This document shows positions 1 to 64,000 of a stretch of DNA of 64,000 nucleotides, piece by piece; within the stretch, counting starts at the first letter, position 1; each line of letters begins with the position of its first letter. Origin of the DNA: Clostridia bacterium (GTDB taxonomy: Bacteria; Bacillota; Clostridia; Oscillospirales; Acutalibacteraceae); the NCBI GenBank assembly GCA_017465505.1, contig JAFTWB010000017.1, forward strand, positions 1 through 64,000, in the 5' to 3' direction. The position numbers and the translations under genes are program-made. The notes beneath the pieces are model-generated. The model was not told where the DNA came from. It did no database searches and saw only the letters and a program-made list of their open reading frames with translations.

Positions 1-246
1 TTTCACCTTGTGGCCTCTGCCTAGAGAAGACAGAGTCCTCAGAGTTACACCCTCATCAATACTTCGGGTACTTCCCTTTGCACCCTTTTTGCCAATAGCA
101 TTGCTGGCGGACAGAATATCCACCTTATACCCCAGCCTCTTGAAGCAATCAATAACATAAGCGGTCTTTGTGTATGCCGCCGGACTGTTTACTCTTTTAT
201 CCTTGCTGTCCAATGCATCATAATACGCCAGACACTTAATAACCAT
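1..246 (-). CDS. glycosyltransferase, N-terminal part (cut by window edge)
   Basis: Reading the minus strand from the ATG at 244-246 gives 82 uninterrupted codons that run off the window at position 1. The product begins MVIKCLAYYDALDSK and contains a segment (AAYTKTAYVIDCFKRLGYKV, about residues 23-42) that resembles the N-terminal Rossmann half of GT-B glycosyltransferases, where a hydrophobic strand is followed by a helix and 'LGYKVDIL'. A purine-rich ribosome site (GGGGAAAG) precedes the ATG. It is the last visible gene of the polysaccharide operon, about 80 bp after the acetyltransferase. Family (GT4-like) is an inference from the first third only; sugar specificity cannot be read. Confidence 0.6.
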   Translation of the reverse strand, partial: MVIKCLAYYDALDSKDKRVNSPAAYTKTAYVIDCFKRLGYKVDILSASNAIGKKGAKGSTRSIDEGVTLRTLSSLGRGHKVK

Positions 247-329
247 ACTTTCCCCGCTTTTCTTTTGTATTCAAAAATTTTTAGTTACATACACTATGAA
301 ATGATACTCTAAAAATAAAGGTAAAAGCA

Positions 330-869
330 CTAGCCTTTTCCTTCATTCCTCATCCTGATTACTTTTGCAGGAACTCCACCAACTATCGCATAATCAGGTA
401 TATCCTTCGTAACCACGGCTCCTGCACCAATAATAACATGACTTCCAACATTCACACCAGGTAAAATAGTTACACGAGAACCTATCCAAACATCGTCTCC
501 TATATGTATTGGGGTTTCTTTTTCAAAGCCCTGCATATTCATAGGTATATCAATACGATCATGAGCGTTACTATATGAATACATTATACACTGAGGCCCC
601 ATCATCACATTATTGCCAATATAGGTAACTCCGCCTATACTGCAATCTATTCCCATTCCACTGTTATCACCTATTTGAACAGTCGGATCAAATCTGGCCC
701 CATGCTCAAAATTGACATTAACTCCGCATTTTTCTATGAAATTACTCGCCATCCAATATCTTATCTTCTTAGCAATTTTAGATTGTTCAGATTGTGGTAA
801 ACGCCTACCAATCTTGCTATATAAAACTCTAAAAAAACTTCTTTTGGCTCTTTTGAAAAATTTCTTCAT
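330..869 (-). CDS. hexapeptide-repeat O-acetyltransferase
   Basis: The 179-residue product belongs to the left-handed beta-helix acyltransferases (WcaF/maltose acetyltransferase/LpxA-like fold). After a basic N-terminus (about residues 1-45) come imperfect hexapeptide repeats with I/V-G-x-x-x-x spacing ([60 protein letters not shown]) and the typical ending [14 protein letters not shown]. Such enzymes move acetyl from acetyl-CoA to a sugar hydroxyl. Lying between a pyruvyl transferase and a glycosyltransferase, it most likely decorates the repeat unit of the surface polysaccharide in the cytoplasm. Acceptor sugar unknown. Confidence 0.88.
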
Positions 870-929
870 AAACGCCCCACTACCTACTATGTTAATATTT
901 ATATCAGCTTTTTCACTTAAATATCTATA

Positions 930-2102
930 TCATTGTTTATTTAATAAATTTTCAATTGCCTTTTTTCCTATGTATGCTCTTTCTCTGTATTCTGGCATAA
1001 CTTTAATTAAATGATTTTTAATATTGTGTTCGTTATCCATAAGCCACTTAAAAGAATCAACAAGCTCCATCGTATCAGACAATGACTGAACCGGTAAAAC
1101 ATAGTTATCTGACGTGCCGAATAAATCTTTGGCAATTCCAATAGATTTTATCGAGTAACCTAAAACCAGAGTAGGCACACAGGTTGAATACGCAGCAATA
1201 GTCGCATGTGTCCTAGCTCCCACAAAAAAGCGACAACGAGAAATGTACCCCTTTAACTCCATACAATTATGATCCTGTATCATAGTAACCCTATCAGTGT
1301 TCTCAAATCTATCATACAGCTTATTCAACACTTTCCTATCATCATTACTCTCCCACACCACATGTGGAATCAACGCAATATTACAATCGGTATCATTGAT
1401 TATAAATTGAATAAGATTAACAAAAGACTCATAAACTAATTCTGGATTATTTGAACTGTCCATTACCAGTGGACTTACATTTATTCCTATGGTGTTACCT
1501 TCTTTCCAGTTGTTTGGCAAAGGTAAATCTACTTTATTCAATACAAAAGCAGGATCTGACACCAGTACAGTATTGGCATTTACTTCTTTTAATGCATTAT
1601 AAGATATACTTTCTCTAGCGGTAATTAAATCATATCTAGATATATCTTTTGCAATTTGTTTGTCATTAAGCAGATCTGGTTCAACGCTACAACCCCACAA
1701 AACAGTTTTTGATTTCTTTTTCTTGAAACAATAATTTAAAGCTGCCAAAATTTCTGTTCCAGGATAACAGTAATTATCTCCACCAACGGAAAATGCAACA
1801 TCTCCTTTGTCCACTGAATCAAACATTTTTTTCTTTTGAAAATAAATTCCTTGGTTTATTGAACCTGTTAGCTTTGTATGAATTCTTGATAATAATCCTC
1901 GATAGGAATATTTTGAAAACGATATATTATCTTCTTCTATAATGTTGCTAATTACTACATTTAATTTATAATATATATCTTGATCAATATTCTTGGAAAA
2001 AAGTATAACCTTATTTCCAAGTATCTGCTGAGAGGATCTTACAATCGCCTCACATCCATGATTACCACTGCCAGCATGAGCATAAAATATCGTTTTATTC
2101 AT
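930..2102 (-). CDS. polysaccharide pyruvyl transferase family protein
   Basis: The 390-residue product starts NKTIFYAHAGSGNHGCEAIVRSS: the glycine-rich N-terminal 'GxxNxGxxA' signature of the polysaccharide pyruvyl transferase family (CsaB/EpsO/WcaK-like, GT-B fold). Further family-like features are 'AFSVGGDNY' near residue 105, 'TARESISYNAL' near 162 and the C-terminal 'GARTHATIAAYSTCVPTLVLGYSIKSIGIA' region, where a conserved R/H motif sits. Members transfer pyruvate from PEP to a sugar as a ketal, giving the polymer negative charge, although some members do other chemistry. Base composition is clearly AT-rich compared with the housekeeping genes of the window. It is followed closely by the acetyltransferase in the same operon. 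Confidence 0.85.
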   Translation of the reverse strand: MNKTIFYAHAGSGNHGCEAIVRSSQQILGNKVILFSKNIDQDIYYKLNVVISNIIEEDNISFSKYSYRGLLSRIHTKLTGSINQGIYFQKKKMFDSVDKGDVAFSVGGDNYCYPGTEILAALNYCFKKKKSKTVLWGCSVEPDLLNDKQIAKDISRYDLITARESISYNALKEVNANTVLVSDPAFVLNKVDLPLPNNWKEGNTIGINVSPLVMDSSNNPELVYESFVNLIQFIINDTDCNIALIPHVVWESNDDRKVLNKLYDRFENTDRVTMIQDHNCMELKGYISRCRFFVGARTHATIAAYSTCVPTLVLGYSIKSIGIAKDLFGTSDNYVLPVQSLSDTMELVDSFKWLMDNEHNIKNHLIKVMPEYRERAYIGKKAIENLLNKQ

Positions 2103-2110
2103 ATATTAAA

Positions 2111-3127
2111 CTAATCTCCCATCTTTGCAATTAAATTTTTTATACGATATAAAAGTATCACCAAAATTGGCGAACCAAGCTGATATACTTTACGATAAAC
2201 TCCATTAGATGATATAGTGGATTTTTTAGCAACTTCTTGATATTCCTTGCTTTTCAAAATTTTATGTAACTCTTTTTTCTTCAAAAAAAAACTCAAATTA
2301 GAACTCAATACACTAGTTATTGATTTTTCAAACAATGAAAAAAAAACATCATAATAATTAGTCGATATATTGTTTGTGATATTACTTACTGTATCATTGG
2401 TTTCCGTATACAACAAACGATCGTGTTCAAATTTATTGCTATTATTCGAACTTGACAAACTACCTGCATTAGACCATACATAATGATATAAACACTTATC
2501 TAGAAAAATTATTTTCTTTTCAATTCTACTCAAATATTTTAAATTAAACAAATAGTCTTCTCCGTTATTAAAACGTTCATCAAATCTTAGCAAATTCTTT
2601 TCGATTACCATACGATCATATATTTTGTTCCAAGGAACATTAAATCCCAACAAATAAAGCAACGAAAAATCTGTTTTCTCATATGTTTTACAGGTTGTGT
2701 TTGCCTTGGTTTCATATGGTAAAACGTTCTGTTTCCCCTCAGTATAAAACCCACACATAACCATATAGTCTGATTCAAATGAATTTACAAGAATTTCACA
2801 CCATTTTTTTTCAACCCAATCATCACTATCACAAAACATCACAAATTCGCCATTTGCAATATCTAGTCCTGCGTTTCTTGCCGAAGATACTCCACCATTG
2901 GGTTTGTCTACAACAATAACTCTATTATCATTTTTTTCAAACTGTCTGCAAATCAAAAGCGAATCATCTTTAGAACCATCATTAACCAAAATGATTTCTA
3001 TATTGGAATATGTTTGTTCTATCAACGAACGAACACATCTTTCTAAAGTTTTTTCTGCATTATACACGGGAACAATTATACTTACCATTTCATTCATAAC
3101 ACTATTATAAAAAGACCGTATTTTCAT
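2111..3127 (-). CDS. family 2 glycosyltransferase
   Basis: A GT-A fold enzyme of 338 residues. The nucleotide-sugar binding core starts at about residue 15 with VSIIVPVYNAEKTLE, followed by 'LVNDGSKDDS' (about 47-56), 'NGGVSSARNAGL' and the metal-binding DSD at residues 100-102 (FCDSDDW). It should add one sugar to the lipid-linked repeat unit at the cytoplasmic membrane. The start is uncertain: the ATG at 3127 overlaps the upstream gene by 23 bp and has only a weak AAGAG ribosome site; in-frame ATGs at 3097 and 3088 lie just before the conserved core and would remove the overlap. The C-terminal 100 residues are poorly conserved and lysine/serine rich. AT-rich like its neighbours. Confidence 0.88.
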   Translation of the reverse strand: MKIRSFYNSVMNEMVSIIVPVYNAEKTLERCVRSLIEQTYSNIEIILVNDGSKDDSLLICRQFEKNDNRVIVVDKPNGGVSSARNAGLDIANGEFVMFCDSDDWVEKKWCEILVNSFESDYMVMCGFYTEGKQNVLPYETKANTTCKTYEKTDFSLLYLLGFNVPWNKIYDRMVIEKNLLRFDERFNNGEDYLFNLKYLSRIEKKIIFLDKCLYHYVWSNAGSLSSSNNSNKFEHDRLLYTETNDTVSNITNNISTNYYDVFFSLFEKSITSVLSSNLSFFLKKKELHKILKSKEYQEVAKKSTISSNGVYRKVYQLGSPILVILLYRIKNLIAKMGD

Positions 3128-4268
3128 ACTCTTTTAATGAATTAGTAAAATATAGTCTTTCTTTCTCCAATTCCGCAGAGAACCTGCTTCTTTTATCATC
3201 ATTTTCAATAAGACTTTTTATAGCATTGGCAAGCTCATACGCACTGATAGGGGTTATTATTCCGTTGATTCCATTCTTGATTTGATCTCTCATGCCACCA
3301 ACATCTGTTGTTACAATAGGCTTGCATAACACCTTAGCTTCTGTAACAGTTGTAGAATAAGCCTCATAATAAGACGTCTGAACATATAAGTCTGCACAAT
3401 TTATATACTGATATGGATTATCTTGATTGCCTTCAAAAACAAAGCTATCCTCTATCTGCATAGACTTAACCTTATCTTCCATAATTTCAACTTGATTTCC
3501 ATCCCCAATCCAATGCCAGCAAATATTATATCCATCATCACATAAGATTTTACAAGCTTCAATAGCTATATCTGCCCCTTTTTCCTTTGTAAGGCGTCCT
3601 ACTGTTACAATATTTATAGCTGATTTATTAAAATTTAACGGTAATTGTTCTCTTGACTTTTTTAGAATGTGGTCAACATCACAAATATTACGCAACACAA
3701 TAAACTTATCTTCTAAAAAAGCAAATTTTTCTTTTAAAATATTCTTACAATCAGTAGAAACCGCAACAATAAAGTCAAATGCAGAAAAACACTCTTTATC
3801 TTTTTGATACGCCTTTCCTTCTTTTATATACGCTCCATTATGATACCAAAGCACTTTTTTGGCAGCTTTAACCTTATCAGCAACATATTTAGGCGAATAA
3901 TCGTGATGAGAATACGCTATTGCTACATCATATTTTTTTGACAAGCTCTTAAATAAACAAACTGGATTTTTGCCCAATTTTACAACCATTCTGAAAATGC
4001 AATATTTAATAAACTTATCCAAATTACGCAGCACGCCTCCTCGACTACGTATATTATTTAATGTCATTTCAGTGTTCATAACGTATTTAAAATCATCTAC
4101 AAAGTTAACGGTTCTTGTAATCTGAGATTTTAATAAATCATAATGGGAGTTCATCAATAATACATCAACTGAATACTCTTTTTCCGGCAATACGTTTATT
4201 AAATTAACAAGACATTTTTCAATCCCGCCTATTCCTAATCCGTAACATACAAATAAAAGATCTTTCAT
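3105..4268 (-). CDS. family 4 glycosyltransferase
   Basis: GT-B enzyme of 387 residues. The N-terminal donor/acceptor loop is the usual 'GLGIGGIEKCLVNLI'; the C-terminal Glycos_transf_1 domain shows 'VTVGRLTKEKGADIAIEAC', 'WIGDGNQVEIME' and the E-x7-E type region 'SYYEAYSTTVTEAKVLCKPIVTTDVGGMRD'. I chose the ATG at 4266-4268, not the in-frame one 15 nt upstream, because a GAGGTG ribosome site lies five bases before it. The enzyme adds a sugar with retention of configuration during repeat-unit assembly. It ends inside the start of the following GT2 gene, a sign of co-transcription. Confidence 0.9.
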   Translation of the reverse strand: MKDLLFVCYGLGIGGIEKCLVNLINVLPEKEYSVDVLLMNSHYDLLKSQITRTVNFVDDFKYVMNTEMTLNNIRSRGGVLRNLDKFIKYCIFRMVVKLGKNPVCLFKSLSKKYDVAIAYSHHDYSPKYVADKVKAAKKVLWYHNGAYIKEGKAYQKDKECFSAFDFIVAVSTDCKNILKEKFAFLEDKFIVLRNICDVDHILKKSREQLPLNFNKSAINIVTVGRLTKEKGADIAIEACKILCDDGYNICWHWIGDGNQVEIMEDKVKSMQIEDSFVFEGNQDNPYQYINCADLYVQTSYYEAYSTTVTEAKVLCKPIVTTDVGGMRDQIKNGINGIITPISAYELANAIKSLIENDDKRSRFSAELEKERLYFTNSLKEYENTVFL

Positions 4269-4348
4269 ATTCACCTCAAACATTATGCATACTATAATAA
4301 ACTATATAACTCGGAACATTATACTGATTAAAGGTTGCATAATTTCTC

Positions 4349-5332
4349 CTACTGTACCGGGTCTAATTTTTTTACTCGGATTTTATCAAAAATACGGTAT
4401 CCTGCTTTATAAAGCCAAGGGCAATAGCTATACATCATAAACTTTATTTTGTCGTTTCTTCTGTATAAACCTTCTGACAAATACCCTTTTACTTCGGTTT
4501 TTAAAGCATTCAGCTCTTCTTTACTGATGATTCCTTTGTGAATAGAATATGTACCAAACTGACCTAATTTGGAAAATGCCATTCTCTTTTTTGCACTGGA
4601 TTCATAGGATGTTCCCATACTTTTATTATAGATAGTTTCTGAAACAAACACCGAATCCTTCATCGAATTTAGATGATTAGCGGTATGAGTAGCACTTGTA
4701 TCATATTGAAAATAATTATATAATGCTTTATCACTATATACAGATTTGTCAGCATTTCTGAAAATCTCAAAATTCATCAGAACGTCTTCGTTGATTTTTA
4801 TCTTCTCATTTAACCTGATATCTTTTATCAGTACCGATTTATACAGTTTATTACACAGGCCGCCAGCAAAATATCTTCCGGAAATCAATGAGTCAAGTGC
4901 TTCATCCTTTGACTGAACAATTACTTTACCTACGTTACCGACAGGAACAACTCTCCCATCTGGAAAGATTGTACTATAACTGCAATGGGAAATATCTGCG
5001 TCATATCTACGTAAAAGCTCTATCAAATGCTCATACATCCCCGACTCAATAGTATCATCTGCGTCTACAAAGGTAACAAAGTCACCTGTTACATACTCAA
5101 GGCCTGTATTTCTTGCGTGTGATACACCGACGTTAGGAATTGTAATAAGTTTTATTCTTTTATCTATTTCTGCCAGTTTCGAAACGATTTCTTCGGTTGT
5201 ATCTTTTGAACCATCGTTAATAACTATTATCTCAAGATTTTCATAACTCTGGCAAGAAATACTATTTATGCATTTTTCAATGGTTTTTTCCGCATTATAG
5301 GCAGGAACAATAACAGAAATTAGACCTGTCAT
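4349..5332 (-). CDS. family 2 glycosyltransferase
   Basis: 327-residue GT-A enzyme. The catalytic core runs from residue 5 (ISVIVPAYNAEKTIEKC) through 'VINDGSKDTTEEI' (37-49) and 'NVGVSHARNTGL' to the DAD metal-binding motif at 90-92 (FVDADDTI). A 'KINEDVLMNFEIF' segment further on is typical of the EpsE/WcaA-type subgroup. It sits 18 bp after another GT2 gene and 80 bp before the more AT-rich block of the cluster. It should add one sugar to the lipid-linked intermediate; donor and linkage cannot be deduced. Confidence 0.92.
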   Translation of the reverse strand: MTGLISVIVPAYNAEKTIEKCINSISCQSYENLEIIVINDGSKDTTEEIVSKLAEIDKRIKLITIPNVGVSHARNTGLEYVTGDFVTFVDADDTIESGMYEHLIELLRRYDADISHCSYSTIFPDGRVVPVGNVGKVIVQSKDEALDSLISGRYFAGGLCNKLYKSVLIKDIRLNEKIKINEDVLMNFEIFRNADKSVYSDKALYNYFQYDTSATHTANHLNSMKDSVFVSETIYNKSMGTSYESSAKKRMAFSKLGQFGTYSIHKGIISKEELNALKTEVKGYLSEGLYRRNDKIKFMMYSYCPWLYKAGYRIFDKIRVKKLDPVQ

Positions 5333-5350
5333 CTTGCTTCTCCTTTTATA

Positions 5351-6541
5351 TTAGTTATACACACTCGCCAATCGCCAAAGATTTATATCTTTTTTTTCAA
5401 AAGCTTTTTCAACCTGTCTGAGCATAAAAGGCAACTTAACTTTGTAATCGGGCTTCCATTCTTTATATAGCTGAGCAGCTAAAATAAATAAAGCCTCTTC
5501 TGCCTCAGGACACCTTTTTATGTCCCTGTAAAAATACTGACTTAAATGCCTTAAAATCAATGTATATATAACTTTTTCATCTTTGACATTGAGATCTTTA
5601 TACTTCTCTAATATGTCCAGCAACATCCAGTATCTGTCAATAACTTTTGGAGTCACCTTTCCACCTTGTGTGTGTGAAAAATTATTCTCATACCATCGGT
5701 AATCATACACTGCTTTCGGAATATAGGAATAATTTTTGCACTGAGTAAAAATGAGAAGCAGAATAATCGTATCTTCATACCAGTAACCCGGCAGGAATCT
5801 GACGTTGTTCCATAAACTTCTCTTGTAAACCTTAGCCCATGGAAGGCCGGGCAAGTTCATAATTTCATCGCCGTTCTTGTATCCCGAGAGATTACAATCA
5901 GGATATATATTTGGTATTACCTGGTAAACTTTTCCATTTGCTTCTTTCGATAAATTATGACCGGCAACTACCATATCGTAATCATCTTCATAAGCCTTGC
6001 TCATCAACACTTCAACGATATCGTTATGTACAGTATCATCACAATCAATAAACATTAAATACTTACCCGAAGCATTATTGATACCTGTATTTCTGGCTGC
6101 AGCAATTCCGCCGTTTTTCTGAAAAATCACCTTTACTTTAGGGTGATTTTCATATTTTTTCAATATATCCTGAGTTCCATCCGTAGAGCCATCATCAACA
6201 AAAATAACTTCGTAGCTATATTTGGTTTTCTGATTAAGGACTGATTTAATATTGTTTTCCAGAATGTTTGCATAATTATAAACCGGAATAACTATTGATA
6301 AATCTATTTCATTATTTACTTCCGGGTTACAATACTCAGGATTTGATTCAGGTTTAGGATATATTTTATTAACGATTATAAGTGCTTCTTCAGCATTTAA
6401 ATCTACAACATTTTTCTTAGTAAAGACTTTATTCACACAAAACTTTATAAGATATATAAAGTATGCTATCTTTGCAAGAACACAAGCAAACCATTCATTT
6501 TTGAACATCTTATAAAATCTGAAATAAAACCCGTGCTTCAA
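5351..6541 (-). CDS. family 2 glycosyltransferase with N-terminal extension
   Basis: 396 residues. The GT2 core does not begin until about residue 80 (DLSIVIPVYNYANIL), with 'FVDDGSTDGTQDIL', 'NGGIAAARNTGI' and the DCD metal motif at 166-168. The first 79 residues hold a basic, partly hydrophobic stretch (ACVLAKIAYFIYLIKFCVNK, about 19-38) that could be a membrane anchor or amphipathic helix. The C-terminus after about residue 270 is helical and aromatic-rich with no motif I recognise. It stands between a GT4 and a GT2 gene with 12-18 bp gaps, so it is co-transcribed with them. Confidence 0.9.
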   Translation of the reverse strand: MKHGFYFRFYKMFKNEWFACVLAKIAYFIYLIKFCVNKVFTKKNVVDLNAEEALIIVNKIYPKPESNPEYCNPEVNNEIDLSIVIPVYNYANILENNIKSVLNQKTKYSYEVIFVDDGSTDGTQDILKKYENHPKVKVIFQKNGGIAAARNTGINNASGKYLMFIDCDDTVHNDIVEVLMSKAYEDDYDMVVAGHNLSKEANGKVYQVIPNIYPDCNLSGYKNGDEIMNLPGLPWAKVYKRSLWNNVRFLPGYWYEDTIILLLIFTQCKNYSYIPKAVYDYRWYENNFSHTQGGKVTPKVIDRYWMLLDILEKYKDLNVKDEKVIYTLILRHLSQYFYRDIKRCPEAEEALFILAAQLYKEWKPDYKVKLPFMLRQVEKAFEKKDINLWRLASVYN

Positions 6542-6553
6542 TTTTATCTTCCT

Positions 6554-7660
6554 TTACAATGAAATCAGCATTTCTTCTACCGCTTTAGTGGTATTCTCTG
6601 TGCTGAAATATTTGCCTCGCTCTTTGGCTCTGGCTGCGTAATCTTCCAGCATACCCGGAGTTGTTAGCATCTTCTTAATTCCTTCATAAAGAGCATCTTC
6701 GTTATTATCCGTAACAATTCCGTATTCGTTGTTCTCTCCAAGCATTTCCTTCATACCGGAAACATCCACGGTAACAACAGGCGTACCTACAATAAGTGCC
6801 TCCGTAGCAGCAGTGGAAAAGCCTTCGGAATAGCTGGAACAAACATACAAATCGCACTGTGCAATGTACTTATAAGGATTTGTATCATAGCCAAGTAAAG
6901 TAACAACGTCACTCAGATTATTCTTATCTATGTAGTTTTCAAGCTCGCTCTCTTGATCTCCGATTCCTAGAATATAAAGATGAAACTTTTCTCCATCACT
7001 CTTTAGTCTTTTGACAATTCTTAGTAACCTGTCGTACCCCTTAACCTGTTTTAAGCTTCCTACGGAAATCAGTTTGGTCGTTTTATCATCTAAGCCTTCA
7101 GCTTTGTCACAAGATTTTTTTCTGATAATATCCGATTCAATTGTGTTATACAATACACCTGTATCTCCGCTATATTCACAATGTTTCAAAAATGCTTCCC
7201 GAACTCCGTTTGAAACAAATGCAGAATAATGAAATCTGTCATAACAGAGATTTGCTTCTTTAATATTTCGAAAACTATAAGCAACATCTTCTGCAGATTT
7301 CATTGTACAGTGAATCCAGCTTACAAGCTTTGTATCTTTATTGGGGCAACCGCTAACAATTCTTGCCGAAGGGCCTTCAAGATAAGAGACCTCTATATCG
7401 TAACGTTCCTTAATACAAAACTTGTGTAAAAAGGAAGGCGAAAAAAGCTTCATTATTTTACTGTTTGCAGGAAACGCTTTTTTGAAAACAGTATGATATT
7501 TTACTTCTTTACAAAGAAATTGTTCGTTGACTCCTCCTCCAAAAAGAGAAATCACTGTTACATCAAACTTAGTTTTGTCCATATTATTGACAAGGTTTAC
7601 CAGAACCTTTTCAGCTCCACCCTGACCTAAATCGTGTATTAAAAACAACACTTTTATCAT
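6554..7660 (-). CDS. family 4 glycosyltransferase
   Basis: 368-residue GT-B enzyme. 'LIHDLGQGGAEKVLVNLVNNM' near the N-terminus is the classical GT4 loop; the C-terminal domain has 'LISVGSLKQVKGYDRLLRI', 'LYILGIGDQESELENYI' and 'SSYSEGFSTAATEALIVGTPVVTVDVSGMKEML', which carries the E-x7-E nucleotide-sugar site. This is the second gene of the operon, 18 bp after the polymerase gene. Role: cytoplasmic sugar transfer during repeat-unit assembly. Confidence 0.93.
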   Translation of the reverse strand: MIKVLFLIHDLGQGGAEKVLVNLVNNMDKTKFDVTVISLFGGGVNEQFLCKEVKYHTVFKKAFPANSKIMKLFSPSFLHKFCIKERYDIEVSYLEGPSARIVSGCPNKDTKLVSWIHCTMKSAEDVAYSFRNIKEANLCYDRFHYSAFVSNGVREAFLKHCEYSGDTGVLYNTIESDIIRKKSCDKAEGLDDKTTKLISVGSLKQVKGYDRLLRIVKRLKSDGEKFHLYILGIGDQESELENYIDKNNLSDVVTLLGYDTNPYKYIAQCDLYVCSSYSEGFSTAATEALIVGTPVVTVDVSGMKEMLGENNEYGIVTDNNEDALYEGIKKMLTTPGMLEDYAARAKERGKYFSTENTTKAVEEMLISL

Positions 7661-7678
7661 AAACTGTCCCCTGACTTT

Positions 7679-8806
7679 TTAGTTAACCCACCCTGTTAAT
7701 TCACTGTGGTAAGTTCTCGGGCATTCCATCCAGAACATTACCATCATCATAGCGACTATACCCAAACGAACGAAGGTTCTGTCTTTTTTATTGAAGCCGT
7801 AATTTAAAATATACGGAATTAAAAGCATATTATAGACACTGCAATAAATTGGAAGTCTGCCAATGAGAATACCGCTGGTAAAAATACCTACAACATTCAG
7901 TGCAGCTGAAACCAAAGACATATTTACTGCAATGGGAAGCAACGGATCACTTTCGTAGTATTCCTCCAGGCTTTTTCTTCTGATAAAAGCAAGCACCGGG
8001 AATACTGCAGCAAACAACGCTCTTAAGGGATTAACGCCGTCGTCGTTATCAAACTGTTCTGTTGCACCTGCGTAGGCAGTATCACTTAGCACATTTTCAT
8101 CCAAACTGTCAAATAAGGGTTCGGCAAAAACACAAATCAATATAATCGCAATAATAAAGAAGAAAATCCTCATCTGCCAGGGCTTACTTTTTGCTACAAA
8201 ATAAATTGGCAACATCAGAATTGCAGTCACGTGCACCGTTGACATAAGAAGGACTACTATTGCGAATTTCAGAAATTTACTGTCTTTAATAAATCCGCAA
8301 CAGGCAAACAAAACAGCAACAGCAACAAACTGACGCATACCGTTCATAGGCCAGGTGAATGTGGTTAATGCTACAAAAATAAAAGCACTGAAAAAGAAAT
8401 CAACGGAATATTTTCTCAGCGGAATAACAATACAAACCATTGAAATAATGGCGATTGTCATCAACCACCAGGTATAGTCATCTGAAACCAGACACTTAAA
8501 AAAAACATTAAAAATATCCCAACCCGGGCTTTTACCCTCCCAGTCAATCTGTGACCAGGCTTTTGAAAAATCATCAGGTATACTGTTAAATCCACCTATA
8601 TAGGTGCCTGTGTCCATTATGTTTCCTCGCATACCAATCCAGAAGGTGATGTATGCGAAAACCAATATTGAAAACAAAAGAGAAAATTTGGTATTATCTT
8701 CGGTAACCGTACCTTGGGAAGTAATAGGTTTCTTTTTTTTGCCGCTGGCGGAGTAAATAATATAGATAAACGGTACCCAAAGAAGCATAGACCAGTATAT
8801 TATCAT
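7679..8806 (-). CDS. EpsG-family polysaccharide polymerase (Wzy-like)
   Basis: 375-residue integral membrane protein with about ten hydrophobic segments and the EpsG signature region 'FWIGMRGNIMDTGTYIGGF' followed by 'DYTWWLMTIAIISM' and 'TTFTWPMNGMRQFVAVAVLFA' (the PF14897-type 'MR..A' motif). EpsG/Wzy proteins polymerise flipped repeat units on the outer membrane face. I place the start at the ATG 8804-8806 (MIIYWSMLLWV), which has a GAAGG ribosome site; the longer reading would begin at a GTG 51 nt upstream without a good site. It is the first gene after the consensus promoter at 8891-8919. Confidence 0.85.
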   Translation of the reverse strand: MIIYWSMLLWVPFIYIIYSASGKKKKPITSQGTVTEDNTKFSLLFSILVFAYITFWIGMRGNIMDTGTYIGGFNSIPDDFSKAWSQIDWEGKSPGWDIFNVFFKCLVSDDYTWWLMTIAIISMVCIVIPLRKYSVDFFFSAFIFVALTTFTWPMNGMRQFVAVAVLFACCGFIKDSKFLKFAIVVLLMSTVHVTAILMLPIYFVAKSKPWQMRIFFFIIAIILICVFAEPLFDSLDENVLSDTAYAGATEQFDNDDGVNPLRALFAAVFPVLAFIRRKSLEEYYESDPLLPIAVNMSLVSAALNVVGIFTSGILIGRLPIYCSVYNMLLIPYILNYGFNKKDRTFVRLGIVAMMMVMFWMECPRTYHSELTGWVN

Positions 8807-8890
8807 CTGACAGCCTTCTTCGTAAATCGATTTAAAGGTAACGGCAAAAGCCTGCACTTACCCGAATTATAAAACTATTTATTCTTATAT

Positions 8891-8919
8891 ATTTTACTAT
8901 AAACACCTATATATGTCAA
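8891..8919 (-). promoter_or_regulatory. sigma-A promoter of the polysaccharide operon
   Basis: On the minus strand TTGACA (8914-8919) is separated by exactly 17 bp from TAAAAT (8891-8896). It stands about 85 bp before the polymerase start and no other strong promoter is seen down to the window edge, so it probably drives the whole operon. Confidence 0.8.
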
Positions 8920-8945
8920 CAAATAAAGACAAAATTCACAAAAAC

Positions 8946-8973
8946 TTACAGATTATTACATCATAGTCTGTAA
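8946..8973. promoter_or_regulatory. inverted repeat upstream of the polysaccharide promoter
   Basis: TTACAGATTA (8946-8955) and TAGTCTGTAA (8964-8973) are inverted copies with one mismatch in ten and an 8-nt gap. The site lies about 27 bp upstream of the -35 box, where activators usually bind. Its use as an operator is inferred. Confidence 0.45.
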
Positions 8974-8997
8974 AAATGTGTCAGTAAGATTTTGATA

Positions 8998-9024
8998 AAA
9001 AACGGAGTGGCAATAACCACTCCG
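8998..9024 (-). terminator. rho-independent terminator
   Basis: CGGAGTGG / CCACTCCG perfect stem with a 6-nt loop, followed on the minus strand by a T tract; it comes directly after the DUF4375 gene. Confidence 0.85.
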
Positions 9025-9028
9025 AAAA

Positions 9029-9541
9029 TTAAAAATCGTTTATATTTTGGCGAACAAGAGTGCCGAGGGCATTTTGCATATCGGAAAGATCGGCATAATT
9101 CTCGTCGAAATCCTCCCAGTATTGATCGGGAATATCATAAAAAGCGAAAAAATCTTCAAGACTTTCTCGAGTCAGGTCAATATCGTTGTTTCTGAGAAAA
9201 TCATCAAAAAGATTTTTATGTTCCTTTAAATTTATTTTCTCTAAAAATCCGCTGACAAAAGGAGCCAAAGTGCTTGTGGAATTCGAAAAAAACTGAGCTA
9301 AGCCACCATTTTGAATTTCAGAATCATAAAGACTGAGCACGTAAAACGCTTTTTGATTTTCGTTCATAACTGCTAAAGCAGACTCTTCGTTTTCGCAAGA
9401 TTCCACAAAATCAAGGAGTTTAAAATAGATTGCTTCATAAAGGTCATCGTTCGAAAGTTTCATCAAACTATCCGAGTCAAGCTTTTTATTTTTATTGGGA
9501 TTAGCAAAAATTGAATTTAGAATGAGTTTTAACTTTTTCAT
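9029..9541 (-). CDS. DUF4375 (DMP19-like) domain protein
   Basis: 170 residues. The central part 'ALAVMNENQKAFYVLSLYDSEIQNGGLAQFFSNS' matches my memory of the DUF4375/DMP19 family, whose hallmark is 'N-GG-xxQFF-N'. The N-terminus is basic with no clear signal peptide; the C-terminal half is acidic (FFAFYDIPDQYWEDFDENYADL). Family members are small cytosolic proteins of unknown function; the DMP19 name comes from a DNA-mimic protein, but a DNA-mimic role here is unproven. RBS GAGGTGG precedes the ATG. It has its own terminator and stands between the polysaccharide operon and another orphan gene. Confidence 0.75.
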   Translation of the reverse strand: MKKLKLILNSIFANPNKNKKLDSDSLMKLSNDDLYEAIYFKLLDFVESCENEESALAVMNENQKAFYVLSLYDSEIQNGGLAQFFSNSTSTLAPFVSGFLEKINLKEHKNLFDDFLRNNDIDLTRESLEDFFAFYDIPDQYWEDFDENYADLSDMQNALGTLVRQNINDF

Positions 9542-9635
9542 AAAACCACCTCAAATTTAAGTACTAACTAAACATAACAAAACTTATCGCTTTGTGTTAT
9601 TTCCATTCCCCGGCTATCCAGTTTCCCACATCGTT

Positions 9636-10100
9636 TTAAAAATTGTCTAAAATGTATTGTTTGGTTTTCGTATCAATCATAAGAAATTCTTCCGCAGGGA
9701 CAGGGTCTTTCTCATAATCCGCAAGTTTTGCTCTGCGTTTCTCGATGGGGTTTCTTCCTTCCCATTCAATAAATGCAAGCAGGCGTTTCTTTATTAAGGG
9801 TTTATCTGTCCACTGTTCGCACCATTTTTCAAACTTTTGCATTATTTCTTCGGGCGTTGTCTGCTCAATTTGTGTCATAAAGTGACCGTATCCCAAACCT
9901 GCTGGCAATAATGAATTTACATAAACACCCGGTCTTATATAATACTCTTCTTTGGCATAGCAACTGCCTTGAATATAAAAGCAAAGAGTAAAATCACCGA
10001 TATCCTTTGTCCAGCGGTTGTTCTTTTTCTTAAATCTCTTTGCTTTTAAATATGATTTTGCATATTCGATCAGTTCCTCTTCGGGTAAAGAGTTATTCAT
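9636..10100 (-). CDS. DUF4304-like hypothetical protein
   Basis: 154 residues, cytosolic, no signal peptide. The stretch 'KAKRFKKKNNRWTKDIGDFTLCFYIQGSCYAKE' followed by 'YYIRPGVYVNSL' resembles DUF4304, a family that reads 'GFkkkg..f.r..gd...v...q.s.....' and occurs among polymorphic-toxin immunity-like proteins. The C-terminus 'LLAFIEWEGRNPIEKRRAKLADYEKDPVPAEEF' is charged. RBS GGCGGTGG lies before the ATG. A weak promoter (TTTACT, 17 bp, TATTAT) can be read upstream. No toxin gene is next to it, so the immunity idea is speculative. Confidence 0.6.
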   Translation of the reverse strand: MNNSLPEEELIEYAKSYLKAKRFKKKNNRWTKDIGDFTLCFYIQGSCYAKEEYYIRPGVYVNSLLPAGLGYGHFMTQIEQTTPEEIMQKFEKWCEQWTDKPLIKKRLLAFIEWEGRNPIEKRRAKLADYEKDPVPAEEFLMIDTKTKQYILDNF

Positions 10101-10207
10101 TATACCACCGCCTTTATTTTATAATAACATAGTAAAATCAAAAAGTAAATCTGTGCAGTATAAATCTCCTATACTTACAAATACTAACATCACGATTTAA
10201 AAATATA

Positions 10208-10280
10208 TGTAGGGGGCATTCACAAATGACCCGTTAAATTTCACGAAATCAAAACGGGCGATTCGTGAATCGCCCCTACG
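10208..10280. repeat. palindromic GTAGGGG element (MITE-like)
   Basis: The left half starts GTAGGGGGCATTCACAAATG and the right half ends with GATTCGTGAATCGCCCCTAC; they are imperfect inverted copies of about 29 bp with a short AT-rich centre. The same GTAGGGG...CCCCTAC ends recur at 40347-40557. It lies directly upstream of the spoVT ribosome site. Confidence 0.6.
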
Positions 10281-10306
10281 AAGATGATAAAGGAGATTTT
10301 GAATAT

Positions 10307-10846
10307 ATGAAAGCAACAGGAATTGTGAGAAGAATAGACGACCTTGGCAGGGTTGTTATCCCTAAAGAAATCAGACGTACTCTTCGTATCCGTGAGGGCG
10401 ACCCTTTGGAGATTTTTACTGCTACTGATGGTGAGGTAATTTTCAAGAAATACTCGCCCATCGGTGAGCTTTCTAGCTTTGCAAGTCAGTATGCCGAGGT
10501 GCTGAGTCGGGTGGGCGGTTTGCCTGTGCTGATTTCAGACAGGGATCACGTTATTGCGGCGGCAGGAATTTCCAAACGGGAATTTCTGGAAAGGCGTGTA
10601 TCCACCGTGGTGGAGAGCTATATGGAAAACCGTCGGATTTACTCCTCGGCAAAGGAGAGCACTCAGCTTCAGCCCGTGGAAGGTATCAATAGTCAGGCGG
10701 CGGTGCTCTGTCCTATTATCGCCGCAGGAGATGTAACAGGTGCTGTGATTTTTCTTAAAAATGAGCAGAACACCCCTGTGACCGATACCGAGCTGAAGCT
10801 TGCTCAGTCAGCCGCCGCCTTTTTGGGTAAGCAGATTGAAGAATAA
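10307..10846 (+). CDS. spoVT: stage V sporulation protein T, AbrB-type regulator
   Basis: 179 residues. Residues 1-50 form an AbrB/MazE-like swapped-hairpin DNA-binding domain (MKATGIVRRIDDLGRVVIPKEIRRTLRIREGDPLEIF), almost the textbook SpoVT sequence, and the rest is a GAF-like sensor domain, so the length is right for SpoVT. In sporulating Firmicutes it tunes forespore sigma-G genes. The ATG at 10307 is preceded by AAAGGAG at 9-nt spacing; a longer in-frame start at 10265 would run into the palindromic element and has no site. Monocistronic, followed by a strong terminator. Its presence suggests a sporulation-capable lineage. Confidence 0.92.
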   Translation: MKATGIVRRIDDLGRVVIPKEIRRTLRIREGDPLEIFTATDGEVIFKKYSPIGELSSFASQYAEVLSRVGGLPVLISDRDHVIAAAGISKREFLERRVSTVVESYMENRRIYSSAKESTQLQPVEGINSQAAVLCPIIAAGDVTGAVIFLKNEQNTPVTDTELKLAQSAAAFLGKQIEE

Positions 10847-10868
10847 ATTTATTCTTTGCAAAAGAAAA

Positions 10869-10907
10869 GCCGACAGGGATTTTTTATCCTTGTCGGCGAT
10901 TTTTTTA
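10869..10907 (+). terminator. rho-independent terminator after spoVT
   Basis: GCCGACAGGGAT / ATCCTTGTCGGC stem with one mismatch, then a T-rich run. The convergent gene ends at 10913, so it may serve both. Confidence 0.88.
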
Positions 10908-10912
10908 TATAA

Positions 10913-11995
10913 TTATCTGGAATAGAATTTGTATAAATCGTCAAGAGAATTTATGCCAAAATCTGAAAGATTAAACTCGGTTTTATCTCCTGAAACCTCT
11001 TTGTACCAATTGATTGTGCTTGTCATATTGGGGACTTTCACACCTGCAAGATGGGCAATCTGCTCAAGAATCGAGAGGCCGAAGGGGAAATCCGCGGTGA
11101 AGTAACGGGATGAGAAATCGGGAACAAAGCCGCCTTCAACTTCTTTCATAGGAGAGCCAAGGCCCTGCAAGCTTTTGATACTGCGGATTTTTGCAGTAAG
11201 CTTTTTTGGGGTATCGCTTTCGTAATGCTCTTTTAAGGAGCGTACATCTGTAAGGTCAAGCTCAGTAAGCTTTGAGCAAACTGTCTGCAACTCCTCATCG
11301 CAGGCAAAAAGAAGCTCTGAGGACTCGTCAGCCCACTCTTCGTAGAAGAGAATGTTCTTGGGGTAAACCACGCCTTCTTTGAAGTCTGCAAACTCGGTTC
11401 TCAGTCTTGTGGTGTGAAGGATGGGGTTAGAAGGGGTCATAGTTACGCTGAGGTAATTTGGCAGGATATCGCAGGGAATGCTGAATGTTTCTGTAAGCAG
11501 GTCGGCAATACCTCTTAAGCTGCTTTTGGGGATACCTGCCAGCTTGAGCCTGTCCCTGTAACCTGCAACGCAAACGGTTTTGCCGTACTCTTTAAGTCTT
11601 GCAACGGCAGGCACACGCTGTAAACCGAAAAGGATAGCACCCTTTTCTTCAATAAGCTTTTTGAAAGCAAACTCAGCACCGCCTGTGCCGGGAATCACGC
11701 CGATTTTTGTACCCTTAAGAATATGGTCATACATTTTGTCGGCAATATCTTTGAGCATAAAAGCAGGGTAAGTTATAAAGATATATTCTGCACCCTCACA
11801 AGCCTCTTTGATATCAGAGGTAACAAGAGCCATTTCACCAATGTCAGTAACCTTGTCGCTTTCGTCAACGATGGTTAATGTGTTGCTGATTCTTTCAGGC
11901 TTTGAGGCAAAAAATGTAACCTCGTTGCCTTTTGCAGCAAAAGCAGCGGCAAACTGTGTGCCGATATTTCCAGCACCGATAACGGTAATTTTCAT
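10913..11995 (-). CDS. octopine/nopaline dehydrogenase-like NAD(P) enzyme
   Basis: 360 residues. N-terminal Rossmann domain 'MKITVIGAGNIGTQFAAAFA' (GxGxxG at 7-12), 'EYIFITYPAFML', 'IGVIPGTGGAEF', then the C-terminal helical domain of the NAD/NADP octopine/nopaline dehydrogenase family: 'NPILHTTRLRTEFAD' holds the conserved N-x-x-x-H-x3 catalytic His region. Family members join or split an amino acid and a 2-oxo acid. The ATG at 11993-11995 has GAGGTG five bases upstream; the longer reading would start at TTG. It has its own promoter (12025-12053) and stands apart from the dcw operon terminator. The substrate cannot be read. Confidence 0.8.
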   Translation of the reverse strand: MKITVIGAGNIGTQFAAAFAAKGNEVTFFASKPERISNTLTIVDESDKVTDIGEMALVTSDIKEACEGAEYIFITYPAFMLKDIADKMYDHILKGTKIGVIPGTGGAEFAFKKLIEEKGAILFGLQRVPAVARLKEYGKTVCVAGYRDRLKLAGIPKSSLRGIADLLTETFSIPCDILPNYLSVTMTPSNPILHTTRLRTEFADFKEGVVYPKNILFYEEWADESSELLFACDEELQTVCSKLTELDLTDVRSLKEHYESDTPKKLTAKIRSIKSLQGLGSPMKEVEGGFVPDFSSRYFTADFPFGLSILEQIAHLAGVKVPNMTSTINWYKEVSGDKTEFNLSDFGINSLDDLYKFYSR

Positions 11996-12024
11996 AATAC
12001 ACCTCAAAAATAATAATCACATTT

Positions 12025-12053
12025 AGTATACCCTTATTGTCGCATTATGTCAA
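12025..12053 (-). promoter_or_regulatory. sigma-A promoter
   Basis: TTGACA (12048-12053), 17 bp, TATACT (12025-12030) on the minus strand, 30 nt before the dehydrogenase ATG. Confidence 0.85.
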
Positions 12054-12066
12054 CGTATTTTACATA

Positions 12067-12097
12067 GAAAAAAAAGCAGCTCTCTGATGAGAACTGC
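12067..12097 (-). terminator. terminator of the dcw operon
   Basis: GCAGTTCTC / GAGAGCTGC stem with a short loop and an eight-base T run on the minus strand, 24 bp after the ftsZ stop. Confidence 0.85.
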
Positions 12098-12120
12098 GTT
12101 GATATTTTTATGAGTAAAAA

Positions 12121-13206
12121 TTACTTATTGAAGATAGACATAATGTCGTAGAAGTTGTCGTCCTCGTCGTCAGCAGGAACGCCCTTGGCCTCTTCCTTCT
12201 TGTCTGCTGTCTTGGAAGAACCGAGAGTTGTCTTCTTTGCTACGCCGTCGGTGTTAAAACCTGTTGCAACAACGGTAACGCTGATTTCGTCCTTCATATC
12301 CTCGTCGATAACAGCACCCCAGATGATGTTTGCAGTGTCACTTGCTTTCTCGGAAATCATTGTGGAAGCGATATCGATATCGTCAAGAGAAACATCGGGA
12401 GAAGCAGTGATGTTGATGATAACACCCTCAGCGCCGTCGATGGAAGTTTCAAGTAAGGGGCTGGAGATAGCAGCGTCTGCTGCAACCATAGCCTTGTCCT
12501 TACCGCTGGCTTTACCGATACCCATATGAGCATAGCCTGCGTCCTTCATAATAGCTGTAACGTCAGCAAAGTCAAGGTTAACAAGACCGGGAACAACGAT
12601 AAGGTCAGAGATACTCTGAACACCCTGACGAAGAACATCGTCAGCAATAAGGAATGCGTTCTGTAAAGTAATGCTCTGGTCAGATACATACTTAAGTCTT
12701 TCGTTGGGAACAACGATTAAGGAGTCAACGCTTGCAGCAAGCTGCTCAATACCCTGCTCAGCCTGAGCCATACGCTTCTTGCCTTCGAAAGCAAAGGGCT
12801 TTGTAACAACGCCAACTGTGAGGATACCCATATCCTTGGCAATCTTAGCAACTACGGGAGCTGCACCTGTACCTGTGCCGCCGCCCATACCGGCTGTAAC
12901 GAACACCATATCTGTATCCTTAAGAAGAGCTGTGATTTCCTCTTTGCTCTCCTCAGCAGCCTTCTGGCCAACCTCGGGAAGAGAGCCTGCGCCCTTACCG
13001 CGTGTAATCTTCTCGCCAATCTGAATCTTCTGGGAAGCCTTGGAGAATCTGAGCACGTGCTCATCAGTATTTACTGCAATAAACTCAACGTTTCTAACTT
13101 CCATTTTAACCATTCGGTTAATAGCGTTGCCGCCGCCGCCACCGACACCGATAACTTTAATAACGGGCAAATAATCTGTGTTTTCTCTCTCTAACTCAAA
13201 AGCCAT
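12121..13206 (-). CDS. ftsZ: cell division GTPase FtsZ
   Basis: 361 residues. Tubulin-like GTPase that polymerises into the Z ring. The GTP-binding signature [10 protein letters not shown] is present (about residues 107-116), as are '[15 protein letters not shown]' at the N-terminus and the T7 loop '[12 protein letters not shown]'. The C-terminal tail ends [16 protein letters not shown], a short acidic linker and a terminal peptide that would bind FtsA/SepF-type partners; the usual 'DIPxFLR' motif is replaced by 'YDIMSIFNK'. Excellent RBS AAGGAGGA. Last gene of the dcw cluster, before a terminator. A weak internal promoter (TTGAAA, 17 bp, TAGCAT) may exist in the 196-bp gap upstream. Confidence 0.98.
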
Positions 13207-13402
13207 TTATATGTCCTCCTTAAATATGTGAATATCGTGTAATCCAATTAAAATCATAGCAATACATTATGATTTACCATCTAATATGCTACCATAAATT
13301 CAATATGATTTCAACATATTTTTTATAAATTTTCTGAAAATCAGTAATTTTAGACTAAACCTTTGCCCCTACCCCTTTTAATTTCGGAGCAAAAGTGAAT
13401 TT

Positions 13403-14959
13403 TTACCAATAAACCTCTTCGCCATCTTCAGGGTAATAATCCTCCTGAGGCTCGTCCTCGGGGTAATACTCTGCGTTTTCGTCAGAGTAATAATCCTCAA
13501 CATAGGGCTCTTCGTAATACTCCTCAGCCTCAGTTGTGGGCTCGGTAGAAGTGCTTGAGGGCTGGGTGATTTCCACCTGAGGAATGAGGCTGTACTGGTT
13601 AAAGTAGGAGCGTTTGGTGTCAAAGGAATTGGACACGTCCAGCTCGCCTGTAAGCACCGCTCCGTTAACGTCCAGCTTTTCTTTTATTATGGTCTGGGCG
13701 GTCTGCATTTTATAAGAAATATTTTCGGGGATACCCAGAAAAACCACTATTCTGTCGTCATAAACGTAGCGGATTTCCATAGTCTGAACACCCGAGGGCG
13801 ACGTAGTGCTGACAACATCTACCTTCGTGATGTTTTTGTAGCCCTTTTCCTTGGCGAGATTAAACATTTCGGAAACACTTTCACGAATAAGCTGAGATTC
13901 AAACTCCAGCCTCTCTCCTGCTTTGGCGTCCTTAACCTGAACACCCTCAATAAGAGGCACGTCCACCTCGTCAGCTGTTGAAACAACCTTAAGCACCTTG
14001 CTGTCTTCGTTGGCAATATAGGTAAGACTGTCTGTCTTAACCGCAAAAGAAGCTGTGCTGAGGGTAATGTCTATGTTTATTGTATCCGGAAAAACTGCGT
14101 AAACCTCGGCGGATTTTATGTAGGGGAACTTTTCCTCAAGTTTTTTCTCAGCTTTATTCTTCTGAGCCATAATGATGTTGTCCTGATAATGAAGTCCGCT
14201 GGCTGAGATAATATCCTGAGCTGAATAGAGGTTGTCCGCTCCGTTTACCACGATGTTTTCGGTTTTGAAAAGCACTGTCATTGAAAGAATACAGCCCACT
14301 GTGAGAATTGCAATGATAATCAAGGAGTAAATTGCAACACGTCTGAACTTTCTTGCAAAGGGAGAAAGGGGCTTTTTCTTTTTCTTGTGATAGATTTGAG
14401 GGTTACTCTTTGGAGCGTGTTTCACCTGAGAGCCTGACCTGCTTTGAGGCGGCCTGCCTTGGGGTGGTCTGCTCTGAGGTGATCTGCTCTGAGATGGTCT
14501 GCTCTGAGGCGGTCTGCTCTGAGGCGGTTTGCCTTGGGGTGGTCTTTGGGAAGTCTGAGCCTGTGGGCGAGCCCCTGCAACCCTCTTCTGAGTAAGAGGT
14601 ACATCCCTGCTGCTTTTCTCATTCTGAGGACGTCTTCTGTACTCTGTGTCCCCTGAGAAAGCTCTGAATCTTTCGTCCTCTTCTCTCAGCTTTCTGCTGT
14701 CTATTTTTTGGGTAGAGCCCGAAAGAGCCCTGTTTTGGGGCTTTCTTTCGGGTCTTGGATTTCTTATTTTTATATCACGGTCAGTGGGCGAAGGGCTTTT
14801 CTGATTTTTCTGCAGCTCAACACGGTGGGTATCGCCTTTAAGACTTTTGTTTTTCTGAGGCACTTTTTGAGTACGTCTGATTCTGTCCCTTTTTTCCTGC
14901 TCCTGCTGAGCCTTCTGAAACTCTTTTAATGAAGGAATTTTCGTTGTTTTATCGTCCAC
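13403..14959 (-). CDS. ftsQ: FtsQ/DivIB-type division protein with repeat-rich N-terminus
   Basis: 518 residues, start GTG at 14957-14959 after GGCGGTGAG. Unusually long for DivIB. Residues 1-200 are a basic, low-complexity cytoplasmic tail (Arg, Pro, Gln, Ser), including a pentapeptide repeat (PPQSR type, about residues 138-175). One membrane span follows ('VAIYSLIIIAILTVGCILSMTVLF', about 208-231), then a POTRA domain ('IVVNGADNLYSAQDIISASGL') and FtsQ beta domain, and an acidic Glu/Tyr/Asp-rich C-terminal tail. DivIB scaffolds the divisome with FtsL/FtsB. Its place between murA and ftsZ supports the assignment. The oppositely charged tails are a lineage feature. Confidence 0.9.
   Translation of the reverse strand: MDDKTTKIPSLKEFQKAQQEQEKRDRIRRTQKVPQKNKSLKGDTHRVELQKNQKSPSPTDRDIKIRNPRPERKPQNRALSGSTQKIDSRKLREEDERFRAFSGDTEYRRRPQNEKSSRDVPLTQKRVAGARPQAQTSQRPPQGKPPQSRPPQSRPSQSRSPQSRPPQGRPPQSRSGSQVKHAPKSNPQIYHKKKKKPLSPFARKFRRVAIYSLIIIAILTVGCILSMTVLFKTENIVVNGADNLYSAQDIISASGLHYQDNIIMAQKNKAEKKLEEKFPYIKSAEVYAVFPDTINIDITLSTASFAVKTDSLTYIANEDSKVLKVVSTADEVDVPLIEGVQVKDAKAGERLEFESQLIRESVSEMFNLAKEKGYKNITKVDVVSTTSPSGVQTMEIRYVYDDRIVVFLGIPENISYKMQTAQTIIKEKLDVNGAVLTGELDVSNSFDTKRSYFNQYSLIPQVEITQPSSTSTEPTTEAEEYYEEPYVEDYYSDENAEYYPEDEPQEDYYPEDGEEVYW
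14440..14545. repeat. 15-bp tandem repeats inside ftsQ
   Basis: Degenerate 15-bp units (type GGTCTGCTCTGAGGC on the plus strand) repeat about seven times and encode the PPQSR/PPQGR pentapeptides of the FtsQ cytoplasmic tail. Confidence 0.75.
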
Positions 14960-15031
14960 TTTCTCACCGCCTTTATAATTTGAATTTTTACAGAAGAGGC
15001 GACCCCTCTCCTGATATAAAGATTTATTTCT

Positions 15032-15103
15032 GACCCGCCGTTAATGAGGCTTACCTTTACAGTTAACCTGTCAAAAGGCGGAACCGCCCTCAGTGGCTAA
15101 CGG
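15032..15103. repeat. dispersed CCGTTA/TAACGG element, copy A
   Basis: 72 bp starting GACCCGCCGTTAATGAGG and ending CCCTCAGTGGCTAACGG, exactly up to the murA stop codon. It shares both ends and the internal AAGGCGGAA motif with the copies at 42746-43084, 46753-46823, 46894-46965, 62823-62908 and 62943-63014. Confidence 0.75.
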
Positions 15104-16357
15104 TTATATTTTTTTAACAGAAGCTCCCAGGTTTGACAGTACAACGTCCAGCTCCTCGTAGCCTCGCTCAAGATACTCGGTGGTATCAATTTCCGTTGTG
15201 CCTTCCGCTGAGAGTGCCGCCACTGCAAGAGCAGCTGAGCCACGCAAATCCTTGGCACAAAGGGGTGCACTGTAAAGCTTTTTTACTCCCTGCACAAGTG
15301 CTACCTTGCCTTCCACCTTTATGTCTGCACCGAGGCGGATAAATTCGCCAACGTGCTTATATCTGCTTTCGAATATGTTCTCTGAAAATACGGTTATGCC
15401 TTCTCCCACTGCCGCAACCGCCATAAGGGGTGCCTGAGCGTCTGTGGGAAACCCGGGATAGGGAGTTGTGCGGATAAGCCCCAGTGATTTAAGCCTTTTG
15501 GGAGAGTTTATTTTCATTTTCTGTTTGTCGAATTTAACGTCACAGCCTGCCTGCTCAAAGCAGGGGATAATGGCGTCAAGGTGACTTTTTATGACAGAAT
15601 CCAGAATAATCTCAGAGCCTGTTACGGCTGAGGCTGACATCAAGGTTGCCGCCACGATTCTGTCGGGGATAATTGAATGGCAGCAGCCGTAAAAATGTTC
15701 TCTGCCTTCAATAACAATCGTCCCCTCGCCTGCTCCTTCGATATGTGCACCGCAGGAGTTGAGGTAATCTGCAAGGTCTGTTATTTCGGGCTCACGAGCT
15801 GCGTTGGTTATAATTGTCGTACCTTTAGCCTTTGAAGCGGCAATGATGATGTTCTCAGTCGCTCCAACTGAGGGAAAGGAAAGAGAGATTTTGCTGCCCT
15901 TAAGTCCTTTGGGGGCTTTGAAAATCAGCTCACCGTGACGCTCTGTAATCTCCGCTCCCAGCTTTTTGAGAGAAGAAAGGTGCAAATCAATGGGACGAGG
16001 CCCAAGCTCACAGCCACCGGGAAAGGTAAGCCTTGCACTGCCTACTGACGCCAGAAGTGCTCCTGCGTAAATAATAGAGGAACGCATAAGCCTCATAAGA
16101 GGCTCGGGTATGTCATCTATGCCTAGGGTTGATGAATTTACAGTGAGGGTGTGACCGTCCTGAGCAACTTTACATCCCAGATACCTGAGAATTTTCACGG
16201 AAGAATCCACGTCCGAAAGCCTTGGACAACCGAAAAAAACGCTCTCGTTTTTAGCAAGCAAGCTTGCGGCAAGAATGGGAAGGGCACTGTTTTTAGAGCC
16301 CTGAACCTTAGCCTCACCGCCTAAAACCCTGCCTCCGTCAATTAAAAGCTTCGACAA
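15104..16357 (-). CDS. murA: UDP-N-acetylglucosamine 1-carboxyvinyltransferase
   Basis: 417 residues, the usual MurA length. It transfers enolpyruvate from PEP to UDP-GlcNAc, the first committed step of peptidoglycan synthesis, in the cytosol. 'GSKNSALPILAASLLA' (residues 20-35, the substrate-binding K-N) and 'FPGGCELGPRPIDLH' are visible; the catalytic, fosfomycin-reactive Cys is residue 116. Start TTG at 16355-16357 after AAGGGTG. It lies downstream of murG and upstream of ftsQ, an order common in Clostridia. A dispersed repeat touches its stop codon. Confidence 0.97.
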   Translation of the reverse strand: MSKLLIDGGRVLGGEAKVQGSKNSALPILAASLLAKNESVFFGCPRLSDVDSSVKILRYLGCKVAQDGHTLTVNSSTLGIDDIPEPLMRLMRSSIIYAGALLASVGSARLTFPGGCELGPRPIDLHLSSLKKLGAEITERHGELIFKAPKGLKGSKISLSFPSVGATENIIIAASKAKGTTIITNAAREPEITDLADYLNSCGAHIEGAGEGTIVIEGREHFYGCCHSIIPDRIVAATLMSASAVTGSEIILDSVIKSHLDAIIPCFEQAGCDVKFDKQKMKINSPKRLKSLGLIRTTPYPGFPTDAQAPLMAVAAVGEGITVFSENIFESRYKHVGEFIRLGADIKVEGKVALVQGVKKLYSAPLCAKDLRGSAALAVAALSAEGTTEIDTTEYLERGYEELDVVLSNLGASVKKI

Positions 16358-16427
16358 TTACAACACCCTTTCGAGCTAAGATACAAGTAGGTTTTGCTTA
16401 TATCCTATGCCGAAAGGCTTGTTTTTG

Positions 16428-17546
16428 TTACTTCTTAAGCACCTTCTGAATAACCGCCCAGATTCGCTCGTTGGAATCTGTAATAGCCATTTTGCCTGCG
16501 TTTTCAGAAAAGCTCTTAAGAGCCTTTTCATCCGACAAAAGCTTATCCACAGCCTGAGTTATACTGGTGTCTGTAAGGTCTTTTTCTTCTATAACAATGG
16601 CGGCGTTGTTGTTAACTAACGCCATTGCGTTATGAAACTGATGATTCTCCGCTACATTGGGAGAAGGAATCAGCACAGAGGGCTTTGAAAGTGCCTGCAC
16701 CTCGCTGAGAGTAATGGCACCGCAACGACAGATTACAACGTCCGAGGCCGCCATACACTCTGCCATATTGTCGATGTATTCTCTCACGTCGAGATTAGAG
16801 CACTTGTCGGGGTCTGTTCCCTTTTCTCTTAAAAGGTCAGGAAACCACTTGCCGTACTGGCCGTAGGCGTGAATGTGACTGTATCTGCCGTCTTTACCCG
16901 AGCGAGCAATAAGGTCAGCCACGCCTTCATTTATCTTTCGTGCACCAAGGCTTCCTCCAAAGGAAAGCACAAGGGGCTTATTGTCTTTTTTGTATTTCTT
17001 TTTTGCCGCCTCTTTGTCAACTCTGAGGATTTCAGGACGAATGGGGTTGCCTGTAAGGACAAAGTTAACCCCTGAGTCAAAATGCTTTCTTGCCTCATCC
17101 ACCGCCAGCATAACATATTCTGCTTTTTTGGAAAGCATTTTTGTGGTAACGCCGGGGTAGGCATTCTGCTCGTGAACAATCACAGGGACTTTCAGCTTCT
17201 GAGCCGCTCTCATAACAGGGCCTGAAACATAGCCACCTGTGCCGATAGCGATATCGGGCCGAAAATCCTTAATAATTTTAGAAGAAGCCGAGGAAGCAGA
17301 AATCGCTCTGAAAGCTGTCTTTACGTTATGAAGAAGAGATGATGGCGAGAGGCTTCTTTTAAAGCCGCTTATGGAAATCTCTTTGATATCAAAGCCTGCG
17401 TTTTTAACAAGGCGTTGCTCAAGACCTGTTTTGTTTCCCACAAACAGAATCTCGGCAGTGGGGTCTTTTTCTTTTATGGTTTTTGCAATAGCCAAGGCAG
17501 GGTTAATATGACCTGCCGTGCCGCCGCCTGCAAGTAAAACTCTCAT
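16428..17546 (-). CDS. murG: MurG, lipid II synthase (GlcNAc transferase)
   Basis: 372 residues. GT-B membrane-associated transferase that adds GlcNAc to lipid I, making lipid II. The G loops 'LLAGGGTAGHINPALAIA' (N-terminal) and 'LSFGGSLGARKINEGVADL' are clear, as is 'CRCGAITLSEVQALSKPSVLIPSPNVAENHQ', which binds UDP-GlcNAc. RBS AAGGTG before the ATG. It starts four bases after the ftsW stop, so the two are translationally close. Confidence 0.97.
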   Translation of the reverse strand: MRVLLAGGGTAGHINPALAIAKTIKEKDPTAEILFVGNKTGLEQRLVKNAGFDIKEISISGFKRSLSPSSLLHNVKTAFRAISASSASSKIIKDFRPDIAIGTGGYVSGPVMRAAQKLKVPVIVHEQNAYPGVTTKMLSKKAEYVMLAVDEARKHFDSGVNFVLTGNPIRPEILRVDKEAAKKKYKKDNKPLVLSFGGSLGARKINEGVADLIARSGKDGRYSHIHAYGQYGKWFPDLLREKGTDPDKCSNLDVREYIDNMAECMAASDVVICRCGAITLSEVQALSKPSVLIPSPNVAENHQFHNAMALVNNNAAIVIEEKDLTDTSITQAVDKLLSDEKALKSFSENAGKMAITDSNERIWAVIQKVLKK

Positions 17547-17550
17547 TCAA

Positions 17551-18765
17551 TCACCTTTTCTCAATTTTTGCACTACGGGAAACAGAGAGGATAACACCCA
17601 TCTGTGCCAGAAGCATAATCAACGAGCTTCCGCCGTAGCTGAAGAAAGGAAGGCTGATACCCGTATTGGGAAGCCAGTCTGTAATAACGAAGATGTTCAG
17701 GATAACCTGAAGTCCTACCTGTGCGGTAAGACCGATACCAAGGAGCTTGCCGAAGTTGTCGGAAGCTTTTCTGGACATTGTGATTCCACGCCAAACCAGA
17801 AGTGCAAAAAGCACAAGGATGAGCAAAGCACCCACCAAGCCCAGCTCTTCGCATACAATTGCGAATACGAAGTCGTTCTGAGGCTCGGGCAGATACAGAT
17901 ACTTCTGCCTTGACTGACCCAGACCCAAGCCTGTAAGTCCGCCTGAGCCGATGGCATAGAGGGAATTTCGGGTCTGCCAGGTAGTCTGCCACATTTCGCT
18001 GGTGGTGTATTCCAACGCCTTGCCCCAGCCGTCCATTCTGTCCATAGCATAGCCCAGAAGTCCTGTTGCCCACATCAAAGCAACTGCCGCTCCTACTAAA
18101 ATTCCAAGTAAGATAAAGTACTTTGTATCCATACCTGAAATAAAAAGCATAACGAGGATAAGGAGAAAAACAATAACGGTACAGGAAAAGTGAGGCTCAA
18201 GAATAAGAAGAATTGCCGTTGTACCGAAAATCGCCATACCGGGGACGAAGCTGTACTTCATATACTGCATTTTATCTGCATATCGGGTACCCCAATAGGC
18301 AAAGAAAACAATAATACAGAACTTTGTAATCTCCGACGCCTGAATGTTAAAGGATGTAAAACCAATCCAACGGTGAACTCCGTTTACACCGGGCAGGAAA
18401 AGAACAAGGATAAGTGCAAGATAAGAAACAAGAAGCAAGGGCTTTGCAAAGCGGTAGAAAATGCGGTAGTTAACAAAAGAAAGACCAATCATAGCACCGA
18501 TTCCGATAACCGCAAAGATAATCTGCCTCTTGAGGTAATAATAGCTGTCGCCTGTTTCGGCGTAAGCTATGGGATAGCTTGCAGAAAACATCATAATAAT
18601 GCCGATGGTCAGAAGCACAAGAACAAGAAGGCAAAAGGGCATATCAAGACCCAGACCGATGTCAAAAAACTTCATTTTCTTCTTTTTCTTTGTCTGACCC
18701 TTTGGTGCAGGCTTTCTGCCGGCGTTTGGCGGTGTCTGCACACGGCGTCTTACATTTTCGCTCAT
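17551..18765 (-). CDS. ftsW: FtsW-type SEDS peptidoglycan polymerase
   Basis: 404 residues with about ten membrane spans. A SEDS glycosyltransferase that polymerises lipid II together with the PBP upstream. The family segment 'VNGVHRWIGFTSFNIQASEITKFCIIVFFA' and the C-terminal 'LPNTGISLPFFSYGGSSLIMLLAQMGVILSVSR' are characteristic; the catalytic Asp-containing loop lies between. Residues 1-35 are a basic tail (RRRVQTPPNAGRK...KKKKKMKFF). RBS AAAGGAGGG. Position between mraY and murG supports FtsW rather than RodA or SpoVE. Confidence 0.95.
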   Translation of the reverse strand: MSENVRRRVQTPPNAGRKPAPKGQTKKKKKMKFFDIGLGLDMPFCLLVLVLLTIGIIMMFSASYPIAYAETGDSYYYLKRQIIFAVIGIGAMIGLSFVNYRIFYRFAKPLLLVSYLALILVLFLPGVNGVHRWIGFTSFNIQASEITKFCIIVFFAYWGTRYADKMQYMKYSFVPGMAIFGTTAILLILEPHFSCTVIVFLLILVMLFISGMDTKYFILLGILVGAAVALMWATGLLGYAMDRMDGWGKALEYTTSEMWQTTWQTRNSLYAIGSGGLTGLGLGQSRQKYLYLPEPQNDFVFAIVCEELGLVGALLILVLFALLVWRGITMSRKASDNFGKLLGIGLTAQVGLQVILNIFVITDWLPNTGISLPFFSYGGSSLIMLLAQMGVILSVSRSAKIEKR

Positions 18766-18797
18766 ACTATCCCTCCTTTATGTATATTTTTTGAAAA

Positions 18798-19823
18798 TCA
18801 GAATATTCTGCCCACACCAAAGTAGGTAAGCAGGAAAGCACCAAGAGAAAAGAGGGCTGTCACCATACTGAACACGCACACAACCTTAACCTCACTCCAG
18901 CCGCACATTTCGAAATGGTGGTGGATAGGTGCCATTTTAAAGAGTCTTTTGCCTTTTGTAAGCTTGAAGTAGCCCACCTGAAGCATAACAGAGAACATCT
19001 CGGCAAGGTAAACAATGCCGATGGGAATAACAAGCACGGGAACATCAAGGGTGAACACTACCGCACACACCATACCACCAAGGAAGAGAGAGCCTGTATC
19101 GCCCATAAACACCTTTGCAGGGTGGAAGTTCCAGAGAAGAAAGCCCAGCATACCGCCTGCAAGTGCAGCTGACTCAATAATCATACCCTTAGAGTTCATA
19201 ACACTTGCCATTAACATCATAAACACTGCGGCAAAAAAGGTGATTGAGCCGCAAAGGCCGTCAACTCCGTCGTTGAGGTTAACCGCATTTACAACGCCTA
19301 CGATTACAACCGCTGAAATGATGTAATAGAAGAAACCAAGATCCATTTCGCCAACAAAGGGAATAATTGTGGATGTATCTGCATTGCCTAAAAATCTCAT
19401 ACCCACAAGGTAAAGTGCGGCAACACCAAACTGGAGCACTAATTTCTGGATAGCGGAAAGACCTAAGTTACGCTTTTTTACAACCTTGATGTAGTCATCG
19501 ATAAAGCCAACCACACCGTAGCAAAGTGCCATACCAAGGCCGATAAAGGTGCCGGCAGTGCCAAAAACTGCACCATCGCTTACAAGGATATACACACCAA
19601 AGGTAAGCACTGTGGAAAGGACAATACCGATAATGAACATTATACCGCCCATTGTGGGAGTGCCCTGCTTGTTTTTGTGCCACTGAGGGCCTATATCAAG
19701 AATTGTCTGTCCGAATTTAAGCTTGTGAAGATAAGGAATAAGCACTCTGCCCAGAAGTGCAGAAACGCCGAATGCCACCACGGCGGCACCTAAAGCCCAC
19801 AAAAAATCAAAACGACTGTCCAT
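18798..19823 (-). CDS. mraY: phospho-N-acetylmuramoyl-pentapeptide transferase
   Basis: 341 residues, about ten membrane spans. It moves phospho-MurNAc-pentapeptide to undecaprenyl phosphate, making lipid I. Conserved parts: 'GTPTMGGIMFIIG', 'GFIDDYIKVVKKRNLGLS' (Mg-binding DD), 'NAVNLNDGVDGLCG', 'FMGDTGSLFLGG' and 'KMAPIHHHFEMCGW'. RBS AAAGGAAC. Directly follows the 142-residue orphan. Confidence 0.97.
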   Translation of the reverse strand: MDSRFDFLWALGAAVVAFGVSALLGRVLIPYLHKLKFGQTILDIGPQWHKNKQGTPTMGGIMFIIGIVLSTVLTFGVYILVSDGAVFGTAGTFIGLGMALCYGVVGFIDDYIKVVKKRNLGLSAIQKLVLQFGVAALYLVGMRFLGNADTSTIIPFVGEMDLGFFYYIISAVVIVGVVNAVNLNDGVDGLCGSITFFAAVFMMLMASVMNSKGMIIESAALAGGMLGFLLWNFHPAKVFMGDTGSLFLGGMVCAVVFTLDVPVLVIPIGIVYLAEMFSVMLQVGYFKLTKGKRLFKMAPIHHHFEMCGWSEVKVVCVFSMVTALFSLGAFLLTYFGVGRIF

Positions 19824-19841
19824 TTAATTTACCCGTTCCTT

Positions 19842-20270
19842 TCAACTTATCTTTGAATTTATTGCCTTTAACACCACAGGGAGCGCAAGCCCTGCCGCAA
19901 TAAAACCTGCTACACAGAAAAGCACCGACTCCTCTGTAAACTGAGAATCCACAGGAATATTTACTCTGCCCATAAAGCTGGAGCTGAAAATGTCAAGGCT
20001 TCTGGACTTTTCTCTTTTCATAAAGTTAAAGCCGCAGATATCTGCACTGCTCTGCCCTTTGGAGTAGGAATAGGCTTTGTCTGTTAAACTTAAATCTATT
20101 GAGTCATTAAGCTCATATGCCACTGCGTCAAACTTTCTGTCAGGTGCAAAGCCTTTTTCCACCACCGCAACCTCAAGCTCAGCTTTAAGCTCATCCTTTA
20201 TAAGCAAGGAGAGCTGTTCAGCCAGCTTAAAATCCTTTGATTTTCCTAAAAAGTAAATTTTGTTTTCCAT
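19842..20270 (-). CDS. orphan dcw protein, possible Mur-ligase remnant
   Basis: 142 residues, RBS GGAGG before the ATG, between the PBP and mraY, where murE and/or murF normally stand. No signal peptide; the last 30 residues (SVLFCVAGFIAAGLALPVVLKAI) are hydrophobic but also match the Mur-ligase central-domain ending 'N-x-L-x-A-x-A-x-A-x-x-L-G-x'. Residues about 75-140 ('YSYSKGQSSADICGFNF' ... 'MGRVNIPVDSQFTEESVL') line up with the region of MurE/MurF that reads 'x-Y-G-x-x-x-A-D-x-x-A-x-N-I ... L-P-L-x-G-x-F-N-V-x-N-A-L'. There is no GTNGKT P-loop and no C-terminal domain, so it cannot be a ligase. The resemblance is by eye. Alternative: a small membrane-associated divisome protein. Confidence 0.55.
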   Translation of the reverse strand: MENKIYFLGKSKDFKLAEQLSLLIKDELKAELEVAVVEKGFAPDRKFDAVAYELNDSIDLSLTDKAYSYSKGQSSADICGFNFMKREKSRSLDIFSSSFMGRVNIPVDSQFTEESVLFCVAGFIAAGLALPVVLKAINSKIS

Positions 20271-20287
20271 AATTGCCTCCGTGAGAA

Positions 20288-22519
20288 TCAGTCTGTTCCT
20301 CCGCTTGCACTGAAGTTTACAGTGATTACCGTACCCGGCGACACCTGTGTACCCTCGGGAATACTCTGTGAGTAAGAGGTAGATGTAGCTGAGTTACTCA
20401 TACCGCTTATACTTACGTTAAGATTATAGTAAGAAGCAAAATAAATTACATCGGACACATTGTAGCCAACAAGGTTGGGCACTGTTGTAGTGTCCTTTAT
20501 ACTTTCCGTATCTGTGTAAAGCACCACGTTACCACCCTGAGGTATCTTGGTGCCTGCCTCGGGCATTTGAGCAACGATGGTATCGCCCTCACCCTTAACC
20601 CAGGTTGTAAAGCCGTTGTTTTCAGCAGCAGTTACTGCTTCATCCACGCTCAGACCGATGTAGGTATCTGTGGTGGTGTCAAGCTCAGCAAGCTCTTCTT
20701 CAGTGTACTGGGTTGCAACCTCAAGATAAGGCAGAACCTCTGACATTATCTGTGCAAAAACAGGAGCCGCAACCTGGCTGCCGTAGTAAGCTCCGCCTGT
20801 GGGAGTATCGAAGAATACAAGGCACACAACCTCTGCATTTTCTGCAGGAGCAAAGCCGCAGAAAGAAGCGATGTAGTCCTGTACGCCGTCTTCGTTAAGG
20901 TCAACCTTTTTCTCGGAAGTACCTGTCTTACCTGCCACTCGGTAACCTGCAACGTAGCCGTTACTGCCTGAGCCCGAAACTGCGTTTTCCTCAAGGATAT
21001 CGCAGACAATGGCGGTTGTTTCCTTTGAAAGCACCTGACGTTTAACCTCGGTGCTGGTTGTGCTGATTACATTGCCCTCGGAGTCGGTAATCTGCTCAAC
21101 CATATGAGGCTGAACAAGGTATCCGCCGTTGGCAATGGAGGCAACTGCAGTTGCCATCTGAATGGGAGTAATGGCGAAGTTCTGACCGAAGGAAGCGGTA
21201 GCAAGGTGAACCTCACCCATTGTATCTCTGTCAAAGTAAATGTCGTCAGCCTCACCGGGCAAATCAATTCCTGTTCGCTCTGAAAAGCCGAAGGCGTCGT
21301 AATACTGGTTGAAAAGGTCAATTCCCAGAAGCTCACCAATCTGCATTAAGGCAGGGTTACAGGAGTTTTTGATTGCTTCTCTCAGCTTCTGAGTGCCGTG
21401 ACTGCCTGCATAATCACGCACGTGACAGCCAAGCTCTACGCCTGCAACTGTGTAGTAGCCGTGGCAGGTAAATGTGGATTCCTCGGTAATAAGACCTTCC
21501 TCAAGAGCCATAGCGGCGGTACACATCTTAAATACCGAACCGGGGTAGTAGGTGTCACTTACCGCCTTATTACGCCACATATTAGACAGTGCCTCGTATC
21601 TGGCGTCGGCTCTTTTATCTTCGGGTAGTTTCTGGATTTCAGCCTCTTTCTCCTTGCTTAAGGTGAAGGGGTCGTTAAGGTCAAAGCCGCCTACACTCGC
21701 CATTGCTCTGACTGCACCTGTGTTGACGTCCATAATTATGCATACGCCTCTGTTGAAAACTGCGTTGTCCTCAATACCCTGAAGCATATATTTTTCTGCA
21801 ATTGACTGGATTGTTTCGTCAATAGTCAGCACAAGGTTACTGCCGTCCCCTGCCGGGATGTTCTGGCTGTACTCAAAGGGCATTGCAATGCCTCTTGCGT
21901 CAACTGCCGTTACAAGTCTGCCGGGCTCACCTGTGAGCACCTCGTCATACTGATACTCAAGTCCTGCCAGACCCTGCTCGTCAGCTCCCGTAAAACCGAT
22001 TACGCTTGAGGCGAGAGAGCCGTAGGGATAGTAGCGTTTATAGTCGTCCAGCAAATAGACGGTACTGTAAATTTCGTGCTCCTCGGCAAGCTCGTCGATA
22101 AACTCAATTACCTTTTCCCTGACGTCGCTTTCAATCTGCCTTTTAACTTCAACATAATAACTTTGCTGCTGAGTTTTTTCATAGATATCCTCTTCCTTAA
22201 GCTCGAGGATTTCTGCAAGGCCTTTTGCAACGATTCTTCGTTCTGTGTCGTCTTCAAAGTAAACAGGTGCAAGCACCACCTTCCACACAGAGGCAGAGGC
22301 GGCAAGAATCTTGCCGTTTGTGTCGTAAATTGTTCCTCTCTTTGCCGAAAGCTCGGTGTCGGAAAGCTGCTGGTCCACTGAACGCTTCTGCAAATCTCCT
22401 GCACTTACAAGCTGAAGAAAGCCAAGGCGGAACATTGCCGCACCAAAGCCCAGCACTAAAATAATTATCAAAAGAATTGAAGCTCTTTTGTTGAATTTCT
22501 GATTAACTCCCTGTGCCAA
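20288..22519 (-). CDS. class B penicillin-binding protein with PASTA domains (FtsI/SpoVD-like)
   Basis: 743 residues from a TTG start at 22517-22519, chosen because AAGGAG lies eight bases upstream; the open frame continues 18 codons further without a site. One membrane anchor (about residues 13-35, ASILLIIILVLGFGAAMF), a dimerisation domain, and a transpeptidase domain with all three motifs: SVFK (Ser 328), SCN (386-388) and KTGT (531-534). Two PASTA modules close the protein (about 625-680 and 680-740). It crosslinks septal peptidoglycan with FtsW. As the only PBP of this dcw cluster it is probably the division enzyme; PASTA repeats are also found in spore-specific SpoVD, which is the alternative. 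Confidence 0.93.
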   Translation of the reverse strand: MAQGVNQKFNKRASILLIIILVLGFGAAMFRLGFLQLVSAGDLQKRSVDQQLSDTELSAKRGTIYDTNGKILAASASVWKVVLAPVYFEDDTERRIVAKGLAEILELKEEDIYEKTQQQSYYVEVKRQIESDVREKVIEFIDELAEEHEIYSTVYLLDDYKRYYPYGSLASSVIGFTGADEQGLAGLEYQYDEVLTGEPGRLVTAVDARGIAMPFEYSQNIPAGDGSNLVLTIDETIQSIAEKYMLQGIEDNAVFNRGVCIIMDVNTGAVRAMASVGGFDLNDPFTLSKEKEAEIQKLPEDKRADARYEALSNMWRNKAVSDTYYPGSVFKMCTAAMALEEGLITEESTFTCHGYYTVAGVELGCHVRDYAGSHGTQKLREAIKNSCNPALMQIGELLGIDLFNQYYDAFGFSERTGIDLPGEADDIYFDRDTMGEVHLATASFGQNFAITPIQMATAVASIANGGYLVQPHMVEQITDSEGNVISTTSTEVKRQVLSKETTAIVCDILEENAVSGSGSNGYVAGYRVAGKTGTSEKKVDLNEDGVQDYIASFCGFAPAENAEVVCLVFFDTPTGGAYYGSQVAAPVFAQIMSEVLPYLEVATQYTEEELAELDTTTDTYIGLSVDEAVTAAENNGFTTWVKGEGDTIVAQMPEAGTKIPQGGNVVLYTDTESIKDTTTVPNLVGYNVSDVIYFASYYNLNVSISGMSNSATSTSYSQSIPEGTQVSPGTVITVNFSASGGTD

Positions 22520-22643
22520 TGTGCACACTCCTTTCCCGGAAAATTTGCCGAAAAATGCCAATTTCACCCTCAAAAGGTGAAAAATTACTCTTCCTTAGAA
22601 TAGCAGAAAAAGAGTCAAGACTAAAATCTTAACTCTCATTCTT

Positions 22644-22678
22644 CATAACATACATATTAAGGTAAGGGGTATGTTATG
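22644..22678. repeat. perfect inverted repeat over the ftsL stop
   Basis: CATAACATAC (22644-22653) and GTATGTTATG (22669-22678) are perfect inverted copies 15 nt apart; the right arm contains the ftsL stop codon. No T tract follows on the minus strand, so it is not a typical terminator. It may be an mRNA-stability hairpin. Confidence 0.5.
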
Positions 22679-23204
22679 ACCAAAGTGACTGAAAGAAGTC
22701 GCCGATTTCTGTAAAGACGTTGGACTTCTTCTGTGTATACACTTCAGCCTTATCCCCCTCTGAAAGACTTATGTACTCTTTTTGGTGAGCAGTCGCCTTG
22801 CTCATTCCCAGATTTTCACGGGCGTATTTTTCAATAGCCGCAGTAGAAAGAGAAGCCTCCATCTTCGCCTGCATCTGGGTGTATTCGCTTTTAGCTTCTT
22901 CAAGCTGAACCTGTGCAGAAACAATCTCCTGATTAAGCTCGGTAAGCTCTACCTGACCGCGGATGATAAGACCCACGCAAAGCGTAACAATAGCCGCACA
23001 CACAAAGCCAAGGACAATTGAGCCTATATTGTGCTTGCGTCTTTCGCTCTTTTCATACTCAGGCATATTAAGCTCTATGACGTTATTCTTTTTTGCGGTC
23101 TGTCTTTTTGGGGCCGCCTTAACCTTTCTGGCGGCATTACCCTCTGACTCAAAAAGGCTGAGGTCGTAACCTCTGTCGGCATACATATAAGCACCGTTAG
23201 CCAT
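22674..23204 (-). CDS. FtsL-like divisome protein
   Basis: 176 residues, bitopic. A basic cytoplasmic tail of about 58 residues (KVKAAPKRQTAKK...KSERRKHN), a single membrane span 'IGSIVLGFVCAAIVTLCVGLII' (about 61-82), then a periplasmic-side coiled coil (LTELNQEIVSAQVQLEEAKSEYTQMQAKMEASL) typical of FtsL/DivIC/septum-formation-initiator proteins, ending with 'ARENLGMSKATAHQKEYISL'. FtsL joins DivIB and DivIC to regulate FtsW-PBP. Sequence identity in this family is too low for motif proof, but position between rsmH and the PBP is diagnostic. Confidence 0.85.
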   Translation of the reverse strand: MANGAYMYADRGYDLSLFESEGNAARKVKAAPKRQTAKKNNVIELNMPEYEKSERRKHNIGSIVLGFVCAAIVTLCVGLIIRGQVELTELNQEIVSAQVQLEEAKSEYTQMQAKMEASLSTAAIEKYARENLGMSKATAHQKEYISLSEGDKAEVYTQKKSNVFTEIGDFFQSLWS

Positions 23205-23232
23205 AGCTCTTACTCCTTAAAATTCATCTATA

Positions 23233-24165
23233 TCAAACGAGCTTTTCAAGACCTCTCAGCTTTGCACTTCTGCTCCGCTTGTTGAAATCAAGCTCCTCAT
23301 TATCTGCTTCAACAGGCTTTTTATTTACAAGCCTTGCCTTTGGCTTGTTACCGCAAACACAAACGGGAAAATCCTTGGGGCAGGTACAGCCCACACACCA
23401 CTGTGCCATTGTCTGCTTTACGATTCTGTCCTCAATTGAGTGGAAAGTAATCACCGAAAGCCTGCCGCCTGTCTTTAAGATATCAAAGGCAGAGGCAAGT
23501 CCTCGCTCTAACTGACCGAACTCGTCGTTTACCGCAATACGGATTGCCTGAAAGGTTTTTCTGGCAGGATGTCCGTCACGTCTGACTTTCTGAGGAACAT
23601 TCGCCTTGACGATTTCTGCAAGCTCAAGGGTGGTTTCAATGGGCTTTTCCTCTCTTGCCTTGATGATACCTCTCACAATTGAGGGAGCGTACTTTTCTTC
23701 GCCGTATGCAGAAAGGATTCTGCAAAGCTCTTTATAATCCAGAGTGTTCACAAGCTCTGCGGCAGTAGTGCCCTGCTGGCTCATACGCATATCAAGAGGA
23801 GCGTCCTCGTGAAAAGAAAAGCCTCTCTGGGCGGTGTCAAGCTGATGGGACGAAACCCCAAGGTCAAGAATAACGCCGTCTACCTTTTCTATACCTTCCT
23901 TAAGAAGGAGCTCCTTCATATGGGCAAACTCGCCGTGGAGCACCTTGCTTCTTTTGTCACCTTCAAAACGCTTGGTGACTGTTTCAATGGCGTCGGGATC
24001 TCTGTCTATGGAAAAAAGTCTGCCGTTTTCTCCAAGTCTTTTCAGGATTTCAGCGGAATGACCTCCGCCGCCTGCGGTGCCGTCAACGTAAATGCCGTCA
24101 GGCTTTACGGAAAGCATATCCACCGACTGGCTGAGCAAAACGGAAATGTGAGAAAAATTTATCAT
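23233..24165 (-). CDS. rsmH: 16S rRNA m4C1402 methyltransferase RsmH
   Basis: 310 residues, normal length. SAM-dependent enzyme that methylates N4 of C1402 in 16S rRNA. 'YVDGTAGGGGHSAEILKRL' is the SAM-binding motif, 'GVILDLGVSSHQLD' and 'RGFSFHEDAPLDMRM' are family blocks, and 'VITFHSIEDRIVKQ' lies near the end. The 'CVGCTCPKDFPVCVCG' cysteine stretch is typical. It overlaps mraZ by four bases (ATGA-type coupling). Confidence 0.97.
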   Translation of the reverse strand: MINFSHISVLLSQSVDMLSVKPDGIYVDGTAGGGGHSAEILKRLGENGRLFSIDRDPDAIETVTKRFEGDKRSKVLHGEFAHMKELLLKEGIEKVDGVILDLGVSSHQLDTAQRGFSFHEDAPLDMRMSQQGTTAAELVNTLDYKELCRILSAYGEEKYAPSIVRGIIKAREEKPIETTLELAEIVKANVPQKVRRDGHPARKTFQAIRIAVNDEFGQLERGLASAFDILKTGGRLSVITFHSIEDRIVKQTMAQWCVGCTCPKDFPVCVCGNKPKARLVNKKPVEADNEELDFNKRSRSAKLRGLEKLV

Positions 24166-24590
24166 AATCTTAAAAGCTCGAGAGCGTCAAGGTAAGACTC
24201 TTCTCTCTGTTTCTTCATAAATGCGTCGTAGGTTGCCTTGTCCCAGATTTCAATACGCTTGTCCATACCAAGCACTGCTACCTCTTTGGTGAGGTTTGCA
24301 CTTTCTCTGAGGGCCTGGGGGATCTGAAGTCGGCCCTGTGCATTTACGCTGACCTCTTCCGAGGGAGCGATAATGGAATACTGAAGCTGCAAAGCCTTGC
24401 TGGCAGGAAGCTCTCTTATCTGGCAGAGAAGGTGCTCGAACTGCTCAGCAGACATAATCTGAACGCAAGGGAAGTCCTTGTCAAAGCCGCTGGTGATGTA
24501 AAAGGTTTCGCCAAGCTGATCTCTGAACTTCTGAGGCAAAACGACTCTGCCCTTGGAGTCTAAATTAGGGAAAGACATACCTGTGAACAT
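24162..24590 (-). CDS. mraZ: transcriptional regulator MraZ
   Basis: 142 residues, two tandem SpoVT/AbrB-like halves: 'LDSKGRVVLPQKFRDQLGETFYI' and 'VNAQGRLQIPQALRESANLTKEV'. MraZ forms a ring-shaped oligomer that binds repeated boxes upstream of its own gene and regulates the dcw operon. RBS AAGGAGG. First gene of the cluster; repeats that fit MraZ boxes lie just upstream (24626-24662). Confidence 0.97.
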   Translation of the reverse strand: MFTGMSFPNLDSKGRVVLPQKFRDQLGETFYITSGFDKDFPCVQIMSAEQFEHLLCQIRELPASKALQLQYSIIAPSEEVSVNAQGRLQIPQALRESANLTKEVAVLGMDKRIEIWDKATYDAFMKKQREESYLDALELLRL

Positions 24591-24625
24591 TATCGTCGCC
24601 TCCTTACCGTAAAATCTCTTTCGAA

Positions 24626-24662
24626 AATGACATCAAATGACCCAATTTTGCCACCTAATGAC
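24626..24662 (-). promoter_or_regulatory. candidate MraZ-box array
   Basis: Three direct copies of GTCATT (AATGAC on the plus strand at 24626-24631, 24636-24641 and 24657-24662) begin 10 and 21 bp apart, so all lie on one DNA face, between the promoter and mraZ. MraZ is known to bind short phased direct repeats; that these are its boxes is inferred. Confidence 0.5.
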
Positions 24663-24673
24663 ACTTTATAATT

Positions 24674-24702
24674 ATTATAAAGCAACGGTATCAAAATTGC
24701 AA
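24674..24702 (-). promoter_or_regulatory. promoter of the dcw operon
   Basis: TTGCAA (24697-24702), 17 bp, TATAAT (24674-24679) on the minus strand, about 80 nt before the mraZ ATG. Confidence 0.8.
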
Positions 24703-24753
24703 GAAAAATATTACGGGATTTTTACCTAATTTACAGCAATGTTTTGCCGCAAA

Positions 24754-24797
24754 TTAGACAAAAAAAGACACAACCACCGAAAAAACCGTGATTGTGC
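24754..24797 (-). terminator. rho-independent terminator
   Basis: GCACAATCACGG / CGGTGGTTGTG-type stem with a T loop, followed on the minus strand by seven Ts. It ends the coaD/coiled-coil transcript before the dcw promoter. Confidence 0.82.
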
Positions 24798-24857
24798 CTG
24801 GATTTTTAGAACCTATGTTCGTTTTTCTACCTTTCTAAAAAGAAGGTTACAAACTTG

Positions 24858-25340
24858 TTACATATTGGTGTTAGCACCCTGATTGCCGACCTTCTGAGTC
24901 ATCTTGATATTCTGTCTTGTCTTTCTCAGCTCTGTAAGCTGGGCAGTAATAGACTCGTCGGTCTTTCTCATAATATCCTCTACAAATTCAGCAGCGGCTC
25001 TTCTCATATCAGAGGTCTTAGCCTTTGCGTCGTTGAGGATTTCGTTAGCCTGTGCGTGGGCTTCCTTAACGATTTCGTTCTGGTTAACAAGCTGCTTCTT
25101 TCTCTCTTCAGCGGCACGGATAATCTCCTCGGCCTCTTTCTTTGCCTCGGCGATAATCTGACCTCTGTCAGAAACGATGTTCTTAGCCTGTCTTACCTCA
25201 GAAGGAAGTGTGTCGTTGATTTCGTCAAGGATATCAAGAACCTTCTCGGTGTCCACCAAAGCCTTACCACCTGTAAGAGGAACGGATTTAGCCTCGTTCA
25301 TCATATCCTGAATCTCGTTAAGAAGTTCTTCAACTCTCAT
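24858..25340 (-). CDS. coiled-coil protein, DivIVA/SepIVA-like
   Basis: 160 residues, almost entirely helical and charged. The central part (about residues 65-125: 'AEAKKEAEEIIRAAEERKKQLVNQ', 'AHAQANEILNDAKAKTSDMRRAAAEFVEDIM') has the heptads and 'A-x-x-A-x-x-I-x-x-A' pattern of DivIVA C-terminal regions and of F0F1 subunit-b stalks. It has no membrane anchor and no DivIVA N-terminal lipid-binding motif. It sits between coaD and the dcw cluster. A cell-division or polar scaffold role is plausible from context only. Confidence 0.65.
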   Translation of the reverse strand: MRVEELLNEIQDMMNEAKSVPLTGGKALVDTEKVLDILDEINDTLPSEVRQAKNIVSDRGQIIAEAKKEAEEIIRAAEERKKQLVNQNEIVKEAHAQANEILNDAKAKTSDMRRAAAEFVEDIMRKTDESITAQLTELRKTRQNIKMTQKVGNQGANTNM

Positions 25341-25379
25341 TTTTTAATCTCCTTTATCTGATAGCCTGTTTATATTATT

Positions 25380-25862
25380 TCACATATTGAGAAGTCTGTC
25401 AACTATTTTATCTCTAATTTCTTCGGGAACAAAGAGAGAAATATCTCCGCCTGCGGCGGCAATCTGCTTTACAACACTTGAACTTAAGTACATATACTCC
25501 TGACTTGTGTTAAGGAATATAGTTTCCACTTCTGGGCAAAGCTTCTTGTTTATCATAGACATCTGAAACTCATACTCAAAGTCTGTAACCGCTCTTAAAC
25601 CCTTTACAACTGCAGAAGCTCCTTTGATTTTTGCAAAGTCCACCAGAAGGCCGTCAAAGGTTTCAATCTCCACGTTTTTCAGGTGGGTTGTGGTTTCCTT
25701 AAGAAGCCCTATTCTCTCCTCAATGGTAAAGCAAGGGTTCTTTGAAGAATTGTTGAGCACCGCCACCACAACTTTATCAAAAAGCCGTGAGGCTCGCTCG
25801 ATTATGTCCATATGACCCTTGGTTACTGGGTCAAAGCTACCCGGGCAGATTACGGTTTTCAT
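25380..25862 (-). CDS. coaD: phosphopantetheine adenylyltransferase
   Basis: 160 residues, usual length. It makes dephospho-CoA from 4'-phosphopantetheine and ATP. The nucleotidyltransferase signature '[19 protein letters not shown]' with the T/HxGH motif (TKGH) and the C-terminal '[22 protein letters not shown]' are clear. RBS GGAGATGG before the ATG. It follows rsmD by one base; the rsmD-coaD pair is conserved in Firmicutes. Confidence 0.97.
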
Positions 25863-25863
25863 T

Positions 25864-26409
25864 TTAAACCATCTCCTTGTGTCTGTATAGACTTACTTTT
25901 ATTTTACCATAGCGATAATTTCTGTCAAGGATAAAATCTCCTGCCTCATCCGGCACCTGCTCACTGTCGGCACATTCGCAAAGGATAACTCCGCCTTTGT
26001 TCATCTTTTCAGCGAGCAAAGGAAGCACCTCGTCAATAAGGCCAAGACCGAAAGGAGGGTCAACGTAGGCAATGTCAAAATTCTCTCTTGATGTAGCGAG
26101 AAAGCTCTTTGATTCCTGACGCACAACCTGAGCCTTATCCTCAAAGCCCGTTGCCTTTACATTCTGCTCAATCACCCTGATTGACTTAAGACTCTGGTCA
26201 ACAAGATAAGCCTTCTTTGCACCTCGGCTCAAAGCCTCAATGCCCATTTGTCCCGAGCCTGCAAAAAGGTCAAGAAAAACCCTCTCCTGAAGCTGAAACT
26301 GAATTATGGAAAACACCGACTCCTTAACCTTGTCGGTGGTGGGACGTACATCTCTGCCCTCTAAAGTCATAAGGCGTCTGCCTCGGGCTGAGCCTGTGAT
26401 TACTCTCAT
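25864..26409 (-). CDS. rsmD: 16S rRNA m2G966 methyltransferase RsmD
   Basis: 181 residues. '[15 protein letters not shown]' start, '[15 protein letters not shown]', the SAM motif '[20 protein letters not shown]' and the catalytic '[10 protein letters not shown]' (D/N-PPY/F) identify RsmD. It methylates N2 of G966 in 16S rRNA. Its ATG overlaps the uvrC stop by four bases. Confidence 0.96.
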
Positions 26410-28262
26410 TTTTCTCCCTCGCTTTCTTTGTTTCTGAAATACCGATACACACTGAGAGCCACTGAATCATTCATCTTGGGTGCTGATTTAAGCTCCTCAA
26501 GGTCGGCGTTTTTTATATTGTTAACTGTTCTGAAATGCTTTAAAAGTGCTTTGGCACGTTCTTCTCCCACACCCTGAATTTCTGTAAGGGAAACCCCCAG
26601 AAGGCTTTTCTTCCGCCTTGTGCGATGATACCCCACAGAGAAACGGTGCACCTCATCCTGCAAGGCACTTATAAAGGAAAAGACCCTTCGGTTCATATTT
26701 ATGGCGATTTCGCCCTGCTCGTTTACAATGGCACGGGTGCGGTGCTTGTCGTCCTTGACCATACCGAAAAGAGGCACTGGAAGACCAAACTTCTCTAAAA
26801 CAGGCCGTACCGCTCCCACCTGTCCTACACCGCCATCCAGAAGAATCAAGTCGGGGAGCTTCGCAAAGCCTTCCTCTTCTCCCTGAGCACTGAGCTTTTT
26901 ATACTCTTCAAAACGCCTTGTAAGAACTTCTGTCATAGAGCCGTAGTCGTCCTGACCCAAAAAGCTTTTGATTTTAAACTTTTTGTAAGCACTTTTCTTA
27001 GGTCTGCCGTTTTCATAAACAATCATACCTGCAACGTTTTCATCTCCTGCGGTATTTGAAATATCGTAGGATTCTATATAGGAAGGCAGATTATCAAGGC
27101 CCAGCAAGTCCTTGAGCTCTTCAAGAACACTGAGTTCTCTGCCTAAGACTGCTCCACGGGTTTTTGCCACCCTTTCGGCGGCATTTTGCCTTGTCATATC
27201 CACCAAAGCCTTTTGCTGGCCACGCTGAGGAATGGCAATATACACACGCCTGCCCTTTTTCTCTGAAAGAAAACGCTCAATAAGCTCCTTGTCCTCAACC
27301 TCGCCATCCACCGTAACAAATCTGGGGATATCTGTCTTTGTATTGTAAAAGCTCATTATAAACTCGGCTCTCGCCTTTGCGTCCTCGTCAGGAGGGTCTA
27401 CAAAATAATTCTCTCTGTACCTGAGCCTGCCCTCGTCAAAGCGAAAGACCTCAAAGCAAGCCTTATTGCCGTCTGAAAAGAAAGCGATGACATCCTGACT
27501 TTTCACCTTGGTTTCTATAACCTTCTGTTTATCAGAAAGCTTCTTTATGGCGTTGATTCTGTCCCTTAACATAGCGGCTTTTTCAAACTCCATATTTTCG
27601 CTTGCCTGATACATCTGCTCTGTAAGCTTTCGCACACTTTCCTTTTCGTTGCCCTTGAGAAAATCAAGAGCCTGGTTGAAGCTCTCAAGATAGTCCTTAA
27701 GCTTCACCTTGCCTGTGCAGGGAGCAGAGCACCTCTTGATGTGAAAGTTAAGACACGGCCTTGCCTTGCCGAAATCCTCGGGAAAACGTCGGGTGCAGGT
27801 GGGAAGCTTGAAGATGGCGTTTGCTTCCTCAACGGCCTGTTTTACATAAAAGCCGTTGGTATAAGGGCCGATATACTCAGCACCGTCGTCATCCTTCTGA
27901 AGAGCGTAGGTGATTTTCTTCCACTTATCCCCTGTGATTTTTATAAAGCTGAAGCCCTTATCATCCTTAAGCAAAATGTTATACTTAGGCTGGTGTTGCT
28001 TAATCAGACTACATTCAAGAATCAGAGCCTCAAACTCACTGTCGGTGATGATATAGTCAAAGGTCTTCACCTGAGAAACCATCCGCCTTACTTTATCCGA
28101 GTGATTGTTCTGAGAGCCGAAATACTGGCTGACACGGTTTTTCAGCTTTTTCGCCTTGCCGATATAGATGATTTCGCCGTCTTTATTTTTCATTATATAT
28201 ACGCCGGGCTCAAGAGGCAAAGCCATAGCCCTTTTGCGAAGATTTTTCAGTCTTTCGTCCAT
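26406..28262 (-). CDS. uvrC: excinuclease ABC subunit C
   Basis: 618 residues, full length. Nucleotide excision repair nuclease making both incisions. N-terminal GIY-YIG domain ('GVYIMKNKDGEIIYIGKAKKLKNRV', about 18-42), a cysteine-rich segment ('CLNFHIKRCSAPC'), UvrB-interacting UVR motif ('LTEQMYQASENMEFEKAAMLRDRI'), RNase H-like C-terminal nuclease ('IESYDISNTAGDENVAGMIV', 'LILLDGGVGQV') and a terminal HhH region. The leader contains an array of small hairpins (28281-28426). First gene of uvrC-rsmD-coaD. Confidence 0.97.
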   Translation of the reverse strand: MDERLKNLRKRAMALPLEPGVYIMKNKDGEIIYIGKAKKLKNRVSQYFGSQNNHSDKVRRMVSQVKTFDYIITDSEFEALILECSLIKQHQPKYNILLKDDKGFSFIKITGDKWKKITYALQKDDDGAEYIGPYTNGFYVKQAVEEANAIFKLPTCTRRFPEDFGKARPCLNFHIKRCSAPCTGKVKLKDYLESFNQALDFLKGNEKESVRKLTEQMYQASENMEFEKAAMLRDRINAIKKLSDKQKVIETKVKSQDVIAFFSDGNKACFEVFRFDEGRLRYRENYFVDPPDEDAKARAEFIMSFYNTKTDIPRFVTVDGEVEDKELIERFLSEKKGRRVYIAIPQRGQQKALVDMTRQNAAERVAKTRGAVLGRELSVLEELKDLLGLDNLPSYIESYDISNTAGDENVAGMIVYENGRPKKSAYKKFKIKSFLGQDDYGSMTEVLTRRFEEYKKLSAQGEEEGFAKLPDLILLDGGVGQVGAVRPVLEKFGLPVPLFGMVKDDKHRTRAIVNEQGEIAINMNRRVFSFISALQDEVHRFSVGYHRTRRKKSLLGVSLTEIQGVGEERAKALLKHFRTVNNIKNADLEELKSAPKMNDSVALSVYRYFRNKESEGEK

Positions 28263-28280
28263 AGTAACACCACCCTTTGG

Positions 28281-28426
28281 TTTTATTATGTCCCCAAGGA
28301 AACATAATAAAAGCGATATATCATCTTCGATGATGTGATATTCGGCTTACGCCGAGTGATATTTGCCTTTGGCAAAGTGATATATTTTCCCTTATGAGAA
28401 AATGTTGTGGTGACACGCGTTGCGTG
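28281..28426. repeat. tandem hairpin array 1
   Basis: Six small inverted repeats stand in a row: TTTTATTATGT/ACATAATAAAA (28281-28312), ATCATC/GATGAT (28320-28334), TCGGC/GCCGA (28342-28355), TTTGCC/GGCAAA (28362-28376), ATTTTC/GAAAAT (28384-28403) and CACGC/GCGTG (28414-28426). Several are separated by GTGATAT. A possible -10 (TATAAT, 28429-28434) lies just upstream of the array on the minus strand, so it may be transcribed as the uvrC leader. The architecture matches the array at 63057-63221. Confidence 0.7.
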
Positions 28427-28451
28427 GGATTATAGTATTTATTGTACAAAT

Positions 28452-28481
28452 AAAAAATAAGGGCGGATACAGCTCCGCCCT
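28452..28481 (-). terminator. terminator after the HPr gene
   Basis: AGGGCGGA / TCCGCCCT perfect stem with a 6-nt loop and a T-rich tail on the minus strand. Confidence 0.88.
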
Positions 28482-28498
28482 CTTTTACGCTATTGGAA

Positions 28499-28762
28499 TT
28501 ATTCTGCAAAACCGGACTCAACTAAAGCCACAAGACCTTCAACAGCCTGTGTTTCATCGGGACCGTCAGCAAAAATCTTAATTGTAGTGCCGCCAAGAAT
28601 ACCAAGTGACAATACACCGAGAAGGCTCTTTGCGTTAACTCTTCTCTCTTCTTTTTCTACCCAGATTGTTGCCTTGTACTCGTTAGCTTTCTGAATAAAG
28701 AAAGTTGCAGGACGAGCGTGAAGACCTGCTTTGTTCTGAACTAAAACATCCTTACAGTACAT
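28499..28762 (-). CDS. ptsH: HPr-family phosphocarrier protein
   Basis: 87 residues. 'QNKAGLHARPATFF' carries the PEP-phosphorylated His 15, and 'NAKSLLGVLSLGI' carries Ser 46, the site of HPr kinase. Both residues are present, so this looks like a true HPr able to work in sugar phosphotransfer and in CcpA-type catabolite control, not a Crh (which lacks His 15). No EI or PTS permease gene is nearby. RBS AGAGAGG; its own promoter and terminator make it monocistronic. Confidence 0.92.
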   Translation of the reverse strand: MYCKDVLVQNKAGLHARPATFFIQKANEYKATIWVEKEERRVNAKSLLGVLSLGILGGTTIKIFADGPDETQAVEGLVALVESGFAE

Positions 28763-28839
28763 TGATGTTACCCTCTCTTATCTTGTTTTGGTAGGTGGTC
28801 GGAAATTTAACCACAATACTAAAATCAGCATTTTTTGTT

Positions 28840-28868
28840 ATTATATCCACAAATTTTCTTAAGGTCAA
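28840..28868 (-). promoter_or_regulatory. promoter of the HPr gene
   Basis: TTGACC (28863-28868), 17 bp, TATAAT (28840-28845) on the minus strand; the leader would be about 70 nt. Confidence 0.82.
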
Positions 28869-28991
28869 CACCATATCTTCAAATTTGTTTTGATACACTA
28901 CAAGGTTAATTTCAATAGGGCGTTTCTTGTGCAAAATAACTACATAGAATTTCTCAAAATCAACAAGTTGCAGCCTATAAAAACAAGCAGC

Positions 28992-29681
28992 TTACTCATC
29001 ATCCTCAAAAAGCATTTCAGGACGGTTTTTCAGGGTGTTTTCTTTGGAGTTTGCGTCCTTCCACTTCTCAATATTTCCGTGGTGACCGCTTAAGAGCACC
29101 TCGGGCACCTCACGACCTCGCCACACAGCAGGTCGGGTATACTGAGAATACTCCAGAAGCCCGTTAAAGTGACTTTCTCTTTCGAAACATTCCTCGTCAG
29201 AAAGCACACCCTTGAGCATTCTGCACAAAGAATCCGTAAAGACTAAAGCAGGCAGCTCTCCGCCTGTAAGCACATAATCACCGATAGAAATCTGCTCATC
29301 CACAAACTCGTCAATAAGCCTCTGGTCCACACCTTCATAATGACCGCACAAAACACAGATATTCTCCATTTCAGCAAGCTCCTTGAGTCTTGACTGATTC
29401 AAGGTCTTACCCTGAGGAGACATAAAAACAAAATGGGGGCGTTTGCCGATTTTCTCGCAGATATCCTCAAAGCACAAAGCAATGGGCTCTGCCATCATAA
29501 GCATACCCTTGCCGCCGCCGTAAGGTGCGTCGTCAACCCTTCTGTGCTTGTCAAAGGCGTAGTTTCTGAGCTGGTGGCAGTTAATTTCCACCGCACCGCT
29601 CTGCCTTGCTCTGCCTATAATGCTTTCAGAAAGCACAGCCTCGCACATCTCGGGAAAAAGAGTAATTATATCAATCCTCAT
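28992..29681 (-). CDS. trmD: tRNA (guanine-N1-)-methyltransferase TrmD
   Basis: 229 residues. SPOUT-class enzyme making m1G37 in tRNAs. 'MRIDIITLFPEMCEAVLSESIIGRA' start, 'DDAPYGGGKGMLMMAEP', 'LCGHYEGVDQRLIDEFVDEQISIGDYVLTGGELPALVF' (the trefoil knot that binds SAM) are all family blocks. The ATG at 29681 lies inside the rimM reading frame (11-bp overlap). The usual downstream rplS is missing here; an HPr gene follows instead. Confidence 0.97.
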   Translation of the reverse strand: MRIDIITLFPEMCEAVLSESIIGRARQSGAVEINCHQLRNYAFDKHRRVDDAPYGGGKGMLMMAEPIALCFEDICEKIGKRPHFVFMSPQGKTLNQSRLKELAEMENICVLCGHYEGVDQRLIDEFVDEQISIGDYVLTGGELPALVFTDSLCRMLKGVLSDEECFERESHFNGLLEYSQYTRPAVWRGREVPEVLLSGHHGNIEKWKDANSKENTLKNRPEMLFEDDE

Positions 29682-30183
29682 CGTCAAAAATACCTTTCAT
29701 CGGTCTTATAAGCACAACGCCCTTTTTAGGGTTGGTTTCAATAACAACATCCTTGATAACAGGGATGTAATAGGCCTTTTTGTCTTCATTTTTAACCTCA
29801 TAAACGTCGTTGGCCCCTGTCTTAATAACCTCAGTAACCTTGCCGTAAACTACCTCGGAGTCAACATCCTTTACCTCAAGACCGATAATGTCCTGAATAA
29901 AGTTTGTACCCTTGGGAAGACGGATATCCTTGCGGTTTACATAGAGCACTTTACCTCTGAGCAAATCAGCCTGCTCAACGCTTTCTACACCCTTGATTTT
30001 AACAAGAGCCATATTCTTGTGAGGGCGACTTATGACGTCGATTTTTTCATTTCCCTCGTCAAAGTAAAGCTTTTTAAAGGCAGCAAAAAACTGGGGGCTG
30101 TCACACCAGCACTCAGCTCTCAGCTCGCCCCTTACACCGTGAGTACCCACGATTTTTCCTATTTCAAGATACTGTTTCAGCAT
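29671..30183 (-). CDS. rimM: ribosome maturation factor RimM
   Basis: 170 residues. 30S maturation factor with N-terminal RimM barrel ('YLEIGKIVGTHGVRGELRAE') and a C-terminal PRC barrel ('IIGLEVKDVDSEVVYGKVTEV', 'YEVKNEDKKAYYIPVIKDVVIE'). It overlaps trmD. Its ribosome site is weak and it starts five bases after the LRR gene, so it may rely on translational coupling to that gene. Confidence 0.96.
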   Translation of the reverse strand: MLKQYLEIGKIVGTHGVRGELRAECWCDSPQFFAAFKKLYFDEGNEKIDVISRPHKNMALVKIKGVESVEQADLLRGKVLYVNRKDIRLPKGTNFIQDIIGLEVKDVDSEVVYGKVTEVIKTGANDVYEVKNEDKKAYYIPVIKDVVIETNPKKGVVLIRPMKGIFDDED

Positions 30184-30188
30184 AATTA

Positions 30189-31253
30189 TTACTTCTTTTT
30201 CTTTGAATTTTTATTGTTAAGCTTACGCTTTTTTTCGTAAATATAAGACCCTGCGGCAATGCCGCCAACAATCACTACGCAACCTGCTATGGAAAGCACC
30301 ACCGCAACAACTCCGCCTTGACTAAGGCCTGCAGGCTTAGCCTGTGGCTGAACGTCCCTTATTTCAGCAGTAGGCTCACAAACCTCCGGCTGAGGAAGAT
30401 TTTCGGGGACTTTAAAATCAGCTGTTGCTTTAAGGTTAACGTTGTACTTTTTGGCATAATCTGCACCAAGAGAGCCCTCATCGGCATAAATGGTGAAATC
30501 CTCCACTGCTTCAACTTCATTTACACCCTGTAAAAGTCCGATACTGTTTTCGCCGATATGATAAATGCCTTTGCCAAGGCAGATTTCCTTGAGGTTCTTA
30601 CAGTTATAGAAGCAGAAATCGCCGATAAAGGCTACAGTTTCGGGGATTGATACAAAGCTTAGTTTTTTGCTTTCAAAGGCGTTGTCACTAAGGCACACCA
30701 CCCCATCGGGAATTACCACCATATCTTCGTCAGAAAGGTATTTGTAGAAAATTCTGCCGCCTAAAATAATAGAGCTGCAACCGTCAAACTGGGTAACCCA
30801 AGGAGTTGCGTCAAAGGCAAAGGCTCCTACATACACAAGGTTTGCGGATATATTTATGTCTGTCAGCTTACTGCAGCCCTCAAAACAGGCGTCGCCGATT
30901 TCAAGAACAGAATCAGGGATTTTTATTGAAGTAAGAGCTGTGCAGTGCTGAAAAACCCTGGCACCGATGTACTCAAGGCTCTCAGGCAGGGTAACAGAGG
31001 TTACCTCTTCCATATACCAGAAAAGCTCATCCCCAAGCACCGAAACGGCTTTGCCGTCAATAGCCTCGGGAATTATAACATCACCGCCCTCACCGTGATA
31101 TTCGGTAAGGCAAAGTGTGCCGTCGTCGTAAATTTCATAGCTGAAATCTCCCGATTTAAGGGGTTGGGTTTCTTCTGCATTTACCACAAGGCAGGAGCAA
31201 AGAATAAGCACCACACCAAGTATAAGACAAAAACTCTTTTTTGAAGCTGTCAT
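30189..31253 (-). CDS. BspA-type leucine-rich repeat membrane protein
   Basis: 354 residues from the ATG at 31253. Signal peptide (residues 1-23, CLILGVVLILCSCLVVNAEE), then five or six BspA/LRR_5 repeats ('VTSVTLPESLEYIGARVFQHC', 'LTSIKIPDSVLEIGDACFEGC', 'LSFVSIPETVAFIGDFCFYNC', 'LKEICLGKGIYHIGENS'), a short linker, one C-terminal membrane span ('GGVVAVVLSIAGCVVIVGGIAAGSYIY') and a basic tail (KKRKLNNKNSKKKK). It should be displayed outside the membrane as a binding protein. A perfect promoter places the transcription start about 17 nt upstream, and AGAGGTG precedes this ATG. It interrupts the normal khpA-rimM-trmD order. Confidence 0.85.
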   Translation of the reverse strand: MTASKKSFCLILGVVLILCSCLVVNAEETQPLKSGDFSYEIYDDGTLCLTEYHGEGGDVIIPEAIDGKAVSVLGDELFWYMEEVTSVTLPESLEYIGARVFQHCTALTSIKIPDSVLEIGDACFEGCSKLTDINISANLVYVGAFAFDATPWVTQFDGCSSIILGGRIFYKYLSDEDMVVIPDGVVCLSDNAFESKKLSFVSIPETVAFIGDFCFYNCKNLKEICLGKGIYHIGENSIGLLQGVNEVEAVEDFTIYADEGSLGADYAKKYNVNLKATADFKVPENLPQPEVCEPTAEIRDVQPQAKPAGLSQGGVVAVVLSIAGCVVIVGGIAAGSYIYEKKRKLNNKNSKKKK

Positions 31254-31276
31254 AAATACACCTCTTCTCATTATGA

Positions 31277-31305
31277 ATTATATAAAAAAAAGCCGATAAT
31301 GTCAA
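31277..31305 (-). promoter_or_regulatory. perfect consensus sigma-A promoter
   Basis: TTGACA (31300-31305), 17 bp, TATAAT (31277-31282) on the minus strand. It should transcribe the LRR gene and, through it, rimM and trmD. Confidence 0.92.
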
Positions 31306-31307
31306 CA

Positions 31308-31352
31308 AAAGCGCCTTAAAAGCCCCTGTGTAAAGGGTTTTTAAGACGCTTT
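31308..31352 (-). terminator. hairpin ending the ylxM-ffh-rpsP-khpA transcript
   Basis: AAAGCGTCTTAAAAACCC pairs with GGGCTTTTAAGGCGCTTT (two mismatches, 9-nt loop) on the minus strand; the T run after it is short (TTTT) and runs into the next promoter. Confidence 0.65.
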
Positions 31353-31373
31353 AGTGTTGTTTTTGGGTTTAAA

Positions 31374-31607
31374 TCAGTCGATTTCAACCTGAATTTTTTC
31401 GTTCTTGCGGATAGCTGCACTTCTGGCAACAGTGCGGATTGCCTTTGCAATTCTGCCCTGCTTGCCGATGATTCTGCCCATATCGTCCTCAGCAACGTGG
31501 ATATGGTACACAACTGTGCCGTCCTCCAAAGGCTCGTCCGCAGTAACTGAAACTGCCTCGGGCTCTTCTACAAGACCTTTAGCAAGAATAATGAGCAAGT
31601 CTTTCAT
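31374..31607 (-). CDS. khpA: KH-domain RNA-binding protein KhpA
   Basis: 77 residues, a single KH domain with the RNA-binding GxxG loop 'GRIIGKQGRIAKAIRTVAR'. KhpA (YlqC) pairs with KhpB/EloR in Firmicutes and influences cell elongation and ribosomal or sRNA contacts. Position right after rpsP is the usual one. RBS GAGGTT. Confidence 0.95.
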   Translation of the reverse strand: MKDLLIILAKGLVEEPEAVSVTADEPLEDGTVVYHIHVAEDDMGRIIGKQGRIAKAIRTVARSAAIRKNEKIQVEID

Positions 31608-31629
31608 TTGTCAGTAACCTCTGCACCAA

Positions 31630-31869
31630 TCAGATAATGCCGTTATTCTTTAAGATAGCCTTAACCTTGTCTGTGGGCTGAGCACCATTTGCAATCCACT
31701 TCTTAGCAGCTTCTGCGTTAACAGTAACCTGAGCAGGATTTGTGAGGGGGTTGTAAGTACCGATTTCCTCGATGAAACGACCATCTCTGGGATATCTGGA
31801 ATCTGCTACAACAATACGGTAGAAGGGGTTCTTCTTTGCGCCCATTCTGCGAAGTCTGATTTTAACCAT
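31630..31869 (-). CDS. rpsP: 30S ribosomal protein S16
   Basis: 79 residues. '[41 protein letters not shown]' is a near-universal bS16 start. RBS GGAGGAAA. Conserved neighbour of ffh and khpA. Confidence 0.98.
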
Positions 31870-31949
31870 TGTTTTTTCCTCCTATAAATTGAAAATATAA
31901 AGATATATTTATAAGCCTTGTGGCAATATAAAACTAAGAAAGCTAAAGC

Positions 31950-33308
31950 TTACATTCCGGGGAAACCGCCGCCGGGAAGTGAGCCGAAGTTGGGCATTTT
32001 GCGTTTACCCTTTTTACCCTTTGAGTTCATCTGACGCATCATCTTCTGCATCTGCTCAAGCTGCTTTATAAGGCGGTTTACCTCTTCCACACTTCTGCCT
32101 GAGCCTGCGGCAATTCTGCGTTTGCGTGAAGGATTCATAAGGCCGGGCTTTGCACGCTCTTCCTTGGTCATAGAAAGAATAATAGCCTTGCACCAGTCAA
32201 TCTGGCGTTCGTCAATATTCATTTCGTCAAGCTTTGAGGCGTTAATACCGGGAAGCTTTGCAAGAATACCCTTAATGGGACCCATCTTCTGAAGCTGGTC
32301 AAACTGGTCCAGAAGGTCGTTGAAGTCCATTTTGTTGGTCATCATCTTCTCGGCAAGCTCTTCAGCCTTTTTGGCGTCAAGCTTCTGCTCTGCCTCTTCA
32401 ATAAGAGTGAGCATATCGCCCATACCCAGAATTCTGCTTGCCATTCTGTCGGGGTGGAAGGGCTCGATATCGCCAAGCTTTTCGCCTGTACCTGCAAACT
32501 TGATGGGCTTGCCTGTAACTGCCTTTACGGAAAGAGCCGCACCGCCTCGGGTGTCGCCGTCCAGCTTTGTAAGGATTACACCTGTAATCTCAAGGCGAGA
32601 ATTAAAGGTTTCGGCAACGTTCACTGCGTCCTGACCTGTCATTGAGTCAATAACAAGAAGGATTTCAGAGGGGTTAACCTCTGCCTTGACGTTTTCAAGC
32701 TCAGCCATAAGCTCATCATCAATGTGAAGTCGGCCTGCTGTATCAAGGATAACGATGTCGTTACCGTAATCTCTTGCGTGGCGGATTGCTTCCCTTGCAA
32801 TTTTCACGGGGCTTTCAGTGCCCATTTCAAAAACAGGAACATCGGCATTTCTGCCCACAACCTTAAGCTGCTCAATAGCGGCAGGTCTGTAAATATCGCA
32901 GGCAACAAGCAAGGGTCTGTGGTTTTTATTCTTAAGGAGCTTTGCCAGCTTACCTGAGTGAGTAGTTTTACCTGAACCCTGTAAGCCGCACATCATAATA
33001 ACCGTGGGAGGCTTTGAGGCAAAGTTAATCTTTGCACTTTCGCCGCCCATAAGAGCTTTAAGCTCCTCGTTAACGATTTTGATAACCATCTGAGCAGGAG
33101 TAAGGCTCTCCATAACGTCTGCACCAATGGCTCGCTCAGTGATTTTGTTTGTAAAGTCTTTGGCAACCTTGTAGTTTACGTCAGCCTCCAAAAGTGCAAG
33201 ACGCACTTCTCGCATAGCGGCTTTAACGTCGCTTTCTGTAAGCTTACCTTTATTCTTAAGCCTTTTAAAGACACCGCCGATTTTCTCGGACAAGCTTTCA
33301 AATGCCAT
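31950..33308 (-). CDS. ffh: signal recognition particle protein Ffh
   Basis: 452 residues. N domain, then the SRP GTPase: 'MCGLQGSGKTTHSGKLAKLL' (P-loop), 'ACDIYRPAAIEQL', 'DTAGRLHIDDELM', 'TKLDGDTRGGAAL', and the Met-rich M domain that binds 4.5S RNA and signal peptides ('KKLQ..MQKMMRQMNSKG', 'NPSRKRRIAAGSGRSVEEVN'). It targets membrane proteins together with FtsY. It begins three bases after the ylxM stop. Confidence 0.98.
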   Translation of the reverse strand: MAFESLSEKIGGVFKRLKNKGKLTESDVKAAMREVRLALLEADVNYKVAKDFTNKITERAIGADVMESLTPAQMVIKIVNEELKALMGGESAKINFASKPPTVIMMCGLQGSGKTTHSGKLAKLLKNKNHRPLLVACDIYRPAAIEQLKVVGRNADVPVFEMGTESPVKIAREAIRHARDYGNDIVILDTAGRLHIDDELMAELENVKAEVNPSEILLVIDSMTGQDAVNVAETFNSRLEITGVILTKLDGDTRGGAALSVKAVTGKPIKFAGTGEKLGDIEPFHPDRMASRILGMGDMLTLIEEAEQKLDAKKAEELAEKMMTNKMDFNDLLDQFDQLQKMGPIKGILAKLPGINASKLDEMNIDERQIDWCKAIILSMTKEERAKPGLMNPSRKRRIAAGSGRSVEEVNRLIKQLEQMQKMMRQMNSKGKKGKRKMPNFGSLPGGGFPGM

Positions 33309-33311
33309 AAC

Positions 33312-33668
33312 TTACGCCTCCAGCTTTTCAATCTTTTCGGCTTGGGCAGAAATTTCCAAAGCCTTCTCTTTAATCTCTCCCTGAGCATTTTCGCAAATCT
33401 CAGAGGAAAGCTCCCTTATCCTTTGGGCTGAGGAGTTAATGGCCTCAAAGCGGGAGTAAAGACCCAATTTATCTTCAAAAACATAGAGCTCTGACTCACT
33501 GCGTCTTATAAGGTCGCTCACTCCCTGACGGGTAATACCAAGGTGCTCGGCGATTTCAGACAGGGACAAATCCTCGTTGAAATAAAGGCTTGCCGCCTGA
33601 CGCTTTTTCTCGCTTAAAAGCTGACCGTAAAAGTCAAAAAGCAGTGAAATTTCGATACTCTTTTCCAT
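33312..33668 (-). CDS. ylxM: YlxM-family helix-turn-helix protein
   Basis: 118 residues from the ATG at 33668 (RBS AGAGGT); an in-frame upstream start would lie within the leader hairpin. UPF0122: 'SLLFDFYGQLLSEKKRQAASLYFNEDLSLSEIAEHLGITRQGVSDLIRRSE' is a sigma-70 region-4-like HTH. YlxM associates with SRP and may modulate it. First gene of ylxM-ffh-rpsP-khpA. Confidence 0.95.
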   Translation of the reverse strand: MEKSIEISLLFDFYGQLLSEKKRQAASLYFNEDLSLSEIAEHLGITRQGVSDLIRRSESELYVFEDKLGLYSRFEAINSSAQRIRELSSEICENAQGEIKEKALEISAQAEKIEKLEA

Positions 33669-33683
33669 AAATTTACCTCTTGC

Positions 33684-33704
33684 TGTAAAGTTTTTTTCTT
33701 TACA
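33684..33704 (-). promoter_or_regulatory. inverted repeat just after the ylxM transcription start
   Basis: TGTAAAG, seven-T spacer, CTTTACA: a perfect 7-bp inverted repeat located right after the predicted start site, a position typical for a repressor operator or an mRNA 5' stem. Confidence 0.45.
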
Positions 33705-33712
33705 CCTTTGCA

Positions 33713-33741
33713 ATTATAACCGCAAGTCCTTTATTTGTCAA
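33713..33741 (-). promoter_or_regulatory. perfect consensus sigma-A promoter of ylxM-ffh
   Basis: TTGACA (33736-33741), 17 bp, TATAAT (33713-33718) on the minus strand. Confidence 0.92.
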
Positions 33742-33884
33742 GGTTTTGGGGAGATTTTCTTGGGTATATCAAGCACTTATTTTACTTATATGATGAATTT
33801 AACCACAGATAATTGTTAAACTATACAAAAATTCTCATAAGTTGCACAATCTTGAATTTTTCAGGTGTTTTTTGAAAGTTTTTG

Positions 33885-33893
33885 TGGTATACT
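33885..33893 (+). promoter_or_regulatory. extended -10 promoter of phoH
   Basis: TGGTATACT forms an extended -10 element; no good -35 stands 17 bp upstream. It lies about 20 bp before the AGGAG of phoH and points away from the ylxM promoter. Confidence 0.55.
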
Positions 33894-33955
33894 AAATTGA
33901 ATATTATTATGTATAGGAGATATGTACTACGGAACAGGCAGTAAATATCGGCAGA

Positions 33956-34900
33956 ATGGAACAAGCCGCCGCTCTTTTCGGCAGCTTTGACGAAAACATC
34001 CGTATCATAGAAAAAGAGTACGGAGTAAATGTGGTCACCCTTGACGGCGAGTTTAAAATCAAGGGAGATACCGAAGGCGTTTACAAGGCCGCAAAGGTGG
34101 TTGAGAGCTTACTGAGCCTTATTAACCGCGGCGAAACTCTTTCAGAGCAGAACATCCGCTACTGCATTTCTCTCGTTAACGAGGGCAGCAGCGAGAAGAT
34201 AGAATCTTTGGCAGGAGATTGCGTTTGCATTACCGCCAAAGGCAAGCCCATAAGACCCAAGACCATGGGTCAGCGTAATTATTGTAACCTCATTAAGGAG
34301 AACACCATCACCATAGGCGTAGGCCCTGCGGGTACAGGTAAGACTTATCTCGCCGTTGCTATGGCGGTTACGGCCTTCAGAGCCAAGGAGATTAACCGAA
34401 TTATCCTCACCCGTCCTGCCGTTGAAGCAGGAGAAAAGCTGGGATTTCTGCCGGGCGATTTGCAGAGCAAGGTTGACCCTTACCTGCGTCCTCTTTACGA
34501 CGCCCTTTTTGATATGCTGGGGGCTGAAACCTACCAGAAATACGTAGAAAGAGGCAATATTGAGGTTGCCCCTCTTGCCTATATGCGAGGCAGAACTCTG
34601 GACGACAGCTTCATTATTCTTGACGAAGCCCAGAACACCACCACAGAGCAGATGAAAATGTTCTTAACCCGACTTGGCTTTAACTCCAAGATGGTAATTA
34701 CAGGTGACATCACACAGATTGACCTGCCAAACGGTGCAAGGAGTGGCCTTAAAGAATGTATCAAGGTTCTTAAAAATATTGATGATATTGCAAGTTGCAG
34801 ATTTTCGGAAAAGGATGTTGTAAGGCACAGGCTTGTGCAGGACATCATCAAAGCATACGCAAAACTTGAGGAAGGAAGAGATAAAGATGGCAAAAGATAA
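33956..34900 (+). CDS. PhoH-family ATPase (PhoH-like)
   Basis: 314 residues as drawn. N-terminal KH-like part, then the PhoH ATPase: Walker A 'GPAGTGKTYLAVAMAV', 'LTRPAVEAGEKLGFLPGDLQSKVDPYLRPLYDAL', Walker B 'FIILDEAQNTT', 'MVITGDITQIDLP'. Usually found with ybeY in an RNA-metabolism operon, as here. The start is doubtful: AGGAG at 33915-33919 is 36 nt away from this ATG, and similarity-like sequence (TEQAVNIGR) extends upstream in frame to a TAG at 33914 without any ATG, GTG or TTG. An ACG at 33929, one change from ATG, stands at ideal spacing. The true N-terminus may therefore be about nine residues longer. Confidence 0.93.
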   Translation: MEQAAALFGSFDENIRIIEKEYGVNVVTLDGEFKIKGDTEGVYKAAKVVESLLSLINRGETLSEQNIRYCISLVNEGSSEKIESLAGDCVCITAKGKPIRPKTMGQRNYCNLIKENTITIGVGPAGTGKTYLAVAMAVTAFRAKEINRIILTRPAVEAGEKLGFLPGDLQSKVDPYLRPLYDALFDMLGAETYQKYVERGNIEVAPLAYMRGRTLDDSFIILDEAQNTTTEQMKMFLTRLGFNSKMVITGDITQIDLPNGARSGLKECIKVLKNIDDIASCRFSEKDVVRHRLVQDIIKAYAKLEEGRDKDGKR

Positions 34901-35396
34901 AATCACAGTAGTTATTACAAACAGACAGAAGGACGTAGCAATCCCCACAGGACTGAGAATGTTAGTGAGACGTTGCTGCACTGCTACCCTTAAGACAGAA
35001 AATTTCGAAGGCCCTGCTGAAATCAGCGTTTCCTTCGTAAACAACGCCCAGATTAAAGAGCTCAACGCTCAGTACCGAAACAAGGACATCGAAACCGACG
35101 TCCTTTCTTTCGGTCTTTGCGGTGAGGACGGCAAGTACGACATTGACCCCGAAACAGGCGCTCAGCTTCTGGGAGATGTTGTTATTTCTATGGAAAGAGC
35201 CGTTGAGCAGGCAAATATCTACGGTCACTCCTTACAGAGAGAAGTAGGTTATCTTACCTGCCACAGCGTTCTTCACCTTTTAGGATATGACCACGAGGAT
35301 AACCTCGAGCGTATCCGTATGCGTGAAAAGGAAGAGCACGTAATGGAGCTTCTGGGTCTTCCCGCTTCCTCCAGCTACGTTGTGGATGAGGAATAA
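34887..35396 (+). CDS. ybeY: endoribonuclease YbeY
   Basis: 169 residues. Zn-dependent RNase for rRNA processing and ribosome quality control. The motif 'HSVLHLLGYDHED' carries the three metal-binding histidines (H-x3-H-x5-H). Start chosen at the ATG of 34887, which overlaps the phoH end by 14 bp and has GGAAGGAAG upstream. Confidence 0.96.
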   Translation: MAKDKITVVITNRQKDVAIPTGLRMLVRRCCTATLKTENFEGPAEISVSFVNNAQIKELNAQYRNKDIETDVLSFGLCGEDGKYDIDPETGAQLLGDVVISMERAVEQANIYGHSLQREVGYLTCHSVLHLLGYDHEDNLERIRMREKEEHVMELLGLPASSSYVVDEE

Positions 35397-35399
35397 GCT

Positions 35400-35864
35400 A
35401 TGAAACGTCAGCTTAAAAGCTTTGCAAATGCTTTTCGAGGTATAGCCGCAGCCTTTATTACGGAAGGCCATATGCGTTTTCACTTTGTTGCGGCCTTTTT
35501 TGTGCTTTTGTTTGCTTACATATGCGAGGTAAATACCAGCGAGTGGGCTATTCTTCTGCTCACTATCGGCTCTGTTTTCACTGCTGAGCTTATTAACACC
35601 GCTATTGAAGAGCTTTGCAACCTTTATTCAAAAGAGCACAACCCCAAAATCGGCAGAATCAAGGACATCGCCGCAGGTGCAGTTCTTGCCGTAGCTTTTG
35701 CCGCCGTTGTGGTTGCTGTGTTTGTTTTCCTTCTTTCAGGCAATCTTTTATATGGAATCGACAGACTTTTAAAACATCCCCTTTACTTCATCCCCTTGGG
35801 TATCTGCGGTGTTTGCTCTGTTCTTTTCGTTATTTTCGGCGGTTTCAGGAACACAAAAAAATAA
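35400..35864 (+). CDS. dgkA: diacylglycerol/undecaprenol kinase
   Basis: 154 residues, DgkA family. 'FRGIAAAFITEGHMRFHFVAAFFVLLFA' and the catalytic 'TIGSVFTAELINTAIEELCNLYSKEHNPKIGRIKDIAAGAVL' are unmistakable. In Gram-positives this family phosphorylates undecaprenol to recycle the lipid carrier for cell-wall synthesis. It carries one more hydrophobic segment at the C-terminus (YFIPLGICGVCSVLFVIFGGF, about 128-150) than the standard three spans. It starts three bases after ybeY. Confidence 0.93.
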   Translation: MKRQLKSFANAFRGIAAAFITEGHMRFHFVAAFFVLLFAYICEVNTSEWAILLLTIGSVFTAELINTAIEELCNLYSKEHNPKIGRIKDIAAGAVLAVAFAAVVVAVFVFLLSGNLLYGIDRLLKHPLYFIPLGICGVCSVLFVIFGGFRNTKK

Positions 35865-35877
35865 ACTTTACATAAAT

Positions 35878-35901
35878 CGTCACATCTTCTCAGGTGTGAC
35901 G
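35878..35901 (+). promoter_or_regulatory. hairpin between dgkA and era
   Basis: CGTCACA / TGTGACG perfect 7-bp stem with a 10-nt loop, 21 bp before the era ATG and without a T tract. It may be a processing or stability element. Confidence 0.4.
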
Positions 35902-35922
35902 ATAAAACTATAAGGAGAATTT

Positions 35923-36831
35923 ATGAATTTTCAGGATAAATCCGCTTTTATTTCAATTGTTGGCAGGCCAAACGCTGGCAAATCTTCACTTCTTAACAAG
36001 ATGTTAGGCCAGAAAATTGCCATTGTTTCAGACAAGCCTCAGACCACCCGTACACGCATTATGGGTGTGCTTACAGAGGGTGAACATCAGCTTGTTTTCA
36101 CCGACACACCGGGTATGCATAAGCCCAAGACTTCTCTGGGCAACTATATGGTTCGCTCTGTTAAGGAGTCCGTTTCTTCTGCCGACGCTTGTCTTTTAGT
36201 TGTTGAAGCAGGCAGAGAGCCCGACGAAACCGAGCAGGGACTTATCAAGAGAATCAGCGAAATGGGTATTCCTGCTGTTCTTGCCATAAACAAAACCGAC
36301 CTTATCAAACAAAAAGAAGAGCTTATGCACCTTATCCTTACTTACAGCTCTATGTTTGATTTTGAGGCAATTGTGCCCCTTAGTGCAAGAACGGGAGAAA
36401 ACGTACCTGCTCTTATTGAGGAGCTTAAAAAGCTTACCGCCGAGGGCGGTCACTTCTTTGAAGAGGACACTCTGACTGACCAGTCCGAGAGGGTTTTAGC
36501 CTCTGAAATGATAAGAGAAAAGCTTCTTCGGAATCTCGACAAAGAAATCCCTCACGGCACTGCCGTTATCGTAGAGAAAATGAAGCAGAGAGATTCAGGC
36601 ATACTTGATATTGAGGCTACAATCTACTGCGAAAGAGAGAGCCACAAGGGCATTATCATCGGCAAAGGCGGCAAAATGCTGAAAAAGGTCAGCACAACCG
36701 CCAGAGAGGATATGGAAAGATTCTTCGACTGTAAGGTTAACCTTCAGACCTGGGTTAAGGTAAGAGAAGACTGGCGAAACAGAGAAGGAATTATGAGAAG
36801 TCTGGGCTTCTCGGAGAAGGACTTCCAATAG
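35923..36831 (+). CDS. era: GTPase Era
   Basis: 302 residues. G domain: 'GRPNAGKSSLLNKMLGQKIAIVSDKPQTTRTRIMGVL', 'FTDTPGMHKPKTSLGNYM', 'AINKTDLIK'; C-terminal KH domain 'RESHKGIIIGKGGKMLKKVSTTAREDMERFFDCKVNLQTWVKVREDWRN'. It binds the 3' end of 16S rRNA during 30S assembly. RBS AAGGAG. Standard position between dgkA and yqzL-recO. Confidence 0.98.
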   Translation: MNFQDKSAFISIVGRPNAGKSSLLNKMLGQKIAIVSDKPQTTRTRIMGVLTEGEHQLVFTDTPGMHKPKTSLGNYMVRSVKESVSSADACLLVVEAGREPDETEQGLIKRISEMGIPAVLAINKTDLIKQKEELMHLILTYSSMFDFEAIVPLSARTGENVPALIEELKKLTAEGGHFFEEDTLTDQSERVLASEMIREKLLRNLDKEIPHGTAVIVEKMKQRDSGILDIEATIYCERESHKGIIIGKGGKMLKKVSTTAREDMERFFDCKVNLQTWVKVREDWRNREGIMRSLGFSEKDFQ

Positions 36832-36961
36832 AGTGAGCAAAATAATCACTCGAAAATCTGATTCGGATATACTCGACTCACTCTAAGGAAATTAAAACCA
36901 ACAACAAAATCCCCTCTATATCACCCTCACCTTTAAGGTATACTAATATTGGTGATGGTAT

Positions 36962-37123
36962 ATGGACAAAAACAAAGCTTGGGAGATTTTTGCCGCTTCA
37001 GGAAAGATTGAGGATTATCTTAACTTCAAATCTGCACTAAGGGAAGATTCTCCTCAGGATAATATAAATGCAGACAAAAATAAAGACAAACGGACTGATT
37101 ATAAAACAACAGAATATAGGTGA
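36962..37123 (+). CDS. yqzL: small YqzL-like protein
   Basis: 53 codons from the ATG at 36962 to TGA at 37121-37123. The product 'KAWEIFAASGKIEDYLNFKSAL' matches the short YqzL family (W-x-x-F-x-x-T/S-G-x-I-x-x-Y-L-x-x-K), and the gene stands between era and recO exactly as in Bacillus. The C-terminal part after residue 30 is hydrophilic and overlaps the recO start by 56 bp. Function is unknown. Confidence 0.75.
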   Translation: MDKNKAWEIFAASGKIEDYLNFKSALREDSPQDNINADKNKDKRTDYKTTEYR

Positions 37124-37823
37124 GCAGGACAGACTGGTCACAATTCTCACAAGAGATGTGGGGGTAATCAGGGCTTTTGTCCGTCAGGGCAAGAACATAA
37201 AAAGCAAAAACTGTGCTCCCACAGGGCTTTTGTGTTACTCCGAGCTTAAGCTTTATAAGGGCAGGCAGGACTACTACACTGTAGAAAGTGCGACTCTTAT
37301 TGATATGTTTTCAGGGCTTAAAAAGGAGCTCAGCCGACTTTCTCTTGCAGAGTATTTCTGCGAAATTGCCGCAACTGTTGCACCCACCGAGCAAGAGGCA
37401 GAGGAGCACCTGAGGCTGCTTCTTAACGCACTTTTTCTTCTTTCAAAAGGAGATGTAAGCGAGCTTCTTATTAAGTCGGCGGTAGAGATGAGGCTTGCCT
37501 CAATTTCAGGCTATATGCCTGATTTGCTTATGTGCCCAAGGTGCGGAGCTTACGAAAAGGATGAGATGTACTTTCTTTTAAGCGGTCAGCTTTTCTGCAA
37601 GGACTGCTTTGAAAAATCCCCTTTTCCCTATGGCGAAAAGCTCTCAAAAAGTTTGACTCTTGCACTTCGTCACTTGGTTTTTGCCGAGGACAAAAAGCTT
37701 TTTTCCTTTACTCTTTCAGAAGAGTCGCTGAAAAAGCTCAGCTATATTACCGAGAATTATTTAAGCAAAAAGGTGGAAAAGGAATTTGCCACCTTACAAT
37801 TTTACAAGACAATCAGCAGTTAA
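37068..37823 (+). CDS. recO: DNA repair protein RecO
   Basis: 251 residues. N-terminal OB fold ('TNGLIIKQQNIGEQDRLVTILTRDVGVIRAFVRQGK'), helical middle, and a Zn-finger 'CPRCGAYEKDEMYFLLSGQLFCKDC' with C-x2-C...C-x2-C spacing. It loads RecA with RecR and anneals strands in gap repair. The start overlaps yqzL, so translation is probably coupled. Confidence 0.95.
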   Translation: MQTKIKTNGLIIKQQNIGEQDRLVTILTRDVGVIRAFVRQGKNIKSKNCAPTGLLCYSELKLYKGRQDYYTVESATLIDMFSGLKKELSRLSLAEYFCEIAATVAPTEQEAEEHLRLLLNALFLLSKGDVSELLIKSAVEMRLASISGYMPDLLMCPRCGAYEKDEMYFLLSGQLFCKDCFEKSPFPYGEKLSKSLTLALRHLVFAEDKKLFSFTLSEESLKKLSYITENYLSKKVEKEFATLQFYKTISS

Positions 37824-37829
37824 AAGATT

Positions 37830-40187
37830 ATGGAAAAACATTACAAAGCATTAGAACTAGACAAAATTTTAAATCAGCTTGCTGACCTCACCTCTTTAGC
37901 CGACGCAAGAGAGCGTGCGCTGGAGATAGAGCCTTCTTTCGGGCTTTTTGAGGTAGTTGAGCAAATGAAGCTCACCGAGGACGCCTTTATTCTTTCGGGA
38001 AGATTCGGCACGCCTTCCTTCGGTGCGGTTAAAAATCCTATGAGTGCCTTAAGGCGAGGAGAAGCAGGGGGTGTTATGAGCACTCTGGAGCTTCTGCGTG
38101 TGGCTGAAACTCTCAGGGTTATCAGAGGCATTAAGGAGTGGAGAAGTAAATCATCATCGATAGAAACTTCTCTCAATCTTCTTTTTGACAGACTCAGCCC
38201 AAACAAATATCTGGAAGAAAAAATCACAACTGCAATTTTAAGTGAGGAAGAAATCGCCGACAACGCCTCTCCTGCCCTTTACGACATCAGACGCAAGAAG
38301 CGACAGGCGGCTTCAAAGGCAAGAGAAATTCTGGACAAAATCGTCCGCTCTTCCTCTTATCAGAAGTTTTTGCAGGACAACATTATAACTCAGCGAAGCG
38401 GCAGATTTGTTGTGCCTGTAAAGGCAGAGTGCCGCTCAGCTATCCCCGGTCTTGTTCACGACACATCCTCAAGCGGTGCCACGGTTTTTGTTGAGCCTAT
38501 GGGCGTTGTGCAGGCAAACAACGACATCCGTGTTTTAGAGGCAAAGGAAGAAGCCGAGATTGAGCGTATTCTTTTTGAGCTCTCTTCCGAAGCAGGGGCA
38601 AACGCAGACACCATAAGCGAAAGCTACAACTCTTTAGTTGAGCTTAATCTGATTTTTGCCAAGGCAAATCTGGGATACAAGATGAAAGCCTCTGTGCCCA
38701 AAATCAATAATCAGGGTTACATAAACCTGAAATCTGCCCGTCATCCTCTTATTGACCCCAAGGCGGTTGTACCTACCGACATTACTCTGGGCAAGGATTT
38801 TGACACTCTTGTTATTACAGGCCCAAACACTGGCGGCAAGACTGTTTCTCTCAAGACTGTAGGTCTATTTACATTGATGGCAATGTGCGGTCTTATGATT
38901 CCTACTGAAGACGGCAGCGAGGTTTCTATTTTTGAGAAGGTGCTGGTGGACATCGGCGACGAGCAGAGCATTGAGCAGTCCCTCTCCACTTTCTCTGCTC
39001 ATATGACAAATATCGTTTCTATATTGAAGGTTGCAAACAACCGCAGTCTGGTGCTTATTGACGAGCTTGGTGCAGGCACAGACCCTGTTGAGGGTGCGGC
39101 TCTTGCCGTGGCAATTCTTGATGAGCTCAGAGGAAAAGGTGCGAAAATTGCTTCTACCACCCACTATGCCGAGCTTAAGGAATACGCCCTGAGAACAGAG
39201 AGGGTGGAAAACGGCTGTTGCGAGTTTGACGTTGCCACACTAAGGCCTACCTACAAGCTTCTCATCGGAATACCGGGTAAGAGTAATGCTTTTGCTATTA
39301 GCGAGCGTCTTGGAATGGAAAAAGAGCTGGTAGACAAGGCAAGAGAGCTTGTGTCCACTGAAAGCAGGCGTTTTGAAGCCGCCGTTGAGTCTTTGGAAGA
39401 CAGACGCCAAGAGCTTCAGCGAGAGCTCGTAAGAGCTCAGCAGATGTCTTCCCTTGCAGACTCTGACAAGCAGAAGGCTCAGACAGAGCTTGAAAGAGTG
39501 AAAAAGCAGGCAGAGTCCGAAATTGCACGGGCAAAGCACGAGGCTCAGCTTATTTTAAGCCGCACAAGGGCACAGGCAGAGGCGATTTTAGAGGAAATCG
39601 AAAGCTTTAAAAAGAAAGCTCAGCTCTCATCAGATGACAAAGCAAAGCTTAAGCAGGCTATGCGTAAAATGGAAGACGAAGCAGACCCCGTTGCCAAGAC
39701 CAAAAACGAGGGCTACACTCTTCCACGTCCTCTGAAAAAAGGCGACACTGTGCTGATTTTTGATATCGACAAAAAGGCCACCCTTCTTGAAACTCCCAAA
39801 GAAAACGACACTCAGGTGCTGGTACAGGCAGGCGTTATCAAGACAAGGGTGAAGATTTCAAATCTTCGTCTATTAAAGGACGAAAAGGTGAAGATGGGCG
39901 GCAAATCCATTACTAAGACCATCTCCTCCACTCTGGACACCAGAGGAATAAGCGAGATTGATGTAAGGGGTCAGACCGCTGACGAGGCGATTATGAGCGT
40001 GGACAGTGCTATTGACACCGCTATTTTACGCCACACCGAGCGTCTTACTATTATCCACGGCAAAGGCACAGGTGTACTGCGTAAGGAAATCCAGAATTTC
40101 CTCAGGCACCACAAAGCTGTAAAGTCCTTCCGCTTAGGTACTTTCGGCGAAGGCGAAGCAGGCGTAACAATTGTTGAACTCCGTTAG
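37830..40187 (+). CDS. mutS2: MutS2 ATPase with Smr domain
   Basis: 785 residues, full length. MutS core without the mismatch-recognition domain; P-loop 'GPNTGGKTVSLKTVGL', Walker B 'LVLIDELGAGTDPVEGAALAV', long coiled coil (about 510-620, rich in Glu, Lys, Gln) and a C-terminal Smr domain ('LDTRGISEIDVRGQTADEAIMSVDSAIDTA', 'LTIIHGKGTGVLRKEIQNFLRHHKAVKSF'). MutS2 limits homologous recombination and rescues collided ribosomes. Last gene of the phoH to mutS2 block, six bases after recO. Confidence 0.97.
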   Translation: MEKHYKALELDKILNQLADLTSLADARERALEIEPSFGLFEVVEQMKLTEDAFILSGRFGTPSFGAVKNPMSALRRGEAGGVMSTLELLRVAETLRVIRGIKEWRSKSSSIETSLNLLFDRLSPNKYLEEKITTAILSEEEIADNASPALYDIRRKKRQAASKAREILDKIVRSSSYQKFLQDNIITQRSGRFVVPVKAECRSAIPGLVHDTSSSGATVFVEPMGVVQANNDIRVLEAKEEAEIERILFELSSEAGANADTISESYNSLVELNLIFAKANLGYKMKASVPKINNQGYINLKSARHPLIDPKAVVPTDITLGKDFDTLVITGPNTGGKTVSLKTVGLFTLMAMCGLMIPTEDGSEVSIFEKVLVDIGDEQSIEQSLSTFSAHMTNIVSILKVANNRSLVLIDELGAGTDPVEGAALAVAILDELRGKGAKIASTTHYAELKEYALRTERVENGCCEFDVATLRPTYKLLIGIPGKSNAFAISERLGMEKELVDKARELVSTESRRFEAAVESLEDRRQELQRELVRAQQMSSLADSDKQKAQTELERVKKQAESEIARAKHEAQLILSRTRAQAEAILEEIESFKKKAQLSSDDKAKLKQAMRKMEDEADPVAKTKNEGYTLPRPLKKGDTVLIFDIDKKATLLETPKENDTQVLVQAGVIKTRVKISNLRLLKDEKVKMGGKSITKTISSTLDTRGISEIDVRGQTADEAIMSVDSAIDTAILRHTERLTIIHGKGTGVLRKEIQNFLRHHKAVKSFRLGTFGEGEAGVTIVELR

Positions 40188-40326
40188 CCGTTAGTCGTTA
40201 GCCACGACGGGGCAACTCCGCCGGGTTAGCCACCCGGAGGGCTATTCCGCCGGGTTAGCCACCCGGAGGGCTATTCCGCCTTTGGATAGGTTGGCGATAA
40301 ATATAAAGTCAGATTAACGGCGGGGT
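40188..40326. repeat. dispersed CCGTTA/TAACGG element, copy B, with 29-bp tandem units
   Basis: Begins right after the mutS2 stop with CCGTTAG, contains GGGTTAGCCACCCGGAGGG twice at a 29-bp period (40223, 40252), then GCCTTTGGATAGGTT and ends ATTAACGGCGGGG. Orientation is opposite to copy A. Confidence 0.7.
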
Positions 40327-40346
40327 TAAAAGTTTGAGCAACGCCT

Positions 40347-40557
40347 ATTGTAGGGGTCGGCGCCTCGACGACCCGAGCAAGCTTTCAAATCATATGGCGT
40401 TTTTCAAATTGAAAATAAAACGTTAAATCTAAATCAGTAAAAATCCATTTTTTAAACCGACGTTAATGAATTTTCCCTATAAATCCATTTTATCAAAAGT
40501 CGGAATCGCCCTCAGCTTGCTACCCTGCGGGACGTCGAGGACGCCGTCCCCTACAAT
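40347..40557. repeat. MITE-like element with about 29-bp terminal inverted repeats
   Basis: ATTGTAGGGGTCGGCG... (from 40347) and ...GCCGTCCCCTACAAT (to 40557) are inverted copies over about 29 bp with a few mismatches. The inside holds a decayed part of the CCGTTA-type element (about 40453-40530: GACGTTAATGAA...TCGGAATCGCCCTCAG). It codes for nothing. Confidence 0.7.
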
Positions 40558-40581
40558 GATACAATTACATTCCTATAATCC

Positions 40582-40620
40582 CAAACTCATCGTTGATAAA
40601 ACGATGAGTTTGTTATTTTT
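40582..40620 (+). terminator. rho-independent terminator
   Basis: CAAACTCATCGT / ACGATGAGTTTG perfect stem with a 7-nt loop, then TTATTTTT. It separates the mutS2 block from the dockerin gene. Confidence 0.85.
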
Positions 40621-40657
40621 ACTAAATAGTGGCGACTAATATTGTAGCCTTTGTTTA

Positions 40658-40686
40658 TTGATTGTAGACCTTCTGTTTTGTATAAT
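40658..40686 (+). promoter_or_regulatory. promoter of the dockerin protein gene
   Basis: TTGATT (40658-40663), 17 bp, TATAAT (40681-40686), 20 bp before the ATG at 40707, with AAGGAGGA between. Confidence 0.82.
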
Positions 40687-40706
40687 AAAATCAAGGAGGA
40701 ATCTAT

Positions 40707-42665
40707 ATGAAACGATACATAAGCTTAATTTTATCAATACTTATAATTTTCTCAGCTTTAGGCGTGACCTTTGTTTCTGCCGAGGACAAATCCGAGAGCT
40801 TAGCCTCTTTACCCGAGGTTAAAGATGGGTTTAATCGTTATTTCTTCCTTTTGCCCGAGGATTGGTTCTGGGATGAGTCAAATGTTGTGGGCATTTACTG
40901 GCAAGGAAGCGACACTCCCTGTGAGGTCTGGCCCGGGTTTGAAGCACACAAGGCAGACACGGAGGATGTTTACTACTACGACGTGCCAGTTGACGCAGAA
41001 ACCATTATCTGGAACAATCACTACATCAACAGTGAAATTGACTACGACATTTCCAGATACAACAAGCGTACAGATTGGCTCACTCTAAAAAACACTCAGG
41101 GTCAGGTGATTCCCTCGGGGATGATTGCCACAGTTGACCCCGACTGGGAAGAAGAAAGGGGCACATACCCCACCTGTGACTGGTACTGCTACTATGGAAA
41201 CGGCGAGTACGGCAATGAACACACCAACAAGGAAGAAAACACCTACCGCTACTACTTCTATTTACCTGAGCAGTGGGACACCGAAGATTCTCAGGCAGCG
41301 GTATACTGGTGGTATCCCACAGACTTGGGCGACAGTGTTCTTGCCGAAAAGACAAATATAGATGGTCTTTACTACTGCGATGTTCCTCAAAAAGCCACTT
41401 TTCTTTGCTTTGGAAATTCCAAAGAAGCCGCTCTTAAAAGCAAAGGTGAGTCGGTATATGTTGAATGTAAATATCAGAGAGGCAAGGTTTTTGTAATTGA
41501 CTTTGACAAAACCACCCCCAGCAACGAGTTTGCTAACGAATACGTTTACAGCGGAAGCTGGTACATTTACTATGGTGACGGCACCTTCGGCGTTACAGAG
41601 AGAAAGGGAGATAAGTTTTACTCCTGCCGCTCTTTTGGCGGTGACAACCCTGCTCCCGTAATTGAAACCAATCGCTACTACTTCTATATGCCAGAGGAAT
41701 GGGACAACATTATGTCCTCAACACTTCACATTTACTGGTGGGAAGGCACAAACCATTGCGGCAGCTTCTGGCCTGGATATGAAGCTAACCCCACAACTAC
41801 AAAGGGTCTTTTCTACTACGATGTTCCCAAGGATGTTACTTCAATTATCATAAATAACGGCGTAACACGTATCAGTTCTCCTGTGGGAATCGATTTTCAG
41901 AGCAAAAACATAGGCACCGAATACTATGAGCCTGGCGAAAGCGAGCTTTATCCCGACGGACTTGAGAGCTTTGATAATATGGTTTACGTCATCAACTTTG
42001 ATGATATGTACTATGAGCTGGAAGGTCCTGTTATCGGCGGTGACTGGTACTATTATTACGGCGACGGTGAATACGGCACAACCCCACAGAAGGGCGATGT
42101 GGTGTATTCAAACCGCCAGATTGGTACACCTCCCAATTACAAGAGAACCGCTCCCGAGGAAAACGAAATGACCTTGTTTTTCCTTGATAGCGTTGAGCGT
42201 ACACCTGTTTACGTTATCTACACCGTAAACGAAGACGGAAAAGACAAATCCGCAACCACCATACTTACATCAATTGCACGCTCAGATAAAGGCTTGCTCT
42301 CTTACGCAATTGTTCCTGAAGATATAAAAGATGTTTACTTCTTCTATAATGAGGATGTGAAAACCCATTATATCAAGAAGAATCTGGTTCACAACGCTAT
42401 GTTTAGCTTCGGAACATTTGTCAATGGCAAGTACGACTACAAATCAACACTGCTGACAGAAGACCTTGATATTATCGAGTTTATTTCAGGCGATTCGGAT
42501 CAAAACGGCAAGGTGACTATTCAGGACGCAACCCTGATTCAGAAATATCTCGCCAAGAAGACTTTGTTGGGCGGTAAAGGACTGCAGGCTGCCGACTTCA
42601 ATAAAGACGGCAAGGTTACAGTAAAAGACGCAACCGCAATCCAGAAGTATCTGGCTAAAAGCTGA
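40707..42665 (+). CDS. secreted multimodular protein with repeated CBM-like modules and C-terminal dockerin
   Basis: 652 residues. Signal peptide (1-25, LILSILIIFSALGVTFVSAED). Three similar modules of about 130-150 residues follow (starting near residues 43, 184 and 325), each with 'RYYFYLPEEW' ... 'IYWWEG' ... 'WPGYEA' ... 'FYYDVP' ... 'INNG' and ending in 'GxWYYYYGDGEYG'; a fourth, shorter one starts near 490 ('MTLFFLDSVERTPVYVIYT'). The W-P-G and N-N-G patterns resemble starch-binding CBM25/26. Residues about 590-652 are a type I dockerin with two Ca loops (DSDQNGKVTIQD, DFNKDGKVTVKD) each followed by 'ATxIQKYLAK'. No catalytic domain: probably a substrate-binding subunit held by a cohesin scaffold. 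CBM family assignment is by eye. Confidence 0.85.
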   Translation: MKRYISLILSILIIFSALGVTFVSAEDKSESLASLPEVKDGFNRYFFLLPEDWFWDESNVVGIYWQGSDTPCEVWPGFEAHKADTEDVYYYDVPVDAETIIWNNHYINSEIDYDISRYNKRTDWLTLKNTQGQVIPSGMIATVDPDWEEERGTYPTCDWYCYYGNGEYGNEHTNKEENTYRYYFYLPEQWDTEDSQAAVYWWYPTDLGDSVLAEKTNIDGLYYCDVPQKATFLCFGNSKEAALKSKGESVYVECKYQRGKVFVIDFDKTTPSNEFANEYVYSGSWYIYYGDGTFGVTERKGDKFYSCRSFGGDNPAPVIETNRYYFYMPEEWDNIMSSTLHIYWWEGTNHCGSFWPGYEANPTTTKGLFYYDVPKDVTSIIINNGVTRISSPVGIDFQSKNIGTEYYEPGESELYPDGLESFDNMVYVINFDDMYYELEGPVIGGDWYYYYGDGEYGTTPQKGDVVYSNRQIGTPPNYKRTAPEENEMTLFFLDSVERTPVYVIYTVNEDGKDKSATTILTSIARSDKGLLSYAIVPEDIKDVYFFYNEDVKTHYIKKNLVHNAMFSFGTFVNGKYDYKSTLLTEDLDIIEFISGDSDQNGKVTIQDATLIQKYLAKKTLLGGKGLQAADFNKDGKVTVKDATAIQKYLAKS

Positions 42666-42683
42666 TTTTTAAGACAAATCAAA

Positions 42684-42719
42684 ACCGCTGAGGACTTAGT
42701 AATCCTCAGCGGTTTTTTT
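42684..42719 (+). terminator. rho-independent terminator
   Basis: ACCGCTGAGGA / TCCTCAGCGGT perfect stem followed by seven Ts. Confidence 0.92.
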
Positions 42720-42745
42720 ATTGTATTAAATCTATCAGTCTTTTG

Positions 42746-43084
42746 CACCGCCGTTGATAAAAGTTCATAAATAAATGAACCTATCCAAAGGCGGAATTGC
42801 CAACCGTGGCTAACGGGTGGAATCGCCAACCGCGGCTAACGGGCGGAATTACCCTCAGTGGCTAGCGGATTCTTTATGCAATATCAAGCACCTGACCCGC
42901 CGTTGATGAGCTTCACCATAAGATGAACCTTCCCAAAGGCGGAATTGCCCACAGTGGCTAACGGACGGAATTGCCCTCAGTGGCTAGCGGATTCTTTATG
43001 CAATATCAAGCACCTGACCCGCCGTTAATGAGCCTCACACTAAGATGAGCCTTCCCAAAGGCGGAATTGCCCTCAGTGGCTAAC
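42746..43084. repeat. cluster of dispersed elements (copy D) with a 122-bp tandem duplication
   Basis: Three units, each starting CCGCCGTTRATGA and ending TGGCTAACGG, with extra partial units (GGCGGAATTGCCCTCAGTGG type). GCTAGCGGATTCTTTATGCA starts at 42861 and again at 42983, so a 122-bp segment is duplicated in tandem. The cluster fills the space between two convergent genes. Confidence 0.85.
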
Positions 43085-43087
43085 TGT

Positions 43088-45382
43088 TTATTTGATTTTT
43101 GCACGGATGATTTTACCGGAGATTGTCTTGGGCAGAGAATCCACAAAGTTTACGATTCTGGGGTACTTGTAGGGAGCGGTACGCTTCTTAACGTACTCCT
43201 GAATTTCCTTCTTGAGAGCGTCACTTTCCTGTGTGCCCTGAGTAAGAATAATAGTAGCCTTAACTACCTGACCTCGGATTTCGTCAGGTGCGGCAGTAAC
43301 TGCACACTCAAGAACATAAGGAAGCTCCATAATAACGGACTCAATCTCAAAGGGTCCGATACGATAGCCCGAAGACTTGATAACATCGTCAACTCGACCA
43401 ACAAACCAGAAGTTACCGTCGGTATCCATCCAAGCGGTATCGCCTGTATGATAGAATCCGTCGTGCCATACCTTCTGAGTAAGGTCGTCGTCAAGATAAT
43501 AACCCATATAAAGACCACAAGGATTGCCCTTGTCTGTCTTAATGCAGATTTCGCCGATATCACCTGCCTTGCAGGGATTGCCGTCCTTGTCAAGAATCTG
43601 GATATCGTAGAGAGGACTGGGCTTGCCCATAGAGCCAACCTTAACCTCGGCACCAACGAAGTTACCGATTGTAAGGGTGGTTTCTGTCTGGCCGTAGCCT
43701 TCCATAAGGCTTATACCTGTTGCCTTGAGGAACTGATGATAAACCTCGGGGTTAAGAGCCTCACCTGCAACGGTGGCGTACTTAACGGAGCTGAGGTCGT
43801 ATTTTGATAAATCCTGACGGATGAAGAATCTGTACATTGTAGGAGGTGCACAGAAGGTAGTGATTTTGTACTGCTTGAAGAGAGGCAGGATGTCGTCTGC
43901 GTCGAAGCGGTCAAAGTCGTAGGTAAATACAGCGGTTTCGCAGAGCCACTGACCATAGAGCTTGCCCCAGAGAGCTTTACCCCAGCCTGTGTCGGAAATT
44001 GTGAAGTGCATACCGTTGGGGTCAACGTTGTGCCAGTATTTGGCGGTGATGAAATGACCCAGAGGATACTTGTGGTTGTGAGCGGCGATTTTGGGATTGC
44101 CTGTTGTGCCTGAGGTGAAGAACATAATGAGGGGGTCGTCACCGCAGGGAGAATCTTCTGTTCTCTTGTATTTTGTGGAGAACTTCTCAAACTCATCCTC
44201 AAAGGTGTGCCAGCCTTCACGCTTGCCGTTAACGCTTACCTTAACCTCAAGAGTGGGGCTATTGAGAGCAGCCTTGTCTGCCTCGTCGGCAGTTTCACCG
44301 TCGGCGGTACAGATGATAGCCTTTACGCCTGCTGCGTTGAAGCGGTACTCAAAGTCGTGCTCTTTAAGAAGGTTGGTTGCAGGAATTGCAATAGCACCGA
44401 TTTTGTGAAGTGCAAGGATGGAGAACCAGAACTGATAATGACGCTTTAACACAAGCATAACTCTGTCGCCCTTTCTGATACCAAGGGACTCAAAGTAGTT
44501 CGCGGTCATATTGGAATACTCCATCATATCCTTGTAAGAGAAAACTCTCTCCTGCTTGGTGTTTGTAAGGTGAACCATAGCGGTTTTGTCGGGACATTTT
44601 TGAGCTAAACCGTCGATAACATCAAAAGCAAAGTTGAACTTATCCTCGTTTTTGAAGCTGATACCTGAAAGCACACCGTTTTCGTCGGTTTCGGTGGTGA
44701 TAAACTTCTCGTAAACGGGATTTTCCAGCTTTGCAAGGTCTGTATTGGTTGTGGTAGCGGCAATTACCTTTTCCTCGTAATTTGCCATACCGTTGGTATC
44801 GGGATTGATAACAATAGCGTAAATCTCACAGTCGCTTCCGCCGATAGCACGTTCATCGTGAGGAATTGAGCTGTCGTAGTAAATGCTGTCGCCCTCGTGT
44901 AAGATTTCGTATCTGTCGCCCACCTGAATTTTCATACTGCCCTTTAAAACGATATCAATCTCGTGGCCTGTATGAGTAGAAAGGTGCATAGGCTCGTTCT
45001 GAGCCTGCTCAGAGTAAGGAATAACAACGTGGAAAGGCTCTGCCAGCTTATTTTTGAAAGCAGGAGCAAGGTTGTAGTATTTGAAGCCCTCACGTCTTGC
45101 AAAGGGCATACCCTCGCCTTTTCTTACAACAGTGTACTGAGTAAGCAAGGGGCTTGTGCCTTCCATAATGTCTGTGATATCGAGAGAGCAGACATTTGCA
45201 AACTTATAGATAAATGTAAAGCTGAAATCACTCTGACCAGACTCAAGCTGGCGGTACTCCTCGGCAGTTGTGCCTGTCTTTTTAGCCATCTGCTCTACTG
45301 TAAAGCCTAAATCCTCACGAACGCTTTTAATTCGGTTTGCCACCTCTTTTATTCTTTCGTCAATCATCAAGTTCTGTGACAA
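43088..45382 (-). CDS. HTH-cupin-acyl-CoA ligase fusion
   Basis: 764 residues; TTG start at 45380-45382 with AAAGGAGAGG upstream. Domains: XRE-type HTH (about 10-65: 'RIKSVREDLGFTVEQMAKKTGTTAEEYRQLESGQSDFSF'), cupin (about 110-190: 'HTGHEIDIVLKGSMKIQVGDRYEILHEGDSIYYDSSIPHDERA'), then an ANL-family AMP-forming acyl-CoA synthetase (about 265-764) with 'MFFTSGTTGNPKIAAH', 'EGYGQTETT', 'YHTGDTAWMD' and the catalytic Lys 757 in 'SGKIIR'. It resembles the medium-chain/acetyl group of ligases. Activates a carboxylic acid as acyl-CoA; HTH-cupin alone is a known regulator type, so the fusion may sense a metabolite or bind DNA. Expression is controlled by a T-box leader. Confidence 0.9.
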   Translation of the reverse strand: MSQNLMIDERIKEVANRIKSVREDLGFTVEQMAKKTGTTAEEYRQLESGQSDFSFTFIYKFANVCSLDITDIMEGTSPLLTQYTVVRKGEGMPFARREGFKYYNLAPAFKNKLAEPFHVVIPYSEQAQNEPMHLSTHTGHEIDIVLKGSMKIQVGDRYEILHEGDSIYYDSSIPHDERAIGGSDCEIYAIVINPDTNGMANYEEKVIAATTTNTDLAKLENPVYEKFITTETDENGVLSGISFKNEDKFNFAFDVIDGLAQKCPDKTAMVHLTNTKQERVFSYKDMMEYSNMTANYFESLGIRKGDRVMLVLKRHYQFWFSILALHKIGAIAIPATNLLKEHDFEYRFNAAGVKAIICTADGETADEADKAALNSPTLEVKVSVNGKREGWHTFEDEFEKFSTKYKRTEDSPCGDDPLIMFFTSGTTGNPKIAAHNHKYPLGHFITAKYWHNVDPNGMHFTISDTGWGKALWGKLYGQWLCETAVFTYDFDRFDADDILPLFKQYKITTFCAPPTMYRFFIRQDLSKYDLSSVKYATVAGEALNPEVYHQFLKATGISLMEGYGQTETTLTIGNFVGAEVKVGSMGKPSPLYDIQILDKDGNPCKAGDIGEICIKTDKGNPCGLYMGYYLDDDLTQKVWHDGFYHTGDTAWMDTDGNFWFVGRVDDVIKSSGYRIGPFEIESVIMELPYVLECAVTAAPDEIRGQVVKATIILTQGTQESDALKKEIQEYVKKRTAPYKYPRIVNFVDSLPKTISGKIIRAKIK

Positions 45383-45440
45383 TGGGATCCTCTCCTTTAC
45401 CGATAAATTTAATGAGATAAAATAAAATAAAATGATATGA

Positions 45441-45724
45441 AAAATAAAAAAGCCGTCTCAAAGGAAAAACCTTGAGACGACTGAAAAAACTTTCTAAGCC
45501 GCGGTACCACTCAATTTGCGAGGACTATCGCCCTACACCGCTTACAGGTTCTGACAAACCCTCTGTCTTAACGCGACATTCACGGGAGCGTCTACTCAGG
45601 CAAGACCTTTTCGGACTCCGGCTCGGAAGGGATAATCAAACGGTAAGACTCAATACAACCTCGCACCAAACGGTTGCTCTCTGAAATAAAGCCAGACCTG
45701 ACTTCTTCGTCACAGCCTTTAATG
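45441..45724 (-). ncRNA. T-box riboswitch leader
   Basis: On the minus strand the leader contains the stem I AG-bulge/distal-loop signature AGAGAGC...TTTGGTG (AGAGAGC at 45676-45682), the T-box TGAGTGGTACCGCGG (45499-45513) and a terminator, CGTCTCAAGG / CTTTGAGACGG-type stem (45454-45480) with a T tract to 45441. The antiterminator bulge reads UGGU, which pairs with a tRNA ACCA end, i.e. discriminator A. In stem I the likely specifier is AUU (Ile) at 45634-45636, followed by A and by UCCCUUCCGAG. It is a transcription-attenuation T-box about 60 nt before the acyl-CoA ligase fusion. Specifier assignment is by eye and less certain than the T-box itself. Confidence 0.9.
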
Positions 45725-45730
45725 TAGTAA

Positions 45731-45759
45731 AGAATAGCAAAAACAACTTAATTTGTCAA
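45731..45759 (-). promoter_or_regulatory. promoter of the T-box transcript
   Basis: TTGACA (45754-45759), 17 bp, TATTCT (45731-45736) on the minus strand; start near 45724, giving a leader of about 340 nt. Confidence 0.85.
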
Positions 45760-45881
45760 TAGTTTTTTAAAAGTTTTCTTTTTTTCTTAAAAACCCCTTT
45801 ATATTTTCAGATTTATGTTGTATAATACAGGTGTATGTGCGAACCAGCACAAAACACATATATGTAAAGGAGCTTATTATT

Positions 45882-46748
45882 ATGCCATTAGTTAATGCAA
45901 AAGAAATGCTTACAAAGGCAAAGGCAGGCCACTATGCAGTTGGCCAGTTCAACATCAACAACCTTGAGTGGACAAAAGCTATCCTCTTAACAGCACAGGA
46001 GCTCAACTCTCCCGTTATCCTCGGTGTTTCTGAGGGTGCAGGCAAGTACATGTGCGGCTACACAACCATCGTTGGTATGGTTAACGGTATGCTCAATGAG
46101 CTTAACATCACTGTTCCCGTTGCTCTTCACCTTGACCACGGCTCTTACGACGGTGCAAAGGCTTGTATCGCAGCAGGTTTCTCTTCCGTAATGTTCGACG
46201 GTTCTCACTATGCAATTGAAGAGAACATCGCAAAAACTAAGGAACTCGTTGCTATCTGCGAGGAGAAGGGTCTTTCCATTGAGGCTGAGGTTGGTTCTAT
46301 CGGCGGCGAGGAAGACGGCGTTGTTGGCGCAGGCGAATGTGCTGACCCCGACGAGTGCAAGATGATTGCTGATTTAGGCGTTACAATGCTTGCAGCAGGT
46401 ATCGGTAACATCCACGGCAAATACCCCGAGAACTGGGCAGGTCTTTCCTTCGAAACTTTAGAGGCTATTTCTGCTAAGACAGGCGATATGCCCTTAGTTC
46501 TCCACGGCGGCACAGGTATCCCCGAGGATATGATTAAGAAGGCTATTGACCTTGGCGTTTCCAAAATCAACGTTAACACAGAGTGCCAGCTTGCTTTCGC
46601 TGCTGCTACAAGAGAGTACGTTGAGGCAGGCAAAGACCTTCAGGGCAAGGGCTTCGACCCCAGAAAGCTTCTCGCTCCCGGCTTTGAGGCTATCAAGGCA
46701 ACAGTTAAGGAGAAGATGGAGCTCTTCGGTTCTGTAAACAAGGCTTAA
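45882..46748 (+). CDS. fba: class II fructose-1,6-bisphosphate aldolase
   Basis: 288 residues from the ATG at 45882 (RBS AAAGGAG). Zn-dependent aldolase of glycolysis and gluconeogenesis. 'YAVGQFNINNLEWTKAIL' start, 'VALHLDHGSYDGAKACIAAGFSSVMFDGSH' (catalytic Asp and Zn His), 'EAEVGSIGGEEDGV' and 'LVLHGGTGIPEDMIKKAIDLGVSKINVNTE' are the family blocks. A TATAAT lies at about 45821-45826. Monocistronic, with its own terminator. Confidence 0.97.
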   Translation: MPLVNAKEMLTKAKAGHYAVGQFNINNLEWTKAILLTAQELNSPVILGVSEGAGKYMCGYTTIVGMVNGMLNELNITVPVALHLDHGSYDGAKACIAAGFSSVMFDGSHYAIEENIAKTKELVAICEEKGLSIEAEVGSIGGEEDGVVGAGECADPDECKMIADLGVTMLAAGIGNIHGKYPENWAGLSFETLEAISAKTGDMPLVLHGGTGIPEDMIKKAIDLGVSKINVNTECQLAFAAATREYVEAGKDLQGKGFDPRKLLAPGFEAIKATVKEKMELFGSVNKA

Positions 46749-46752
46749 GCAA

Positions 46753-46823
46753 GGTAGCCCCTTGAGGGCAATTCGCCTTTGGACAGGTTACATTCAGATG
46801 TTAACTTTCATCAACGGCGGGTT
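46753..46823. repeat. dispersed element, copy E
   Basis: TAGCCCCTTGAGGGCAATTC..GCCTTTGGACAGGTT..CATCAACGGCGGGTT: same orientation as copy B, directly after the fba stop. Confidence 0.7.
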
Positions 46824-46848
46824 GGATAAAACTTAACACAAACAAATC

Positions 46849-46878
46849 ACCGCTGAGGTTAATTCCTCAGCGGTTTTT
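46849..46878 (+). terminator. rho-independent terminator of fba
   Basis: ACCGCTGAGG / CCTCAGCGGT perfect stem and TTTTTG. The stem core is the same as in the terminator at 42684-42719. Confidence 0.9.
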
Positions 46879-46893
46879 GTTTGCAATGAAAAA

Positions 46894-46965
46894 CCCCGCC
46901 GTTAATAAAACGACGGGATTAAACTAAACTTTATAATAGGCGGAACTGCCCTGTCGTGGCTAACG
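46894..46965. repeat. dispersed element, copy F
   Basis: CCCCGCCGTTAATAAAACG ... TAGGCGGAACTGCCCTGTCG ... GGCTAACG, in the opposite orientation to copy E, ending two bases before the serA stop codon. Confidence 0.7.
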
Positions 46966-46967
46966 AC

Positions 46968-48128
46968 TTACTCGATAACTCTAACCTTGATTACATCCTC
47001 AAGGTTTTCTGTTGCTTTTGCAGCCTCTGCTGCAGGACCTGTAACGTCAATAATCATATAGCCGTAGTCGCCGCGGCTCTTGCTTTCCATATTGTCAACA
47101 TTTGCGCCTGTTGCTGCAATTGCACCTGTAACAGTAGCAATAACGTTGGGCTTGTTGCGGTGAAGAACACAAATTCTTGTGTCTGCACTTCTTGCCATAG
47201 AAACTGCGGGGAAGTTAACGGAGTTCTTGATGTTACCGTTCTCAAGGTAATCCTTAACCTGGTCAGCTGCCATAACTGCACAGTTGTCCTCGCTCTCGGG
47301 AGTAGAAGCACCAAGGTGAGGCATAGCAACAACGCCATCCTCGCAGAGAAGGTCGTCTGTAGCAAAGTCTGTAACGTACTTTGCTACCTTGCCGCTCTTA
47401 AGAGCCTCAAGCATATCGGCAGAGTTTATAAGACCGTCACGGGAGTAGTTGAGGATTCTTACGCCGTCTTTCATCATAGCGATAGTTTCCTTGTTGATTG
47501 TACCCTTAGTAGAAGCATTGAGGGGAACGTGGATTGTGATGTAATCGCACTCCTTGTAAATCTCCTCAACAGAAGTTGCGTGGTTAATGCTGTTCTTAAG
47601 CTTCCAAGCAGCGTCAACAGAGATATAGGGGTCGTAGCCGTATACTTCCATACCTAAGGACTTAGCAGCATTAGCAACTAAGATACCGATAGCACCAAGG
47701 CCGATAACGCCAAGCTTTTTGCCCATAATTTCAGGGCCAACGAACTGGCTCTTGCCCTTTTCTACCATTTTGCCAACCTCAGCACCGTTGCCCTTAAGTG
47801 TCTTTGCCCACTCAATGCCGCCGATAACATTACGGGAAGCAAGGAAAAGACCTGCAATAACAAGCTCTTTAACTGCGTTTGCATTTGCACCGGGAGTATT
47901 GAAAACTACAATACCCTCTTCAGCGCACTTGTCAACGGGGATGTTGTTGGTGCCTGCACCTGCTCTTGCAATAGCAAGAAGGCTCTCAGGCATAGCCATA
48001 TCGTGCATAGAAGCACTTCTTACAAGCACTGCGTCAGGTGTGTCGCAAGCGTCTGTGATTGTATAGTTTGCGCCGAGTCTGTCTGTACCGATAGCGGCGA
48101 TTTTGTTAAGTGTAAGAATATTATACAT
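46968..48128 (-). CDS. serA: D-3-phosphoglycerate dehydrogenase
   Basis: 386 residues from the ATG at 48126-48128. First step of serine synthesis (3-phosphoglycerate to 3-phosphohydroxypyruvate). NAD-binding 'KKLGVIGLGAIGILVANAAKSLGMEVYGYDP', catalytic-type 'MMKDGVRILNYSRDGLINS' and 'DDLLCEDGVVAMPHLGASTPESEDN' with the catalytic His, and a C-terminal ACT domain ('RICVLHRNKPNVIATVTGAIAATGANVDNM') that may bind serine. Overlaps serC by eight bases. No intervening-domain insertion: short SerA type. Confidence 0.95.
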   Translation of the reverse strand: MYNILTLNKIAAIGTDRLGANYTITDACDTPDAVLVRSASMHDMAMPESLLAIARAGAGTNNIPVDKCAEEGIVVFNTPGANANAVKELVIAGLFLASRNVIGGIEWAKTLKGNGAEVGKMVEKGKSQFVGPEIMGKKLGVIGLGAIGILVANAAKSLGMEVYGYDPYISVDAAWKLKNSINHATSVEEIYKECDYITIHVPLNASTKGTINKETIAMMKDGVRILNYSRDGLINSADMLEALKSGKVAKYVTDFATDDLLCEDGVVAMPHLGASTPESEDNCAVMAADQVKDYLENGNIKNSVNFPAVSMARSADTRICVLHRNKPNVIATVTGAIAATGANVDNMESKSRGDYGYMIIDVTGPAAEAAKATENLEDVIKVRVIE

Positions 48129-49206
48129 TTTTCTCTTCAAACTCCTTCATAACAGCAACTAACTTCTCAACGCCTTCGATGGGCATAGCATTGTAGATAG
48201 AAGCACGCATACCGCCAACAGAGCGATGGCCCTTGATGTTAACGATACCGTTCTCAGTACAAACCTTAACGAACTCTGCGTCTAAATCTGCGTTGCCTGT
48301 AACGAAGGGAACGTTCATAAGAGAGCGGTCTTCCTTAACAACTGTACCCTTGAAGAGCTTGGAGTTATCGAGGAAATCATAAAGGATAGCTGCCTTTTTC
48401 TCGTTGAGCTCCTTCATCTTCTCAAGGCCGCCGATTTCGTTCTTAATCCACTCAAGAACCAGCTTTGCAATGTAGATTGTGTAGCAGGGAGGAGTGTTGA
48501 ACATAGAATCGTTGTCTGCGTGTGTGGAGTAGTTGAACATTGTGGGAGTAATCTCCTGAGCGTTACCGATAAGGTCCTCACGGATAATTACAACAGTAAG
48601 ACCTGCAGGAGCCATATTCTTCTGAGCACCTGCGTAAAGCATACCGAACTTGGAAACGTCGATAGGCTCGGAAAGAATGCAGGAAGAAACATCTGCAACA
48701 AGGGGAACGTCACCTGTATCGGGAAGCTCGTGATAAACAGTACCGTAGATGGTGTTGTTCATACAGATGTGGAAGTAGTCTGCGTCAGGTGTGAAGGTAG
48801 ACTTGTCGAGCTTGGGAATGTAGGAGAAGGTCTTATCTTCAGAAGAAGCTACAACGTTTGCCTTGCCGTAGCGAGAGCCCTCTTTGTAAGCCTTCTTAGC
48901 CCACTGACCTGTGATAACATAGTCAGCCTTGCCGGACTTATTCATAAGGTTTAAAGGAATCATTGCGAACTGAGAAGAAGCACCGCCCTGAAGGAAAAGA
49001 ACCTTGTAGTTGTCGGGGATGTTCATTACTTCTCTTAAGAGTGCCTCAGCCTCTTTGATGATTGCGTCATATACCTTGGAGCGGTGGGACATTTCCATTA
49101 CGGACTGACCGCTGCCCTGGTAATCCATCATCTCGTCTGCTGCCTTCTTTAAAACTGCCTCAGGCAGTACGGAAGGACCTGCGGAAAAATTATAAACTCT
49201 TGCCAT
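48121..49206 (-). CDS. serC: phosphoserine aminotransferase
   Basis: 361 residues. PLP enzyme, second step of serine synthesis. 'VYNFSAGPSVLPEAVLKKAADEMMDYQGSGQSVMEMSHRS' start, 'LFLQGGASSQFAMIPLNLM', 'DVSSCILSEPIDVSKFGMLYAGAQKNMAPAGLTVVIIR' with the PLP Lys in 'AGAQKN', and 'GHRSVGGMRASIYNAMP'. RBS AAGGGAG. First gene of serC-serA; a phosphoserine phosphatase is not in the window. Confidence 0.97.
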   Translation of the reverse strand: MARVYNFSAGPSVLPEAVLKKAADEMMDYQGSGQSVMEMSHRSKVYDAIIKEAEALLREVMNIPDNYKVLFLQGGASSQFAMIPLNLMNKSGKADYVITGQWAKKAYKEGSRYGKANVVASSEDKTFSYIPKLDKSTFTPDADYFHICMNNTIYGTVYHELPDTGDVPLVADVSSCILSEPIDVSKFGMLYAGAQKNMAPAGLTVVIIREDLIGNAQEITPTMFNYSTHADNDSMFNTPPCYTIYIAKLVLEWIKNEIGGLEKMKELNEKKAAILYDFLDNSKLFKGTVVKEDRSLMNVPFVTGNADLDAEFVKVCTENGIVNIKGHRSVGGMRASIYNAMPIEGVEKLVAVMKEFEEKNV

Positions 49207-49246
49207 TTTAAAAACTCCCTTTCGTGCAAGATTTGATTATGTAACA

Positions 49247-49287
49247 TTCATATTAGGGCATATGTTAAAATATTAACCCAATATGAA
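49247..49287 (-). promoter_or_regulatory. long inverted repeat in the serC leader
   Basis: TTCATATTAGGG (49247-49258) and CCCAATATGAA (49277-49287) are inverted copies, with TTAA/TTAA also paired inside. It overlaps the transcription start region just downstream of the -10 box, so it is an operator or a 5' stem-loop candidate for serine control. Confidence 0.5.
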
Positions 49288-49289
49288 CA

Positions 49290-49318
49290 ATTATATTACT
49301 TTGAAACTCATAAGTCAA
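49290..49318 (-). promoter_or_regulatory. promoter of serC-serA
   Basis: TTGACT (49313-49318), 17 bp, TATAAT (49290-49295) on the minus strand. Confidence 0.85.
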
Positions 49319-49320
49319 GA

Positions 49321-49357
49321 AAAAAGCAAAGCTGTCCGAAAAAAATCGGACAGCTTT
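49321..49357 (-). terminator. rho-independent terminator
   Basis: AAAGCTGTCCGA / TCGGACAGCTTT perfect stem, T-rich tail on the minus strand; ends the 343-residue membrane protein gene. Confidence 0.88.
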
Positions 49358-49369
49358 CGTCAATTTCTT

Positions 49370-50401
49370 TTATTTATCGCTGAAAACGTCGTAATCTCTG
49401 GGCTTTCTGTCCTGAATTTTCTTGGTTTTCTTTGAATTTTTGCGGTTCTTCTTGCTTTTTTGGAGCTCACGCTTAAGGTTTTTGAAGAAGTAGCCTGTGC
49501 TCTTTACTGCCTGTCGGCTGCTCTTTACCACCTTATTCTCGCCTGCCTGAGCCAAAGGCTTTTGCGAAGGCTGAGAGGTGTTTGTGCCGAAAGCGTCCTC
49601 AAAGAAGGCGTCACTGGTTTTGTAGCCGCCTAAATTTTCAGGACTTTGAGGTCTGTTTGCCTTTTTCTCGGCACGAGATAAAACATCGTAATCTCTTTTT
49701 CTTTCAAGCTCTTTTTGGCGTCTGCGTTTCTCTTCCCTGCTTTTTTTGCTCATAAAGTAAGAGAAAACAAGGAAAGCAACCAAAAGCACCACAAGAACAA
49801 TAAGGATAATCAGCAGGATTTTCCAGACACTTGCCTTGGGAGCGTTGCTGAGGATTTCGTCAAACTTAACGCTTGAAACAATCTCGCGGATTAAGGAAAT
49901 CTCCTCTGAGGTCAGAGCGTCACCCTGAGATGTAGACATAATTACAATGCTCATTCCGTTGACAATTGTAATGCTCTGTCTGCCGTAAACTTCCGTATTC
50001 TTCACATAATCATAGGTGGAAAAATCAAGGAAAAGCACACCGCCGTAAGTACCCTCGGTACAGTCGCTGTACTCGGAATTTTCAAGGATTGCGTTTTTGT
50101 ATTCATCCAGAGCGGAAGAAGACAAAAGAGAAAGATTGAAAAACTCCTCTGTTTTATCGTCCTTTTGCATAAGCACACGGATGTCCAAATCGGGTGCAGA
50201 GCTTGCCGCCTCAAGATAAATACCCTCGGTCATAGTGGGCTTATTGTTTCGGGTTGCCACCGCCATATAATCGGGGATATCGATGGACATTTTAAGCTCT
50301 TCTATATAATAGGTCTTGCCCAGAGCACTTACACCAAAAACGGAAAGCACAAGGCAAAGCACTGCAAAAATCAAACACACAACAGATTTGAAGTTACGCA
50401 T
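49370..50401 (-). CDS. hypothetical membrane protein with basic cytoplasmic tail
   Basis: 343 residues. Signal peptide or first anchor (4-27, FKSVVCLIFAVLCLVLSVFG), an extracytoplasmic domain of about 165 residues (ELKMSIDIPDYMAVATR ... EISLIREIVSSVKFDE) that looks like a PsbP/DUF-type stress-response fold but is not firmly recognised, one membrane span (about 197-220, ILLIILIVLVVLLVAFLVFSYFM), and a long, very basic cytoplasmic tail with many Lys and Arg. The motif RDYDV-x-S occurs twice, near 239 (RDYDVLSR) and at the C-terminus (RDYDVFSDK). RBS AGGAGGG. It follows the dockerin glycosidase gene's opposite end and has its own terminator. No function is proposed. Confidence 0.75.
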   Translation of the reverse strand: MRNFKSVVCLIFAVLCLVLSVFGVSALGKTYYIEELKMSIDIPDYMAVATRNNKPTMTEGIYLEAASSAPDLDIRVLMQKDDKTEEFFNLSLLSSSALDEYKNAILENSEYSDCTEGTYGGVLFLDFSTYDYVKNTEVYGRQSITIVNGMSIVIMSTSQGDALTSEEISLIREIVSSVKFDEILSNAPKASVWKILLIILIVLVVLLVAFLVFSYFMSKKSREEKRRRQKELERKRDYDVLSRAEKKANRPQSPENLGGYKTSDAFFEDAFGTNTSQPSQKPLAQAGENKVVKSSRQAVKSTGYFFKNLKRELQKSKKNRKNSKKTKKIQDRKPRDYDVFSDK

Positions 50402-50473
50402 TTTCGTCCCTCCTGATAATTTGTGAGATTAAAATTTTACAGGAAAAGGGCGATTTTGTCAATGAGTATACAG

Positions 50474-50507
50474 AAAAATCCGCTCGGGATTTCTCCCAAG
50501 CGGATTT
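50474..50507 (-). terminator. terminator of the 1,609-residue gene
   Basis: AAATCCGCTTGGG / CCCGAGCGGATTT stem (one G-T pair) and TTTTT on the minus strand. Confidence 0.88.
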
Positions 50508-50520
50508 AAAAGCTCTTTAG

Positions 50521-53500
50521 TTATCCTTCGTAGTCGTAAACGCCTACCTTGAACTTGCCTTCACCGTCGGTTTCGTTAAGTAGGTAGAAGCCCTTGCCGT
50601 CTTCAACGTTTTCTTTGATATCAACTGTCTGCTGAGTGCCGTTGTTGAAGATAATATTGGGAGTAGAGGGGTCAAGCTCGTACTTGTAAACCTTCTCTCC
50701 GTTTTCGTTAAGGCCCACATACTCCATAGCTGTGCCGGGCCAGGTGGTTGAATCACTGCCGCCCCAGAAGAAGATGTTTACCTTGCTCCAGTTTTTATTG
50801 TTGGAGAAGTAAATTGTCTTCTTTTCAGGGGGTGTAATCTCATCAAAAGCACCGTCAACAAGAGCAAACTGGAACATATGATAGGTCACGTTATTGTTGC
50901 TCTGACCGTGAGCGTTTGACATATTTCTGTCGTACCAGTTTTCCTCGCCGTACTTAACTGTAACTTCGTGCTCGCCTGCCTTGAGATTAAGTCTTAAGTG
51001 AGAGCTGAGCTGGTGGCCGTTGCTCATTGCAGGGAATACCAGTGTGCCAACGTCCTTGCCGTCAACGTAAACGGAACGGATAGCGGCAGTAATGCCGGCA
51101 GTGGGGTCGCCCTGATTTGTGTGGATAGAGGAGAGCTGATACTCGCCGTCCACAGGAATGTTCACTGTAAAGGTAGCAGTGTTGAGCTTGTCGCCAACAT
51201 TAACTGTCACGTTAGAGCCTGCAGGACTTACTGCAATGGGCTTGGAAAGCTCAGACCAGAGGCCTGTGCTCTTATCCACTGCCACAACACTGTAGCAGCC
51301 GTAAACGGAGTTATCAATTGTGTAAGATGTATTGTTTACATCAACATATTCTGTACCTGTCCATACCTTGTATGTGCAGTTTTTAACAGCGTTCCACTTA
51401 AGGGTTGTACCTGTAAGTGTAGCCTTGGGAGCATTGGGAGCCTTAGCGGTGTTTTCGTCCTTGAGGTTTATGATATCCTCTGCACCACTGTCGGTTACTG
51501 TGATTGTGATTGAATAGTCGCCATTTGCATCTACAGGTAAAACGTAGTCGTTTTCAACCTGTTCGCCGTTAACGTAGATAGACTCTACTGTGTCACCCTT
51601 ACCGTTAAGCTCCAAGGAGAGGTTTGCGTTTCTGTATTTGTAGTTGTCAACATAGAAGGGGCCTTCCATCCACTGAGGAACATAGGGGTCAAAGGTGATA
51701 CCCTCTGTGGTGTACTCCATACCATAGAGCACTCTGAAATAACCTGCCATTGTGGCGGCAACTGACCAGAGCTGCTGAGTAGAGTGCAGACCCTCGCCTG
51801 TTTCGTAGTCAATAACCTCGTAGTTTGTGAGGCAGGCAGCTGCACCACGGATACAGGAGTTCCAGATTTCCTCTGCAAGAAGGTTGTTTTCGTTCTCGTT
51901 ATTAACGGCACCAATCATAAGAATTGCTTCCCAGCCGGGCCATACACCACTGTCATGGTATTTATAATCTGTCCAACGCTCTGCGTTTTTCTGGGGATAA
52001 ACTGTGTTTGCACCGAACTCAACGAGGGTGTGGTTTTCCATAATGGAGTCAGCCTTTTCCTGACCGCCGATGTTGTACCATACTGCGTAGCCGTTGGCAA
52101 GAACATCCTGCTTGTAAGCAAGGGGTGAACCCATCCAGTCGGGATATTCCCAAGAGGTGTATGTGCCCAAATCCTCAAGCCAGAGTCTGTCGGAAATTGC
52201 TTTTTCAAGGTCAGCGGCCAAATCTGCCCAAGCCTTTGCTTCAGCCTCACCCTTACCGAGAATCTCAGCAGCCTGAGAGAGAATCTTCATAGCCTGACAG
52301 AAGATCATGTTTGTGGAAGCGGCTTTGCCTTCGGCAATTGTTACGATACCGTTTTCGTCGTCTTCGCCTGTCCAGTCACCGTAGGTTTTATCTCTGTGGT
52401 CAAGACCGCAGGTTTCACCGCGGAAAAGACCTGCTTCGCTATCGTAAACTACTTCGTAGTCCTGCATAATTGTATTGGAGGCTACCTCGTAGAAGTACTC
52501 AAGTGTTTCAAGGTTTCCGTCTGCAAGGTAAGTTTCCCAGACAGCCAACATCATAATGATTCTGTCGGTAGATACGGGGTAAGAGCCGCCTGTACCTGTG
52601 TCTTCTTCAAAGGTAAGGTTGCCGTCCTTGCCCACAACCTTTGCCTCGGCACAGTTTGTGGAAATTTCAGGGAAGAGCCAGGAAAGAATGTACTGCATTG
52701 AAATAGCGGTGTCACGGGTCCATACCTTGTGCCAGTTTGTACCTGTGTAGAACACATCGCCATAGGTTTGGTCATAGTTAATGCTCTTGAAAATCTCTTC
52801 CATAGTCAGGTTGTAGGCTGCCTCTGCAAGAGGTGTGTTGGGAGCATAGAAAGTGGGAGCTTCATCTACAATAAAGGGGTCATATTCCCACTCTCTGTCA
52901 GAGCCTGTTTCGCTTGTTAAGATATGTGTGCCTGTGTTTGCAATTACACGGGAGTCGTTTTCTGTAAGACCGTTAACAAAGAGGGTGTAGTCCTGCTTGT
53001 CACTTACATTAACTGAGCCGCCCTTATACTCTGTATCGCCGTAAACCTGAATTGCCTTTACGCTTACTTCAGTGCCGAAATCAAAGTAGAAGCCGAAGGA
53101 GTAGGTGTCATCCAGCTCAAACACTACGTCATTGCCCTGAACAACGCCTTCGACCTCAACAGTTTTGTTGTCGGCGGTGGTGAGCTTTGCTTTGCAAACT
53201 TCAATTTCTGTTACGGGAGCAGTGGGTGTATCGGCAGAAACCTCTGCAAGCTGAGGCACAGCCTCGGTATTTGCCTTTACAATAACATACTCGCCGATGG
53301 GATAATCAATAGCCATCTTTGCGGCGTATTTCTGAATTGCGGTTGCGTCCTTGACGTTAATCTTATTGTCTGCATTTACATCAGAAGCAATAGCACCATC
53401 ACCAACGAGAGAAACAATTTTTGCGGCGTGCTTCTGAATAAGGGTTGCGTCCTTAACGTTAACCTTTTCATTTAAGTCTGCGTCACCCAGAAGGATTGAT

Positions 53501-55350
53501 TTTTCTGTAACCTGAGCAGTAGAAGAAGGCTCTGTCTTCTCAGGAATACTTTCTGTGGGGGTTGTATGGGGTACAGTGGTTACAGGAGCAGAAGTTGCGG
53601 GTACAGTAGCAGAAGAAGGCTCTGTTGCCTCAACAGTACCTGTAACTGTTTCTGTGGGAGAAACTGTTGTAGCAGTTGCAGAAGGCTCTGTGGGGGCTAC
53701 GGTTGTAGCAGGAGCAGTAGGAGCAGTAGTAGGCTCAACAGGCTTCATTTCTGTTTCTACACCCTCAAGGCCTACAAACACAACCTTATCAACTGTAACT
53801 TCCTTGTCAAAGCCGAAGCCTAATTTGCCTTCGGTTGCTGTAGTTGTCTGATAGGGGTATTCCCGGGCATTTACCCAGCCGTCATTTGTGCTTACATAGC
53901 CCTCAAGAGCAATGTCATCGGCTGAGGCCATATCCTTGGCACCCAGAACCTTGAGCTCAACATCAAACATACTCTCAGACTTAAAAACAAACCAGGTTAA
54001 GGATTCGGGATTTTCAAAGTCAACGACTCTTTCTTCGTCTTCAGCAATGGCTTCAACTGCAATTTCCTTGCCGCCACTTAAAATAAGCTTTCCTTCGGGA
54101 ACATCCTCGGCGGCAGTAATAACAATACTTTCAACATCGAAGGTGTTCTTGAAGCGATAGCCTGTTTCGCTTGAATCGTAGTCGAAAATCAAATAGCCCA
54201 TAGGCTCAATATTTTTCTTGTAAACCAGCTTGATATTGCTTACGGAAACATCATTTTTATCGGCAAAAACCATAAGCTCGGTTTCACCCTCGAGAACAAT
54301 GTCAAACTCGGGATTTTCCTCGGATATAGTTTCGCCAACACCATTGCTTAAAACGATAACACCGCCCTTTTTGGTAGCGGCACTATCAACAGATACGGTG
54401 TATACGCCGTCCTGTGCAGGCTTTACGTTTACAATAACGTATTCGCCCTCGTCAGCGTTCTGCATAAGGCCGTTTTTAACAAGAGAGGCGTCGCTTGCAC
54501 CGTCAAAGTTTGTGAAGTTGATATTTGTTACACCTGCTAAGATTTCGTCAAGGGTGTTTGCAGGAGAAACAGTAATCTTATCTACATTATAAGTACCACC
54601 GATGTTATCGATAGTAATTCTGTTGTAGCCGGGCTTGAGGGTTTTGGTGATTACAACGGTTTTGTAAGTCTGCCAGGCACCGGTAGAGCTGAAATGCTCG
54701 TTGGATGTATTCTCGCCTGCATTAAAGCAGAAGTAACCGTCGTCTGTTTCTGAGGCTACACTGATTTCAAAGCGATAAGTAACTGCTTCTTTGCCGGGCA
54801 CAGTTACGCCGTAGTTGAGGCTGTCGCCTTCACCAAAATCGCCTACATACTTGCCTGCGGAAACTTTTGAGTTTGAAAGCACACTTACTGCACCCAGTGC
54901 AAAGGTGTACTTTTCGGCTTCAATTGTGGTAGCCTTTGTGGCACTTAAGGTGAAGTCCGACTTTGTATTCATAATTTCTGCGGTATAATCTCTTGTTCTG
55001 GTATTGGCGGTAAACTTAACGATAGAGTCAGCCTCAATTACAAGGTGAGCGTTATCGTCGTCGTTTTTTGCGTCACCGATAGATGTACTCCAGTTGGGAG
55101 TAGCAATCTTAAACTCGTAGTTGCCGCCTGTCATATCCAGCACAAGAGTATAGATACCGTTGCCGTTGTCAACAAACTTATACTCATCATAACAGTTCCA
55201 TCCGTTCATATTACCCTTCAGGTAAAGACCTGCTGAAAGGCTGTTGGCGGATACCGAAAGCACCCCGGACATCGGAACTGCACTTAAGAGCAGAAGCAGA
55301 CACAGAAGTGTGCAAAGTATCTGCATATACAGTTTCTTCGTTGTTTTCAT
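50521..55350 (-). CDS. secreted multimodular glycosidase with internal dockerin and starch-binding modules
   Basis: 1,609 residues. Signal peptide (1-35). Modules by eye: CBM48/E-set-like start (about 40-125, 'LYLKGNMNGWNCYDEYKF'), CBM35-like (130-270, 'TTIEAEKYTFALGAVSV'), further beta-rich parts (275-540), a Thr/Pro/Ala linker (545-615), a dockerin (about 620-690: 'DADLNEKVNVKDATLIQKHAAKI', 'DVNADNKINVKDATAIQKYAAKM'), a discoidin-like part, an (alpha/alpha)6 glycosidase domain (about 850-1230: 'WTRDTAISMQYILSW', 'LDHRDKTYGDWTGED', 'HDSGVWPGWEAILMIGA'), a second CBM35-like part (1380-1500) and a C-terminal CBM26-like module (1510-1609: 'IYFSNNKNWSKVNIFFWGG', 'TWPGTAMEYVG', 'NIIFNNGTQQTVDI'). 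It probably acts on alpha-glucans outside the cell. GH family not assigned. Confidence 0.85.
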   Translation of the reverse strand: MKTTKKLYMQILCTLLCLLLLLSAVPMSGVLSVSANSLSAGLYLKGNMNGWNCYDEYKFVDNGNGIYTLVLDMTGGNYEFKIATPNWSTSIGDAKNDDDNAHLVIEADSIVKFTANTRTRDYTAEIMNTKSDFTLSATKATTIEAEKYTFALGAVSVLSNSKVSAGKYVGDFGEGDSLNYGVTVPGKEAVTYRFEISVASETDDGYFCFNAGENTSNEHFSSTGAWQTYKTVVITKTLKPGYNRITIDNIGGTYNVDKITVSPANTLDEILAGVTNINFTNFDGASDASLVKNGLMQNADEGEYVIVNVKPAQDGVYTVSVDSAATKKGGVIVLSNGVGETISEENPEFDIVLEGETELMVFADKNDVSVSNIKLVYKKNIEPMGYLIFDYDSSETGYRFKNTFDVESIVITAAEDVPEGKLILSGGKEIAVEAIAEDEERVVDFENPESLTWFVFKSESMFDVELKVLGAKDMASADDIALEGYVSTNDGWVNAREYPYQTTTATEGKLGFGFDKEVTVDKVVFVGLEGVETEMKPVEPTTAPTAPATTVAPTEPSATATTVSPTETVTGTVEATEPSSATVPATSAPVTTVPHTTPTESIPEKTEPSSTAQVTEKSILLGDADLNEKVNVKDATLIQKHAAKIVSLVGDGAIASDVNADNKINVKDATAIQKYAAKMAIDYPIGEYVIVKANTEAVPQLAEVSADTPTAPVTEIEVCKAKLTTADNKTVEVEGVVQGNDVVFELDDTYSFGFYFDFGTEVSVKAIQVYGDTEYKGGSVNVSDKQDYTLFVNGLTENDSRVIANTGTHILTSETGSDREWEYDPFIVDEAPTFYAPNTPLAEAAYNLTMEEIFKSINYDQTYGDVFYTGTNWHKVWTRDTAISMQYILSWLFPEISTNCAEAKVVGKDGNLTFEEDTGTGGSYPVSTDRIIMMLAVWETYLADGNLETLEYFYEVASNTIMQDYEVVYDSEAGLFRGETCGLDHRDKTYGDWTGEDDENGIVTIAEGKAASTNMIFCQAMKILSQAAEILGKGEAEAKAWADLAADLEKAISDRLWLEDLGTYTSWEYPDWMGSPLAYKQDVLANGYAVWYNIGGQEKADSIMENHTLVEFGANTVYPQKNAERWTDYKYHDSGVWPGWEAILMIGAVNNENENNLLAEEIWNSCIRGAAACLTNYEVIDYETGEGLHSTQQLWSVAATMAGYFRVLYGMEYTTEGITFDPYVPQWMEGPFYVDNYKYRNANLSLELNGKGDTVESIYVNGEQVENDYVLPVDANGDYSITITVTDSGAEDIINLKDENTAKAPNAPKATLTGTTLKWNAVKNCTYKVWTGTEYVDVNNTSYTIDNSVYGCYSVVAVDKSTGLWSELSKPIAVSPAGSNVTVNVGDKLNTATFTVNIPVDGEYQLSSIHTNQGDPTAGITAAIRSVYVDGKDVGTLVFPAMSNGHQLSSHLRLNLKAGEHEVTVKYGEENWYDRNMSNAHGQSNNNVTYHMFQFALVDGAFDEITPPEKKTIYFSNNKNWSKVNIFFWGGSDSTTWPGTAMEYVGLNENGEKVYKYELDPSTPNIIFNNGTQQTVDIKENVEDGKGFYLLNETDGEGKFKVGVYDYEG

Positions 55351-55461
55351 AGGTTTCTCAATCCTTTCATAAAAATTGCCGATAGATTATACCGATTGTA
55401 TCTTAACATATCCATAAAAAAATTACAAGACATATAAATGATTTTGTAAAAACATCACAAA

Positions 55462-55492
55462 AAATCGCCCCTGCATTTAGCAAAGGCGATTT
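55462..55492 (-). terminator. terminator after the CarD-like gene
   Basis: AAATCGCC / GGCGATTT stem with a 15-nt loop and a T run on the minus strand. Confidence 0.75.
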
Positions 55493-55509
55493 CGGCATAT
55501 AAGTTTATG

Positions 55510-56034
55510 TTATTTATTTATCCTGCTGATTATGTACGGCACAACCTCAGTTTTTGAAAGCCCCAGAGGATAGGCAAAAGCCTCGGTAACAACCCTCTGG
55601 GCAAAGGCAAAGGCTTTTTCGTCCCTTGCGTAGCTTCGGGCGTACTTCTTCTCTGCGTTATCTCTTCTTATCATAAAAAGCTTCATAAGTGCTAAGATTT
55701 TTGCAAGGTCGTCGCTTTTGATGATTTCGTCAAAAAAGAGAGCTCGCTGAGTGTTATTTTCAATCCACTCCAAGTCTATCTCTTCGCTTTTATCAATGAT
55801 ACTGTGAATCTCTTCTTTGGAAAGGACTTTTTCCATCTGCAAAACAAGAGCCTGCGACTCCACAGGCACATACACTGTGGCGTTTTTGTCGTAAACAGAG
55901 CTGAGCACATAGTACTCTTTCATCTCAGAGCCGATTTTCTGCTCACGGATTTCGGTTATTTCGTATATTCCCTGCTTTCTGTAAACTATGGTTTCTCCTG
56001 TTTTATACATATATTCTTTAGTCAATGATATCAC
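55510..56034 (-). CDS. CarD/CdnL-family transcription regulator
   Basis: About 171-174 residues. N-terminal CarD RNA-polymerase-interacting Tudor-like domain ('YKTGETIVYRKQGIYEITEI', 'EYYVLSSVYDKNATVYVPVES') and a helical C-terminal domain ('KIISDDLAKILALMKLF', 'AEKKYARSYARDEKAFAFAQRVVTEAFAYPLGLS'). CarD proteins bind the beta subunit and stabilise open promoter complexes. The start is unclear: GTG at 56034, TTG at 56025 (best spacing from GGAG) or ATG at 56010. Divergent from the two-component system, sharing a 175-bp gap. Confidence 0.85.
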   Translation of the reverse strand: MISLTKEYMYKTGETIVYRKQGIYEITEIREQKIGSEMKEYYVLSSVYDKNATVYVPVESQALVLQMEKVLSKEEIHSIIDKSEEIDLEWIENNTQRALFFDEIIKSDDLAKILALMKLFMIRRDNAEKKYARSYARDEKAFAFAQRVVTEAFAYPLGLSKTEVVPYIISRINK

Positions 56035-56208
56035 TCCGGATTCTTTATACCTTAATTATAAAATTTTCCAAAAATATTTTCAAAGGCGATTTTCACCAAT
56101 TTTAAAAAAATTTCTTATTCAATTTTAAGACTTTTATATTTTCCTTTATTTTTTCGACTACTTGTGATAATATAAAACTATACATTTCCTTTTAAAGGAG
56201 AAAACACT

Positions 56209-56877
56209 ATGATTTACTTTGTAGAAGACGACAGCAACATCCGTGAGCTGGTGGTTTACACCCTTAATTCCACAGGTTTTGAGGCTACGGGCTTTTCAAA
56301 GCCCTCTAAATTCTGGGAAGCGGTAAAAAATGAAATGCCCAGCCTTGTGCTTCTGGACATTATGCTCCCTGAAGAGGACGGTCTGAGTATCCTCAGAAAG
56401 CTGAGAAGCGAGGCTGACACCTCCTCAGTCCCTGTAATTATCCTCACTGCCAAGGCAGATGAGTACGACAAGGTCAGAGGCTTTGATTTAGGAGCTGACG
56501 ACTATGTGCCCAAGCCCTTTGGTATGATGGAGCTTGTGGCAAGGGTTAAGGCGGTGCTCAGGCGTGTGGAAAAGGATTCATCCAACTCAGAGTATCACAT
56601 CGGCCCTCTTTACGTTTGCCCCAAAAAGCACATTGTAAAGGTCAACGACGAGCCCGTGTTGCTTACTCTCAAGGAGTTTGATATGCTCTGCTATCTGCTG
56701 GAGAACAAAGGCATTGTTCTTTCAAGAGATCAGATTCTCAACAAGGTCTGGGGCTATTCCTTTGACGGCGAAAGCAGGACCGTGGACGTTCACGTCAGAA
56801 CTCTCAGGCAAAAGCTGGGTGTGGGCGGCGACTGTATCAGCACTGTACGAGGCGTAGGCTACAAATTAGGTGACTGA
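56209..56877 (+). CDS. OmpR/PhoB-type response regulator
   Basis: 222 residues. Receiver domain 'MIYFVEDDSNIRELVVYTL' with the phospho-acceptor Asp in 'SLVLLDIMLPEEDGL' and the switch Lys in 'PKPFGMMELVARVKAVL'; C-terminal winged helix 'LTLKEFDMLCYLLENKGIVLSRDQILNKVWGYSFDGESRTVDVHVRTLRQKLG'. RBS AAAGGAG. It pairs with the histidine kinase one base downstream. Nearness to a Na/phosphate transporter suggests a PhoP role, but not by proof. Confidence 0.95.
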   Translation: MIYFVEDDSNIRELVVYTLNSTGFEATGFSKPSKFWEAVKNEMPSLVLLDIMLPEEDGLSILRKLRSEADTSSVPVIILTAKADEYDKVRGFDLGADDYVPKPFGMMELVARVKAVLRRVEKDSSNSEYHIGPLYVCPKKHIVKVNDEPVLLTLKEFDMLCYLLENKGIVLSRDQILNKVWGYSFDGESRTVDVHVRTLRQKLGVGGDCISTVRGVGYKLGD

Positions 56878-56878
56878 T

Positions 56879-57901
56879 ATGAAAAAACAACTTTTTATCG
56901 GAATTTTCTCTCTTTGTCTTTTTGCACTTTTCGTGGGTATTTCCATAGGATTCACTGTAATTTACACAGATTTTGCCGAAACCCCCGTCAACGAGGCGGT
57001 TTTGTGGGCTTTGATGGCATTTGTGATTTTCAGCCTGATTTTTGCAGGCATTGCGGTTATTACGGCAATAAATCTCAGCAACAAAATAAGCTCGCCCATA
57101 AACTCCATTAACTTTGACGCTCCCGACAAGGCAAGGCTCCCCAAGGAGCTTGCTCCTCTTTGTCAAAGGATTGAAAAGCAGAACAAAGAGATGGAGAAGC
57201 GTTTCAAGTCAATTACCGCAAGACACGACTCTCAGGACAGTATGCGTCAGCATTTTACTGCAAATGTTTCTCACGAGCTCAAGACTCCTCTCACCTCTGT
57301 TTCGGGCTATGCGGAGCTTATTCGTGACGGAATGGTAGAGGGAGAAAACATCAGCCGTTTTGCAGGAAAAATCTATGACGAAAGCCAGCGAATGATAAAC
57401 CTTGTGGGAGATATCATCAAGCTCAGCCAGTTTGACGAAAAAGACATCCACGTTAAAATCGAAAAAATCAACCTGCTTTCTCTTTGCAAAACCGTTATTT
57501 CGGGACTTGAGTCTTTGGCTAAAAAGCAGAACGTCACCATAAACCTCTATGGAGACGACGTTGAAATAAGCGGTGCTGAGCTTATTGTGGAAGAGATTAT
57601 CCACAACCTGGTGAAAAATGCCGTTAAATACAACAAAGACGGCGGCAAGGTAGACGTCAGCGTAAGACAGTGCCTTGACGGCATTGAGCTCAGTGTAGCC
57701 GACACGGGTATAGGTATTCCAAAAGAGGATTTGGAGCATATTTTCGAAAGATTCTACAGAGTGGACAAAAGCCACTCCAAGGACATTGGCGGCACAGGTC
57801 TGGGGCTTTCCATTGTCAAACACGGCGCAATGTTTCACAACGCCTCCCTTTCTGTTGACAGCAAGCTTGGCGTAGGCACAACCATAAGAGTTCTTTTTTG
57901 A
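56879..57901 (+). CDS. sensor histidine kinase (PhoR-like)
   Basis: 340 residues from the ATG at 56879 (AGGTG inside the regulator's end). Two membrane spans (about 6-26 and 38-60) with only about 12 residues between them, so no sensory domain outside: an intramembrane-type sensor. HAMP-like linker, then DHp 'FTANVSHELKTPLTSVSGYAELIRDG' with the phosphorylated His, and HATPase_c with the N box 'IIHNLVKNAVKYNKDGG', 'DTGIGIPKEDLEHIFERFYRVDKSHSKDIGGTGLGLSIVK'. Partner of the preceding response regulator. Confidence 0.95.
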   Translation: MKKQLFIGIFSLCLFALFVGISIGFTVIYTDFAETPVNEAVLWALMAFVIFSLIFAGIAVITAINLSNKISSPINSINFDAPDKARLPKELAPLCQRIEKQNKEMEKRFKSITARHDSQDSMRQHFTANVSHELKTPLTSVSGYAELIRDGMVEGENISRFAGKIYDESQRMINLVGDIIKLSQFDEKDIHVKIEKINLLSLCKTVISGLESLAKKQNVTINLYGDDVEISGAELIVEEIIHNLVKNAVKYNKDGGKVDVSVRQCLDGIELSVADTGIGIPKEDLEHIFERFYRVDKSHSKDIGGTGLGLSIVKHGAMFHNASLSVDSKLGVGTTIRVLF

Positions 57902-57915
57902 GAGAGGTTTAAGAG

Positions 57916-59076
57916 ATGGGTAAAAAAACAAGCAAAACTCAGGCTGTGGCAACTATAAAGCCTCAGCGAAGCATAAATATGGACATCATAAGGATTTTTG
58001 CCTTTATGTTTGTCCCCGGTGTTCACTTCTTCCTTCATAACGGTTTTTACAGCCAGACGGTGGACAACCCCAGAATGGTGATTATGACCTTTATGCGTAA
58101 TCTGTTCCTTCTTTGTATTCCCCTGTTTTTAATGCTTACAGGTTATCTTCAGGGCAACAAGAAGATGGAAATCAGCGGCAAGTACTATCTTAAGATTTTC
58201 AAGTTCGTTATCCCCTACCTTATTATAATGACCCTTGACTTGATTTACATAGTATACGCCCTTGGCTGGGAATACGGCGTCAAGGAGATTATCCACAACT
58301 ACACCTCCTTCACCCACTACTCCTGGTATGTGGAGATGTATCTGGGGCTTTTCCTGCTGATTCCTTTCCTCAATCTTATCTGGCAGAATTTAAAGAACAA
58401 AAAGCAGGAGAAGATTTTAGTCCTGACAATGTTCATCCTTATGATTGCTCCTTCAATTTTCAACTACTATCAGTTTGACGCAGAAAACATTTTAGCCTGC
58501 ACCAACGACGACTACTGGAGCATTTTCCCCAATTGGTGGGCAGGGGTTTATCCTCTGGCTTACTACTTCACAGGTGCTTACCTTGCCAAAAACAAGGAAG
58601 ATTTCAAACTCAAGCCTGTTTTCTACTTCCTTATTTTCCTTGGCACCTGGGCATTTTTCGGCGGATACACCATACTTCGCTGCTGGGGTGGCAAGGCAAG
58701 TGTGCACAGTTGGCTCAACTACAACAGCTGGGGTATCTTCTTTATGGGCGTTACCTTCTTCCTTTTTGTCAGCTCCATCAGATTCAAGTCCGTTCCCAAA
58801 TTTGTGGCAAAGGCACTTGCCAAGCTCTCCGACCTCACCTTTGGTGCTTATCTTGCAAGCTGGATGTTGGACCAGTGGTTCTACCCCAATATCCTCAACA
58901 AGAAGGTTCCTGTTATGGAAGACAGACTTTACTGGTTTGTACCCTGTCTGCTGCTGGCAGTAACCGTTGCCTTCATAATCTCCTTTGCGGCAGACCTTTT
59001 CTACAAGGCAGGCTCTATTGTTGCAACAGATATCGCAAAGGAAATCAGAAAGCACAGACTTTCCAAAAAGAGATAA
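57916..59076 (+). CDS. acyltransferase family 3 membrane protein
   Basis: 386 residues with about ten membrane spans. Acyl_transf_3 start 'INMDIIRIFAFMFVPGVHFFLHNGFY' (R...H catalytic type), 'LFLLCIPLFLMLTGYLQGN', 'YSWYVEMYLGLFLLIPFLNLIW'. Family members O-acylate cell-surface sugars or polysaccharides (OafA/WecH type). It starts 14 bp after the kinase, probably in one operon with the two-component system, RBS AGAGGTTTAAGAG. Link to the phosphate transporter is only proximity. Confidence 0.88.
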   Translation: MGKKTSKTQAVATIKPQRSINMDIIRIFAFMFVPGVHFFLHNGFYSQTVDNPRMVIMTFMRNLFLLCIPLFLMLTGYLQGNKKMEISGKYYLKIFKFVIPYLIIMTLDLIYIVYALGWEYGVKEIIHNYTSFTHYSWYVEMYLGLFLLIPFLNLIWQNLKNKKQEKILVLTMFILMIAPSIFNYYQFDAENILACTNDDYWSIFPNWWAGVYPLAYYFTGAYLAKNKEDFKLKPVFYFLIFLGTWAFFGGYTILRCWGGKASVHSWLNYNSWGIFFMGVTFFLFVSSIRFKSVPKFVAKALAKLSDLTFGAYLASWMLDQWFYPNILNKKVPVMEDRLYWFVPCLLLAVTVAFIISFAADLFYKAGSIVATDIAKEIRKHRLSKKR

Positions 59077-59127
59077 AAAAGGGGAATTTTTTAATACTTT
59101 TGTCGTATTTTTAGAAATTTTCGGAAT

Positions 59128-59165
59128 TTTACATAGATTTAACATTTATACATTGAAATTTAACA
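59128..59165 (+). promoter_or_regulatory. candidate PhoP-box repeats
   Basis: TTTACA (59128), TTAACA (59139) and TTAACA (59160) start 11 and 21 bp apart, i.e. on one helix face, with a decayed copy (TATACA, 59147) between. The pattern matches the TT(A/T/C)ACA repeats bound by Firmicutes PhoP. It overlaps the promoter of the Na/phosphate transporter. Confidence 0.5.
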
Positions 59166-59180
59166 TTTCTCTGGTATAGT
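59153..59180 (+). promoter_or_regulatory. promoter of the Na/phosphate transporter
   Basis: TTGAAA (59153-59158), 16 bp, TATAGT (59175-59180), preceded by TGG of an extended -10 type. Confidence 0.7.
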
Positions 59181-59236
59181 AAACTCAATGTAAAATTAAA
59201 TATTCTAACCCTAAACAAAACAAAGGAGTTGCTTTT

Positions 59237-60997
59237 ATGAGTATTACCCCTGTTTTTCAGCTGATTACGGGACTTGCGATGTTCCTTTTCGGTATGAACG
59301 CAATGGGCGACGGACTTAAAAAGGTCGCCGGCAGTAAGCTTGAAACCGTTCTGTGGAAGCTTTCTTCCACACCTACCCGTGGTGTTTTATTGGGTACAGG
59401 TGTAACAGCGGTTATTCAGTCCTCTTCTGCCACTTCCTGTATGGTAGTCGGCTTTGTTAACTCAGGTATGATGAATATTGCTCAGGCTATCGGCATTATT
59501 ATGGGTGCCAACATCGGTACCACCGCCACAGGCTGGATTTTAAGCCTTTCAGCCGTTGAGGGTCAGGGTGAGGCGTTCTGGACTCAGTTTCTCTCCACCA
59601 CCTTCATTTCAGCAATTTTCGCACTTATCGGCACAATTTTCCTGATGTTTGCCAAGAAGAACACCTACAAGCACACAGGCTCAATTATGCTTGGCTTTGC
59701 CGTTCTTATGAGCGGTATGAAGATGATGAGCGGTGCTATGGGCTTTCTTGAGGACAGCCCTGTATTTGCAGATATGATGACAACAATGTCCAACCCCTTC
59801 CTGGGTATTCTTGTCGGTACTGTTATCACTGCAATTTTACAGAGTGCTTCCGCTTCCATTGGTATCTTACAGTCCTTGGCAGTTACAGGTCTTGTAAATA
59901 ATGACGCCGCCATTTACCTTATTATCGGTATGTGTATCGGTGCTTCAATGCCTGTTCTTCTCTCTGCTATTGGTGCTACCACCAACGGCAAGCGTGCTTC
60001 CATTATTTACCTTATCTTCAACTCCATAGGTGCAATTATCCTTACTCCCGTTTTCTGGGGTGTAAATGAGCTTGTGGGCTTTGCATTTATGGATATGCCT
60101 GCTGACGCATTCAGCATTGCTATGATTAACACAGTGTTCAACGCTGCAACCACCATTATCCTTATGCCCTTTGTTAAGCAGTTTGACAAGCTTGTATGTG
60201 CTCTTATCAAGGAAAAGAAAACAGACAAGAAAACAAACGAGCTGGACAGACTGGAAGAAAGATTCCTTACTCACCCCGGTCTTGCTATTGAGCAGAGCCG
60301 TGCAGTACTTTGCTCTATGGCTGAGCAGTCCCACCGCAACCTTATTGAAGCATTCGCCCTTATGGAGAATTACACTGAAGAAGGCTACAACAAGGTAGAG
60401 GCCGACGAAGGCGAAATCGACAAGTACGAGGACAAGCTGGGAACATACCTTGTAAAAATCACAGGTAAGGAGCTTAACAAGGCTCAGAGCCGTGAGGTTT
60501 CCAAGTTCTTGCACACCATCGGCGATTTCGAAAGAATCAGTGACCACGCTCTTACAATTGCAGACGCCGCCAAGGAAATAAACGAAAAGCAGATTGCTTT
60601 CTCTCACGCCGCTCAGGCAGAGCTCAAGCAGCTTTCCAAGGCTGTTTCCGAGATTGTTGACATCTCCGTAAAGGCATTTATTGATAACGACAACGACCTT
60701 GCTCACAGAGTTGAACCTCTTGAGGAAACCATTGATATGCTTTGCGACGAGCTTAAGCTCAGACATATCAGCCGTGTTCAGAATGGTAACTGTACTCTTA
60801 CCCACGGCTTTGTATTCTCCGACTACATCACAAACTGCGAAAGAATCGCAGACCACTGCTCCAACATTGCAGTTGCTCTCATTGAGCTTGATATGGACGA
60901 GTTCGAGGCTCACGCATACTTAAGCACCCTTAAAGAGCACAAGAGTATGCTCTTTAACACCTACTACGAAGAGTACAAAAACAAATACAAGGTTTAA
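59237..60997 (+). CDS. Na/phosphate cotransporter with PhoU-like C-terminal domain
   Basis: 586 residues. NptA/PNaS family: two inverted QSSSAT-type repeats, 'GTGVTAVIQSSSATSCMVVGFVNSGMM' (about 52-78) and 'GTVITAILQSASASIGILQSLAVTG' (about 194-218), eight or so membrane spans, and after about residue 330 a soluble PhoU-like helical bundle ('EQSHRNLIEAFALMENYTEEGY', 'IGDFERISDHALTIADAAKEI', 'NCERIADHCSNIAVALIELDMDEF'). Imports or exports phosphate with sodium. RBS AAAGGAG. Own promoter with PhoP-box-like repeats, own terminator. Confidence 0.95.
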   Translation: MSITPVFQLITGLAMFLFGMNAMGDGLKKVAGSKLETVLWKLSSTPTRGVLLGTGVTAVIQSSSATSCMVVGFVNSGMMNIAQAIGIIMGANIGTTATGWILSLSAVEGQGEAFWTQFLSTTFISAIFALIGTIFLMFAKKNTYKHTGSIMLGFAVLMSGMKMMSGAMGFLEDSPVFADMMTTMSNPFLGILVGTVITAILQSASASIGILQSLAVTGLVNNDAAIYLIIGMCIGASMPVLLSAIGATTNGKRASIIYLIFNSIGAIILTPVFWGVNELVGFAFMDMPADAFSIAMINTVFNAATTIILMPFVKQFDKLVCALIKEKKTDKKTNELDRLEERFLTHPGLAIEQSRAVLCSMAEQSHRNLIEAFALMENYTEEGYNKVEADEGEIDKYEDKLGTYLVKITGKELNKAQSREVSKFLHTIGDFERISDHALTIADAAKEINEKQIAFSHAAQAELKQLSKAVSEIVDISVKAFIDNDNDLAHRVEPLEETIDMLCDELKLRHISRVQNGNCTLTHGFVFSDYITNCERIADHCSNIAVALIELDMDEFEAHAYLSTLKEHKSMLFNTYYEEYKNKYKV

Positions 60998-61012
60998 TAT
61001 AACCCTATGCAA

Positions 61013-61049
61013 AAACCACCGACTGCACTCAAACCAGTCGGTGGTTTTT
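61013..61049 (+). terminator. rho-independent terminator
   Basis: AAACCACCGACTG / CAGTCGGTGGTTT perfect stem and TT tail. Confidence 0.9.
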
Positions 61050-61158
61050 AGTTAGATTTAGTTTTACCAAAATACACAACCATCAGCCAAGCAGCTTGAA
61101 ATATCAAAAATCATCCTATATAATTAAAATGAAAACGAACAGATTTCAGGTGATTAGA

Positions 61159-61950
61159 ATGAAGAAGAATTATACTTTTGCGGCAACTACAATTCTCATA
61201 GCTCTGTTAATTATGCTTTCGGGTTGCACCATAAGAATATCCGATAAGTTATATTCTACAAAACCTAACAAAACTACTGTTACCCTCAATGCTCGTCAGA
61301 AAGAAATCTTAAGAGAAAAAGATTTACCTACCGATTATGACGAGCTGACCTATACCCAGAAAAAAGCAATTGTCTCTATGGAAGAAATGCTCCAGTACGC
61401 CGACGAAAAGTATAACGACACCTTCTGCTATGAAGGATATGTAGCCAAAGGCCCCCTTGAAAAAGAGCATATGTACGCATATCCGAAAGGTAAAAGCCAT
61501 CTCGTTTTCACCATAACAAAAACCGAAGACGGCTTCGAGGACAATTATATGACCAAAGCTGTACACGACGATCTTATCACGTATTTAGTAGAGCTTTTCG
61601 AACCCATCAACAACGGCTCAAAAACACGTCTGTTCATTGATAACATCGGAAGAGTTGATTTAGAAGAAATTCCTACAGACTACAGTGAATTCGACGGCAA
61701 TATTACCTTCAACCTTACATTGATGGTGGATGGTGCCACCTGCACCGAAGAACAGATTATTGAACTGCAAAACCGAGTGGCAAACACACTTATAGAACAC
61801 AAGCTATATGGAAGAATACAGTTTGTTTTGCTTGAAGAAGGATACTACGAAGAACTGAAGTCTTACACCTATACACAATTCCTTGGAAACCAAAATTATA
61901 CCTACCGAGAAAGAATCTATTTATCTTCAGAAGGGATAAAAATATATTAA
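61159..61950 (+). CDS. hypothetical lipoprotein
   Basis: 263 residues from the ATG at 61159 (AGGTG 7 bases upstream); an in-frame ATG at 61096 would put a long hydrophilic stretch in front of the signal peptide. Lipoprotein signal 'TTILIALLIMLSGC' with lipobox LSGC (about residues 19-22). The mature part is hydrophilic and tyrosine-rich with a helix-rich start (QKEILREKDLPTDYDELTYTQKKAIVSMEEMLQYADEKY) and alternating beta strands after. I recognise no family. It has its own terminator and no close partner. Confidence 0.75.
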   Translation: MKKNYTFAATTILIALLIMLSGCTIRISDKLYSTKPNKTTVTLNARQKEILREKDLPTDYDELTYTQKKAIVSMEEMLQYADEKYNDTFCYEGYVAKGPLEKEHMYAYPKGKSHLVFTITKTEDGFEDNYMTKAVHDDLITYLVELFEPINNGSKTRLFIDNIGRVDLEEIPTDYSEFDGNITFNLTLMVDGATCTEEQIIELQNRVANTLIEHKLYGRIQFVLLEEGYYEELKSYTYTQFLGNQNYTYRERIYLSSEGIKIY

Positions 61951-61966
61951 GAGCCAATACAATACC

Positions 61967-62000
61967 AAAGGCTGTCGCTTTGATTAGCGACAGCCTTTTT
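61967..62000. terminator. bidirectional rho-independent terminator
   Basis: AAAGGCTGTCGCT / AGCGACAGCCTTT perfect stem between two convergent genes, with TT on the plus side and TT on the minus side. Confidence 0.85.
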
Positions 62001-62008
62001 GATACATA

Positions 62009-62764
62009 TTAAAGTTCAATTTCAAGCTCCACAGGGCAGTGATCACTACCGAAAACATCGGAGTGAATCTTTGCGTCAAGAACTTTGTCATTTAAAGCTT
62101 CGCTGACAATAAAATAGTCAATACGCCAGCCTGCGTTCTTAGCTCTTGCGCTGAAGCGGTAGCTCCACCAGGAGTACGCATTTTCCAAATCGGGATATTT
62201 AAGTCGGAAAGTATCGGTAAAGCCATTTTCAAGCAGCTTACTCATACAGGCTCTTTCTTCGTCGGTAAAGCCTGCGTTTTTACGGTTGGTCTTGGGATTT
62301 TTCAAATCAATCTCCTTGTGGGCAACGTTAAGGTCACCGCAGAAGATAACAAGCTTAGTCTTTTCGAGTTCCTTGAGATAATCAAAGAAATCAGCTTCCC
62401 ACTTCATTCGGTACTCAAGCCTCTTCAGGCCGTCCTGAGAATTGGGAGTATACACGGTAATCAAATAGTAATTATCAAACTCAAGAGTAATAACCCTTCC
62501 CTCGTGGTCGTGCTCTTCAACACCTATGCCATACTTAACACTCAGAGGCTCTTTCTTGGTGAAAATAGCCGTGCCTGAGTAGCCCTTTTTCTCGGCGTAA
62601 TTCCAGTAACCGAAGTAACCCTCGGGGGAAAAATCAATCTGACCCTCCTGCAATTTGGTTTCTTGCAAACAGAAAGCGTCAGCGTCAAAATTTTTGAATA
62701 TATCTTCAAAGCCCTTTGTCACACAGGCTCTGAGTCCGTTAACATTCCAGGAAATAAATCTCAT
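62009..62764 (-). CDS. xth: exodeoxyribonuclease III
   Basis: 251 residues. AP endonuclease/3'-5' exonuclease of base-excision repair. '[19 protein letters not shown]', '[16 protein letters not shown]', '[14 protein letters not shown]', '[33 protein letters not shown]' and the C-terminal '[14 protein letters not shown]' and '[13 protein letters not shown]' (catalytic D-H) are the family blocks. RBS GGAGGTTTG. Confidence 0.97.
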
Positions 62765-62822
62765 AACAAACCTCCGAAATTTTATACGTTAAATATACCC
62801 CACAAATCCCATCTTTGTCAAG

Positions 62823-62908
62823 CCGTTAGCCACGGGTTAGCCACCCGAGGGCAACTCCACCTTTGGAAAGGTTTGATATAACTTTGACCAGTCATCAACG
62901 GTGGGATT
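62823..62908. repeat. dispersed element, copy G
   Basis: CCGTTAGCCACGGGTTAGCC ... GGGCAACTCCACCTTTGG..AAAGGTT ... CATCAACGGTGGGATT, orientation as copy B. Confidence 0.7.
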
Positions 62909-62942
62909 AAACGCAAAAACTGTACGTAAGGACAATACCACT

Positions 62943-63014
62943 ACCGTTTGCCACGGTGGGCAGTTCCGCCTTCTGACAGGTTAGATATAAATTGAACCTA
63001 TGATTAACGGCGGA
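62943..63014. repeat. dispersed element, copy H
   Basis: ACCGTTTGCCACGGTGGGCAG ... CCGCCTTCTGACAGGTT ... ATTAACGGCGGAA, orientation as copy B, 34 bp after copy G. Confidence 0.7.
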
Positions 63015-63056
63015 AAAACAACAAAGCTGAAAATTGAAAGTTGAAAGTTGAAAATT

Positions 63057-63221
63057 TCGGGTCGCTTCGCTCCGATTATTAAATAAAATAGGATTGCACG
63101 CACAGCGTGCCACCGACATATTGACGCAGTAAATACTTCATACGCCGAAAGGCGTACTTCATTTGCCAACGGCAAATTTCATACACGCAAGTGTATTTCA
63201 TTACATTCGCTCTGCGAATGT
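63057..63221. repeat. tandem hairpin array 2
   Basis: Six small hairpins in a row: TCGG/CCGA (63057-63075), GCACGC/GCGTGC (63096-63110), TACGCC/GGCGTA (63141-63156), TTTGCC/GGCAAA (63162-63176), ATACAC/GTGTAT (63181-63196) and ACATTCGC/GCGAATGT (63203-63221). The last four are joined by TTCAT. The hairpin TTTGCC/GGCAAA also occurs in array 1. Not a CRISPR: arm sequences differ from unit to unit. Confidence 0.7.
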
Positions 63222-63258
63222 CTGCTCTTCACTGGGTAGATTTTAGGACAGTGGTTTG

Positions 63259-63267
63259 TGCTATAAT
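63259..63267 (+). promoter_or_regulatory. extended -10 of the HIRAN gene
   Basis: TGCTATAAT, 31 bp before the ATG; no clear -35. Confidence 0.6.
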
Positions 63268-63297
63268 ATAATCACCAAAGAAAAGGAGGTAAAACCT

Positions 63298-63696
63298 ATG
63301 AAGAACATTTTTATTACAATCACCGGAATCAATCACTATTTCGGCAAAAAGCCTTTTGAAATCGGCAGAACCGTCAGTCTTATAAAAGAGCCCGACAACC
63401 CCTACGATAAGGAAGCAATTGGTGTTTACCTGCCTTTTATCGACAAAATCGGCAACGTAGCAAACTCTGTAAACACCGTCTACGCAGGCACCCAGAGTGC
63501 AGGCAGAATCTACGACAAATTGGAAGAGGAAGTTTACGCACAGGTTATGTTTGTTACCCATTCAAGTGTGATTGCTTTGATTCTTCCGCCGGATGTCAAT
63601 GAAAATCAGGACAGGGACACCGATTCCACACCCCAAAACGAAAAAATCACTTCACCGTCTTATAAAAAAGAGCCTCTGTCCAAAATCGGTTTCTGA
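63298..63696 (+). CDS. HIRAN-domain protein
   Basis: 132 residues from the ATG at 63298 (AAGGAGG upstream). Residues 1-95 look like a stand-alone HIRAN domain ('ITITGINHYFGKKPFEIGRTVSLIKEPDNPYDKEAIGVYLPFIDKIGNVANS'), the DNA-end-binding module found in HLTF and in short bacterial proteins. The 35-residue C-terminal tail is hydrophilic and looks disordered. Function in bacteria is not established; a role at damaged DNA ends is a guess. Confidence 0.8.
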   Translation: MKNIFITITGINHYFGKKPFEIGRTVSLIKEPDNPYDKEAIGVYLPFIDKIGNVANSVNTVYAGTQSAGRIYDKLEEEVYAQVMFVTHSSVIALILPPDVNENQDRDTDSTPQNEKITSPSYKKEPLSKIGF

Positions 63697-63768
63697 GCAC
63701 TCGCACTGATTTTACAGAAACGCACAAAACAAAACCCATTCAACCAAATTATTCGGCTATTATACATA

Positions 63769-63797
63769 TTTACATTTACTTTCAATTAAGGTATATT
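63769..63797 (+). promoter_or_regulatory. promoter of the terminal lipoprotein gene
   Basis: TTTACA (63769-63774), 17 bp, TATATT (63792-63797), 35 bp before the ATG. Confidence 0.7.
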
Positions 63798-63832
63798 ATC
63801 CTTGCAATCAAAAAATTCAAGGAGAGTTAAAA

Positions 63833-64000
63833 ATGAACAAAAGAATTTTATCCCTTGCACTTGCTATTCTGGCTGTACTTTCTCTTCTCACAGCCTGCAC
63901 AGGCAATTCTCAAAACGAAACAACCCCTGCAACCACAACCACAACCGAGTCCGCTGACCAGTCCGATGCAGATGGCAAACCCACTGTTGAGGAGCAGTTA
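63833..64000 (+). CDS. lipoprotein, N-terminal part (cut by window edge)
   Basis: 56 codons from the ATG at 63833 (AAGGAGAG upstream), open to the window end. Signal peptide 'RILSLALAILAVLSLLTAC' with lipobox LTAC (Cys 22), followed by a Thr-rich linker (NETTPATTTTTESADQSD). The layout is that of ABC-transporter solute-binding lipoproteins of Clostridia, but nothing of the binding domain is visible, so the role stays open. Confidence 0.8.
   Translation, partial: MNKRILSLALAILAVLSLLTACTGNSQNETTPATTTTTESADQSDADGKPTVEEQL

Follow-up and report, generated by a model that had tools for sequence, protein, structure and literature searches.

The leader and its target gene

On the reverse strand of the window (the whole 64,000-nucleotide stretch of DNA that was analysed), we confirmed that a full-length class I T-box with a promoter-like site and a terminator stands before the gene for an HTH-cupin-AMP-ligase fusion. 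The bacterium probably lives in the gut, and many of its relatives share the arrangement of an Ile T-box and a ligase. The features are as follows.

45731..45759, reverse strand: promoter-like site TTGACA-17-TATTCT, with TG before the second hexamer (consensus match only)
45470..45722, reverse strand: class I T-box leader, RF00230 positions 1-219 (covariance model)
45676..45682, reverse strand: AGAGAGC stem I signature (sequence)
45631..45633, reverse strand: specifier codon ATC, Ile (Rfam alignment, own-genome register and comparison of leaders)
45499..45510, reverse strand: T-box sequence GTGGTACCGCGG, in which UGGU could pair with ACCA of tRNA-Ile (sequence)
45472..45514, reverse strand: antiterminator, UUGAG/CUCAA and an inner helix, exclusive with the terminator (folding, alignment)
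45441..45482, reverse strand: intrinsic terminator, a 13-pair hairpin (45482-45451) and a T run (terminator consensus match)
43088..45382, reverse strand: HTH-cupin-acyl-CoA ligase fusion, 764 amino acids, TTG start after AAAGGAGAGG, motif GWGKALW (domain profiles)

A covariance-model search of 481 bases matched RF00230 to 45722..45470 on the reverse strand, covering all 219 model positions with 76.8 bits (E 5.5e-17). The Rfam gathering score for RF00230 is 93 bits, a cut-off set by curation and not a property of the structure, and the leader scored below it, so the gathering-level Rfam scan of the whole window listed no T-box. All 20 related leaders that were tested matched RF00230, at 67.7-107.6 bits, and five of them reached 93 bits or more. 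An alignment of 18 leaders, from which three of the 20 tested leaders (L275, L286 and L288) were left out, showed two-sided changes that kept pairing, in at least one sequence each, for 20 of the 37 consensus pairs. Stem I, with AGAGAG and the GGTG apical part, was paired and covarying, and the window leader carried the UGGN bulge, placed in an antiterminator that cannot form together with the intrinsic terminator. The antiterminator and the terminator arm have sequence in common; without the terminator 3′ arm the antiterminator folded at -9.5 kcal/mol, and the whole tail folded as the terminator at -25.2 kcal/mol. Within the 651 bases, consensus matches gave 4 promoter-like sites against 1.4 expected and 1 terminator against 0.7 expected. 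The first-pass annotation had claimed a complete T-box leader, and this was borne out by the full-length RF00230 match together with AGAGAGC, GTGGTACCGCGG, the antiterminator, the 13-pair terminator and the promoter-like site, the last as a consensus match. The covariance-model check that it had proposed found stem I and assigned an Ile specifier, with a score below the gathering threshold.

The product of 43088-45382 contains HTH_19/HTH_3, Cupin_2, AMP-binding and AMP-binding_C domains. Both ligase domains exceeded their gathering scores (PF00501, 220.2 bits against 29.9; PF13193, 78.5 against 24.5), as expected for an acyl-CoA synthetase, and the earlier claim of an acyl-CoA ligase as the T-box target was upheld. 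The best NCBIfam model was MbcS (NF047394), which has the ligase domain and the likely substrate in common with the window protein. However, the match reached 444.5 bits where the cut-off is 850, and the HTH-cupin part lies outside the matched stretch; because of the cut-off, filing the protein as an ordinary MbcS was dropped. The closest solved structure was 3etc (652 bits; the next scored 368), the acyl-CoA synthetase MacsMa of Methanosarcina acetivorans, and we know of no T-box with this archaeal enzyme. The match covers only the ligase part (query 246-763), and the MacsMa motif is GWGKCVW compared to GWGKALW in the window protein. According to the accessible part of PMC10455477, the 3etc enzyme prefers 2-methylbutyrate. 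MbcS acts on 2-methylbutyrate and isobutyrate, propionate and isovalerate being poor substrates, and it serves fatty acids in Staphylococcus aureus (accessible part of PMC10026030). Within a fab/acc-like cluster, the window genome encodes another MbcS-like ligase, and this one has no T-box on its strand. A tandem Ile/Leu T-box adjoins the start of this cluster but reads the opposite way.

The specifier codon and its tRNA

The first-pass annotation had read the specifier as AUU. The Rfam alignment instead put ATC (45633-45631) at what we take to be the specifier position of the RF00230 model. The T-boxes before genes of recognisable function in the same genome, read by eye, had an identical register: the specifier was TTC, followed by C, before a pheS-like gene, and ATC before the ilvA operon, with CTC in the tandem partner. 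Among 127 readable Ile-type leaders ATC was invariant, whereas the two preceding bases varied. Together these three observations ruled out ATT (45636-45634). Since AUC is also an Ile codon, the Ile specificity claimed earlier was unchanged. A purine had also been proposed after the specifier, but in the window ATC is followed by C, and the base at this position in the 127 leaders was A in 68, C in 47, G in 10 and T in 2. The U of UGGU was present in all 153 readable leaders. The specifier agrees with the amino acid of the putative function, with gene order providing the link to the pathway.

A tRNA-Ile(GAU) was not among the 28 tRNA matches in the window assembly, which is 84% complete. The typed tRNA-Ile pattern was found in one of 14 same-genus genomes, the single-contig G068, in four copies that each end in ...A-CCA, and the discriminator of tRNA-Ile in this genome is therefore A.

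Codons, ligase residues and gene order in relatives

The first-pass annotation had suggested a survey of leaders upstream of orthologues. The T-box motif was present in 78 of 80 orthologue loci (the best 80 of at least 497 confirmed relatives, from named genomes), and all 73 readable specifiers in these were ATC. Both the gene and the T-box are present at the loci L086 and L082 of R. flavefaciens FD-1 and Y1. A ligase paralogue is preceded by a T-box of its own, whose specifier codes for Val; the ligase of L199 is of this type. Among 174 distinct full-length fusion ligases taken from all loci, 127 had ATC, 25 had GTA, one was mis-registered (ATC by eye) and 21 were without a readable specifier. 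The 89 ligase genes of the order sample comprised 53 with ATC, one with ATC by eye, 21 with GTA, one with the synonymous Val codon GTC, and 13 without the motif; in 8 of the 89, a T-box was found by neither method. The order-level fusion list excludes partial matches and genes with internal stops, and the upstream sequence of G241:C196 was too short for the order-level specifier count.

On the protein tree (111 of the 174 fusion ligases) the Ile/Val label changed once, with a support of 100 for the Val group, or twice when rows without a T-box were counted as a third label. FastTree, with which the tree was built, gave a long-branch warning, so deep placements are unsure. One residue of the ligase motif GWxKxxW follows the codon, with Gly in 127 of 127 AUC ligases and Ala in 25 of 25 GUA ligases, and the motif and 3etc suggest that this residue lies in the acid pocket. 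In the window ligase, Gly468 and Leu471 are candidates for lining that pocket. Fourteen fusion ligases were called without a T-box motif, and these had G (12) or A (2). Nine of 22 regions with Leu-type or split ligases had a CTC T-box and a leuA-like gene. The other 13 regions were read only for gene order and motif. In these the position in question was A, G, M or L, and because of this variation no codon rule is claimed for them.

Six cluster regions were examined, and in five of them a run of genes for VOR, a 2-oxoacid:ferredoxin oxidoreductase, is headed by an orthologue of the window ligase behind an Ile T-box; these runs may be co-transcribed. The order after the ATC T-box was fusion ligase, ATPase, VorB, VorA, gamma subunit and BCAT in L418 and L420, and L421 differed from these in lacking the ATPase. 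The run in L419 lacked a recognised BCAT, and L422 had two ligases and no recognised BCAT, so BCAT was found in three of the five regions. The Val and Leu counterparts of the ligase likewise precede VOR genes. In the window genome the ligase stands alone, apart from the VOR genes.

Co-occurrence was counted in raw numbers of genomes, uncorrected for kinship. In the genus sample (n=100), vorB was present in 33 of 36 ligase carriers compared to 0 of 64 other genomes, and ilvD was absent from 29 of the 36 carriers compared to 7 of the 64 others. Of the 17 carriers with a completeness of 90% or more and a contamination of 5% or less, 14 lacked ilvD. In the order sample (n=197), vorB was found in 64 of 67 carriers and in 65 of 130 non-carriers. 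The carrier G010, which is 100% complete, had the T-box ligase and ilvD, but vorB was not matched in it at 1e-60; nor was a vorB match found in the genus carriers G014 and G044 or in the order-sample carriers G127, G164 and G179. The window genome retains ilvD and, by look, ilvA- and ilvB-like genes, and a salvage route would therefore be a supplement there.

Probable salvage of branched acids and the alternatives

The explanation that we hold with good confidence is that a tRNA-Ile (AUC) T-box controls an acyl-CoA ligase, with 2-methylbutyrate as the likeliest substrate, for Ile synthesis by reductive carboxylation; Ile would thereby be regained from an acid released in fermentation. Uncharged tRNA-Ile would pair with the specifier AUC and, through ACCA, with UGGU, and once bound would stabilise the antiterminator, so that the ligase gene would be transcribed. 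The relatives of the window ligase and its genomic context point to a 2-methylbutyryl-CoA synthetase. Its product, 2-methylbutyryl-CoA, would be carried by the VOR enzyme, presumably running in the direction of reductive carboxylation, to 3-methyl-2-oxopentanoate, which a branched-chain aminotransferase would convert to Ile. The Ile-salvage reading of the first-pass annotation is supported by AUC in the orthologues, the paralogue with a Val T-box, the ligase-VOR(-BCAT) runs, the co-occurrence with vorB and the frequent absence of ilvD.

An unlikely alternative is that the ligase supplies the synthesis of branched-chain (anteiso) fatty acids, like MbcS in Staphylococcus aureus. A shortage of Ile would then trigger the T-box because it also starves the usual source of 2-methylbutyryl-CoA. 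The nearest named family serves fatty acids, no vorB match accompanies the T-box ligase in G010, and the acyl-CoA could supply both ends. However, a separate MbcS-like ligase without a T-box on its strand already sits in the fab/acc-like cluster of the same genome, the Ile-T-box ligases and their Val and Leu counterparts precede VOR genes, with BCAT in three of five Ile regions, and ilvD is often missing from genus carriers. Propionate, which had been listed earlier as a possible acid, is very improbable: propionyl-CoA would be carboxylated to 2-oxobutanoate and enter the normal Ile pathway, and the window genome does have ilvD and, by look, an ilvB-like gene. This route still needs IlvD and is thus unlikely in most genus carriers (ilvD is absent from 29 of 36, and from 14 of the 17 of high quality). 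Branched acids are also what the Val and Leu paralogues suggest, and neither the closest enzyme of solved structure nor MbcS favours propionate in the CoA-transfer step (accessible parts of PMC10455477 and PMC10026030). That a general short-chain acyl-CoA ligase inherited its T-box by chance, without pathway logic, is hardly credible, for although no T-box was found for some family members, the specifiers are near-invariant, the single Ile-to-Val change falls on the division between the paralogues and has a counterpart in the ligase, and gene order also speaks against chance.

The salvage of 2-methylbutyrate for Ile may belong to a wider system, which we consider reasonably likely. Salvage would be gated by tRNA. 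Separate ligase paralogues would act on 2-methylbutyrate, isobutyrate and isovalerate (with isobutyrate as an alternative acid for Leu, by way of the leuA-like gene), and each would be controlled by a T-box for the amino acid into which its acid is turned (AUC for Ile; GUA, in one case GUC, for Val; CUC for Leu). The specifier and the acid pocket would have changed together once, from AUC/Gly to GUA/Ala, so that the specifier codon would predict the ligase substrate. Many genomes of the genus would use the system in place of de novo branched-chain amino acid synthesis, and a second sensor would be provided by the fused HTH-cupin part.

Stem I, AGAGAG, the specifier, the UGGU T-box and the antiterminator/terminator are common to the window leader and the class I transcriptional T-boxes (RF00230), in which Ile and Val specificities are ordinary. 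In contrast, the target here is an acyl-CoA ligase that would salvage acids for amino-acid synthesis, and the ligase paralogues have corresponding T-boxes for Ile, Val and Leu. Carboxylation of isobutyrate to Val, 2-methylbutyrate to Ile and isovalerate to Leu is described for the rumen in the accessible part of PMC7356843, which does not describe the activating enzymes or control by tRNA charging. By word count, 'CoA' never occurs in the accessible main text of Wels 2008, nor 'CoA', 'acyl' or 'ligase' in the main text of the TBDB paper, and no description of a T-box before an acyl-CoA ligase was found in the partly accessible literature searched, which mostly excludes subscription journals. 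The T-boxes of ilv/leu operons, such as the ATC and CTC tandem of C30 in the window genome, which includes the Ile specifier, and the leuA T-box of Geobacter (accessible part of PMC2700814), also have amino-acid synthesis as their target, but they serve the classical de novo route, whereas the window gene would open another.

Ruminococci reportedly need or use branched-chain volatile acids (work ascribed to Allison and Bryant and to Robinson and Allison), and the present analysis names candidate genes for the activating step and suggests tRNA charging as the control by which the cell decides when to use these acids. The specifier codon and one ligase residue would form a code that predicts the substrate of many unannotated ligases. 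Life without ilvD in the genus may be explained if Ile, Val and Leu come from acids excreted by neighbours.

Another ligase, at C25, has a TAC (Tyr) T-box; the motif was present in 11 of 30 genus orthologue loci, and 10 of 10 readable specifiers were TAC by eye.

The T-box leader and its specifier

The first-pass annotation had placed a T-box leader ahead of the HTH-cupin-AMP-ligase fusion gene, and a covariance-model search with the Rfam T-box family RF00230 bore this out with a full-length match, though one below the curated score of 93:

45722-45470, (-), T-box leader, aligned to RF00230 over all 219 positions, 76.8 bits, E 5.5e-17

Because 76.8 bits is below that score, the Rfam scan of the window at the curated score listed no T-box at 45722-45470. 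It was bordered by a match to a sigma-70-like promoter, by a terminator with 13 pairs and by the 764-codon gene, which starts with TTG. Its 3′ part gave two folds, an antiterminator around UGGU (-9.5 kcal/mol without the 3′ arm of the terminator) and the terminator (-25.2 kcal/mol). The window leader was aligned with 17 of 20 related leaders that were matched to RF00230 (18 in all), and 20 of the 37 predicted pairs showed two-sided changes with pairing kept in at least one sequence.

The specifier had been read as ATT followed by A. This reading was not borne out, as the codon is AUC, three bases further; the isoleucine specificity stands, AUC being likewise an Ile codon. Four lines of evidence set this register. 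The RF00230 alignment of the window leader placed the specifier three bases beyond ATT. Other T-boxes of the genome, read by eye in the same register with the genes behind them named by look, gave TTC-C (pheS), ACC-A (thrS), TGC-A (cysteine operon) and TGG-G (trpB), and those of the ilvA operon gave ATC-C and, in the tandem copy, CTC-C. ATC was invariant in the leaders of genus relatives, and it was present in all 127 readable Ile-type leaders (distinct ligases), followed by A in 68, C in 47, G in 10 and T in 2, and preceded by seven kinds of dinucleotide. No tRNA-Ile(GAU) was among the 28 tRNA matches of the window assembly (84% complete, 30 contigs). A pattern search of 14 same-genus genomes matched in one, the single-contig G068, whose four copies carry discriminator A, the base that UGGU requires.

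Leaders in relatives and the valine paralogue

A named-genome scan confirmed at least 497 relatives, and the best 80 loci of these were analysed, including R. flavefaciens FD-1, Y1 and SAb67 and Neglectibacter timonensis. The T-box motif was directly 5′ of the gene in 78 of these best 80 of at least 497 loci, and all 73 readable specifiers were ATC. Four of the five unreadable specifiers were near a contig start; the fifth T-box ahead of the ligase (L075, an R. flavefaciens MAG) had a shortened stem I. The motif was not found 5′ of the ligase in two of the 80 loci (L098 and L110).

In an order sample of 197 genomes, the 5′ side was examined for 89 full-length fusion genes. The specifier was ATC in 53, ATC by eye in one more (L319, the same gene as in L368), GTA in 21 and GTC in one. 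The GTC leader, ahead of a second-copy ligase (L288), has a synonymous Val codon in place of GTA. No T-box motif was found 5′ of 13 of the 89 genes. Five of these leaders (L357 and L359-L362) matched RF00230 with an altered T-box sequence; ATC was seen by eye in the four that were read (L357, L359, L360, L361). These five are possibly translational or otherwise modified T-boxes. The three whose T-box was inspected (L357, L359, L360) had lost the ACCGCGG part behind GTGGT. For eight of the 89 genes no T-box was found by motif or RF00230; one, in genome G158, followed an adjacent ligase gene. A class sample gave a match in 93 of its 291 genomes, and the 28 loci read had 25 ATC, 2 GTA and 1 unreadable specifier.

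In many genomes a second fusion ligase stood directly behind the first, with its own T-box and the specifier GTA. The protein tree, built from 111 of 174 fusion ligases and three outgroup rows (114 rows), needed one change of the Ile/Val label, and the Val group, 25 rows and one row without a T-box, had a support of 100. Five alignment columns divided Ile from Val ligases without overlap, two of them in the ligase core at motif GWxKxxW (Gly468 and Leu471 of the window ligase). The motif residues were G-K-[AS]-L in 127 of 127 ATC ligases and A-K-[AS]-[AM] in 25 of 25 GTA ligases. Eight of nine CTC (Leu) operon ligases had GWMKSVW and one had GWQKAFW, while the Methanosarcina acetivorans acyl-CoA synthetase (structure 3etc) has GWGKCVW. 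We infer from these sequences that the Gly/Ala residue may set the pocket size, with Gly for the larger 2-methylbutyrate and Ala for isobutyrate.

Linkage to VOR and aminotransferase genes and the probable acid activated

Six order-level regions (L418-L423) were fetched, picked for a ligase close to vorB. In L418, L419, L420 and L421, an ATC T-box and the window orthologue were followed on one strand by the genes for the 2-oxoacid:ferredoxin oxidoreductase (VOR) subunits VorB, VorA and gamma, with gaps 3′ of the ligase of about 110, 0, 475 and 245 bases, respectively (from coordinates). An ATPase-like gene lay between the ligase and VOR genes in L418, L419 and L420, and a branched-chain aminotransferase (BCAT) gene stood behind the VOR genes in L418, L420 and L421. 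L422 had one ATC T-box, two fusion ligases and then VOR genes. In L423, L199, L200 and L201, the Ile T-box ligase was followed by a ligase that has a Val T-box and is accompanied by VOR and BCAT genes; in L199-L201, the next genes, leuA-like and TIM/AMP ligase, had a Leu T-box.

Of the 100 genomes in the genus sample, 61 had a match at 1e-150, and 36 of these had the fusion (hits of at least 57% identity). Counting genomes singly and ignoring kinship, as also in the order sample, vorB was found in 33 of 36 carriers (one a partial match below cut-off) versus 0 of 64 others, a leuA-like gene in 34 versus 0, and ilvD was absent from 29 versus 7. In the quality subset (at least 90% complete, at most 5% contaminated; 17 carriers, 32 others), vorB and the leuA-like gene were each present in 16/17 versus 0/32, and ilvD was absent from 14/17 versus 3/32. 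In the order sample, vorB matched in 129 genomes (123 above cut-off), made up of 64 of the 67 carriers and 65 of the 130 without the fusion, and the ligase was within 5 kb of vorB in at least 24 of the 67.

The window ligase has HTH (PF12844, PF01381), cupin (PF07883), AMP-binding and AMP-binding_C domains. Its top NCBIfam model was MbcS, the S. aureus methylbutyryl-CoA synthetase (444.5 bits, below the cut-off of 850), and its top solved structure was 3etc (652 bits; runner-up 368). According to PMC10455477, the 3etc enzyme prefers 2-methylbutyrate, and PMC10026030 describes MbcS as active on 2-methylbutyrate and isobutyrate and poor with propionate and isovalerate.

Under the proposed mechanism, Ile shortage would leave tRNA-Ile uncharged, read-through of the leader would follow and the ligase would be made; it would activate an acid, with 2-methylbutyrate favoured, and VOR and BCAT would complete Ile synthesis. 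A role in lipid synthesis is less favoured, and the two uses may coexist; the gene order, with Ile T-box ligases beside VOR genes, and a separate ligase in a fab/acc-like cluster favour amino acid synthesis as the predicted role. Propionate, entering via 2-oxobutanoate, is also less favoured than 2-methylbutyrate as the putative substrate, because 2-oxobutanoate still needs IlvD, absent from most genus carriers, and because of the substrate choice of the ligase's relatives. The window's genome retains ilvD, and the acid route would therefore be a supplement there. Carriers without a vorB match speak against the VOR-based mechanism: G010 (L205), a complete genome with an Ile T-box ligase and ilvD, the less complete G014 and G044, and three order-level carriers.

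T-boxes and acid carboxylation chemistry are each already known. In the literature searched, including passages of Wels 2008 and of the TBDB paper, we found no description of a T-box joined to the carboxylation route, of the Ile/Val/Leu set or of the codon-residue pairing.

Other T-boxes, ligases and window features

In the genome that the window comes from, RF00230 gave ten matches with E no higher than 1, the window leader among them; four of the ten were above cut-off. A tandem T-box preceded ilvA-ridA-leuA-leuC-leuD-leuB-ilvB-like genes (named by look), and ilvD on the same contig was confirmed by test, not by look. A CTC (Leu) T-box headed a nine-gene run:

Leu run, in order: leuA-like, TIM-barrel/AMP ligase, BCAT, ATPase-like, VorB, VorA-type TPP subunit, gamma, HTH-cupin, MbcS-like ligase

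The HTH-cupin and MbcS-like ligase genes at the end of the run are a split counterpart of the window fusion (47% identity). In this Leu T-box operon, the fusion of a TIM-barrel (AP_endonuc_2) with an AMP ligase (L021:13029-15548) is conserved in relatives. Another MbcS-like ligase was the last gene of the fab/acc-like cluster on contig C30 (other names by look). The tandem T-box adjoins the start of this cluster on the opposite strand, directed away, and the own-genome RF00230 search (E up to 1) found no T-box on the strand of the cluster. A T-box with specifier TAC (Tyr; L022:13208-13448) preceded another AMP ligase, on contig C25, perhaps for the conversion of 4-hydroxyphenylacetate to Tyr. 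Among its orthologues in the genus (L139-L168), 11 of 30 loci had the T-box motif, and the 10 readable specifiers were all TAC by eye.

Two further RNAs were matched in the window:

28311-28388, (+), Gut-1 RNA (RF01706), above gathering score
63130-63203, (-), Gut-1 RNA (RF01706), above gathering score

Direct repeats lay 3′ of the ligase gene at 42733-43084, comprising two 122-nt copies (90% alike) and three 40-nt copies with GGCGGAATTGCC...GTGGCTAAC. By eye, 40707-42665 and 50521-55350 encode large proteins with dockerin-like repeats (DSDQNGKVTIQDATLIQKYLA...).
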